A stretch of DNA of 38,924 bases from the IMG/VR virus record IMGVR_UViG_3300035182_001043, positions 1 to 38,924 of that record. One strand, written 5' to 3'. Position 1 is the stretch's first letter, and every line of letters starts with the position of its first letter. Below are positions 1 to 38,924 of the stretch, in pieces. The stretch is from a virus. Both the position numbers and the translations under genes were made by a program. Below the pieces are notes generated by a model, which worked only from the letters and a program-made list of their open reading frames with translations, was not told the origin of the DNA and did not search any database.

Positions 1-3000
1 CATAGTACATTTGATTTAATTAAGCAAAAGCATATTGAAATAAATGAAGAAGAAAGTGAAACAGAAGGAGATACAACTGGTACTGAAGTTGTTGAAGAAA
101 CAGAAAGATTTTCAGATAAAAAAGTAGGTGAAAAATCATTATTACAATTAGCTGAAAAAGAAACTCTTTACATTTTAAAAAGTCTATTTAAAATAGTTGA
201 TGGTAAAGAAGTAGAAGGGTCTTTAGGTTTTCCAGAATTAGTTGACTTTAGTAAAATATGGAATACAGTTACTAAGGTAATTGGAGGTGAAAAAGATCCA
301 GTTAAAATGTATCTTAAGCTTCAAGCTGCTATACCATTTTATCCAGAATTAGGGCAACTTGTAAATAAAAAATTTCCAGATCCAAGAAATATTAAAACAT
401 TACAAGAATTTAATATTAAAGCAGCATTTTGGCAAGATTTTAAAAAACCTTTAATAAGATATGTTCAATTAACAGTTGGTATAGATGAAGAAACAGATGA
501 TTATAAATCTGAAGTAACTGATGCATCAATTGAATTTAAAAATATTATAAATAGTTTTAAAAGTGCTTTTAATTCATCTGCAGAAACTAAATATATTAGT
601 AAGGGTGCTAACAATAAGTCAACATTAAAACTTGATGTCTTAATGAAAGCTTTTCCAGATGCTACATCTATTGGTTTACCTGCACAACAAATTGAATTTA
701 TTAATGCATTAGGAGTTGGTTTACAAGATTTAATAAGTATTAAAAATGAATTAACTGGTAAATCAAGAGATTATGGAATTCCTTATATACATCAAATTGC
801 AAAAGAAGTTTATACATTAAGTAAGGATCCAAAACTTACTAATGATAAACAAAAAGAATTTATTAAAAAATTCATAGATAATCCTATTGATGCATTATAT
901 GGTAAAATACCTGCAGGAATACATGAAAATACTAACAGTCAAAAATCTGTAATACAAAAATTAGCAAGATTACAAAATAAATTTGGTAATAATTATGCAA
1001 GTTTTAGTGTATTAAATGCAGAGAAAAAACTTGTAAATGAATTTACAGAAGATAGTACTGTTACTATGATAGTTGATGCCATTAACAATGTTGAAAAAGG
1101 TAGAGATTTATGGACGAAGCCAGAATATAGTTATATGAGTTACCTCAATCCATTAATAAATGGTTTTACTGAGCAATCACAATTACTTAAATCTATATTT
1201 AAAGTTGAAGAAAATACATGGGATAGAAAAAAAGATGGGAGGTTAGATCTTGTAATGGTATCTGGTACTCAAATAGTTAATGTTGATGGTGCTAATACTA
1301 CATCTCTTGATATTCATGGTAAATATATTCAAGAATTAAACATGATGTTAAAATCAGGTTTTCAAGAATTTATGAGACATGCTTCTAAGTCAGCTTCTTT
1401 TGGTATGAAGTCTACTAAAATAAAAAACTTATATGTTGATATAGATCAATTTAAACCAGGAGGAGATGCTGATCAATATGCTGTTGATAATATATTTTTA
1501 GGTTATATTCAAGCTGAATTAATTAGAATACAAAAAATAAGAGCTAATAAAGAAGAGTATAAAAAATATGTAGGTTATAATAGAGAAATTAAATCTGCAG
1601 ATGGTGAAACTGTTCTTGGAATGGCTGGTGAGTTTTTTACTGCATTTGATAATATATTAACTAAAGATACTAAGGAAGAAATAATTAAGAAAGTAAAAAA
1701 TGGTAAATTACTTGATTATTTAGAGTCAGACCCTAAATTAAAAGAAGATATAACTGAGCAAGTAATTGCATATTTTGAAAGACAGTCTAAGGATAATAAG
1801 AAAGATTTTCAAAAATCTAAATGGATTGACCCAGCATTAACAAATAGTTTAAAAAAGTTTGAATTATCAACAGATGATGAAGAAACAATGCTTATTAAAG
1901 CACATACAATGAATGCATGGATTCATAATTTTGAGACTGCTAGTTTAATATATGGTGATGTAGTACAATATAATCATGCTAAACAAGAGTTACATAAAAG
2001 AAATCCAGGTTCTACTTCAGGTGGTAGAGGATTTATGACTGATCAGTATACTCAAAACTTTTTAAATAGTGACTTAATTAAAAATACATCATATGGTGCT
2101 AAACTTGCAGCTATGGATGATTTTGGTAGTGATTATACTCCATTTAATTATAGTAGAACTTATAACACTGCAATTATGCAGGAAGTTAAAAGAAGTTCAG
2201 TATATATTAAAAATATTGAAAAAGGTTTAAGAGAAGATTATAAAAATAGAGGATTATCTCAATCTGAAATTGATTATAGATTAAAGAAAGAATTAAAACC
2301 ATATAAAGAAATGGAAGAAGGTGATGGTCAAGGTTATATAACTATTGATGCATACCGTCTATTAAGACTTGCTGAAAAAAACTGGTCATCTGAACAAGAA
2401 GATTTATTCCAAAAAGTAATTAGTGGTAAAGAAATTAGTACTGAAGATATAACACAAATCTTTCCTGTATATAAATTACAAAACTTTGGACATTTAGCTA
2501 ATACATCATTACCAGTTAACGCAATGCATAAATTTGCATTGATGCCATTAATTCCATCACTTATTGCTGGTTCTGATTTAGAGTCATTACATCATCAAAT
2601 GATGAAAAGTAATATACAATATGCTACATTCCAATCTGGTTCTAAAGTAGGTAGTATTACATCTCAAGTAGATAAAAATGGTAAAGCAGTAGCAGATCAA
2701 ATATATGATGATAATGGTACTCAAAAAACATTAAAATCAGATATTGCTTTTACTAAAAATACAATATACTTAGCATATCTTAAAAATGTTACAGCTGTTC
2801 CAATTAAATTAAAAGGTAAAACAGTATTCTCTACTCAGTTAAGAGCACTTATTCTTGAAGGTTTATATGAAAATGGTAAATTAGTTAATAAAGCATACAC
2901 ACCATTTGTTAAAGCATATGAAGATGCAGTTGATTCTTATACTGAAATACTAAAAACTGAATTATTAAATGAAATTGGTTATGAATATAAAGATGGTAAA

Positions 3001-6000
3001 TATGTTAGTGGTGATTTAACTAAATTCATGGATGTAGTTCAAAGAGAACTTACTAGAAAAGATTTACCAGAACATTTAATTGATTATATTCAAGTTGGTT
3101 CTAATAATGTTTTAACAAAAGATTTATCATTACACATGCTCTCAGGAGATATTGAAAAAATGATAACATCACTTGTTGAAAAAAGAATTGTAAAACAAAA
3201 AGTAAAAGGTGAAGCATTAGTACAAGTTGCTAGTTCAATGACTAATGGATTATGGGATTTAGGTTTTAAATTTGAAAAAGCTCAAGTTGCAGAAATAGAA
3301 AAATACTTAGGTACTAATAACTTACCTTTCTATAATCCAGAGTCTATAGATCTTAATGTTAAATATAAAGACTATACTAAAGAAAAACTTACTGAGGTTT
3401 TTAAAAGAAATAAAAACATATTAGAAGATCAAGCTAAATATTATACTGATAGAAATGCATATAACTTAAAAGTTGAAACTGATTATTTAGAAGCTGTACT
3501 TGCTGGTAAAAAACCAAAAGTAACATCAGTTCCAGGTAATACATCTGCAATGAAAGTTGCTATTGCATTACAAGGTGATTTTAAAAATCTTTTAAAACTT
3601 AAAGATCTTGATGGTGTAGAAATAGGTACAAGAAAAAGATTAAATGAATTAATTAAAGATGATGAATGGTTAAATAAAGATAATAACCGTAAATCTGTAA
3701 CTTTATCAGCTGTAAGAATCCCTGTACAAGGAATGAACTCTATGGAGTTTATGGAAGTATATGAATTTTTGGATCCAGCTGCAGGTTCTATTATTATTCC
3801 TCCATCAGAAATTGTTGCTAAATCAGGAGCAGATTATGATGTTGATAAGCTTACTACATTTATGCCTAATATAGATGCAGATGGTAATTATGTAACATCT
3901 AATATATCTGAGGAAACATTAAAAAAATTAATTGCAAATGCAGAATCTAAAGGTGATAAAGCTGAAGTAGTTAAATTAATTGCATTACAGAAAAAAGCAA
4001 TTGAAAATAGATTAATTGATTCTATCAGAGGTATATTACAACTACCTGATAATTATGCTACATTAGTAAGACCAAATGAAACTTACTTAATGAAAGATAT
4101 TGCAGATGACTTAGTAGATTCTTTACCTGAATATGGAAGATATAAAACTATTAGTCCAACAAATGTATTTGAAGTAGGTTATAATCTAGCTAAACATGAT
4201 TATAACATGACAGGGAAAGATGTATTAGGTATCATTGCTCTTGAAAATAAATTACATCCATTGTATACAGCATTGGGTGCTGCTCTACCAAAAACATATT
4301 ATGGCTCAGTTAAAAATCCAAAGACTAAAAAATATGAAGATGATACAAGTATAATTTATGAAATGAGATTATTACTTGATCATAATGAAACTGAAGATGG
4401 AAGAATTTCTTTATCAGGTATTAATAGTGTAGATGGCCAAGATAAAATAGCAGATTTATTCTCACACTTAATGAATGGTTCTGTGGATGTTGAGAAAGAT
4501 GCATGGATTTTCTTTATTCAAGCTAATAAAGAGCTTATACCAATGTTGTTGAATTTACTTAAAGCCGGTGTCCCAAAAAGAGATGCTGTTTATTTTATAT
4601 CTCAACCACTAGTAAAAGAGTATGCAAATCAACAAAGACTATATGATGGGGTTTATGCAAATCTTACAGGTAAAGAAACATTATCTGATGAAAATAAAAA
4701 ATATAATGCACTTTTAGATGTATTAAAACAAACTGATATCTCAGAAAGTATTTATAAAGCAAATAGAACAAGATTAAGTAATGCAATAAAAAGTTATAAT
4801 AAAGAAGCTAAGGTATCAGTAAAACTATCTGGTGTTACTAAACCATATAATACAACATTAAAAAGCTTAATTGCAGATATAAAAGCTGATAAAGTTAAAA
4901 TAAATGATATTGAACTAATTAACAGTTCTGAAACTGGTCCATTATTTAAAAGTATAATTGCTGATCCTAATAATGAGTTTTATCACCCAATGTCTACTCC
5001 AAATTATAAAGATGTTGTACTTGCAGCAACTGAAGGTATGGATAAATTTACAACAGCGGATTTAAAAGAGACAATGACTAATAATGATACTACAAGTCCA
5101 AAAGCCATTGCAATATTCTTACATTATGTAGAGTATGAAAAGCAAATAAAAGATATGTCTGATCTTAAAAGACAGTCAAATCCTGATACAGCTACTTCTA
5201 AAACCATACAGGAGATCATGCAAAGAAAAATTGGTTTAGATATTTTATCTGAGTCATCTAAAATAGATCAGAATTTAGTAAATAAATTAAGAAAAGAGTC
5301 CATATTAGGGTCTTTCTTTGATAATGTTATTACTCAAGATTTAGTAGAACCTATATTTCCTTTAACAAATGATAAAAGAGTATCTGCTTACTTACTTAAT
5401 TATATTAAGAATAATAATATTCCACTTAAATTTGGTGAAGGAGCAGATGGTATAACTAATTTTATCACATCATTTAAACAAGCAATGGTAAATTATATTT
5501 ATCAAAATAGATTAAATGAGATAATAACTACTAAAGAACCATTTCCAGGGGTACCAGAATTATTTAGTACTTTAAATCACCAAGCCTATGTAACTAGGTT
5601 TATGAGTATGATAAGTGAAAACAGTCACTTAAAAGAATTGTATTCAGTACTAGAACAAATTACTGATGTACCGGTAAATATATTTAATTCTAAAAATTTC
5701 TCAATTAAAGATCAGGTATTTGATGCTAAAACTAAAAAACTTACAATTAAAGGTCAGATATCTGTATTAACATTAAACAATAAACCTGTAGTAAAAGGAG
5801 CACTATCTGATAGTTATCATCAAAACTTAATTGATCTTGCTGATGAAAATGTTATTAAAGTAAAAGATCCAGTTAAGAATAAAAAAATATCAGACATGTT
5901 TAAGATATTACCTCTTATATCTATTTTACAGAATGGAGTAGGTAACACTAAATATGGTCTTAGTTATGTTCTTCCTGATACTACATACTTTGAAATAGTA

Positions 6001-6132
6001 GAACCAGCATCTAGAGAATTTATTGCTAATAAGATGACTACATCTACTTTTGATAAAATTGCAGCTATGATGATTGCTAATGACCCTAATGTAAATAATT
6101 ACATTGATGATTCAATTATAAATAAACCTACT
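1..6132 (+). other. Module: crAss-type two-barrel (DPBB) RNA polymerase domain
   Basis: The key motif is D-Y-D-V-D at 3832-3846, preceded by SGA and followed by KL. It matches the D-x-D-x-D metal site of the beta'-like double-psi barrel (DFDID in phi14:2 gp66, as I recall it). About 40 residues upstream is RIPVQGMNSMEF (about 3718-3755), in the place where cellular beta' has its R-x-P segment. The beta-like barrel probably lies earlier, around YATFQSGSKVG (about 2623-2655), which carries the lysine expected of that barrel. The order beta-like then beta'-like on one chain fits the YonO/QDE-1-like polymerase class. About 2,044 codons are visible and the N-terminus is missing, so the size agrees with gp66-like enzymes (about 2,100-2,200 aa). 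The metal site is certain by eye; the barrel limits are inference. Confidence 0.85.
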
Positions 6133-9100
6133 ACCCAATCATCTACTAGTGTTAATAGTAATGATATATATTCTCAATTAGAAAATAAAAATGTAGTTAT
6201 TTCTAACATTAAAACTAAAGATGGTAAATATGATAGAGATGCTAATATAAAAGAAGCAAAAGCTAACAATAGAGTTTATACTATGGAAGTGGTTAGTGAT
6301 GTAAATAGTTTTAGTAATCCTTGGGCTTCTTTTAATAGAACAGGTACTATAAAAACTAATACTACTAAAGAAGCAGTTATAAATTATATTGATTGGTTAA
6401 CTACTGATAAATTTAAAGATGTTAAACCAAAAAGAAAAGCATTTATTCTAGATGTTTTAAAATCAGGTAAATTAAAAGGAAGACAACTTCAATATTATGC
6501 AGAACTTGGAGAACCGTCTCATGCTACAGCTTTAGATTATTTAATTAATAAATATGATTGGAATACTCAATCATCTACTAGTGTTGAAAAAGTAATCTAT
6601 AATAATAATGGTTTAACAATTATAGAAAATGGATTATCTGAAGATTTTGCAAAAAGTATTGTGCCTGATTTAGTAAAACAAATAGAATCACAATCTTATA
6701 AACAAACTAAATCTGCAAGTTCTTATGACTTTGGGACTAGATGGACTAGAATGAGTGATAATTTATCAAAAGATATTAAATTATCTTTTGTTACAGGAAT
6801 GCAATTATCTGGTTATGAGATAACAAAAGAAAAATTAGATAGATGGGTAACTGGTGAAACAGGAGCTAAGTTAGGATTACCTCCATATGGATATAATACA
6901 TTAGATCAGTATGGAGAACCTTTAAGAAGTATACCATCTTCTGTAATTATTGCTGCATCTAATGCTACAGGAATAGATTTATCTACATATCAAGCTTCAT
7001 ATAATTCTGTTTATGATAATAATGATCAAGGTAATTTAATATTTCATCAAGATAATACTGAACAAATATCTGATGCTCCAATTGTAACTTTATCTTTAGG
7101 TTTACCAATGAGATTTATTGCATTTGAATTAAAAAATGAATCAGATTATTCTTTAAATAATCAATTTATAGCAGATCCAACAATACCAACAGCATCAACT
7201 GCTTTGAAAAATAAATTTATTAATCCTTATGGTGATTCTTTTATATTATCAGATAGAACAGTATTAGTATTTGATGGTAAAAATAGAAATGTTGGTCATA
7301 AAATTCAATTTGATCCAACTTTAAAAGGAACAATGCCTGATTATTTACCAGAAATTAATGTTAATAAAGCATTTACAGGATTAAATCAAGAAGACAGATA
7401 TGTTAAAACAAAAGACTATAGAACTGTATTAACATTAAGAAAAATTAAAGATGATGGAATAGCTATTAAAAAGTTTGATAAAAACACTCAAGAATTAATT
7501 TATAAAAATGGAGTATATTCTATTATAAGTAAATCTAGTACTCAATCATCTACTAGTGTTGAAAGAGAATATACACCTGAAAATATAACAACATTAAAGT
7601 CAAATGAAGTATTTGTATTTGGTTCTAATAATAGAGGTGTTCATGGATTAGGTGCAGCTAAAAATGCTGTAACTAATTTTGGTGCAACATATGGTCAAGC
7701 ATCTGGTCAACAAGGTAAATCATTTGCTGTAATAACTAAAATGTATCAAAATAATAAACTTACTAAATATAATGAGCTTACTGATGAAAATAAAGTTTTA
7801 ATGGATAAAATGACTATTAAAGATTTAAATGATTTAAGACTTGCTGCAATAGAAAATCCAAATAAAAAATATTATGTAACAGAAATAGGTACAAAACTTG
7901 CAGGTAGATCAGTAGAACAAATGAAAGATTTGTTTACAAGAATGAATAATAAGTTTGGTATACCAGATAATATCATTTTACCACAAGTATTTGAAGTTAG
8001 AACTACTCAATCATCTACTAGTGTTAATATATATTCCACTGATGATAATGGATTTAAAAAACTAAGTAATCTATTAAATGGACCTGTAAAAGCTACACTT
8101 AATGGTAAAGAACGCACATTTAAAACAATAGAGCATTTATATCAAGTTAAAAAAGCATTATTTGCTGGAGATACAGAAACGGCTAATAAAATATTTGCAG
8201 CTACTACCGGTTTTGATGCTCAAAAGTTATCTAAAACTATTAAAAATTTAGACTCTGCAGCATGGGATGAGATTTCTAGTCAAGAGTTAGAATCAGCAAT
8301 GAGATTAGGTTTTGAGCAAAATCAAAGTGCTAAAGACTTATTATTAAGTACAGGAACTGCAAACCTTACACATAAGGCTAGATTTAATCTTGGTAAATGG
8401 GAAACAGTATTTCCAGAAATTCTTATGAAAATAAGAGAAGAACTTAAATCTACTCAATCATCTACTAGTGTTAATCCATTAGTAGAAGCAGGAGTAAAAT
8501 CTACAGATATGTATGGTAATGCTGCTAAAGATATTCAAATGGCAGATGAATCCACTCAATTTATTGGATTTGGTACTATAATGAAAGAAGGTAATGTATC
8601 TTCTACAGATAAGTATGCCAAAGCTTGGGGTAATAAAGCTAATACAGGAATGTATACATCTGGTGATACTATAATGGTATCAGGAAGTGGTAACTTTGGT
8701 AGAGGTGGTGTAGATAAAACAGAAGAAGCTAATACTATTAAAAAGACTCTTACAGAAAAATATAAACCATTATTAGATAAAGCTATAGTTGCTGGTGCAT
8801 CTTTTAGAATAGGAAATCAATATTCTAAAGGTAATTTATCAGATCAATTAGTTGCAGATTATTTACAAAAAAAGGGTTATATTGAAGAAAAACTTAATGG
8901 TTATTCTAGATGGACATCTCCTATTAAACCTACTCAATCATCTACTAGTGTTGAAGCTAATGTTAATAATGAATATACTTTTAACTCAGCAGGTGTTTTA
9001 GAATATAAAAATAAAGAGCTTGATGCTTTGTTTTTAAAATTAAGAGATGATTATAAAATACCTAGTATTCCTAAAACAAAAGAAGAAACAAGATTATTTA

Positions 9101-12100
9101 GATTAAAAAATGCATTATTGCTTACAAAAAATGCAGATACAAATGATTATATAAAAATACCTGATTTATCAGATATATTTACTAATACAGAAGCTTTTAA
9201 CTTGTATAAACAATATTTAAACAACATTGATAATTCTAGAGATTTATTTATTGAAAGATTTAAAAATGATTCTTTATTTAATCAAGAAATAGAATTTAGA
9301 CCTGGTGAAATTAAAAAAGGATATGAGTTTATACCTAAAACAACAAAAGCATTAATTGAACAGCCAAGTATTTTGTTTTTAGAATTGTTTAAAAATGCTG
9401 GTTTAAAACCTGGTACAGATGCTCATAGAGCTAAATTATTAGATTTAAAGCAATTTATAGACTCTAAAACAACAGTTTTATTAAATAATGCTATTAAACT
9501 TGAGTTAGGTATTATTACTACTCAATCATCTACTATTGTTAAAGAAGGAGTACAAGAACTATTTGATTCTAATCCTGAATTAGCTAATCAAGTATATGAA
9601 GCTTTAGGGTTTGAAAATAACGTAAGTTTTCCTAATGAAAAAGAAGTAAATAATACACTATCAAAAATAAATGAAAAACATAATTTAGGTAATATAAAAG
9701 ATTTAGATGGTGAACCTATTTACAACTTTGAAGATACAATATTACAAAATGGTTTAAATAATTTAACAACCAATCAATGGGGTCATGGTGCTACAAGAAC
9801 TCCTTATGGTAAAGAAGGTGTTGAAAGATTAGAAAATATATTATTAAAAAAAGATGAATTTACAGGAGATTTTGGACCAATTGCTGGTACAGAGTTATCT
9901 AAAACTAATAAGTATGCTAATACTTGGGAATCTGGAAGATTTATAATAACAAGGAATGATGATAATTTTTATAACAAAGATGGTAGTTTAAATACTGATG
10001 GTATTGAAATTATATTAAATACAAGTTTTGAACCTTATGGTAATTATTTAGCCGCTAAATATTCTAATGTTATTTTTAAAGATGCTTTTGGTAATATTAT
10101 AAAACCTTTAAGTAAAATAACCCCACAACAAAAACAACAAGCATTACAAGCTTATTCTCAATATTTAGATACAACTAATAATCCTAGTATAGAAGGATTT
10201 AAAGAGTTTGTTACTACTAAATCAGTAATTGAAGCTCCAGTAGTTAACATAGAAACTGTAATTAAAAAAAGAGAACCCGTATCATTTAATAATACTTTTA
10301 CATTCAGTGATGGTGTTGAAATTAAAACAGGAATTATAAGATTAAATGATCAACAAAAAACAGCTTTACAATTAGCAGTTGATGCCATTAATAATAAAAA
10401 TACAAAATTTGTTTTAAAAGGTTATGCAGGTACTGGTAAAAGTACAATAGCTAAATTTATTCAACTATATGTAAATACTAAACATAGAGGTATGAAAGAA
10501 ATAGTATATGCAGCTCCTACACATAAAGCATCTATAAATTTATTAGTACAATTAATTAGAGGAGGTGTTACTAAAAAACCTATAACAACTGCTAAACTTT
10601 TAAATAAACGTAAAATTGATGGTGTTTTTAAACCAGGTCCTAAACATGCAGTACCATATAATGGAATTTTAATAATAGATGAGTCATCTATGATTGATAA
10701 TTCTGATTATAAAGATATTTATGAATTAGCACAAAATAATAATACTACAGTAATATTTATGGGTGATCCTGCTCAATTACCTCCTGTAGGAAATAGTTCA
10801 TTAAGTCCAGCATTAACATACACTAAAGATAATGAAGGATATGAATTAACAGAAATCATGAGACAAAAAGAAGATAATCCTGTTTTAAAAATTATTACTG
10901 ATATTAGAAATAATATGTTAGACATAAAGGAAAATTTTAATTTTGATACAGAAATAAATAGTGAAGGTGAAGGTGTTAACTTTATGAAAAATAAAACTGA
11001 TTTTAACAATAAAATACTTGATACTTTTACTTCAGAAGAATATAAAAAAAACCCATCACATGCTAAAATAATTGCATACTCAAATGTAGCTGTTGCACTT
11101 TATAATCAACAAGTTTTTTCAAGTATGAATATTGATGAACCATATGGTGTAGGATCAACTCTTATGGGATATGAGCAATCAAGTGCTGATAGTATAATTA
11201 ATAATGGACAAGATTATACTGTAATAAGTAATGAGTATCAAGAATCAAAAGATACCTTATTATATAATGAATACATTAAAGATACACAACACACTATTCA
11301 AGGAAAACTTTCTGGATGGAATATAGAAGTTAAAAGAGTTTTTAATGAAAGTGATACTGAGTTAATAAAAAAACATAGTCCTCAATTATTAAAACCTGAA
11401 AAAGTTTTTATTATAAATCCACGTGATCCTAATAATTTAAATATATTGATGCAATTTTTAGCTGTAAAAAAAGCTATTAATGATAATACTATTTCTTGGA
11501 AATATAGAGCTGACGCTAGTTCAGAATTAGATTCATTATTTAGTAAGTATCAATTTCCAGATGATGTATTATTATTTGAAAATCAGCCTACTACTATGTC
11601 AATTCTTAAAAAAGAAAATCCTGAGTTATTTAAAATAGAAGCAGATGGTACATCAAAATATGAAAAATTAAATATTAAAGCATTCTTTAGTAAAAATATT
11701 GATTATGGTTATGCTGTAACAGCACATAAAGCTCAAGGTTCTACATATGATAATGTATTTGTAGATTATGAAAATATGGATAACCCAGCTAATGATAAAA
11801 TTATTAACTATAATGGTAAACCATATGGTAATGAAAGAAATATGTTAAAATATGTTGGTTTAAGTAGAACATCTAAAATGAATTATGTTTATACTAATAA
11901 AGCATCTGATGTTTCTAATGTTGCACCAATAGTAAAACAACTACAAGAAGAGGTTCCTGATGGACAAACTGGAGAAGTTATAGTTAAAAAACCTGAACCA
12001 GAAGAAAGAAATATAAAAGTAGATAACTATACTTTTACACTTAAACCAGATGGTAAAATATATTATGGTAACGGTAATGAATTAACTGATCAAACTATTA

Positions 12101-12300
12101 AAAATAAAGTGTATATTAGAAAAGAATTAGAAGATGGTACATTAAGAGTGTCTACCTTTGATAAAAAAAATTATTATGTACTTTCAGATAATAGAATAAT
12201 TGATTCTGGAAAAACTGTAGGTGATGAAACAGTATCTGATCCTTTAACTAAACAAAGAATATTAGACGCAGCTTCACTTTATAAAAAATCTTGTCCTTAA
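1..12300 (+). CDS. Giant virion RNA polymerase polyprotein with effector modules and SF1B helicase (5' partial)
   Basis: The frame is open from base 1, so the true start lies upstream; 4,099 codons plus TAA are visible. Domain order by window codon: crAss-type two-barrel RNA polymerase (1-2044), DUF4326-like (2052-2188), AlkB-like (2196-2513), A1S_2505-type macro-like (2521-2668), NADAR (2676-2817), an unnamed recurrent phage domain (2825-2977), an orphan (2985-3173), a pre-helicase region, and an SF1B helicase with a small C-terminal tail (3181-4099). The heptapeptide TQSSTSV lies at each of the seven junctions. Crassvirales polymerases of this family (phi14:2 gp66) are packaged, ejected and transcribe early genes; that role is inferred here from homology. 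The fused modules suggest that other enzymes enter the cell with the polymerase. Whether the protein is cleaved at the joints is unknown. There is no frameshift, internal stop or intein. The next gene starts 11 nt downstream. Very sure of one reading frame and of the RNAP and helicase ends. Confidence 0.95.
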   Translation, partial: HSTFDLIKQKHIEINEEESETEGDTTGTEVVEETERFSDKKVGEKSLLQLAEKETLYILKSLFKIVDGKEVEGSLGFPELVDFSKIWNTVTKVIGGEKDPVKMYLKLQAAIPFYPELGQLVNKKFPDPRNIKTLQEFNIKAAFWQDFKKPLIRYVQLTVGIDEETDDYKSEVTDASIEFKNIINSFKSAFNSSAETKYISKGANNKSTLKLDVLMKAFPDATSIGLPAQQIEFINALGVGLQDLISIKNELTGKSRDYGIPYIHQIAKEVYTLSKDPKLTNDKQKEFIKKFIDNPIDALYGKIPAGIHENTNSQKSVIQKLARLQNKFGNNYASFSVLNAEKKLVNEFTEDSTVTMIVDAINNVEKGRDLWTKPEYSYMSYLNPLINGFTEQSQLLKSIFKVEENTWDRKKDGRLDLVMVSGTQIVNVDGANTTSLDIHGKYIQELNMMLKSGFQEFMRHASKSASFGMKSTKIKNLYVDIDQFKPGGDADQYAVDNIFLGYIQAELIRIQKIRANKEEYKKYVGYNREIKSADGETVLGMAGEFFTAFDNILTKDTKEEIIKKVKNGKLLDYLESDPKLKEDITEQVIAYFERQSKDNKKDFQKSKWIDPALTNSLKKFELSTDDEETMLIKAHTMNAWIHNFETASLIYGDVVQYNHAKQELHKRNPGSTSGGRGFMTDQYTQNFLNSDLIKNTSYGAKLAAMDDFGSDYTPFNYSRTYNTAIMQEVKRSSVYIKNIEKGLREDYKNRGLSQSEIDYRLKKELKPYKEMEEGDGQGYITIDAYRLLRLAEKNWSSEQEDLFQKVISGKEISTEDITQIFPVYKLQNFGHLANTSLPVNAMHKFALMPLIPSLIAGSDLESLHHQMMKSNIQYATFQSGSKVGSITSQVDKNGKAVADQIYDDNGTQKTLKSDIAFTKNTIYLAYLKNVTAVPIKLKGKTVFSTQLRALILEGLYENGKLVNKAYTPFVKAYEDAVDSYTEILKTELLNEIGYEYKDGKYVSGDLTKFMDVVQRELTRKDLPEHLIDYIQVGSNNVLTKDLSLHMLSGDIEKMITSLVEKRIVKQKVKGEALVQVASSMTNGLWDLGFKFEKAQVAEIEKYLGTNNLPFYNPESIDLNVKYKDYTKEKLTEVFKRNKNILEDQAKYYTDRNAYNLKVETDYLEAVLAGKKPKVTSVPGNTSAMKVAIALQGDFKNLLKLKDLDGVEIGTRKRLNELIKDDEWLNKDNNRKSVTLSAVRIPVQGMNSMEFMEVYEFLDPAAGSIIIPPSEIVAKSGADYDVDKLTTFMPNIDADGNYVTSNISEETLKKLIANAESKGDKAEVVKLIALQKKAIENRLIDSIRGILQLPDNYATLVRPNETYLMKDIADDLVDSLPEYGRYKTISPTNVFEVGYNLAKHDYNMTGKDVLGIIALENKLHPLYTALGAALPKTYYGSVKNPKTKKYEDDTSIIYEMRLLLDHNETEDGRISLSGINSVDGQDKIADLFSHLMNGSVDVEKDAWIFFIQANKELIPMLLNLLKAGVPKRDAVYFISQPLVKEYANQQRLYDGVYANLTGKETLSDENKKYNALLDVLKQTDISESIYKANRTRLSNAIKSYNKEAKVSVKLSGVTKPYNTTLKSLIADIKADKVKINDIELINSSETGPLFKSIIADPNNEFYHPMSTPNYKDVVLAATEGMDKFTTADLKETMTNNDTTSPKAIAIFLHYVEYEKQIKDMSDLKRQSNPDTATSKTIQEIMQRKIGLDILSESSKIDQNLVNKLRKESILGSFFDNVITQDLVEPIFPLTNDKRVSAYLLNYIKNNNIPLKFGEGADGITNFITSFKQAMVNYIYQNRLNEIITTKEPFPGVPELFSTLNHQAYVTRFMSMISENSHLKELYSVLEQITDVPVNIFNSKNFSIKDQVFDAKTKKLTIKGQISVLTLNNKPVVKGALSDSYHQNLIDLADENVIKVKDPVKNKKISDMFKILPLISILQNGVGNTKYGLSYVLPDTTYFEIVEPASREFIANKMTTSTFDKIAAMMIANDPNVNNYIDDSIINKPTTQSSTSVNSNDIYSQLENKNVVISNIKTKDGKYDRDANIKEAKANNRVYTMEVVSDVNSFSNPWASFNRTGTIKTNTTKEAVINYIDWLTTDKFKDVKPKRKAFILDVLKSGKLKGRQLQYYAELGEPSHATALDYLINKYDWNTQSSTSVEKVIYNNNGLTIIENGLSEDFAKSIVPDLVKQIESQSYKQTKSASSYDFGTRWTRMSDNLSKDIKLSFVTGMQLSGYEITKEKLDRWVTGETGAKLGLPPYGYNTLDQYGEPLRSIPSSVIIAASNATGIDLSTYQASYNSVYDNNDQGNLIFHQDNTEQISDAPIVTLSLGLPMRFIAFELKNESDYSLNNQFIADPTIPTASTALKNKFINPYGDSFILSDRTVLVFDGKNRNVGHKIQFDPTLKGTMPDYLPEINVNKAFTGLNQEDRYVKTKDYRTVLTLRKIKDDGIAIKKFDKNTQELIYKNGVYSIISKSSTQSSTSVEREYTPENITTLKSNEVFVFGSNNRGVHGLGAAKNAVTNFGATYGQASGQQGKSFAVITKMYQNNKLTKYNELTDENKVLMDKMTIKDLNDLRLAAIENPNKKYYVTEIGTKLAGRSVEQMKDLFTRMNNKFGIPDNIILPQVFEVRTTQSSTSVNIYSTDDNGFKKLSNLLNGPVKATLNGKERTFKTIEHLYQVKKALFAGDTETANKIFAATTGFDAQKLSKTIKNLDSAAWDEISSQELESAMRLGFEQNQSAKDLLLSTGTANLTHKARFNLGKWETVFPEILMKIREELKSTQSSTSVNPLVEAGVKSTDMYGNAAKDIQMADESTQFIGFGTIMKEGNVSSTDKYAKAWGNKANTGMYTSGDTIMVSGSGNFGRGGVDKTEEANTIKKTLTEKYKPLLDKAIVAGASFRIGNQYSKGNLSDQLVADYLQKKGYIEEKLNGYSRWTSPIKPTQSSTSVEANVNNEYTFNSAGVLEYKNKELDALFLKLRDDYKIPSIPKTKEETRLFRLKNALLLTKNADTNDYIKIPDLSDIFTNTEAFNLYKQYLNNIDNSRDLFIERFKNDSLFNQEIEFRPGEIKKGYEFIPKTTKALIEQPSILFLELFKNAGLKPGTDAHRAKLLDLKQFIDSKTTVLLNNAIKLELGIITTQSSTIVKEGVQELFDSNPELANQVYEALGFENNVSFPNEKEVNNTLSKINEKHNLGNIKDLDGEPIYNFEDTILQNGLNNLTTNQWGHGATRTPYGKEGVERLENILLKKDEFTGDFGPIAGTELSKTNKYANTWESGRFIITRNDDNFYNKDGSLNTDGIEIILNTSFEPYGNYLAAKYSNVIFKDAFGNIIKPLSKITPQQKQQALQAYSQYLDTTNNPSIEGFKEFVTTKSVIEAPVVNIETVIKKREPVSFNNTFTFSDGVEIKTGIIRLNDQQKTALQLAVDAINNKNTKFVLKGYAGTGKSTIAKFIQLYVNTKHRGMKEIVYAAPTHKASINLLVQLIRGGVTKKPITTAKLLNKRKIDGVFKPGPKHAVPYNGILIIDESSMIDNSDYKDIYELAQNNNTTVIFMGDPAQLPPVGNSSLSPALTYTKDNEGYELTEIMRQKEDNPVLKIITDIRNNMLDIKENFNFDTEINSEGEGVNFMKNKTDFNNKILDTFTSEEYKKNPSHAKIIAYSNVAVALYNQQVFSSMNIDEPYGVGSTLMGYEQSSADSIINNGQDYTVISNEYQESKDTLLYNEYIKDTQHTIQGKLSGWNIEVKRVFNESDTELIKKHSPQLLKPEKVFIINPRDPNNLNILMQFLAVKKAINDNTISWKYRADASSELDSLFSKYQFPDDVLLFENQPTTMSILKKENPELFKIEADGTSKYEKLNIKAFFSKNIDYGYAVTAHKAQGSTYDNVFVDYENMDNPANDKIINYNGKPYGNERNMLKYVGLSRTSKMNYVYTNKASDVSNVAPIVKQLQEEVPDGQTGEVIVKKPEPEERNIKVDNYTFTLKPDGKIYYGNGNELTDQTIKNKVYIRKELEDGTLRVSTFDKKNYYVLSDNRIIDSGKTVGDETVSDPLTKQRILDAASLYKKSCP
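6133..6153 (+). repeat. Module joint 1 (TQSSTSV)
   Basis: First of seven copies of the 21-bp in-frame joint; ACC is used for the first Thr instead of ACT. The remaining 18 nt are CAATCATCTACTAGTGTT, as in copies 2-6. It separates the RNA polymerase from the DUF4326-like module. Confidence 0.95.
6154..6564 (+). other. Module 1: DUF4326-like domain
   Basis: 137 residues between joints 1 and 2. The pattern NPWASFNRTGTI, then a helix, then LKGRQLQYYAELGEPSHA and LIN resembles DUF4326 (N-P-[FW] near the start; L-x-G-K-x-L-x-Y-Y...SHA...L). That family is often encoded in phages next to NADAR/macro-type nucleotide or ADP-ribose proteins and has no settled enzymatic role that I know of. The family assignment is by motif memory. 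Confidence 0.6.
6565..6585 (+). repeat. Module joint 2 (TQSSTSV)
   Basis: Exact consensus copy of the 21-bp joint, in frame; flanks are Trp-Asn before and Glu after. It separates the DUF4326-like and AlkB-like modules. Confidence 0.95.
6586..7539 (+). other. Module 2: AlkB-like 2-oxoglutarate/Fe(II) dioxygenase
   Basis: 318 residues with the ordered AlkB signature. The iron ligands H-Q-D are at 7045-7053 within GNLIFHQDN, the distal His is at 7297-7299 (VGHKI), and the 2-oxoglutarate-binding Arg is near 7438-7440 in YRTVLTLRK. The preceding YNSVYDNNDQGNLI segment matches the conserved N-x-Y strand before HxD in AlkB proteins. Known members reverse N-alkyl damage in DNA or RNA; the substrate here is unknown. 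The usual family size is about 200 aa, so roughly 100 residues at the N-terminal side (including KLGLPPYGYNTLDQYGE) and the 60-residue C-terminal tail are extra. Confidence 0.8.
7540..7560 (+). repeat. Module joint 3 (TQSSTSV)
   Basis: Exact consensus copy of the 21-bp joint, in frame, preceded by Ser-Ser and followed by Glu. It separates the AlkB-like and macro-like modules. Confidence 0.95.
7561..8004 (+). other. Module 3: A1S_2505-type phage macro-like domain
   Basis: 148 residues. The opening NEVFVFGSNNRGVHGLGAA, followed by FGATYGQASGQQGKSFAV, is characteristic of a phage/bacterial family I remember as A1S_2505-like, which appears related to macrodomains (a strand, then G-S-N, then a glycine-rich loop with G-x-G-A-A). 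The C-terminal part (YYVTEIGTKLAG...IILPQVFEV) also matches. Macro-type folds bind or hydrolyse ADP-ribose derivatives; catalytic activity here is inference. Confidence 0.7.
8005..8025 (+). repeat. Module joint 4 (TQSSTSV)
   Basis: Exact consensus copy of the 21-bp joint, in frame, preceded by Arg-Thr and followed by Asn. It separates the macro-like module and the NADAR module. Confidence 0.95.
8026..8451 (+). other. Module 4: NADAR (YbiA-like) domain
   Basis: 142 residues with the NADAR layout: LSNLLNGPVKATLNG, then RTFKTIEHLYQVKKALF (E-H-L-Y-Q core), a helical middle with W, LGFEQN, LLSTGTANL and the terminal LGKWE. NADAR proteins act on ADP-ribose conjugates; some remove ADP-ribose from guanine in DNA and protect against DarT-like toxins, and YbiA acts on riboflavin intermediates. 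Placement next to a macro-like module favours ADP-ribose chemistry. The substrate is not determinable from sequence. Confidence 0.85.
8452..8472 (+). repeat. Module joint 5 (TQSSTSV)
   Basis: Exact consensus copy of the 21-bp joint, in frame, preceded by Lys-Ser and followed by Asn. It separates the NADAR module from the unnamed phage module. Confidence 0.95.
8473..8931 (+). other. Module 5: recurrent phage domain with Rossmann-like look
   Basis: 153 residues. The segment FIGFGTI...SSTDKYAKAWG, then ANTGMYTSGDTIMVSGSG, with a later AIVAGASFRIGN and a terminal YSRWTS, is a layout I recognise from many phage virion or methylase-associated proteins, but I have no family name. The alternating strands with G-rich turns suggest a small nucleotide-binding alpha/beta fold. 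Function unknown. Confidence 0.5.
8932..8952 (+). repeat. Module joint 6 (TQSSTSV)
   Basis: Exact consensus copy of the 21-bp joint, in frame, preceded by Lys-Pro and followed by Glu. It separates module 5 from the orphan module. Confidence 0.95.
8953..9519 (+). other. Module 6: orphan helical domain
   Basis: 189 residues, rich in Leu, Lys, Asp and Asn, predicted mostly helical by eye (ELDALFLKLRDDYKI, LFRLKNALLLTKNA, PSILFLELFKNAGL). No motif that I recognise. Being flanked by joints marks it as an independent module. Confidence 0.4.
9520..9540 (+). repeat. Module joint 7, variant (TQSSTIV)
   Basis: Last copy of the 21-bp joint, in frame. One base differs from consensus, AGT to ATT, changing the second-last residue from Ser to Ile; it is the only copy with an amino-acid change. 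It separates the orphan module from the helicase half. Confidence 0.95.
9541..12297 (+). other. Module 7: SF1B (Dda/RecD-like) DNA helicase with N-terminal extension
   Basis: The helicase core has Walker A GYAGTGKST (10420-10446), motif Ic-like AAPTHKAS, Walker B IIDESSM (about 10672-10692), motif III GDPAQLPP (10762-10785), EIMRQ, motif V AVTAHKAQGSTYDNV (about 11713-11757) and motif VI YVGLSRTS (11851-11874). This is the Dda/RecD2/Pif1-type 5'-3' helicase pattern. The N-terminal 250 residues contain TNQWGHGATRTPYG, TELSKTNKYANTW and IEIILN, vaguely like an ADP-ribosyltransferase layout, then PQQKQQALQAYSQYL. After the helicase is a charged linker (KPEPEE) and about 100 residues of short beta strands. 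A helicase fused to a virion polymerase could help DNA entry or promoter melting; that is inference. Confidence 0.85.
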
Positions 12301-12311
12301 TAAATAATATT

Positions 12312-13082
12312 ATGCCTTGTAAAACACAAATTAAAATAGATTTAAATAAAGAAATTGATAAAAAATTAGGTGGGTATAGAGATACTACACATAGTGACTT
12401 TATGGCTAAAGAATTTTTAACAAATATTAATAATAAATATCCTAATTTAGCTAGCATAAGTGTTTTTGATAAAGATAGAGTTGTAATAAATATTTCTGAA
12501 AAAGTTTTTAATAGTATTGTTGATGAAAAATATGATGCTCAATTAAAAATAGAAGAAGAGTTAGCAATAATGTCTGGTGAAGTAGATTTTGATGAAAAAG
12601 ATACTAGTTTTTATAATGGTGATGAAGCTCTATTTGATCAAGAAAACAAGGAAGATATCTTTATACCAGAAGTAGAAGATATTGCAGAGGTTGAAGAAGA
12701 ATATCCTATTCAAACTGAGTATAAAAAAGAACTTGAAAAAACTGGTAAAAAACCAACATCAGTTATAATTGGTGGTTCAAAAGCTATTTTAAATAATATT
12801 ACTGGTACATATGATATAACAGATTTATCAGGTAAAATAATATTATTAAAAAATATTAACCTAGATACTATGGAATTAGTAGAAGAACCAGTATCTTTAA
12901 AGCCATATGATCAAAAAGCATTTAATTCTTTTGTAAATGATACTATGTTAAATTTATTTACAGAAGAACAACTTGCTTATAAAGGTATTGACATTACTGA
13001 TATATTTGATGAGTTAGAAGTAATTACTACTGAATCTCAATTAGTCAAAATAATGGTTAAAGTACTTAAAAATTTGTGTTAA
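12312..13082 (+). CDS. Acidic late protein of unknown function
   Basis: 256 residues from the ATG at 12312, 11 nt after the polyprotein stop. An in-frame TTG at 12291 would overlap the polyprotein and is less likely. The sequence opens MPCKTQIKIDLNKEID. Its middle (about residues 85-140) is very acidic, with runs such as EVEDIAEVEEEY, and the C-terminal third looks alpha/beta. No family recognised. The position between the polymerase polyprotein and the large cargo protein, all co-directional, suggests a virion or cargo-assembly partner; acidic proteins there might act as chaperones, which is speculation. Confidence 0.85.
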   Translation: MPCKTQIKIDLNKEIDKKLGGYRDTTHSDFMAKEFLTNINNKYPNLASISVFDKDRVVINISEKVFNSIVDEKYDAQLKIEEELAIMSGEVDFDEKDTSFYNGDEALFDQENKEDIFIPEVEDIAEVEEEYPIQTEYKKELEKTGKKPTSVIIGGSKAILNNITGTYDITDLSGKIILLKNINLDTMELVEEPVSLKPYDQKAFNSFVNDTMLNLFTEEQLAYKGIDITDIFDELEVITTESQLVKIMVKVLKNLC

Positions 13083-13100
13083 TTAAAAATTCTAAACAAT

Positions 13101-16100
13101 ATGTATTGCCCAATTAAAACCAGTAAGGAGTATGTAAAAATACTTAATGAAGTAAATGGTAATGATACTAGAGCTGAAGAAGAATGGATTAGACAAGGTT
13201 TTGATTTAAATAAAGATTTAAATTATATACCTGATGCTGAATTAGAAAAAACACCTGAAGTAAAGAAAGATGATATAACTACTATGGTGGATAAAATTTG
13301 GGTGCATTTAGAAAAACAATTAAAAATAATTCAAGGTCAAAAGTTAATTAATCAAACAGAAAAAGAAGAAAGACAAAAAAAATTAATTGATGAATTTAGA
13401 CATCTAGAAGGTATTAATTCTATTAACATGTTTGTTAAAGACAGTTATAAAGAAGCTAAAGATATTGAAAAATTAATGAAAGCTGTTATTAATAAAAAAG
13501 ATGATGGTACAGAAGATTTTAAAAAAAATAGGATTATAGAACTTACTAAATTAAATTCTTTTGCTAATAGTTATAATATTCTTGATGAAATTTCTAAAGC
13601 TGATATATATAGTTTTTTTACTGCAAAAGAAGGAGAAGAAGAAATTTCTGAAGAAGATAATAAGACTATAAGAGAAATGTTAACAGATGCAATTTCAATA
13701 AGAAAAGCAGTTAAAGAACAATATATAAAATTAGGTATACCTTTAATGGCTTCATTTTTACTTAATTATAAATCATTAAATCTAGATGAAGCAATTAATA
13801 AAGAATTAATAGAAATAGAAAAAAAATTAAAAGCTGAAAAAACATCTGCAAATCCTAATGATAAAAGAATTAAAGCTTTAACAGAAAGAATTGCTAAATT
13901 TCAATCTTTTACACAGACTCAAGAGTCAATGGAAGAGTTATTAAAATTTTCATCTAGAGATGAAGGTTCAATGGAGTTTTGGTTTGGCCCATTAATAACT
14001 AATGAAGATGCTTCATTAGGGTTATTTGCAAAAGCTGTTAAAACAGAATTTGAAGGAGCAAGACAATTAGATATAGCTATAGCAAAACTTGCAGGTAAAG
14101 CTTTTTTAAAATATAAAGATAGTCAATCAGAAAGCAGAGATACTCCAGCTAAGTTCAATGAAGGTTTATATGAAGTATTAATATCCCATGGTACAAATAA
14201 TAATGGAGAGCCAACTACTATTAAAAGAATGGCTTTTGTACAAAAATATGATATTAATAAATATAGAGAAGCAGAAACTAAATTATATAAAGCTACTAAA
14301 TTAGGACCTAATCCAACTGATGCAGAAATAATAGCAAAATCTAATTTTGAAGCAAATAAATCTACTATATTAAGAGACTGGTATGCTAAAAATGCACAAA
14401 AGAAAAGTGATGAAGAAATTGATAAAATTCTTCTTGAAAAAAATAAATTAGTAAATGGTGGTATTTGGACTAAAGCTGATTATGATAAGTGGCATAAATC
14501 TGTTTTGCAGATTAAAAAAGATGGTACTAAGATTTATATGAAAGAATTTAGTGAGCCAGCTGATATATATCTTAATAAAAATTGGGAAGCACTATATGAT
14601 AAAAATGATAAACCTAAAAATGCTAAAGGGGAATATCATTCATTTTTATTAAATCTATATCTTGATGCTCAAGAAAAAGTACCTGATGCTCAAAAAACAG
14701 GTTATGTTTTACCATCAATACATAAACGTAGTATAGAAAGAAGTAGTATTAAAAGTGTTATAACAGATAAATTTAAAGATGTGACATCTATAAGAGGAGA
14801 TGAAACTGATTTTAATTTGTCAAATTTAGCTGATGAAGGTGCAAAGTTTATACCTGTATACTATACTCAAGATATGGATGCTGATGAAGTAAGTTTAGAT
14901 TTAATAAGAAGTGTAGAACTTTATTCTCAAATGGCAAATAAATATGAAGCAGTAAATAATATTTCAGCAGAAACATCAATGTTTAAAGCTATAATAGGAG
15001 ATAGAGAAGTTGCTGAAACTAATTCTAAAGGTGTTGCTGTATTAGATGCTCATGCAAATAAACTTGGTATTAAAGTTAATATTAAAAAACAAGGTGAAGC
15101 AAATGCTAAAAAACATGTTGATGCATTTATAAACATGAATCTTTATAATGAAATGCAAAATGCTGAGATACTTGGAGATTATTCTATGGGTAAGTTAACG
15201 AATCTTGCTTTAAGTTATTCTGCTATAACAAGTATTGCTGCAGATTTACTTAAAGGTATGGCAAATAATTTACAAGGTAATATTCAATTAATTATTGAAG
15301 CTAACTCATCTGAATTTTTTAGCAAAAAAGATTTAAGAAAAGGTAAATTGTATTATGCAAAAAACTTAACCTCATTTCTTTCTGATTTTGGTAAACCAAC
15401 AGCTGAATCACTAGTAGGTAATCTTGTAAATCATTATGATGCAATGCAAGGTAACTATAAAGATCAGTATGGTAAAAATGTTTCAGGTAGTGTATTTGCT
15501 AAGTTAATGAGAACTGATACATTATTCTTTAATCAGCACTTTGGTGAGCATGAGATACAAGTATCTGCAATGTTTGCATTAATGGAAGCAACTAAAGTTA
15601 CTGATACTAATACTGGGGAAATAATTTCTCTTTTAGAAGCATATACTAAATATGGTCTTGAAGAAATTGAAAAAAATACAGATTTTACTAATAAAAAGAA
15701 ACTTGATTTACAAGATAGAATACATGCAATAAGTAAAAAATTACACGGGGTTTATAATGATTTTGATAAAGGTACTGCACAAAGATATTCAGTAGGTAGA
15801 TTAGCTATCATGTATAGAAAACATCTTATACCAGGTTATAAAAGAAGATGGGGAAGACTTAAAGTAGATCAAGAACTTGGTGCTGTAACTGAAGGTTATT
15901 ATATAACTTTTTATCATACAATGTTAAAAGATTTGGCTAAGCTAAAACTTAACATGATGCAGAACTGGTCAACATATACACCTTTTGAAAAAGCACAAAT
16001 TAAAAGAGTAATGGCTGAAACAGTAATTATACTTGGAACAACTGTATTTATAATGTTATTAATGCATGCATTTGGTGATGATGATGATGAGAAAAAAGGA

Positions 16101-16418
16101 TATGCATATAACTTTATGCTATATGAATTATCTAGAATGCAATCCGAGACTTCATCATACATATCTCCTCCAGATGCTTATCGTACTGTTAAATCTCCAT
16201 CAGCTATGGTTAGTACAGTAGAAAGAATGACAAAATTTGTTAATCAATTTTTATTTACATGGAGTCCTGAAAAATTAAGTTATCAAAGAAAAGAAGGTGT
16301 GTGGAATAAAGGTGATAATAAATCTTGGGCATACTTTCTTAAACTAATAGGTTTTTCTGGATATAACTTTACTCCAGAAGCAGCAGTTAAATCATTTAAA
16401 GCTACATTATTAAAATAA
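13101..16418 (+). CDS. Large putative ejected cargo/virion protein with C-terminal membrane segment
   Basis: 1105 residues beginning MYCPIKTSKEYVKILNEVNG, 18 nt after the previous stop. It is mostly helical and Lys/Glu rich, with coiled-coil-like stretches near residues 70-100 and 230-280. A single hydrophobic segment lies at about residues 974-991 (TVIILGTTVFIMLLMHAF), followed at once by the acidic run GDDDDEKK. No enzymatic motif seen. Crassvirales have several 1,000-2,500-residue proteins next to the polymerase that are stored in the capsid or muzzle and ejected (gp45, gp47 and gp49 in crAss001, as I recall). Its size, place and strand fit that class. The membrane segment might insert in the host envelope. 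A tail or portal component is less likely. Function inferred from context. Confidence 0.9.
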   Translation: MYCPIKTSKEYVKILNEVNGNDTRAEEEWIRQGFDLNKDLNYIPDAELEKTPEVKKDDITTMVDKIWVHLEKQLKIIQGQKLINQTEKEERQKKLIDEFRHLEGINSINMFVKDSYKEAKDIEKLMKAVINKKDDGTEDFKKNRIIELTKLNSFANSYNILDEISKADIYSFFTAKEGEEEISEEDNKTIREMLTDAISIRKAVKEQYIKLGIPLMASFLLNYKSLNLDEAINKELIEIEKKLKAEKTSANPNDKRIKALTERIAKFQSFTQTQESMEELLKFSSRDEGSMEFWFGPLITNEDASLGLFAKAVKTEFEGARQLDIAIAKLAGKAFLKYKDSQSESRDTPAKFNEGLYEVLISHGTNNNGEPTTIKRMAFVQKYDINKYREAETKLYKATKLGPNPTDAEIIAKSNFEANKSTILRDWYAKNAQKKSDEEIDKILLEKNKLVNGGIWTKADYDKWHKSVLQIKKDGTKIYMKEFSEPADIYLNKNWEALYDKNDKPKNAKGEYHSFLLNLYLDAQEKVPDAQKTGYVLPSIHKRSIERSSIKSVITDKFKDVTSIRGDETDFNLSNLADEGAKFIPVYYTQDMDADEVSLDLIRSVELYSQMANKYEAVNNISAETSMFKAIIGDREVAETNSKGVAVLDAHANKLGIKVNIKKQGEANAKKHVDAFINMNLYNEMQNAEILGDYSMGKLTNLALSYSAITSIAADLLKGMANNLQGNIQLIIEANSSEFFSKKDLRKGKLYYAKNLTSFLSDFGKPTAESLVGNLVNHYDAMQGNYKDQYGKNVSGSVFAKLMRTDTLFFNQHFGEHEIQVSAMFALMEATKVTDTNTGEIISLLEAYTKYGLEEIEKNTDFTNKKKLDLQDRIHAISKKLHGVYNDFDKGTAQRYSVGRLAIMYRKHLIPGYKRRWGRLKVDQELGAVTEGYYITFYHTMLKDLAKLKLNMMQNWSTYTPFEKAQIKRVMAETVIILGTTVFIMLLMHAFGDDDDEKKGYAYNFMLYELSRMQSETSSYISPPDAYRTVKSPSAMVSTVERMTKFVNQFLFTWSPEKLSYQRKEGVWNKGDNKSWAYFLKLIGFSGYNFTPEAAVKSFKATLLK

Positions 16419-16425
16419 ACTAACA

Positions 16426-16560
16426 ATGGCTAATAAAACAACAGGAAGTGCAGGTGCTTCAATAAAAGTATCAAGACCAGGTGTACACTCTAAGAATGGT
16501 ACATCTAAGCTTAAAAAATCAAAGCTCTATAAGAAAGGTTATCGGGGGCAGGGCAAGTAA
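16426..16560 (+). CDS. Small basic phage protein (VSRPGVHSKN family look)
   Basis: 44 residues from the ATG 7 nt after the cargo gene stop. It contains IKVSRPGVHSKN, then a Lys/Ser/Gly-rich tail ending YRGQGK. I recognise this layout, S/A-R-P-G-V-H followed by basic repeats and Y-R-G-Q-G, from small proteins in crAss-like and other Bacteroidota phages; no function is known to me. Strong positive charge (more than ten Lys/Arg in 44) suggests nucleic-acid or capsid-interior binding. It is the last gene of the + strand block before the hairpins. An overlapping longer frame at 16481-16669 runs through both hairpins and is not credible. Confidence 0.75.
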   Translation: MANKTTGSAGASIKVSRPGVHSKNGTSKLKKSKLYKKGYRGQGK

Positions 16561-16597
16561 GAAAAAAAAAAGGAGAGAGCCGTTGTGGCCCTCTCCT
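16561..16597. terminator. Hairpin with A/T tract between convergent blocks (bidirectional terminator)
   Basis: Arms 16571-16581 (AGGAGAGAGCC) and 16587-16597 (GGCCCTCTCCT) pair over 11 bp with one A-C mismatch around the loop GTTGT. On the - strand the stem is followed by ten T residues (A tract 16562-16571), an excellent intrinsic terminator for the leftward operon. On the + strand the tail is only moderately T-rich. Confidence 0.8.
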
Positions 16598-16620
16598 ATA
16601 AGTTTAAATTCTTATTATTT

Positions 16621-16676
16621 AAATATATCAAGTTTAAAAAGGAGATACATTACTGTACCTCCTAATTGATATATTT
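16621..16676. terminator. Second, nested hairpin between convergent blocks
   Basis: The inner stem pairs 16640-16649 (AGGAGATACA) with 16654-16663 (TGTACCTCCT), with one A-C mismatch and loop TTAC. The outer stem pairs 16621-16631 (AAATATATCAA) with 16666-16676 (TTGATATATTT) perfectly. On the - strand the inner stem is followed by five T. It lies just beyond the stop of the DUF932-like gene, so it is the first barrier for leftward transcription. On the + strand it is a backup for the late block. Confidence 0.65.
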
Positions 16677-16706
16677 GTTTAACTATACTCCCTTGGAGCA
16701 AGTGTT

Positions 16707-17963
16707 TTATAAGAAGAATTCTCCCCCTAATGTGTCATCATCAGTATCATCTAGATTAAAATTAAAATCATCATCCTCTAGTATATTTTTTGCTATAACT
16801 TCAATTTCTCTTTTATCTAACTTTTCTTGCAACTGTATAAGTTCCTCAGCTTCAGCAGGTTTAACTGCTTCTACTTCAAGTGCTTCTTCAAGTGCTTTTT
16901 TCTCAGCTAATGATTCATCCATGTCTTTAAGTCCTTGAAAAACAATTTCATCAAAACTTGGTAACTCTAATTCAGGTACACTTTCTACTACAAGTGCTTC
17001 AAATGTATTACCTGCTAGATCTTCATAGAATACAGCATCATAATTTGCAGCATATCTAATATCTTCATCAAGTATATCAGCTTCAATATCAGCTTCCATG
17101 TTATCTCTTTCAATTGCTAATTGAGATAACTCAGCATTTTCTTCAGCTTTTTCTATTTCAGTAAGAATATTTAACTGATTCTCAGGTTGCCCATAGTTTA
17201 ACTCTAATTGATCTACAGGAACTAATTCAGCATTTTCAACAAAGTTAGCTAAATCAAATTCAAATGCAACAAACCAGTGAAATTTTCTCTGGTCATCCAT
17301 CCAGTCTCTAGGATGTGATTTCTTGAATGCATAAGTAACATGATTATAGAATGCCCACAATGAATTTATCTCACAGTTGTAGTCATAACTTGGTTTATCC
17401 ATTTGTTGTTTTACAATACTTATCTGCTCATTAGTAAGAAGTTCATACTCTGCGTATAATATACCCAATAATTCAGCTTGTTTTCTTTCAGTAATAGTAA
17501 TTTTCTTCATTGTATCTTTATCAGCTACAATTTTGTCAAAGTATATATCTGCATTACTAATTTGCTCAATAATTGCTTGAACAGTTTCAGTGTCTGCAGT
17601 TCCAAGATGTTTTCTTCCATATGAACCCATATCTCCGGCTACTACACCATTCATACATATAAATACATAACCTCCCATTGCACATTTAAATCTCATTAGT
17701 TTATTATAACTATTAGACCATGCAAACATTAATCCTATCTCAGGATCTTTATTGTAGTTAATATAATATATGCCTTGAGCAATAGAGCCATCAGAATTAG
17801 ATCTGTATGTCTCTTTTTCTACAGTGAAACCATGGAGTGTTAATTGCTCCATAGTATGATTAATAATAAATTCATGTGAGATAACAGTATATGACTCTGC
17901 ATGATTTGGTAATGCTACACTAGTTAAATATTCTTTTGTGCAGTCTTTAGTTCTTATTGCCAT
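16707..17963 (-). CDS. DUF932-like phage protein with acidic C-terminal tail
   Basis: 418 residues. The N-terminal 240 residues match the DUF932 (phage/plasmid-like) layout: an early SHEFIINHTMEQL, then FAWSNSYNKLMRF (N-S-Y-x-K) and GGYVFICMNGVVAGDM (V-F-x-C-x-N-G), and an aromatic W-A-F-Y-N-H segment later. The family is common on phages and plasmids; its role is unknown. Residues about 280-418 are a low-complexity acidic tail ending in repeated D/E and GGEFFL, which resembles tails that dock partner proteins. It starts 1 nt after the DNA polymerase stop, so the two are co-transcribed. The N-terminus MAIRTKD is shared with two other genes here. Confidence 0.75.
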   Translation of the reverse strand: MAIRTKDCTKEYLTSVALPNHAESYTVISHEFIINHTMEQLTLHGFTVEKETYRSNSDGSIAQGIYYINYNKDPEIGLMFAWSNSYNKLMRFKCAMGGYVFICMNGVVAGDMGSYGRKHLGTADTETVQAIIEQISNADIYFDKIVADKDTMKKITITERKQAELLGILYAEYELLTNEQISIVKQQMDKPSYDYNCEINSLWAFYNHVTYAFKKSHPRDWMDDQRKFHWFVAFEFDLANFVENAELVPVDQLELNYGQPENQLNILTEIEKAEENAELSQLAIERDNMEADIEADILDEDIRYAANYDAVFYEDLAGNTFEALVVESVPELELPSFDEIVFQGLKDMDESLAEKKALEEALEVEAVKPAEAEELIQLQEKLDKREIEVIAKNILEDDDFNFNLDDTDDDTLGGEFFL

Positions 17964-17964
17964 T

Positions 17965-19965
17965 TTAAAATAATTTTAATTGATTAATATTTGGTGCTAA
18001 CTGGTTAATTTCTTTATTGATTTTCTGTAAATAGAATTGCTTATTAATTAAATATTCATCAAAAGGCTTTTCTACATAGTTAATGAATACAGTCTGCATC
18101 CACTTACCACTTTCAACTTGTATCTTTCTACCATCAATTTTATTTGTCTTAATAATTTTAGACCCTTTCTCAGATATATAATATCTAATAGTCTGCTGTA
18201 GTTTTGTAGCTGAATACTCAGAGTTTTCTATTTTTTCTTCAATAAATTCCCAGTCACCTTTGATTTTAACTCCTCCACAATAATCATACACATTAGTCTG
18301 AGTAAGTAGAAAAGCTTCAGGTTTAATACCGTGTACAAAATGATAATATATTGCTCTTGGTATAATTAAAAAACTTTTATTCTTATGTAAGGCCAGATTA
18401 TTAAACTCAAATCTACCTTTACATTTAGTTGCAGCATAATAGAACTTATCACCTTCTTCTTTAAAAAGATAATGTGGGTTCTCTTGCTTTACTTCATTAT
18501 ATTTATCTATATCTACAGGTTTGTAATCATGTATTGCTATGTAGTTATTTACATCTCCAAGAATCATTTTACTATAAGTATCATGTTCTAATTGAAGATT
18601 AGTTATCTTTTCCCATCTATTGCAAATTTCCAGATACTTATCTTGATATTCTCTAGGTATAATAGTTTCTAGACCATCAGTATTTTGCATCAAAGGATAT
18701 GCATTAGGAATCTCCTCACATATCATTTCATATAGCATGCATAAACTTAACTGGCCATTAATTGTAATTTGCATAGTAAATTCTGGGTCATACAGAAAAC
18801 TATTAGCATCATTACTTAATCCATAAGTTGAATTAAGAATAATCTTATATACATAATTCTTTACATCTTTTTTATCTATTTTTTTTCTTTCATTAAAAAA
18901 CCATTCATATAACTCACAAAACTCTGCTTTTGGTAAATGTGCAGGAGACCAACCATTTCTAATTGCTAAGTTGGGATAATATGATACCACATCACTTGAC
19001 ATAATAATAACATCTTTACTAGATTCATATATACCACTCTTCCTTGCACCGTGAATACCACCTAAACCAAAATCAGTTTTAACACCTTTATAATTCAGAC
19101 TATATTTAAATCCTCCTTTTGTGTTTTCTGGATATACAATTATTTCATTAAATCTTGTTAATAGTTTTTGAAATGTTGCAGTTTTAAATTCAGTATAATC
19201 AAGTATTATATCTTTTACTGTAATACTTTCTCTTTTAGTTCTTAATTGTCTTAAGTCATACTTTTTAATACCAGTACTCTCACTCAAAAAATGTAAAAAT
19301 AACTCTTTACTAATTCTTGGTTCAGATGCACTGAATAAAGGAATATTATACTCCTCAGTTAATGTTTTCCTTAAAGCAATTTGACTTTTACTAAGCATCA
19401 TTATACGCTTAGTTGACTTTACATCATTCCAACAATAACCAATTATCTCATCAATCTGATCAAATGTGGTCACTTTGGTAGTATGGTGTATAGGCATATC
19501 CTGTATGCTTTCCCAATCCATACTATACTGAATCCACTTTAGTGAGCTTCTTTTAGCAGGATTATCCCAATGATTTAACTTAAAGACATCTACTTGCTTA
19601 ACACTCATAGTCTTTTCATAAAAATCTAGAAATTCTCCACTGTTTTGTTTATTGATTACATGTTGTGCTTTACTGTAAATCCATTCTGCAATCTCACTAC
19701 CTGACATAAAAGATAGACTCTCAGCATTCTGAATTATATATTCAGTTATCTGACCGTCAAATCCTAATCCATTATAAGATACATGCCATTCATCATGTAA
19801 TATATTCCTTTTAATAAATTGAATGTAATCATCAAAATCATTTTGTAAATCATGTACAACAAATACATGTCTTTCATCTGATTTAACACTTTCAAAGCAT
19901 GCTATGAAACAGTTAATCATAGTTTCATAATCCATAACCCAGTGGGTCTTAGCTATTTCTCCCAT
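17965..19965 (-). CDS. Family B DNA polymerase with 3'-5' exonuclease
   Basis: 666 residues. Exonuclease motifs: D12-Y-E14 (Exo I), N65-GLGF-D70 (Exo II), Y177-CWN-D181 (Exo III), so proofreading residues are present. Polymerase: motif A SSDVVSYYPNLAI with D325, motif B KIILNSTYG (residues 374-382), motif C N428-T-D430-G. Motif C has Asn in the first position where most family B enzymes have D-T-D; the second Asp is retained. The protein is short for the family and is presumably the replicative polymerase of the phage. It directly precedes the DUF932-like gene and follows a terminator-like hairpin at 20003-20035. Confidence 0.95.
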   Translation of the reverse strand: MGEIAKTHWVMDYETMINCFIACFESVKSDERHVFVVHDLQNDFDDYIQFIKRNILHDEWHVSYNGLGFDGQITEYIIQNAESLSFMSGSEIAEWIYSKAQHVINKQNSGEFLDFYEKTMSVKQVDVFKLNHWDNPAKRSSLKWIQYSMDWESIQDMPIHHTTKVTTFDQIDEIIGYCWNDVKSTKRIMMLSKSQIALRKTLTEEYNIPLFSASEPRISKELFLHFLSESTGIKKYDLRQLRTKRESITVKDIILDYTEFKTATFQKLLTRFNEIIVYPENTKGGFKYSLNYKGVKTDFGLGGIHGARKSGIYESSKDVIIMSSDVVSYYPNLAIRNGWSPAHLPKAEFCELYEWFFNERKKIDKKDVKNYVYKIILNSTYGLSNDANSFLYDPEFTMQITINGQLSLCMLYEMICEEIPNAYPLMQNTDGLETIIPREYQDKYLEICNRWEKITNLQLEHDTYSKMILGDVNNYIAIHDYKPVDIDKYNEVKQENPHYLFKEEGDKFYYAATKCKGRFEFNNLALHKNKSFLIIPRAIYYHFVHGIKPEAFLLTQTNVYDYCGGVKIKGDWEFIEEKIENSEYSATKLQQTIRYYISEKGSKIIKTNKIDGRKIQVESGKWMQTVFINYVEKPFDEYLINKQFYLQKINKEINQLAPNINQLKLF

Positions 19966-20002
19966 ATTTATTATTCAGTTAAGCTGTTTCCCCTATTTAG
20001 TT

Positions 20003-20035
20003 AAAAACACAGAGCATCAGTAATGACACTCTGTG
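20003..20035 (-). terminator. Intrinsic terminator after the 128-aa gene
   Basis: A stem of CACAGAG (20008-20014) and CTCTGTG (20029-20035) with a 14-nt loop. In the leftward direction it is followed by five T (A tract 20003-20007). It sits between the stop at 20046 and the polymerase start at 19965, leaving fewer than 40 nt for a polymerase promoter. Confidence 0.6.
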
Positions 20036-20045
20036 AATTATTTAA

Positions 20046-20432
20046 TTATTTTGCAGGTTGTACTGCTTTAGCTAATGTAGTCTGAAAGTCAAACTCTTTA
20101 GCATTAATACCTATATAGTTAATTAGATTTTTAATATCTAACTTGTTATCTAAGTAGTACTCTTGAAATGTTTCACTTGACACTCTTTCTTCTTTTACAT
20201 TTCTACCATTAGGTCTCAATGCTTTAGTAGCAGTAGGGTCTCCATTTTCATCTAGTTTTGGTAACATGTGTAATGTAGTTTTAGTTACTTTACCTATGAT
20301 AACAAATAATCCTGATGTCAAATCATAGATACACTCTACATAGGGTGAATCATTAGATACTGGTATCATTCTAAATGTACTGTGGCCATTCCATTCTGAA
20401 CTAATTAATGTCATTGTGTTTTCTCCTGTCAT
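20046..20432 (-). CDS. Conserved-looking replication-block protein, unknown function
   Basis: 128 residues from the ATG at 20432, or 122 from a second in-frame ATG at 20414. The second start has AGGAGA about 9 nt upstream, one of the few Shine-Dalgarno-like signals in the window, so MTLISSEWNGHSTFRMIP may be the true N-terminus. A compact beta-rich first half (VECIYDLTSGLFVIIGKV) is followed by a short helical half. No family recognised. Its place between the polymerase and the nuclease suggests a replisome accessory role. A terminator-like hairpin follows its stop. Confidence 0.8.
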   Translation of the reverse strand: MTGENTMTLISSEWNGHSTFRMIPVSNDSPYVECIYDLTSGLFVIIGKVTKTTLHMLPKLDENGDPTATKALRPNGRNVKEERVSSETFQEYYLDNKLDIKNLINYIGINAKEFDFQTTLAKAVQPAK

Positions 20433-20437
20433 AATTC

Positions 20438-21007
20438 TTATTTTAAATCTTTATTTAATTTTTGTAACTCTTCTATGTTTACTATTAATATTTCTTTTTC
20501 CATATCTGGTATAGTACATAATTCTCCTACTTCTTTTAACACCTCTTCTGATATACCAAGTAATTCAGAATAAATATTAAAATACCTTTCAGGAAATAAA
20601 AAACTATCCATATACATAAAATTGCTACCATTCTTATCAAAATGATCTCTTATTCTGCGCTTAACTGTTGGACTCATCTTACTGTATCTACCATTGATTA
20701 AATGCATCCAATCATCTTTTATGTCAGAAAAATCAAATGTATATAATACCTCAGTATCATTCAGTTTAATATAATCACTTAGTCTATTGTGTTTTAGTAA
20801 TATGTTTTTCTCAAAATTCAGATAATCTTGATCTGTTCTTTCATGAAATACTGCTACTAGTTTCATATCCTCAGGTTTTACATAATCATTCCAGCCAAAA
20901 TATGTTTGAACTGGAGTGACACTTAAACCTTTTTTAATGCCCAAGAGTGGATATACAAATATCTTGGATTTTTGAAAGTAATTTTTATAAAGCGCACTAA
21001 TACTCAT
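20438..21007 (-). CDS. Hypothetical protein of replication block
   Basis: 189 residues, MSISALYKNYFQKSKIFVYP at the start. Mixed alpha/beta with aromatic segments (VYPLLGIKKG, VQTYFGWNDYV, FDFSDIKDDW) and a helical C-terminus (VNIEELQKLNKDL). No motif that I can name. It is 5 nt downstream of the nuclease gene and 5 nt upstream of the 128-aa gene, so it is part of one transcript. I cannot assign a function. Confidence 0.8.
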   Translation of the reverse strand: MSISALYKNYFQKSKIFVYPLLGIKKGLSVTPVQTYFGWNDYVKPEDMKLVAVFHERTDQDYLNFEKNILLKHNRLSDYIKLNDTEVLYTFDFSDIKDDWMHLINGRYSKMSPTVKRRIRDHFDKNGSNFMYMDSFLFPERYFNIYSELLGISEEVLKEVGELCTIPDMEKEILIVNIEELQKLNKDLK

Positions 21008-21012
21008 AATTG

Positions 21013-22020
21013 TTATAGTTTTACATTACCGGTTGCTAATTGATATGGAAGAGTAAAATCCTTATTAGTATAATGATAGTCTATAACTATCAATATCTCT
21101 TTAAAATCTTCTTCCCACACCTTTAATGTTTCTGTTGATACTTGAAAAGGATAAATTAAATTAGCTTTATCAATCACAATAAAAGTAATAACAATTTTCC
21201 ATTCAGATATATCAGGTAAACCTTTAAGATATTTACCCAAACTCAACTGTTTATACATGACGGCCTGTATCCAATATTTGTAATATTGCACTGAGTCTGG
21301 AAAATCCTGAATAGGTTTACCAGTTGTTTTTAAGTCATTAATAAATAAAGTCTTAGTATTATAGTCCATGACTACATTATCTAAGATACCTTTAAAACCA
21401 AATTTATACTTACTTGATTTTATCTGTACACCTTCTTCATTAAAGATTTTAACATTCTCATCTATATCACCATTAAGTTGCATTAACTCACTCACAATTG
21501 GATGCTTTCTTAATAACTCTACAGATTCTTTTGCTGTGTCTAGTGTAGCTTGATCCACAATAGTCTTACCTTGCTTTACTTTTAAAAATTCAAAGTACTG
21601 CATATTCTGTTCAGTTGTCATTTTTGCAATTCTACCTTCATCATTTTTTAATGACTGATACAAGTTAATACCTGCAAGTACATCAATTATTGAATCAGGA
21701 AAATCAGTTAATGTTAAATCAGTATCAGGTTGTGATTGATAAACCTTAAAGACTTCATCTACTAATAACCTGTTGTTATCTTTTGGAAGATTACCAGGTA
21801 TTACTATGAATTCTTTATCAAAATTCTTTGGTTCAAGTAATAAACAATGTACTACTTTCCCTGCTACTAAATGAGCATCAACCATATCTTCTCTTTGATT
21901 TAAGATATAGTGTCTATAAAAAGCTGCTGGTGAATACAGCAGCTTATTAATACTTGAGTAACTAAAATAAAAGTCACTATTATAAAATTGATTTAATTCT
22001 TCATTATAAGAAATAGCCAT
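21013..22020 (-). CDS. PD-(D/E)XK exonuclease, RecB/Cas4-like (DUF3799-type)
   Basis: 335 residues. The N-terminus has the S-S-I-N-K-LLYSPAAFYRHYI box, followed by GKVVHCLLLEP (G-x-x-x-H). The catalytic part has FKGILDNVV (G-x-x-D), LFINDLKTT (D-x-K), then YYKYWIQAVMY (Q-x-x-x-Y). This is the order seen in phage RecB-like exonucleases of the DUF3799/PDDEXK group, which resect DNA for recombination with a single-strand annealing or Sak4 partner. A Sak4-like ATPase and an SSB candidate are encoded nearby. Its 5' end overlaps the 417-aa gene by 17 nt. Confidence 0.85.
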   Translation of the reverse strand: MAISYNEELNQFYNSDFYFSYSSINKLLYSPAAFYRHYILNQREDMVDAHLVAGKVVHCLLLEPKNFDKEFIVIPGNLPKDNNRLLVDEVFKVYQSQPDTDLTLTDFPDSIIDVLAGINLYQSLKNDEGRIAKMTTEQNMQYFEFLKVKQGKTIVDQATLDTAKESVELLRKHPIVSELMQLNGDIDENVKIFNEEGVQIKSSKYKFGFKGILDNVVMDYNTKTLFINDLKTTGKPIQDFPDSVQYYKYWIQAVMYKQLSLGKYLKGLPDISEWKIVITFIVIDKANLIYPFQVSTETLKVWEEDFKEILIVIDYHYTNKDFTLPYQLATGNVKL

Positions 22021-23257
22021 CAGTGTTTGTTTTTAATTCTAGATTCACATTATCAAAGTCAATTAAGACTTTATCTATCTTTTCAGGTTCTGTTGCAATA
22101 GATGCAACAACTGCTTCTTCTTCTAAATCAGGTAATTCAATTTCTGGGGATGATGCAACAAAATCTTCTTGCACTACAAAAGTATAATTAAAATCCATAG
22201 CTTCAAGATATTCAGTACATAAAGTAATAGTTTTTACTCTAAAATATGTAGAATTACCTCCATCAGTTATATCATCCCCGTGGAGCTTTAGCACTATGTC
22301 AACATTTTCTTTAGTTAATTGCTTATGCTTTTTTAGTTTATCCATAACATCATCAATATTCATTCTAAAATATGAACTTGGTAATGTCATTAAAGATAAT
22401 AATGATTTAAAATTTACATGTCCTTTACTTCTACATTGCTGCATTTGACTAGAGTATGAATAAAATAGTAAACTAAGATACAACACACTGTCTTCAAAAT
22501 TTGAATTAGCCATGATTTCCATAGCCATTGTGTGATTATCAGTATCAGAACTATTAAACATTTCACATAAGCTGTCATACATATCAACATCAATACCCAA
22601 TGCCTCATTTCCATTAAGGTGTTTTAGTAATTCTGATTCATCATATACTGGTATAGTTGAATTATTTATTTCTTCATAAGCATCAAGATATTCATTTTGT
22701 ATAAAAATATAATGTGTAGAAGAATAACTAGTACCAGATGTTAATTTAAATGGAATATGTGAATTTTGAAGAAAAGCTCTTGTATTATATGAAATTCCAA
22801 TTAATTCTCCAGTATAAAATTCTAATGCATCTATTACTTTTTGATTATAATAATCATCACCTAAGTTTAGAGCTAAATAATCTTCAAAATATTGTTTAAA
22901 CTCAGCAGTATCAACAGTATATGTCCATTGCATAGTTGTGTATTTTGAATTACTATTTTCTGAAATAAAAATTGCTGATGCATTTACTAAATCAGTAGTA
23001 GATTTAATTTTGTAATCTTTTGCAAGATTTTTAAGTTTTACTCTTGGAATATTAACTCCTTTTGCAAAATATAATTTATCATTTAATGTAGGTGTATAAC
23101 CTGTTAATACTGTGTTAAATATTTTATTATCATATATATTATTAAAATCACATATTTTAGTATCTATATCAAACCTAAAAGATAAAGAGTTTATATCATG
23201 ATTATCATACCAATCACCATTTGCAATTTCCATCTCTATAAATAATGCTTCTTTCAT
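22004..23257 (-). CDS. Hypothetical protein, replication block, with a repeat shared with the 135-aa gene
   Basis: 417 residues, MKEALFIEMEIANGDWYDNH. No enzyme motif seen. Residues 226-267 (MYDSLCEMFNSSDTDNHTMA and onward through LLFYS) align well with residues 11-49 of the 135-aa protein at 25723-26130, with common M-[FY]-N-S-x-D-x-[DE]-N-H and E-I-x-x-N. The C-terminus is acidic (ELPDLEEEAVV). The start lies 17 nt after a terminator-like hairpin, so expression depends on a promoter within or beyond that hairpin, or on read-through. Confidence 0.8.
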   Translation of the reverse strand: MKEALFIEMEIANGDWYDNHDINSLSFRFDIDTKICDFNNIYDNKIFNTVLTGYTPTLNDKLYFAKGVNIPRVKLKNLAKDYKIKSTTDLVNASAIFISENSNSKYTTMQWTYTVDTAEFKQYFEDYLALNLGDDYYNQKVIDALEFYTGELIGISYNTRAFLQNSHIPFKLTSGTSYSSTHYIFIQNEYLDAYEEINNSTIPVYDESELLKHLNGNEALGIDVDMYDSLCEMFNSSDTDNHTMAMEIMANSNFEDSVLYLSLLFYSYSSQMQQCRSKGHVNFKSLLSLMTLPSSYFRMNIDDVMDKLKKHKQLTKENVDIVLKLHGDDITDGGNSTYFRVKTITLCTEYLEAMDFNYTFVVQEDFVASSPEIELPDLEEEAVVASIATEPEKIDKVLIDFDNVNLELKTNTDGYFL

Positions 23258-23267
23258 ATAATTTAAT

Positions 23268-23296
23268 TTTAAAAAAAGCGGCTTTTACACCGCTTT
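23268..23296 (-). terminator. Intrinsic terminator or attenuator between AAA+ gene and 417-aa gene
   Basis: A perfect stem of AAAGCGG (23275-23281) and CCGCTTT (23290-23296) with an 8-nt loop. In the leftward direction it is followed by seven T in total, some shared with the stem, and more AT-rich sequence. The remaining spacer to the AAA+ gene stop (23297-23353) shows two related segments, GTTTATGCT and GTTTTATGCT, of unknown meaning. Confidence 0.75.
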
Positions 23297-23353
23297 ATAT
23301 TTGTTTTAATTGTGTTTATGCTCCTTTTTATGGGAAACAGTTTTATGCTTTTA

Positions 23354-24529
23354 CTATTTGACAGCCATCTTTACTACTTGTGGATTCATCATTAGCTTAG
23401 AAAATTTAGGCTTATTGCCTGCTAATAACTCTTTCACTAAATAGTATTTAAGATCATTAGTGAATGCGTCACAGTCTGTAGTAAGTTTTACTAATCTGTT
23501 TATCATAGCATCACTTATAGAATGATTAGCTGCATGTGTCAATGAATAATTTATAAGTCTTGTAGTAATAATACTACTAATATCAGCTCTAAATTCATCT
23601 CCAGTACCTATTGCTCCATTTAATGCTCCAACTACATATGCTTCATTTACATTAGTCATAATATCAGCTGGAGATATAATTTTATCCATCTTGTTATTAA
23701 TAAACATAGTGAACATACTAGAGAATTCAGGTCCTACTGAACCTTCTCCAATCATTTGAATTAACGGTAACTGCTCTTCAAACTTCTCAATAGAACTAAT
23801 AGCATTAAAAAAAGTAGTAATAGCTCTTGGATTAACTTTTTGAGTTACTACTTCTGGATTCATCAACATAAAATTGATACATCTACCATCAATTCCTACT
23901 TGCTCAGCCCACTTAGCCCATACATTAATATCAAATTTAATTTCAACTGATATAAATCTAGTCTTTTGAGCTACATCTAATGCAGTTACATTATAATCTC
24001 CATTGTCTGGATTTGAAGTTAATATTATGTGCCAGTTCTTTGGCAATTTCCAAGAAATATATTCCTGCTGATCAATAAGCTCCATAGTTGCTTGCATAAA
24101 TCTATGATCAGCTCTAGTATAATCATCTAAAATCAAGAAACCACCTTCACCTTGCCCTTGTATCCATTCTGGAGCAGCATGTGACATTCTACTACTATTA
24201 GTAGGTTTATATCTATTCTTAATATAAGTTTCCATTAAAGATTCTTGAACCCATTTAGTAGCACCATCTTCTCTAACCATCTCAAATTCTTTAAATGGAA
24301 AACCAATTAAATCACCTAACTCTTCAATCTGTGAAAGATTTAATTTAATAATATTCATACCCATCTCAATTGCTAATTGCTTAACAGCTGAAGTCTTTCC
24401 AAGACCTGCATCACCTTCTACATTTATTGCAACAGGTACTTTACCTTCAGCTTGGATGTATTGATTATTACCAACTATGTGTTTTAAAAACCCTTTTAAC
24501 TCTTCTACATTTAATTGAACTTGACTCAT
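23354..24529 (-). CDS. MoxR-like AAA+ ATPase
   Basis: 391 residues. Walker A is GDAGLGKTS near residues 39-47. The next strand is MGMNIIKLNLSQIEELGDLIG as in MoxR proteins; Walker B is GGFLILDDYTRAD, sensor 1 is IILTSNP, and DVAQKTRF holds the arginine-finger region. MoxR ATPases work with von Willebrand A proteins as chaperone-like remodelling pairs, and such a protein is encoded 13 nt upstream. The pair is co-transcribed and ends at the hairpin at 23268-23296. The client is unknown. Confidence 0.9.
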   Translation of the reverse strand: MSQVQLNVEELKGFLKHIVGNNQYIQAEGKVPVAINVEGDAGLGKTSAVKQLAIEMGMNIIKLNLSQIEELGDLIGFPFKEFEMVREDGATKWVQESLMETYIKNRYKPTNSSRMSHAAPEWIQGQGEGGFLILDDYTRADHRFMQATMELIDQQEYISWKLPKNWHIILTSNPDNGDYNVTALDVAQKTRFISVEIKFDINVWAKWAEQVGIDGRCINFMLMNPEVVTQKVNPRAITTFFNAISSIEKFEEQLPLIQMIGEGSVGPEFSSMFTMFINNKMDKIISPADIMTNVNEAYVVGALNGAIGTGDEFRADISSIITTRLINYSLTHAANHSISDAMINRLVKLTTDCDAFTNDLKYYLVKELLAGNKPKFSKLMMNPQVVKMAVK

Positions 24530-24542
24530 CTTTTTTAATTTT

Positions 24543-25733
24543 TTAAATTTCTAACTTAATAACTTTTCCGGGAAGTTCCGTGTTCATATAAGATTGCTCA
24601 GACAGCACCCACAATATAGGAGCTTTTGGCTTTACATTAGTATAACACTCACCGTCAGTAAAATACACTAAGCTAGTATATTTTCTTATATTCTCATTAT
24701 AATATTCAAGGACGGGATCAAATTCTGTTCCACCTCTTCCATATATCTCAATTTCATTTTTACCTTTATAAGGTTCTATGCTTTTGATAGCAGTGTCACA
24801 TTGTACTATGGTAATATCAACACCTTGTTTATAGATGTGTAATATCTCATTCATAAATTCATGTAACTCTTGATCACATACTGATCCTGAAGTATCAATA
24901 GCCAACAACATATGTTGTTTCATTTTAATCTTAAGACCAGGATTCTCAGAATATCTTTTATTCTCTTTTCTCCTTATCTTTTTAGTATACACTTTAGATG
25001 ACACACCAGTAAATCTTCTCATATATCCTCTCCAATCAAATTTAGCAGGCTTAATTTCTTCCATTTCAAGTAAACCCTCAATTTCTCCAGGAATATTACC
25101 TCTTTTCTTTTCAGTCATCTCCTTAGCATCATTGAGAATCTTATTCAATTGTTTCTCAATTAGTTTTTGCTCAGCTTCAGTCATGTCTTCAAAATCAGCC
25201 CAAGTAGGATGATCACTGGCCATTTCATCTCCAGCATCCATTTGATCAGCTAACTTATCAAAATTATCATCACCACTTGTGCCATTTTTGTCTTTATCTT
25301 CTTTAGCCTGTTGTAGTTTATCATAATAATATCTACAACCTGCTTTTCTATCAAGATTTAAATCAGGATAATCATCTATATTAATACCACCTTTTGGTAG
25401 TAATTCATCTGAAATATACTGATTAATCTCCATATCCATAGCTATATTAGCTAGTTTTTTATCACTAAACTTAAAATACATAGTAAGATGACCAAATGCA
25501 ATGTGAAGTAACTCATGCTTGAGAAGGCCTAGCCTATGATCCTCAGATAAACTTGTCCAGAAATCTTCATTAATTGTAAGTTGATAATTAATATTATTTT
25601 TACTTACACCAGCAGTAGGAACTATTTTATTATTCCATACTTTATTTAACATGATTAAAAAGAATCCATAATAGGGCTCCTTTAACATCAAGTCTTTACT
25701 GGTTTTTGCTAAACTATCTTCTCTATTCTTCAT
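24543..25733 (-). CDS. Zincin-like plus VWA-domain protein (DUF2201-type), MoxR partner
   Basis: 396 residues. The N-terminal domain has H73-ELL-H77-IAFGH, a zinc metallopeptidase-like HExxH with a following G-H. A charged middle (DKDKNGTSGDDNFDKL) follows. The C-terminal von Willebrand A domain has the MIDAS D-T-S-G-S (in MLLAIDTSGSV), a Thr in GRGGTEFDP and Asp in YFTDGE. This architecture is the DUF2201 predicted metallopeptidase family. Together with the adjacent AAA+ gene it makes a MoxR-VWA module. Its 5' end overlaps the 135-aa gene by 11 nt. Protease activity is untested. Confidence 0.85.
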   Translation of the reverse strand: MKNREDSLAKTSKDLMLKEPYYGFFLIMLNKVWNNKIVPTAGVSKNNINYQLTINEDFWTSLSEDHRLGLLKHELLHIAFGHLTMYFKFSDKKLANIAMDMEINQYISDELLPKGGINIDDYPDLNLDRKAGCRYYYDKLQQAKEDKDKNGTSGDDNFDKLADQMDAGDEMASDHPTWADFEDMTEAEQKLIEKQLNKILNDAKEMTEKKRGNIPGEIEGLLEMEEIKPAKFDWRGYMRRFTGVSSKVYTKKIRRKENKRYSENPGLKIKMKQHMLLAIDTSGSVCDQELHEFMNEILHIYKQGVDITIVQCDTAIKSIEPYKGKNEIEIYGRGGTEFDPVLEYYNENIRKYTSLVYFTDGECYTNVKPKAPILWVLSEQSYMNTELPGKVIKLEI

Positions 25734-26130
25734 TTTTTAATGTTATTGAGTAATTTAATTTATTAACTGGATAACCCCAGTTTGACATTGCTCTTTTTAA
25801 ATCTTCAACATGAATTTCTAAATAGTAATCCATAATCCCAGGTTCTACTTTTGCAACAATTAAAGCATTAACAAGTTGTGCTGCACTTAACTTATGATCA
25901 CTTTGAATACCTAATTCACGGACTCTAACAAAAACATTAGGCATATTTTCTAACCAATAATCATCACTTTTTAAACTCATACCATAAAATATGATTAACC
26001 ATCCTTCAGATGCATTAATATCACAATTATTTAGTATTTCATTTGCAACAACATGATTCTCTTTATCAGGAGAATTATACATTTTATATATACTTTCAAC
26101 ACTTTCTCTATTCAATACTACTTTTTCCAT
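25723..26130 (-). CDS. Small protein sharing a repeat with the 417-aa protein
   Basis: 135 residues, MEKVVLNRESVESIYKMYNS. Residues 11-49 align with residues 226-267 of the 417-aa protein (common K/E-M-[YF]-N-S, D-x-[ED]-N-H, E-I-x-N-N/A). The second half is helical. It overlaps the zincin-VWA gene by 11 nt, so probably functions with the MoxR pair, perhaps as an adaptor; this is inference. Confidence 0.75.
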   Translation of the reverse strand: MEKVVLNRESVESIYKMYNSPDKENHVVANEILNNCDINASEGWLIIFYGMSLKSDDYWLENMPNVFVRVRELGIQSDHKLSAAQLVNALIVAKVEPGIMDYYLEIHVEDLKRAMSNWGYPVNKLNYSITLKNEE

Positions 26131-26132
26131 TT

Positions 26133-26228
26133 CTATAATTTTGATATCACTAAGTAATTTGCATATGCATCTTCATATGTAAATGCCCAGATTCTATAGC
26201 CATCTATTATAAATAATTGCTTTTCCAT
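26133..26228 (-). CDS. Tiny ORF, 31 aa
   Basis: Starts MEKQLFIIDGYRIWAFTYED and ends at a TAG 2 nt before the next ATG. Without it there would be an empty 100-nt gap in a block that otherwise has none. The composition is protein-like, with aromatic and acidic residues. No family recognised. Confidence 0.5.
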   Translation of the reverse strand: MEKQLFIIDGYRIWAFTYEDAYANYLVISKL

Positions 26229-26232
26229 AATT

Positions 26233-26406
26233 CTAGTTTATTTCTAAAAGTTCAGATTCAATATAATTTAATAACCCTAAAACTTCAGTTTTTTGACATG
26301 TTTCTGGGTTTTCATCATCATATTCCATATTATTAGAAATTAGTACTTCTAATTGATTTAACAAGTTTACTACTTGTGTTTCTACTTCTTTATTCATCTT
26401 TTCCAT
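26233..26406 (-). CDS. Small hypothetical protein
   Basis: 57 residues from the ATG at 26406 (MEKMNKEVETQVVNLLNQLE); upstream in-frame starts would overlap the previous gene, and a second Met three codons later is also possible. Acidic and helical, ending ELLEIN. Likely a small two-helix protein. Function unknown. Confidence 0.65.
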   Translation of the reverse strand: MEKMNKEVETQVVNLLNQLEVLISNNMEYDDENPETCQKTEVLGLLNYIESELLEIN

Positions 26407-26419
26407 TAGTCTTCTATTT

Positions 26420-26542
26420 TTAAGGTTTATAATCAAGTTTTAGTTCTAAACATAACCATGCATAACTAGCATGTATTCCTTTTGATTTTTTTGGAATTAA
26501 TTTCCATTCCAATAAATTAATTTTTAATGTTATTTGTCTCAT
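26420..26542 (-). CDS. Small basic hypothetical protein, 40 aa
   Basis: MRQITLKINLLEWKLIPKKS at the start. The ATG shares one base with the upstream TGA (TGATG), a typical coupling in this operon, and it fills the gap between two genes. Basic, beta-like N-terminus. No family recognised. Confidence 0.6.
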   Translation of the reverse strand: MRQITLKINLLEWKLIPKKSKGIHASYAWLCLELKLDYKP

Positions 26543-26883
26543 CAGTCTTCTATTTTAAGTGTTTTAATCATCCATTCTGTGGGTTTATTTATATTATCCA
26601 CCCATTCTTTAGCACTTGGGATATAATTATTACAATCCTCTTTTACATGTTGTTCTCCAACATATCTTGTATATACAGTTTTACCATCTGAGTTGACAAA
26701 AGACATTCCAAATATCTTTTCACATTCAAATATACCTTCACTATGATGTCTAAACATTCTGTGTTTACTATGCCCAATCCATTTTTTAGTTTCATCAAAC
26801 CAATTATGAATTGCAATGTAATCACTCCATTCTCCACCCCATTTTCTTACTGAGGACTTACAATGTTCTAAAGGATGACTCAT
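26542..26883 (-). CDS. DUF6915-family protein
   Basis: 113 residues. MSHPLEHCKSSVRKWGGEWS, then IAIHNWFDETK, FRHHSEGIFECE, VNSDGKTV and GEQHVKED are the hallmark segments of a phage/plasmid family I know as DUF6915. Multiple conserved His, Asp and Glu residues suggest a metal-binding or nuclease-like fold, unproven. It starts 1 nt after the previous gene and is coupled to the 40-aa ORF by TGATG. Confidence 0.75.
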   Translation of the reverse strand: MSHPLEHCKSSVRKWGGEWSDYIAIHNWFDETKKWIGHSKHRMFRHHSEGIFECEKIFGMSFVNSDGKTVYTRYVGEQHVKEDCNNYIPSAKEWVDNINKPTEWMIKTLKIED

Positions 26884-26884
26884 T

Positions 26885-27289
26885 TTATTTAATGTATTTT
26901 TTAATAAGTTCTTTTAAACAAGTTTCTTCAGCTATTTTTCTATTAGAATAGGAAAAACTTTTTATTACATTTTCTTCATCAAAAGAAATAGTAAATCCAA
27001 ATTCTGTTTTTCCAACTTGTTGTATTGAAATTAACCAATCTGTTTTTTTATCAAACCAATTAAATACAAAAGGTCTAAGTGCCGCAACACAAGATTCTTC
27101 AGTTGTATTTTCTAACTTGTCAATAATTTCATTTGTTATGTATTTTGAATACCAGCCAACATGAGCATCTTTAATATATAACATAAGGCTCATTCCGTCA
27201 TAGCCTAAATCTTTTAATTTTTTTGAAAACTCATAATTAAGATATCCAGTATCAATTTCCATTTTTTCTATTTCTTGTTTTTTATTCAT
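26885..27289 (-). CDS. Hypothetical phage protein
   Basis: 134 residues from the ATG at 27289 (a second Met at residue 10 is possible). FNWFDKKTDWLISIQQVGKT and the C-terminal YSNRKIAEETCLKELIKKYI resemble a widespread phage hypothetical pattern, WF...strands...A-E-x-x-C-L-x-x-L-I. The ATG shares a base with the upstream TAA (TAATG). Function unknown. Confidence 0.75.
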   Translation of the reverse strand: MNKKQEIEKMEIDTGYLNYEFSKKLKDLGYDGMSLMLYIKDAHVGWYSKYITNEIIDKLENTTEESCVAALRPFVFNWFDKKTDWLISIQQVGKTEFGFTISFDEENVIKSFSYSNRKIAEETCLKELIKKYIK

Positions 27290-27690
27290 TATTCTAAACT
27301 TTTATCAATTAAATTACCTTTATGATGATAAGCTACAGTTTCAATGATTCTTATATAATTGTTTATATTATAATCTCCTGAAGAAACAAGTATACATAAG
27401 TTACCAAAACCACCTTCATCGTTCCACCAATCTTCTATATCATTAAGAATTTTAGATTGTACAAACTCTTCAATTAATTTATATAATTCTTTATCTTCTA
27501 AAGCATTATTATTATTGTCCCAAGCATCAATATTATTAAATACATCTGCTGTACTTGCACAAGGTTCATTTGTATAACCAATCCATTCTATAGCACCTGA
27601 GTCTCCTCCACCATTATAGTGTACTTTAATACCTGTAATACCAAGATCAGCCAACTTAAATAAGAGGCTTGTCATTTCTAATTCTCCCAT
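27289..27690 (-). CDS. DUF6878-family protein, copy 1
   Basis: 133 residues. KVHYNGGGDSGAIEWIGY, EDWWNDEGGFGNLCI and the C-terminal YHHKGNL are shared with the next gene upstream. The Y-x-G-G-G-D-S-G-x-I and D-W-W-N-x-E-G-G boxes mark a phage/plasmid family that I recall as DUF6878. Start ATG at 27690, or Met 6. Function unknown. It is 5 nt downstream of its paralogue. Confidence 0.8.
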   Translation of the reverse strand: MGELEMTSLLFKLADLGITGIKVHYNGGGDSGAIEWIGYTNEPCASTADVFNNIDAWDNNNNALEDKELYKLIEEFVQSKILNDIEDWWNDEGGFGNLCILVSSGDYNINNYIRIIETVAYHHKGNLIDKSLE

Positions 27691-27695
27691 AATTA

Positions 27696-28088
27696 TTATT
27701 TCTTATTTTTATCTTTTAAATTACCTTTATGATGATAATCTTCATACTCAATTACTCTGACACTATTATTAATTGTATATGTACCAAGTTCTACATCAAT
27801 ATAAACATAACCACGACCACCTTCATTATTCCACCAGTCTTCTATATCATTTAATAACATTTCTTGACAGTATTCTGCAATTAAATTACTTAATACTATA
27901 TCAATATTACCTAATGAATGTTCATCATCCCAATTTTCTAAATCATAATATCCTATATTTGGATCTTGAGTAGCATGAACATATTCAATTGCTCCACTAT
28001 CTCCACCACCTTCATAATATATTACAACTTTTTTAATACCATGACTGATTAAACCAAACATTATTTTTTCTAAACTATTTTTATCCAT
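27696..28088 (-). CDS. DUF6878-family protein, copy 2
   Basis: 130 residues. VVIYYEGGGDSGAIEYVHAT, LNDIEDWWNNEGGRG and YEDYHHKGNL align with the neighbouring copy, with around 40 percent identity by eye. The N-termini also align (LISHGIKKV with LADLGITGI). It is an old tandem duplication, since the two copies are well diverged at DNA level. Function unknown. Confidence 0.8.
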   Translation of the reverse strand: MDKNSLEKIMFGLISHGIKKVVIYYEGGGDSGAIEYVHATQDPNIGYYDLENWDDEHSLGNIDIVLSNLIAEYCQEMLLNDIEDWWNNEGGRGYVYIDVELGTYTINNSVRVIEYEDYHHKGNLKDKNKK

Positions 28089-28097
28089 AACTTTTTA

Positions 28098-28517
28098 TTA
28101 TTTAAACTTATAAAATTTACCAAGTATATTACCGTTTAAATATTTATCAGACTCAAGTACTCCTAATACAAATTGATGTTTAGTTTCTTGGTATGACAAT
28201 TCTAATTTAGTAGTACATATCATTAGTATATCTCTTTTAATTTTTATATTGTCTTTGTGTGCTTTTTTCAGTACTTCATTGCTACTGTAATAATTTTGAT
28301 AAGTAGCTTTCTTTACTCTTTTATATGTCTTTAATCTCTTATCAGTTGACATAGCCTTCTTACTCAGTTTTGTTTTAATATCTGCATAAAAATTCTTTTT
28401 ACCAATATAACTAATTGATTTTCCGTCTATTATTGCAGTCATATTATAAATAAAACCTATTGCATTTTCAGGAATCATATCTTCAGTAAATTCTTTACCT
28501 TTATATATCCAACTCAT
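28098..28517 (-). CDS. GIY-YIG-like phage endonuclease
   Basis: 139 residues. GFIYNMTAIIDGKSISYIGK has the G-[FI]-Y and Y-I-G strands with a short loop between. Then RLKTYKRV, YQNYYSSNEVL and LSYQETKHQFVLGVLE (catalytic Glu region) and the terminal N-x-N-ILGKF complete the layout of a phage GIY-YIG-like family I have met in T4/T7-like and crAss-like genomes. It may resolve branched DNA or cut host DNA. The role is inferred. Confidence 0.65.
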   Translation of the reverse strand: MSWIYKGKEFTEDMIPENAIGFIYNMTAIIDGKSISYIGKKNFYADIKTKLSKKAMSTDKRLKTYKRVKKATYQNYYSSNEVLKKAHKDNIKIKRDILMICTTKLELSYQETKHQFVLGVLESDKYLNGNILGKFYKFK

Positions 28518-28528
28518 AATTTTAAAAT

Positions 28529-28774
28529 TTAAGCATCACCCTGTGGTATAATACTCTGACGTTCTTGTATAAATTTACCTGAGAATACTTCAGTTAATGT
28601 TTTTTTTACATTGATACCACCTTCTTTCTCAATAGTTTCTATTAATAATACTACTGCATGTATAAGATGTGCAGGAGTAACTCCATGTATTTTTAAACTT
28701 GTAGTAAACTTTTCTGGTGCCTTTTCATCAAATTCATAATTTATTTTAATCTTACCTTTCATATAATGATTCAT
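28529..28774 (-). CDS. Small hypothetical protein
   Basis: 81 residues from the ATG at 28774, or 77 from Met 5 (28762), which reduces the overlap with the primase gene from 23 to 11 nt. A beta N-terminus (KIKINYEFDEKAPEKF) is followed by a long hydrophobic helix (LIHAVVLLIETIEKE). No family recognised. Overlap with the primase suggests translational coupling. Confidence 0.7.
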   Translation of the reverse strand: MNHYMKGKIKINYEFDEKAPEKFTTSLKIHGVTPAHLIHAVVLLIETIEKEGGINVKKTLTEVFSGKFIQERQSIIPQGDA

Positions 28775-29738
28775 TAAGTAATTTTAATACTTCTTTTTTT
28801 ACTTTTTCAATACCGTGTACTTTAATAGAATCTGATACATCTTTCTCCATATCAAGAATAATAAAATCAAGATTATATCTTTCTTTATATTTCTTCATAG
28901 AATTAATACCTGCTTCATCATTATCAAATAGTACACATATCTTTTTATATTTCTCTTTAAGTTTATTTATGTTTTGCTCTTTAATCATAGTATTTTCACT
29001 ATCCGGAGCAATACATTCTATATCCTTAAAGCCAAGCTTATTAAAAGCCATTATATCTTTCAATGAAGAAGTAATAACTAAATAATCTACTGTAAGTGAT
29101 AGTTGTTGTGACCCTTGTATATGATTACCTAACTTTAAGAATTTCTTATTCATATTCTTAGGCTGATAAATCTTATACAATGTGCCATCTTTTTTGAAAT
29201 AACCATACAGATTTAAACCTGTAATAATAATCTCAGATGTAGTACCATTAAGTTCAAGTCTGGTCATCTTATAATACTCTAATGCAGATACATTATATAT
29301 TTCTAGCATCTTAGAACCAATATGATATTGTCCCCAGTATTTCTGATCAAAGTTAGACCAATGTCTAATAGTATAATCAGTTACTTTATAATTTTCATAA
29401 GTTTTAATTTCAGGAGCTTTATAAGGTTTATGATCATCTAGGTATTTAACATAGTCATTAACTATTTTATAAGAAACTTCTCCTCTATCTTTAATACCAC
29501 ACATATATTGTACTAATGATATAGAGTCTCCTTGATAACCTGATGAAAAATCTTTAAACTTATATGTCATTGTTGCAGCATCCATATAAATAATCATTGA
29601 TGGAGTCTTTTCAGTTTTAAATACAGATTTAATTTTTATCTGCTGTCCGTCTAATTGTTCAGTAAGATTTAAATAATTCTCAAAGATCCAAATTGTTGGT
29701 ACATCCTGGAATCTAATTACATTTTTAGTTGAAATCAT
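28752..29738 (-). CDS. DnaG-like TOPRIM primase (zinc finger reduced)
   Basis: 328 residues. The N-terminal 100 residues look like a CHC2-type primase N-domain with FKTEKTPSMIIYMDAA and YKFKDFSSGYQGDSISLVQ (the F-D-F-x-G-D-x-I-x-L-V pattern) but without Cys/His zinc ligands. The TOPRIM part has LVITSSLKDIMAF, VLFDNDEAGINSM (D-x-D-x-x-G) and MEKDVSDSI (D-x-S/D). In the first TOPRIM strand the usual catalytic Glu in V-x-E-G appears to be Ser (ITSSLKD), a possible loss of one ligand. It likely primes DNA synthesis with the DnaB-like helicase encoded in the same block. Confidence 0.8.
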   Translation of the reverse strand: MISTKNVIRFQDVPTIWIFENYLNLTEQLDGQQIKIKSVFKTEKTPSMIIYMDAATMTYKFKDFSSGYQGDSISLVQYMCGIKDRGEVSYKIVNDYVKYLDDHKPYKAPEIKTYENYKVTDYTIRHWSNFDQKYWGQYHIGSKMLEIYNVSALEYYKMTRLELNGTTSEIIITGLNLYGYFKKDGTLYKIYQPKNMNKKFLKLGNHIQGSQQLSLTVDYLVITSSLKDIMAFNKLGFKDIECIAPDSENTMIKEQNINKLKEKYKKICVLFDNDEAGINSMKKYKERYNLDFIILDMEKDVSDSIKVHGIEKVKKEVLKLLNESLYER

Positions 29739-29755
29739 ATCTTTTAACTTTAATT

Positions 29756-29782
29756 AAAAAGGGAGCCCATTTCCTGACTCCC
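29756..29782 (-). terminator. Terminator-like hairpin between SSB candidate and primase gene
   Basis: GGGAG (29761-29765) pairs with CTCCC (29778-29782) around a 12-nt loop, with additional AA/TT pairing if one C is bulged. Leftward it is followed by five T. It is 13 nt beyond the SSB-candidate stop and about 18 nt before the primase start, so it may attenuate rather than stop transcription. Confidence 0.55.
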
Positions 29783-29795
29783 CTTTAAACTATTG

Positions 29796-30476
29796 TTAGT
29801 CTAAATCAAAGTCTGAGCCAACCTTAGTTGATACCTCAAAATCATCCTCACCAAATGCTTCTACCTTCTTAGCTTCTAATTTTTTAAGATGTAGAGCTTC
29901 AGAATATAGTAACTGTTTACCAGATCCAAGTTTAGCATATGCAAAACCATCTCTAGAAGATTTTGGTAAATATAAGTCATAATTTGTATAACCTGTTTTA
30001 CCTTCATATTCTTTTCCTGCAATACAGAAATCTAAATACTTATCTTGATAAGGTGCTGTTTTATCAAATGCAGTGATAAACTCTTCAATTGTATTGTGCT
30101 TATTATCTTGAGCATCAAACCAATTAACTATGTCTAATGTAGTACATAATGATTTAATAAATACTAATATACTATTATCTCTAGAAATTTGTACACCTGA
30201 TTTAGTTACTCCATCTGCAAATGCATATTGGCCAGATTTTACTCTACCAATTTGACCTTTATAATGACCAGCATCTGGATTTTCTTTATCCAACATAAAT
30301 CCTTCAAATCCTTCAAGAGGTTCAGTCTCAAGATTAAGTATTATACTTATACCACCTGGAATAAATTTAAAATCTTCACCTACTAAACTATTAAGTTTTA
30401 ATTTGTGATTACCTGGACTAATTGTTTTTGGTATTCCACTTCCACCTGTTCCGACATCTTTTGTTCCAATTGCCAT
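29796..30476 (-). CDS. Candidate single-strand DNA-binding protein
   Basis: 226 residues. Beta-rich with Gly turns (KLKLNSLVGEDFKFIPGG, SIILNLETEPLEGFEGFML), and an acidic tail ending FDLD, the kind of terminal acidic-hydrophobic motif SSB proteins use to bind partners. It lies 18 nt downstream of the Sak4-like ATPase, which is often paired with an SSB in phages. No direct OB-fold signature that I can prove. The N-terminus MAIGTKD is shared with two other proteins. Confidence 0.5.
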   Translation of the reverse strand: MAIGTKDVGTGGSGIPKTISPGNHKLKLNSLVGEDFKFIPGGISIILNLETEPLEGFEGFMLDKENPDAGHYKGQIGRVKSGQYAFADGVTKSGVQISRDNSILVFIKSLCTTLDIVNWFDAQDNKHNTIEEFITAFDKTAPYQDKYLDFCIAGKEYEGKTGYTNYDLYLPKSSRDGFAYAKLGSGKQLLYSEALHLKKLEAKKVEAFGEDDFEVSTKVGSDFDLD

Positions 30477-30494
30477 TTTTCTTATTTTTATTTA

Positions 30495-31223
30495 TTATTT
30501 ATATACTTCATCCCAGTGAGTAATTATCTCACCTTTGTCATTAGCTTCACTAATAACTATTTCTGCATTTCTTAAATGCTCAGGTCTTGCACCACAAGTT
30601 GTCTCTTCATTAGTTTTAAATGATAAGAATACTTGATTACCTTTTCTGAACATATAACCAATTGCATCAGCATTAGCACAGATTAAAGACTTGATTTTAC
30701 CAGTTAAATCTATATTAGCAGACATAACCATTTCACCTTTATCATCTACTTGCTTATCTTTGATATGCCCAGATAAAATAATATGGTCAGCTAATGTGTC
30801 TACATAGTTTAAAACATCAAAAAATGCTTCTCTTACATATAAATAACCAGCTCCATTTGGTAAAGTAATTACATTATCTCCATCAAAGTTTTTACCCATT
30901 GAAGTTTGCTTATACTTTTTTACAGCTAATGGCATTACCATTTCTTCTAATGCAGTTACAGTATCAATAGTAATAAACTTATAAGGTTTACCAGCTTCTA
31001 ATACTTCTTTACCAATTGCTAGCAACTCTTTAAGATTACTTGCTTTAACTTTTAATGCATCTACATAATCAGTTCCATTCTCCAAATCAATAATTAAATT
31101 GTCTTCTAAACCAGCAAATGCAGTAGTTTTACCTGTTTTTGGCTTAGAATAAATAATTAATCTTTTTGGATTGACTCTTGTTGCACCTACTTTCTTAGTG
31201 GGCAATACTAATCCTTCACTCAT
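30495..31223 (-). CDS. Sak4-like RecA-family ATPase
   Basis: 242 residues. Walker A is YSKPKTGKTTAF near residues 26-37; Walker B is FITIDTVTALEEM; sensor-like IILSGHIKD. This is the short single-domain RecA fold (AAA_24/Sak4) used by phages for single-strand annealing or strand exchange. Gene context, next to an SSB candidate and with a RecB-like nuclease in the same block, supports a recombination or replication-restart function. It starts 4 nt after the 183-aa gene. Confidence 0.85.
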   Translation of the reverse strand: MSEGLVLPTKKVGATRVNPKRLIIYSKPKTGKTTAFAGLEDNLIIDLENGTDYVDALKVKASNLKELLAIGKEVLEAGKPYKFITIDTVTALEEMVMPLAVKKYKQTSMGKNFDGDNVITLPNGAGYLYVREAFFDVLNYVDTLADHIILSGHIKDKQVDDKGEMVMSANIDLTGKIKSLICANADAIGYMFRKGNQVFLSFKTNEETTCGARPEHLRNAEIVISEANDKGEIITHWDEVYK

Positions 31224-31227
31224 ACTT

Positions 31228-31779
31228 TTATTTTATTAAATCATTTAACCATTTTTTATTACTTACTGGTTTCTGTAATAGAATGGCAGCTAGATCTCTT
31301 ACAGTTAAACTGCTTAAAGGAGCATCTAAATCTGAATCCATTAAATCATCAAAATCAGGAAATAACCCTTCCGTTTCAGTACTTTTAATTTCAGTTTTAG
31401 TTTCAGTTTTAATTGCTGTCAGTTCAGATACAGGAATAAGATATCTTACATGCCCATTTGCATTAGGATCTGTAGTTTCATACTCCTCATCATAAAATGA
31501 ATTATAACTCCATTTATATAATGTTCTTGTTGGGTCTTCAGAATCTAATGTAATACTTACGTATTCAGTATAGATATCTTCTCCTTTTGATAATTCACTC
31601 TTAAAGAATCCCATATATAAATCATCTTTACCATAGGGTCTATAAGCACATTTAGGTATATATAGAGGACTAGTTATACCTAATGCATCAAATACTTTTT
31701 GATGGTACTTTACCATCTCTTCAGTTTTTTCTTTTCTGTTAAAACTAGCACTGCTGCTGTCTTTTGTTGTTAATGCCAT
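31228..31779 (-). CDS. Hypothetical replication-block protein
   Basis: 183 residues, MALTTKDSSSASFNRKEKTE at the start. A compact beta segment (LYIPKCAYRPYGKDDLYMGF, YTEYVSITLDSED), a Thr/Lys/Glu-rich linker (TETKTEIKSTETEG), then a short C-terminal helical motif LTVRDLAAILLQ and KKWLNDLIK. The layout, domain-linker-peptide, suggests an adaptor tethering another replisome protein. Lies between the DnaB-like helicase (7 nt) and Sak4. Function unknown. Confidence 0.8.
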   Translation of the reverse strand: MALTTKDSSSASFNRKEKTEEMVKYHQKVFDALGITSPLYIPKCAYRPYGKDDLYMGFFKSELSKGEDIYTEYVSITLDSEDPTRTLYKWSYNSFYDEEYETTDPNANGHVRYLIPVSELTAIKTETKTEIKSTETEGLFPDFDDLMDSDLDAPLSSLTVRDLAAILLQKPVSNKKWLNDLIK

Positions 31780-31786
31780 ATATTAA

Positions 31787-32791
31787 TTATTTGGTTCCAA
31801 TTCTTTTTTCTTGTTGTGCTGGAGTATTCATTTCTACTATACTCATTCTTTCAAACTCAGCTTTAAAGAAACTTAATCTAGTATCACCATTTCTACATTT
31901 AAGAAAATGTAATACCATTACCTTATCATTTTCAATTATATATCTATCAGGACCATAGAATCTGATTTTCTGTTTAGCTGGTCTATTAATACCAATTACA
32001 GTATCTGCATGTTGTAATAAAGCATCAGCACCAAATATATCTGATTCTAATACATAATTACTATACTTTCCATCTTCTGATCTCTCAGGATTATCTATAT
32101 TCCTGTTTAATTGACTTAATATAATGAATGCTATCGGGTAAACTCTTTTAAGATTTGTTAATGCTTCACCAAGGTTATTTAAAGTTTCATTCTTATCTCT
32201 TTCAGTTTGTGCTTTTTTTACAAGTAGAGAATGGTCAAGAGAAATTAAAGTCTTTTTATATTTCCTTATACCTTCTTCATCTACTTCAGAATGATGTGAC
32301 ATATACTCATGTATAGTTCTGATAAATTCATCTACTGTACATGGTTTTTCTACTATATCAATGGGATACTTAATCTTTTGTTTAGCATAGTCATAACATT
32401 TCTGTAGATCTTCAGTTGATAATTGACCATCTGCACTACATAAATACTTATATGACTTACCAATAATACTTGAATACTCTCTAATTGCAGATGACCTAGC
32501 TAACATTTCAAATTGAAACTGTAAAACTCTAAAGTCTTCTGCAGGATTAAGAATAAAAGATTCTCTTACTATTTGCTCAACAATTAAAGTTTTACCACTT
32601 GCAGGTCTTCCTCCAATTACAGTCATAGTATTCCATTCAATACCATCAGTCATTGCATCATTAAACTTAGGCCACGGTGTTCTAAGACTTTTAATCTCAC
32701 CTAACATTCTGCCTTTTAAATAATGTAATGATTCCTGGAAACCTTCTTTTTGGCTAACCCACTTAGAATTAACTGTTTGCTTAAGTGCCAT
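31787..32791 (-). CDS. DnaB-like replicative helicase (core only)
   Basis: 334 residues from the ATG at 32791; an in-frame TTG two codons upstream is less likely. Walker A is GGRPASGKT (about residues 60-68), Walker B is TLISLDHSLLV, and motif H3-like FIILSQLNRNID and the terminal HFLKCRNGDT match DnaB/T7-gp4-type RecA cores. The N-terminal primase-binding domain of cellular DnaB is absent, so loading and primase contact must use other parts. It would unwind the fork for the PolB. A 58-aa membrane ORF precedes it by 9 nt. Confidence 0.9.
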   Translation of the reverse strand: MALKQTVNSKWVSQKEGFQESLHYLKGRMLGEIKSLRTPWPKFNDAMTDGIEWNTMTVIGGRPASGKTLIVEQIVRESFILNPAEDFRVLQFQFEMLARSSAIREYSSIIGKSYKYLCSADGQLSTEDLQKCYDYAKQKIKYPIDIVEKPCTVDEFIRTIHEYMSHHSEVDEEGIRKYKKTLISLDHSLLVKKAQTERDKNETLNNLGEALTNLKRVYPIAFIILSQLNRNIDNPERSEDGKYSNYVLESDIFGADALLQHADTVIGINRPAKQKIRFYGPDRYIIENDKVMVLHFLKCRNGDTRLSFFKAEFERMSIVEMNTPAQQEKRIGTK

Positions 32792-32800
32792 ATACAATAA

Positions 32801-32977
32801 TTAAATAATTTTTACTTTAATTCTATTATATGTAGCATGTAATACACTAATCACTACCTCAACTACAATAAACTGAATTACAGTAATAGAAATAACAAAT
32901 GTATTAATTACTAAATAACCTAATAGAATCCCTACTATGGCACAACACCCTAGTATTAATTTGGGTAATTTATACAT
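32801..32977 (-). CDS. Small membrane protein, 58 aa
   Basis: Starts MYKLPKLILGCCAIVGILLG, followed by a nearly continuous run of Ile, Val and Leu to about residue 48, then a basic end (YNRIKVKII). The ATG overlaps the previous TAA by one base (TAATG), and it fills a 180-nt gap exactly. Two transmembrane helices are likely. Might anchor the replisome or act on the envelope; unknown. Confidence 0.65.
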   Translation of the reverse strand: MYKLPKLILGCCAIVGILLGYLVINTFVISITVIQFIVVEVVISVLHATYNRIKVKII

Positions 32978-33567
32978 TATACTACTTTTTCTTTAAAATG
33001 TGTTTGTGACGGATCATCTGACCCATTTAATAACATATCACAATAATTTGCTAATTCAGAATCATAAGTTTTATCTGAGCCTTGTTTTCTAATAAAGTAT
33101 TGAGATGTTCTCATATACTTATATCCTGTTGCCTCATACTCATCAACATACGTCTTTGTAGCATTAATTACTGTTTCCCAGGTATAAGTATGTGATTCAA
33201 AAAACCATCTGAAGTTATTCTCTAGATTCTTTTTATCTGACCTTGCATATTTACCACTTGGTAGCTTAAATTTAGGAAAAATATCTAAATAAACATCAAT
33301 ATTTTCCATAAAATTATCACCCATCAATGTTGTACTTGTTTTTTTCTTACTATTTTTAAAATAAGATTCTAGTTCTTGTAAAAGAATTATTGCCTTACCT
33401 GCTAGTTTCATATCAGCTTCTAACCAGTCTGTTGACTGTAAGCGTTTTACCTCTAATGCATCATTAATAAAATCATTAGTTTTAATTTTATGCTTAATAC
33501 AATAGAGTATATACAATTGATTTGGACTCAACTGTTTCTTTATTAATAAATTAAAAATTTCATCCAT
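32977..33567 (-). CDS. Hypothetical protein, possible winged-helix replication factor
   Basis: 196 residues. The N-terminus LSPNQLYILYCIKHKIK resembles a helix-turn-helix first helix; the middle is KDKKS-rich and the C-terminal half reads NNFRWFFESHTYTWETVINATKTYVDEY, similar to helical domains in phage replisome organisers. It sits 1 nt after UDG and just before the DnaB-like helicase, the place of a helicase loader or initiator. This role is a guess from context. Confidence 0.75.
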   Translation of the reverse strand: MDEIFNLLIKKQLSPNQLYILYCIKHKIKTNDFINDALEVKRLQSTDWLEADMKLAGKAIILLQELESYFKNSKKKTSTTLMGDNFMENIDVYLDIFPKFKLPSGKYARSDKKNLENNFRWFFESHTYTWETVINATKTYVDEYEATGYKYMRTSQYFIRKQGSDKTYDSELANYCDMLLNGSDDPSQTHFKEKVV

Positions 33568-33568
33568 A

Positions 33569-34282
33569 TTACCACTTTATATCAAAATTATAATTCTTTT
33601 TTGTAATCTCAGATACTTTTCTAAATACATCATCACATGGCCATTTCTTTTTACCTAAAGATATAGCATTCATAGGATGTGTTAAAATAAATAAAGGATC
33701 TTTTTCAGACAAGTAATCAATTAACTGTTCTGAAGTTCTTCCCATCAAAATATAACATAATCCAGGATTGTAGATTTTAAGGTAATCTAATACATATGCC
33801 ATCATTGGTCTCCATAATTCTATATGTGAATTTGGTTTGCCTATTGTAGTAGTAAGGGCACTATTTAGCATTAGAATACCTTGGTTACTCCATCTCTTTA
33901 AGTCTTTGTCATTAGAAATGCTCTCAGACTCATATACAGTATCATTAACAGCTTGTAATAAATATTCTAATGCTGGTAATGGTTTTTTTTCAAAAGCACA
34001 TGAGAAAGCAAGTCCATCAGCTTGTTCAATTCCATTGTAAGGATCTTGTCCAATTATCACTACTTTGAGTTCATCATATGGACATTCTTCAAATGCTCTA
34101 AACACATACTTCATAAATGGAGTGAACCGTCTATCTTCCTGTGAATTTTTTATCAATGTCAATAAAATAGTATCAAACTCACTACTAAATATAAACCCTC
34201 TGAGAACTCTTGCCCATCCTGATTCAATTAGTTTTAAATTTAATTTTTCTTTTATTTCATTTATGTTTATATTTGTTGTCAT
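33569..34282 (-). CDS. ung: Uracil-DNA glycosylase, family 1
   Basis: 237 residues. Motif VVIIGQDPYNG with the catalytic Asp and D-P-Y, LAFSC, NQGILMLNSALTT and the catalytic loop ILTHPMNAISLG with His are the family 1 signature in order. The residue after Y in the first motif is Asn instead of the usual His. Excises uracil from DNA; several Crassvirales carry it in the replication block. Divergent from the + strand gene at 34303 with only 20 nt between. Confidence 0.93.
   Translation of the reverse strand: MTTNININEIKEKLNLKLIESGWARVLRGFIFSSEFDTILLTLIKNSQEDRRFTPFMKYVFRAFEECPYDELKVVIIGQDPYNGIEQADGLAFSCAFEKKPLPALEYLLQAVNDTVYESESISNDKDLKRWSNQGILMLNSALTTTIGKPNSHIELWRPMMAYVLDYLKIYNPGLCYILMGRTSEQLIDYLSEKDPLFILTHPMNAISLGKKKWPCDDVFRKVSEITKKNYNFDIKW
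34268..34275 (+). promoter_or_regulatory. Possible Bacteroidota-type -7 box for the lone + strand gene
   Basis: TATATTTG fits the TAnnTTTG -7 consensus of Bacteroides sigma factor. The expected TTTG about 20 nt upstream is only TTTT. Lies within the UDG start region and would give a short leader before 34303. By-eye match in AT-rich DNA, so weak. Confidence 0.25.
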
Positions 34283-34302
34283 ACTAATTAAAATTTTAAG
34301 CC

Positions 34303-34623
34303 ATGGCTATAAAAGTAAAAGAATTAAAAGATGATGCTCAAATCAGTGTCCCAGTAAACAAAGCATATTACTTTATGTTAAAGAATAACTTGTTTTACTT
34401 ATACAATCAAATTCAATCAGCTGGTGCAGAAGCTTGTGAAAAGTCATTTGAAACTATTAAAGCTGCAGATTACTCAAAGATGTCTCAAGTTGAGCAATCT
34501 TTTTACACTGTTACTTTAATGATAGCTGAAATTGAAAGACTTTCTGTAGAGCAAAATCTTTTTGATGAGAAAGAGGTACTTGAACCTACAGATGAAGGTT
34601 ATGTTGAACCTACGCTAAGTTAA
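34303..34623 (+). CDS. Lone + strand small protein in the replication block
   Basis: 106 residues: MAIKVKELKDDAQISVPVNK, then YYFMLKNNLFYLYNQI, then IAEIERLSVEQNLF and an acidic tail. Helical and aromatic. It is read against all its neighbours. Its start is 20 nt from the UDG start, and its 3' end overlaps the convergent 128-aa gene by 14 nt. I have the impression of this N-terminal type (KVKELKD, V-N-K-x-Y-Y) from small structural-type proteins in crAss-like phages, which would fit late expression, but I cannot prove it. Confidence 0.8.
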   Translation: MAIKVKELKDDAQISVPVNKAYYFMLKNNLFYLYNQIQSAGAEACEKSFETIKAADYSKMSQVEQSFYTVTLMIAEIERLSVEQNLFDEKEVLEPTDEGYVEPTLS

Positions 34624-34996
34624 TATTATACTCTGCTCCTATTTCTATACATGCTTGAACAGCTTGGGATAACTCATCACTTGAACACTCAGCAAATGAT
34701 TTGCACATCTCAAGCTTTTTACCTTCATCATTTACATCAAAGCATAATCCTGCTTGTGTTTTGACAAGTTTTTTCATTTCATCAAATGTATATCCTGATT
34801 CTTTTGCCATTTCTCTGATACATACATGTATTTTAGAGATTTGTGCATAAGATCCAGATTTACCTTGAATGCTAATAAACATTTCTAATTCCTCATCTTC
34901 TTCTACTAATTTTACAAATTCAGTATAAGCTAAACTTTCTTTTTCAGTTTTGTAGGTGAGTTTTCCATTTTTCTTAATAAATTTTGCGCTAAACAT
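34610..34996 (-). CDS. Hypothetical DNA-metabolism protein (weak NinB-like look)
   Basis: 128 residues. SYAQISKIHVCIREMAKESG, FDEMKKLVKTQAGLCF and KSFAECSSDELSQAVQACIE form a recurrent phage pattern. The arrangement faintly recalls NinB recombination proteins but I would not assign it. It sits upstream of UDG in the leftward direction and overlaps the + strand gene at the 3' ends. Confidence 0.75.
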   Translation of the reverse strand: MFSAKFIKKNGKLTYKTEKESLAYTEFVKLVEEDEELEMFISIQGKSGSYAQISKIHVCIREMAKESGYTFDEMKKLVKTQAGLCFDVNDEGKKLEMCKSFAECSSDELSQAVQACIEIGAEYNINLA

Positions 34997-35015
34997 ATTG
35001 GTTTTGTTTTAAAGG

Positions 35016-35273
35016 TTATAATGGTATTTTACTCCATTTTTTAAATAAGTCAATGATTAATATTACATCTTCAATATCTGTCATAGCAACACCCCAAGAG
35101 TGCTCATATACTTTCCACTGATTATTATTTATTTCATCACTTCCATTTGATACTAATATTACATCAGAGTTTATTTCATATGAGTAATAGTAATAATCAT
35201 TTTTGTCACCAGATTCTTCCTTAGTAACAATTACTTTATCAAATCCTGCTTCAATTAATTCTTGCTGCTTCAT
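35016..35273 (-). CDS. Small hypothetical protein
   Basis: 85 residues, MKQQELIEAGFDKVIVTKEE, then YYYYSYEINSDVILVSNGSDE and a C-terminal VILIIDLFKKW. The layout (aromatic strand, L-x-S-N-x-S-D-E, terminal helix) is common among small Bacteroidota phage proteins. Its ATG overlaps the upstream TGA by 4 nt (ATGA). Function unknown. Confidence 0.7.
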   Translation of the reverse strand: MKQQELIEAGFDKVIVTKEESGDKNDYYYYSYEINSDVILVSNGSDEINNNQWKVYEHSWGVAMTDIEDVILIIDLFKKWSKIPL

Positions 35274-35458
35274 TTTTTTAATTTTTCTTCAATTATTTTA
35301 TCAATATAGTCTTCAGCCTCCATTGCTGTAGAAAATAGTATAATAAATCCATTTGGATCTTTACTGTATCTCCAAAAGCCAAAAAAGCCTTCTTTAGTTT
35401 GTATAAAATACCCACCATATGAGTACTGTGATTTTAATATTTTATATTTTGTCTTCAT
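35270..35458 (-). CDS. Small hypothetical protein
   Basis: 62 residues from the ATG at 35458 (MKTKYKILKSQYSYGGYFIQ); a TTG 15 nt upstream is in frame but less likely. FWRYSKDPNGFIILFSTAME and an acidic/basic helix follow. Beta-rich core with a helix. Linked to the next gene by ATGA overlap. Confidence 0.7.
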   Translation of the reverse strand: MKTKYKILKSQYSYGGYFIQTKEGFFGFWRYSKDPNGFIILFSTAMEAEDYIDKIIEEKLKK

Positions 35459-35481
35459 ATTACTACTGACCAAGTTAATAA

Positions 35482-35697
35482 TTAATCTTCAGTTTCTTCA
35501 TTTTTGTAGAATCCTGTGCTTGCTTTTTCTTTTATGTATTCTCTGTGTAATTTTCTATAATTATGTTTTTTAATTATTATAGAATTATTTACAGGTGACT
35601 TCCTAATTATTTTTGCTTTTCTTAGCTTACTTGTTTTATTTGTCACCTTATAATTCATCCATTTATGCATTAACTCAATTCCGTATAAATCTTCCAT
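35482..35697 (-). CDS. Small basic hypothetical protein
   Basis: 71 residues from the ATG at 35697 (MEDLYGIELMHKWMNYKVTN); an in-frame GTG three codons upstream would overlap the previous tiny ORF. Very Lys/Arg rich in the middle (KLRKAKIIRKS, IIKKHNYRKL). May bind nucleic acid. No family recognised. Confidence 0.65.
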   Translation of the reverse strand: MEDLYGIELMHKWMNYKVTNKTSKLRKAKIIRKSPVNNSIIIKKHNYRKLHREYIKEKASTGFYKNEETED

Positions 35698-35698
35698 A

Positions 35699-35770
35699 TC
35701 AATCACTATTTTTAATTTGATAATAAATAATACAAATTACTATAAGTATAATTACTAATACAGATCCCAT
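35699..35770 (-). CDS. Tiny membrane peptide ORF, 23 aa
   Basis: MGSVLVIILIVICIIYYQIK then NSD; one hydrophobic helix and a polar end. Stops 1 nt before the next ATG, in the tight spacing typical here. Too short to be certain. The 55 nt upstream of it, to 35826, carries nothing I recognise. Confidence 0.4.
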   Translation of the reverse strand: MGSVLVIILIVICIIYYQIKNSD

Positions 35771-35825
35771 AATATTTGTTTTAAGTTTAAATTAGTAATA
35801 TCAAAGATACTACTTTATTATACAT

Positions 35826-36020
35826 TTAATGGTTTTTTTTCTGATCTATATAATCAATAATAAATCCTATAGCAACTATTAAATTCATACCACATGATGC
35901 AATAATTTCTATAATATCTTCATAAACATTTACCATAAGATGTAAATGTCCAATTGTCCAAAATGGAATAGCCAAGTTTTGACTAATCCATACTGTAAGA
36001 TATTTTAGAAAATGCTTCAT
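35826..36020 (-). CDS. Small membrane protein, 64 aa
   Basis: MKHFLKYLTVWISQNLAIPF, a His-containing middle and a second hydrophobic segment (MNLIVAIGFIIDYI), ending DQKKNH. Likely two membrane helices. Its ATG overlaps the upstream zinc-ribbon gene stop (ATGA). Function unknown; one of a group of small membrane ORFs in this arm. Confidence 0.65.
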   Translation of the reverse strand: MKHFLKYLTVWISQNLAIPFWTIGHLHLMVNVYEDIIEIIASCGMNLIVAIGFIIDYIDQKKNH

Positions 36021-36187
36021 TTCTTTTCAAGTTTATTAACTGTCATACCAGCAAATACAATTTGTAATGTAACATCATCATTACATTTCTCACATCTATA
36101 ATTTGCTCTTGATCTTATATACCAACCTGCATTACAACATGCAGTTTTTACATCACTGATCTCCAGTTTCTTCTCTTTCTTCTTCAT
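36017..36187 (-). CDS. Small zinc-ribbon-like protein, 56 aa
   Basis: MKKKEKKLEISDVKTACCNA, then GWYIRSRANYRCEKCND. The cysteines C17, C18, C32 and C35 (C-C...C-x-x-C) suggest a small zinc ribbon. Basic N-terminus. The ORF fits tightly, overlapping the upstream 47-aa ORF by 35 nt and the downstream gene by 3 nt. May bind nucleic acid or act as a regulator. Confidence 0.6.
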   Translation of the reverse strand: MKKKEKKLEISDVKTACCNAGWYIRSRANYRCEKCNDDVTLQIVFAGMTVNKLEKK

Positions 36188-36296
36188 TTTCTCTTTTTTT
36201 AGCTATATAATCTCTAATTTCAACATCTAGTGGAATGTCATCCACATGTCCATACTGATTAATTAAATCAATATATATTTCTTTTATTCTTCCCAT
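36153..36296 (-). CDS. Small acidic protein, 47 aa
   Basis: MGRIKEIYIDLINQYGHVDD, IPLDVEIRDYIAKKREN, ending in E/R-rich sequence. The pattern (K-E-I-Y-x-x-L-x-N-x-Y-G then I-x-D-Y) is protein-like and compact. Overlaps its upstream neighbour by 13 nt. The long overlap with the zinc-ribbon ORF lowers confidence. Confidence 0.5.
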   Translation of the reverse strand: MGRIKEIYIDLINQYGHVDDIPLDVEIRDYIAKKRENEEEREETGDQ

Positions 36297-36736
36297 AACT
36301 TTAAAGTTGATATGATTAATTTTTTAACTGCATCTTCAGGTTTATCAATATTTTTTGCTTGCATATAATTAGCAAGTATACTAAGATAATGATGTGATAA
36401 TGATACAGATACTACTGATTTTGTGTTATACTCTCTTATTTTTACATCAAAATCATCAAATAAACATGGATATTTAATAAGTAAGCTTTTAATATTTTTA
36501 AGAAAGCTTTTATCTTTTGTTAAAAATAACTCATATCCAGATCTTTTTGCGTGATTAATTGTAGATCTACTATTTAAATTAGTATGCATAACAATTTCTT
36601 CTTCCACCATTGAAAATTTATAATACAGTATAGCAATTAAGTAATTTCTTCTGTCAATTATATGTCTTTCTTTAGTTTTATGTTTAGTACAAAAATCTCT
36701 CAATTCTTGTATAACATCATCTTTAGTGTACTCCAT
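36284..36736 (-). CDS. DNA-binding protein with DnaA-C/HTH-like and ribbon-helix-helix-like parts
   Basis: 150 residues. Residues about 28-68 (RRNYLIAILYYKFSMVEEEI, NSRSTINHAKR) resemble the helix-turn-helix of DnaA domain IV, where a G-R-D-H-T-T-V-x-H-A segment contacts DNA. Residues about 108-150 (SVVSVSLSHHYLSILANYMQ, then DKPEDAVKKLI) look like a ribbon-helix-helix strand and helices. Two DNA-binding parts on one short protein suggest a regulator or an origin-binding initiator. Both assignments rest on pattern, not alignment. Confidence 0.6.
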   Translation of the reverse strand: MEYTKDDVIQELRDFCTKHKTKERHIIDRRNYLIAILYYKFSMVEEEIVMHTNLNSRSTINHAKRSGYELFLTKDKSFLKNIKSLLIKYPCLFDDFDVKIREYNTKSVVSVSLSHHYLSILANYMQAKNIDKPEDAVKKLIISTLKLWEE

Positions 36737-36741
36737 AATAT

Positions 36742-36915
36742 TTAAATAAAAAATGGAAACAGGAATCCTTTAATTTCAGCTACTATAGGGCCAACAAATA
36801 CAGTACTTAAGAACCCATGATGTTGAGCCCATAGATACCAAAAATGCATGCTGAATAACTGAGTACATGCTAAATAGAGAAATAAGCTTGTAGCAAATAC
36901 ATTTTCTTTTTTCAT
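36742..36915 (-). CDS. Small membrane protein, 57 aa
   Basis: MKKENVFATSLFLYLACTQL, then MHFWYLWAQHHGFLSTVFVG and VAEIKGFLFPFFI. The aromatic HFW-YLWAQHH and GPIVAEIKG segments look strongly conserved in type and make a convincing small membrane protein with two helices. A longer frame on the same strand at 36776-36973 overlaps it but reads like noise. Stops 5 nt before the HTH gene. Confidence 0.65.
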   Translation of the reverse strand: MKKENVFATSLFLYLACTQLFSMHFWYLWAQHHGFLSTVFVGPIVAEIKGFLFPFFI

Positions 36916-36917
36916 AT

Positions 36918-36998
36918 CTATTTCTTTTTAAATTGTTTACCAAATTTATATCCCACATAAAACCATAAGACAAAACTTATATGAATTATTATTTCCAT
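36918..36998 (-). CDS. Tiny membrane peptide ORF, 26 aa
   Basis: MEIIIHISFVLWFYVGYKFG, then KQFKKK. A hydrophobic helix with a basic end. Starts 1 nt after the previous stop and ends 2 nt before the next ATG, in line with the operon spacing. Confidence 0.45.
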   Translation of the reverse strand: MEIIIHISFVLWFYVGYKFGKQFKKK

Positions 36999-36999
36999 G

Positions 37000-37215
37000 T
37001 TATATATCAATGTGTATTAAAAAACTAATTTTTCTTGATAGGTTTTGATATGTTTCACGTAACCAAACTGTTAAATCATCATCTGATTCTTTACCTTTAC
37101 TTTCCATATGACATTCAATGTATGAATGTACATTTACATTTTTGAATATTGGATTTTTTCTTAATTTTACAGGTATATCTGATAACGGTATCACTGCTTT
37201 TGTAATTGTTTTCAT
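37000..37215 (-). CDS. Small hypothetical protein
   Basis: 71 residues, MKTITKAVIPLSDIPVKLRK, then FKNVNVHSYIECHMESKGKE and VWLRETYQNLSRK. No family recognised. Overlaps its upstream neighbour by 4 nt, so probably translationally coupled to it. Confidence 0.7.
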   Translation of the reverse strand: MKTITKAVIPLSDIPVKLRKNPIFKNVNVHSYIECHMESKGKESDDDLTVWLRETYQNLSRKISFLIHIDI

Positions 37216-37478
37216 AATTTTTCTAATTCAACTTCTTTTTTTTCCACTTCTCTTGTTTCAGCTAATAATCCTTTTATAGGAAGAAATCTATTAGCATTAT
37301 AATATTCATAAGGAAAACATCCATCAAGATTTATTTCTTCTAACTCATATCCATATGTGTTAGCTTGAATACCCATATTCATTACTCTTACCACTGTGTA
37401 GAATTGATCTTCTACTGGCCATTGACTTAAAGGAATCTTATTGGGTTTATTTTTTGAATTAATGCATTTGACTTTCAC
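37212..37478 (-). CDS. Small phage protein (KCI...IP.SQW type)
   Basis: 88 residues with GTG start at 37478 (MKVKCINSKNKPNKIPLSQW); no ATG near. FYTVVRV, GYELEEINLDG and FPYEYYNANRFLP follow. I recognise the overall layout (K-x-x-C-I...IP-x-SQW...YTV...LEEI...FPYEY...RF) from many Bacteroidota phages and prophages; it looks like a small beta-barrel fold. Function unknown. Overlaps the ClpS-like gene by 20 nt. Confidence 0.75.
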   Translation of the reverse strand: MKVKCINSKNKPNKIPLSQWPVEDQFYTVVRVMNMGIQANTYGYELEEINLDGCFPYEYYNANRFLPIKGLLAETREVEKKEVELEKL

Positions 37479-37707
37479 CTATCTCTACATTTAATTCTAG
37501 ATCAGATAATTGATTATATATATCAAAGATGTCATCAAATGCACCAGACATAATATCATATGAACCTTTATTATCTACTATTACAGCACACTGCTCAGCT
37601 TGATCAGGTGAGTGCTTACATATTTTAATGAGACAAGCTATGATATATAAAAAATCATGGTTGTCATCATTATACAATGTTATTTTATGTGTTTTTTCCA
37701 AAACCAT
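37459..37707 (-). CDS. clpS: ClpS-like Clp protease adaptor
   Basis: 82 residues. LYNDDNHDFLYIIACLIKIC (the N-D-D start of ClpS), SPDQAEQCAVIVDNKGSYDI (A-E-x-C/x-A...x-x-x-x-G) and the terminal LELNVEI fit the compact ClpS core. ClpS delivers N-end-rule substrates to ClpAP; a phage copy could redirect host proteolysis. The usual ClpS length is about 100 aa; here the flexible N-terminal extension is nearly absent, so it may bind the N-degron but not activate ClpA normally. Moderately sure of the fold; activity unknown. Confidence 0.7.
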   Translation of the reverse strand: MVLEKTHKITLYNDDNHDFLYIIACLIKICKHSPDQAEQCAVIVDNKGSYDIMSGAFDDIFDIYNQLSDLELNVEIGESQMH

Positions 37708-37723
37708 GTCTTTATATATTAAT

Positions 37724-38236
37724 TTACAAATTATTTTCTTCAGTTCCTACTATTATTGTGTTACCTACTTTATTCATAGAATCAACAATATCAGTAAAAC
37801 CTTTACCATAAGGATCTATATAGTCTGTATAAGACTTAAAGTAACCTTTACTAGTTAATATTTCTATATTCTTAATCAATAAGCTCATTTTTGATTTATT
37901 ATCAACTTCAAGCTGGATTAAATCCCATCTTGCTGATGCAATTTTAGCCAAAAATAAGTTTAATCTAGTATTAAATTCATCTTTTATGTGAATTTTATGA
38001 CTGTAATCATCAAAAATCTGTATCAGGGTCATTAAAGCATTAGCATCAGTATCACCAAATACACTCATTGGTTCTTTAATATACTCTTCAGACCATTCAT
38101 GCCATTCAGATACATCTTTCTTTAATGCATACTTAAACTTCTTATTCTTTTTCATTTCATCAATATCATAAAGAGCACTAGATATCTTTACCAGTGCTCT
38201 TATGAATTTGACATTGTCTTGATCATATTCTGCCAT
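37724..38236 (-). CDS. Hypothetical protein downstream of SF2 helicase
   Basis: 170 residues from the ATG at 38236 (MAEYDQDNVKFIRALVKISS); an in-frame GTG two codons upstream is less likely. Helical throughout, charged, with LIQIFDDYSHKIHIKDEFNT and a Gly-rich end. No motif recognised. It is 7 nt from the helicase stop and could be a helicase partner. Confidence 0.75.
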   Translation of the reverse strand: MAEYDQDNVKFIRALVKISSALYDIDEMKKNKKFKYALKKDVSEWHEWSEEYIKEPMSVFGDTDANALMTLIQIFDDYSHKIHIKDEFNTRLNLFLAKIASARWDLIQLEVDNKSKMSLLIKNIEILTSKGYFKSYTDYIDPYGKGFTDIVDSMNKVGNTIIVGTEENNL

Positions 38237-38243
38237 AATCACT

Positions 38244-38924
38244 TCATAAACTAATATTAAAATTTTTCCATTCTATTTTATCCTGATCAAATCCTGATAA
38301 TGCTTCAGTAACCCAACTCTTATCAATAGTATCTACATAACATAGTATATGAATAGTAGCTGTCTCATCAACTGCAAGACGTAAACATCTTCCAATACGT
38401 TGTGAGGCCTTACGCTCATTACCATATGCATGTAGAATAATGCATTGTCTTAGTTCAGGAATATTAATACCCTCACTTAACTGCAATACACATGATAGTT
38501 TAGTTATTTCACCTGACTTAAACATTTCTAGATTCTCATTAGACTCAAGATTATTACTATGATAGCTATTTACGCATAACACATCAGCCTGTTCTTGAGT
38601 ATTAGCAAAAATAATAAATTTAGATTTTATATGATTTGATAATATCTTAGTATATTTTTCTTTACTTGGAAATTCCATCATTGCTTTCATTCTCATAATT
38701 CTAGCTATCTGTTGCTCTTTACCTGGTCTAGACATATCTATTCTATTACACCAATACTGATAATTAGCTACTTCAGTAGTAAAGAATTGATTATTCTTAC
38801 TACCTGCTTTTACATTTTTATTGACGTTATCTAGTTTAATCTCATGTACAATGATTTTATAATCATTTAAGATATTATCATTAACAGCATCATCAGTAAG
38901 ATATTCATAACATATAGGATAGAA
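38244..38924 (-). CDS. SF2 DNA helicase, C-terminal part (5' partial)
   Basis: 226 residues are visible and the frame stays open to the window edge, so the N-terminal ATPase lobe lies beyond base 38924. The C-terminal RecA lobe has FIIFANTQEQADVL (motif IV region), VLQLSEGINIPELRQCIIL (motif V) and ASQRIGRCLRL (motif VI, Q-x-x-G-R-x-x-R). This fits the SSL2/SNF2-like helicases seen in Crassvirales replication blocks. Fork remodelling or transcription-coupled roles are possible. Confidence 0.85.
   Translation of the reverse strand, partial: FYPICYEYLTDDAVNDNILNDYKIIVHEIKLDNVNKNVKAGSKNNQFFTTEVANYQYWCNRIDMSRPGKEQQIARIMRMKAMMEFPSKEKYTKILSNHIKSKFIIFANTQEQADVLCVNSYHSNNLESNENLEMFKSGEITKLSCVLQLSEGINIPELRQCIILHAYGNERKASQRIGRCLRLAVDETATIHILCYVDTIDKSWVTEALSGFDQDKIEWKNFNISL

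Follow-up and report, generated by a model that had tools for sequence, protein, structure and literature searches.

A divergent ClpS-fold protein without the N-terminal extension in a phage lineage with crAss-like features

The 82-residue product of a minus-strand open reading frame in a 38.9-kb virus record (the whole stretch of DNA analysed here, referred to as the window) is a genuine ClpS-fold protein. Its gene is a core gene of the phage lineage, as seen at loci collected through two of its neighbours, a helicase gene and the small gene p88. We favour, at roughly even probability, the reading that this protein is a phage N-recognin acting on host ClpC or ClpA, with altered amino-group binding and altered hand-off, which either delivers or captures N-degron proteins. 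If this is true, a crAss-like lineage controls regulated proteolysis of its host through a core gene, and natural tail-less ClpS variants, in which Asp has repeatedly replaced the amino-group His, directly test which parts of an N-recognin serve reading and which serve hand-off. Such variants may also offer further N-terminal binders from which amino-acid readers could be engineered.

Identification of the ClpS fold

The clpS-like gene (37459..37707, minus strand; ATG at 37707, stop codon ending at 37459) encodes a ClpS core that lacks an N-terminal extension; on the plus strand the same interval is riddled with stop codons. Pfam PF02617 (ClpS) matches residues 5–61 with 44.3 bits (gathering cut-off 23, E = 1.5e-11). 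The AlphaFold model (15-sequence alignment, mean pLDDT 89.8) has the predicted order strand-helix-helix-strand-helix-strand, and Foldseek with this model returns 38 PDB matches at E <= 0.001, each a ClpS chain or a malarial ClpS-domain fusion. The best structural match is ClpS of Mycolicibacterium smegmatis [9ayn, 9b1p; VIA-align to 9ayn_B: Z 15.4, r.m.s.d. 0.9, 77 residues], which shows no difference in length and 16% sequence identity. Superposition on E. coli ClpS with a bound Phe peptide [3o2b; Z 14.6, r.m.s.d. 1.0, 78 residues] is nearly as close, and L7/L12 gives Z 9.5, well below the values for solved ClpS structures. The original prediction of a phage gene with a ClpS core is borne out by the Pfam score and the 9ayn_B match, and the comparison with ClpS–N-degron complexes that it had proposed as a check gave the 3o2b match.

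Other sequence comparisons are weaker. The NCBIfam ClpS equivalogs are matched far under their cut-off (19.5 bits against 160), and phmmer with the single window sequence found no significant ClpS among PDB sequences (best ClpS chain E = 0.22), the top rank going to unrelated ZMYND8 chains (E = 0.07). With a profile of the phage family, E falls to 0.0011 for the malarial ClpS domain and to 0.03 for E. coli ClpS. PF02617 and the fold match, set against the sub-cut-off NCBIfam and phmmer results, thus identify a divergent member of ClpS that is recognised by profile and fold. The NCBIfam scores, the non-significant single-sequence PDB match and the AT-rich DNA are what would be expected if the ORF were a chance one or misannotated; the probability of this is negligible, since a relative is encoded in 129 of 198 pattern-matched viral stretches, the gene is under purifying selection and conserved at helicase-anchored loci, and the ClpS model is confident.

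Conservation and gene neighbourhood

A pattern scan of IMG/VR found 28 close relatives among 31 stretches; the 129 of 198 stretches come from a wider scan. Among the best 80 of these 129 relatives, the helicase lies upstream of clpS within 4 kb at 69 of the 75 loci with room, and matches to p88 begin 220–260 bases past the clpS start at 75 of the 80. A helicase-anchored sample (best 80 of at least 508 relatives, from 599 stretches) encodes ClpS at 75 of the 78 loci that extend downstream for 1500 bases or more, including a truncated copy (L165); one of the three loci without it (L158) is on a contig that carries ClpS further along. In a p88-anchored sample (best 80 of 162 relatives, from 210 stretches), whose query alignment was built from p88 copies themselves found next to clpS, ClpS is directly upstream of p88 at 77 of the 78 loci with room, with an identical 19-base offset in 75. 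Within the window subclade dN/dS has a median of 0.22 and a maximum of 0.37 (65 pairs, 0 < dS < 1.5), and this median indicates purifying selection on clpS.

The conserved upstream gene is present in the window as the C-terminal part of the helicase (Helicase_C; 38244..38924, minus strand), which continues beyond the window end. Between it and clpS lies the gene for a 172-residue protein with no assigned function (37724..38242, minus strand); it occurs in the window subclade and a few others and is absent from most of the best 80 relatives. On the other side of clpS, p88 (37212..37478, minus strand; 88 residues, GTG start) overlaps the clpS 3′ end with its start. The p88 prediction is a small β fold with a low-confidence C-terminal tail. 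The window copy matches Pfam DUF4528 below cut-off only, a relative's copy matches nothing in Pfam, and a PHROG match of unknown function has E = 0.02. Foldseek of the p88 model gave nothing significant (best E = 0.38, SH3 folds) and tblastn of a p88 relative against named phages gave no match.

The tight clpS–p88 pairing and the usual position of clpS in the replication block (helicase, DnaB, UDG) would suit a repurposed ClpS fold that forms a complex with p88 in phage replication or transcription, independently of Clp. The kinship of the ClpS fold to L7/L12 (Z 9.5) points the same way; L7/L12 binds other partners. We regard this as unlikely, as the protein lies above the ClpS gathering cut-off, has ClpS as its best match and mostly retains the NDD motif.

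The N-degron pocket

According to PMC12493166, Asn47, Asp49 and His79 of Caulobacter ClpS touch the amino group of the peptide, and Met53 and Met75 are in the pocket. At the aligned pocket places window ClpS has Asn13, Asp14, Asp15, Phe19, Ala41 and Asp45. The original prediction turned on the N-degron-binding pocket residues, and these are kept in part. Asn and Asp as amino-group ligands and a hydrophobic pocket are present, with both Asp residues of the NDD motif [codons N13-D14-D15, 37663..37671, minus strand; N34-D35-D36 in E. coli; residue 15 is variable in relatives]. The His ligand (E. coli H66, Caulobacter H79) is absent and its site is occupied by Asp45 (GAT, 37573..37575, minus strand), as placed by HMMER, which aligned the family profile with E. 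coli ClpS chains without gaps, and by a MAFFT alignment.

Compared with E. coli ClpS (1mbu, 3o2b), the N-recognin of ClpAP, window ClpS has the fold and the Asn-Asp-Asp motif in common at ~17% identity. Besides the change from His66 to Asp45 it has Phe for Met40, Ala for Met62 and, past strand 2, a segment of reduced length. Glu79 and Lys84, which contact ClpA in E. coli, are not recovered in the alignment, the segment being shorter and aligned with gaps there.

Variation in the lineage was followed in 129 unique sequences pooled from every sample, leaving out rows that were over half gaps or had no residue at position 66 (E. coli numbering throughout); the samples overlap, contain near-copies and each took at most the best 80 loci. 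Position 34 is Asn in 127 (gap in 2) and position 35 is Asp in 126 (Asn in 1, gap in 2). Position 36 is Asp in 87 of 129, the rest having N, S, K, E, H, P, A or a gap. Position 40 is Phe in 86 and Tyr in 38, and position 62 is Ala in 120. At position 66 there are 84 His, 40 Asp, 4 Asn and 1 Glu. On trees of 77–83 columns from which column 66 was excluded, parsimony needs at least 8 changes at position 66 among 77 sequences (56 His, 21 other), 4 of them forced by well-supported branches, and at least 11 changes among the 129 sequences, 2 of them forced. In the 77-sequence tree window ClpS falls in a 14-row set that is all Asp (support 97/85).

The clpS gene of L039, which is on the same contig as L010, is a mosaic. 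Its 5′ half resembles His-type relatives and its Asp-bearing second half is identical to that of the window. Its p88 (87%) and p150 (81%) are like those of the window, and its helicase, UDG and DnaB are only 48–61% like theirs; the pattern suggests that the 3′ half of clpS was exchanged along with p88, or that the assembly is chimeric.

The change from His to Asp has a cellular precedent. Leptospira interrogans ClpS1 shows this replacement too, as Asp62, and its Met40 gate is also aromatic, with Tyr36; unlike window ClpS it is cellular and has a 22-residue N-domain (PMC12493166). The same source reports that ClpS1 binds ClpA with a Kd of 0.44 µM and inhibits it.

The missing extension

The original prediction that the usual N-terminal extension is missing holds. 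Six residues precede strand 1 in window ClpS, against 27 in E. coli, and no ATG, GTG or TTG occurs in frame among the 13 codons back to the preceding stop. Counted from the nearest ATG, the first-strand column is preceded by 6 residues in 53 of 54 unique lineage sequences and by 7 in the remaining one; an earlier in-frame ATG is present in a few relatives (e.g. L065, L078, L087). What is absent is the disordered segment for the unfoldase pore. In E. coli ClpAPS structures the extension occupies the ClpA channel, and delivery stops when its entry is blocked (PMC9663308). Since window ClpS offers the unfoldase no such segment to grip, hand-off must differ from that in E. coli.

The loss of the part that the unfoldase pulls for delivery (PMC9663308) could also mark a protein that delivers nothing. 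Such an inhibitor would fill the N-domain of ClpC or ClpA, exclude host ClpS and other adaptors and shield phage proteins, its N-degron binding being vestigial. Replacement of His in 45 of the 129 unique sequences is in keeping with this, as is the inhibition of ClpA ATPase and of SsrA-tag degradation by the Asp-bearing Leptospira ClpS1 (PMC12493166). Positions 34 and 35 are however near-invariant, which docking alone does not require, and according to PMC12493166 the E. coli extension itself suppresses ATPase, so that an extension-less core should inhibit less. We consider pure inhibition possible, though rather improbable.

The phage lineage and its Clp partners

By the distant homologues of terminase and capsid in its long relatives, the lineage is classed as crAss-like. 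Homologues of the crAss001 terminase were found in 7 of 16 long records and of its capsid in 7 of 16; every match falls within the 12 records of this lineage, at 23–26% identity. The window record itself has neither the terminase nor the major capsid gene region. Its replication block is crAss-like (cf. crAss001) and consists of DNA polymerase, Toprim primase, AAA_24, DnaB, UDG and helicase, the polymerase being called by PHROG, with Pfam family B below cut-off. The window DNA has no match among named phages. Shine-Dalgarno-like motifs (GGAG, GAGG or AGGA) were found just upstream of 0 of the 29 window gene starts examined; their absence is expected for Bacteroidota.

Each of the 12 long lineage records carries exactly one copy of ClpS. 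ClpP was found in 0 of the 12 and a Clp N-domain in 0 of the 12, so any Clp partner would be that of the host. In a single Bacteroides control genome ClpP was matched and ClpS was not.

A transferase-like protein in related phages

One of the 12 long lineage records encodes a 224-residue protein that matches Pfam ATE_C with 28.8 bits (cut-off 25); its score of 25.7 bits against the NCBIfam arginyltransferase equivalog does not reach the cut-off of 252. In PDB, every match to a profile of 16 phage relatives up to E = 0.006 is an ATE1 arginyltransferase (best 2.9e-5); ORC2 follows at 0.92. Relatives are encoded in 50 of 51 matched IMG/VR stretches; an example of the gene is at L240:1405-2079 (minus strand), and it is also present in L241-L247. 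On these profile matches the protein is possibly an arginyl/leucyl-tRNA-protein transferase-like enzyme, a putative writer of N-degrons. A tblastn search of 50,697 named phage records with the transferase gave no match, and a Leu/Phe transferase was found in 0 of the 16 long records.

The transferase was not found in the window record. Of 31 records searched, made up of the window, 28 more from its lineage and 2 from a second phage ClpS group, 7 carry it, counting the query's own record. It is also present in 14 of 42 records of a larger set, 7 of those 14 having been included because they were found with the transferase. Conversely, ClpS is encoded in 4 of 15 records found through the transferase; the other 11 are mostly fragments, four of them being 91–187 kb long, and two of these four carry the transferase at the very contig end. 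The ClpS–transferase pairing is therefore not obligate. In 10 of the 11 records with both genes, the two are separated by 10–13 kb and lie on opposite strands; in the eleventh, G034, each is at a different end of the contig.

Contigs of at least 60 kb that had been picked for their length, when the transferase was not yet known to be frequent, carry it in 6 of the 14 cases with His-type ClpS and in none of the 8 with Asp-type ClpS (Fisher p = 0.051; the records share descent). A strict rule by which Asp-type ClpS excludes the transferase is broken by G033 and G035: of the four ClpS in records found through the transferase, the two from these records (L301, L302) are Asp-type. Asp-type ClpS may thus still serve an N-degron function.

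Proposed function

In the favoured reading, the phage ClpS would dock on the N-domain of host ClpC or ClpA and compete with any host ClpS. Free N-termini would be read in the pocket, where Asp45 rather than His would help to grip the amino group, and specificity would be altered at the Met40 gate (Phe or Tyr) and at Met62 (Ala). Captured N-degron proteins might be handed over by means of another handle, for which p88 is a candidate, or retained in a dead-end complex; in both cases the phage would reset the set of proteins that the host Clp protease destroys. The near-invariant Asn-Asp pair argues that reading of the N-terminus is kept, as docking alone need not keep it, and the lost extension argues that hand-off differs. 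The ATE/Bpt-like protein in 7 of 31 records and the precedent of the Asp-type Leptospira ClpS1 also speak for an N-recognin. Against it stand the missing amino-group His and E. coli-type delivery extension, the Glu79 and Lys84 contacts that are not recovered and the failure of most records to show the transferase. When M. tuberculosis ClpS was docked on ClpC1 in a model, a single Asp carried most of the weight (PMC6274998); if this is position 36, it also counts against the reading that Asp is present there in only 87 of the 129 lineage sequences.

The genes could also form a split N-degron system, with the ATE/Bpt-like protein of part of the lineage as writer, the extension-less, Asp-clamp ClpS as reader and p88 as a handle in trans to host ClpC or ClpA. 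The low-confidence, probably disordered tail of p88 would replace the pulling handle of a normal ClpS extension, and host ClpC or ClpA would degrade proteins chosen by the phage. We think this quite unlikely.

Relation to other phage ClpS proteins

Phage ClpS as an adaptor of host Clp is already in print for jumbo phages; several of these encode a ClpS whose likely role is to recruit targets for host ClpAP (Iyer et al., 2021; PMC7824862). Agrobacterium phage Atu_ph07 encodes ClpS (gp708) among seven Clp-family proteins (PMC6102473), in contrast to the 12 records of the present lineage in which ClpP and the Clp N-domain were not found. Searching 50,697 records by tblastn with two phage ClpS sequences gave matches in three phages of 635–642 kb only. 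The ClpS of the 636-kb phage LR756504 is 41% identical to the phage ClpS query and, unlike window ClpS, has an N-terminal extension and the His. The ClpS of an uncultured marine phage (A0A8D9CC24) matches window ClpS in fold, with 38% identity. A search of titles and abstracts in open-licence PMC found no paper on the ClpS of this lineage or on the His change in phages; a cyanophage expression paper names ClpS once (PMC5082946).

Among named phages that are crAss-like or related to these, the ClpS profile detected no ClpS across most of crAss001 and phi14:2, nor around the helicase of FpV21 and cr85_1 (best E = 0.37), and Pfam ClpS had no match over the complete records of crAss001, phi14:2 and FpV21. 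Foldseek gives weak matches in BFVD to A0A7M1RR25 (cr56_1, E = 0.0035) and A0A7M1RVY7 (cr1_1, E = 0.0079) of uncultured gut crAss-like phages; these may be distant ClpS or L7/L12-like proteins. Two pattern scans of genome contigs and one of plasmids, with patterns derived from the phage family, returned no cellular relatives.

The second phage ClpS group (37 loci of 49, found with a flavobacterial query) has a gene neighbourhood different from that of the window lineage. Among its 23 unique sequences, position 66 is His in 22 and Asp in 1, and Asp replaces Asn at position 34 in 7. The single Asp at position 66 (L138) is a separate change from His, which its close relatives L137 and L141 retain.

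Other features of the window

At 23354-25733 (minus strand) an AAA-like ATPase (Pfam below cut-off) lies beside a VWA/metallopeptidase protein (DUF2201 above cut-off); the early block of crAss001 also has metalloprotease- and VWA-annotated genes. In the second half of a giant ORF (1-12300, plus strand; 4099 residues, open at the 5′ end) a TQSST[SI]V spacer recurs seven times in nearly identical form. The spacers seem to part distinct domains, and the ORF is possibly a polyprotein with repeated linkers. The original prediction had suggested that fragments of the polyprotein interact with ClpS; this finds no support, as the residues that follow the seven spacers are N, E, E, N, N, E and K, never a primary E. 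coli ClpS residue (F, L, W or Y). An N-terminal E is of the kind modified by a Bpt-type transferase. Cleavage before the last V of the spacer would leave Val as the N-terminus, a residue bound by cyanobacterial ClpS2 (PMC7966870). Near its end the giant ORF resembles, by eye, a helicase-type ATPase.
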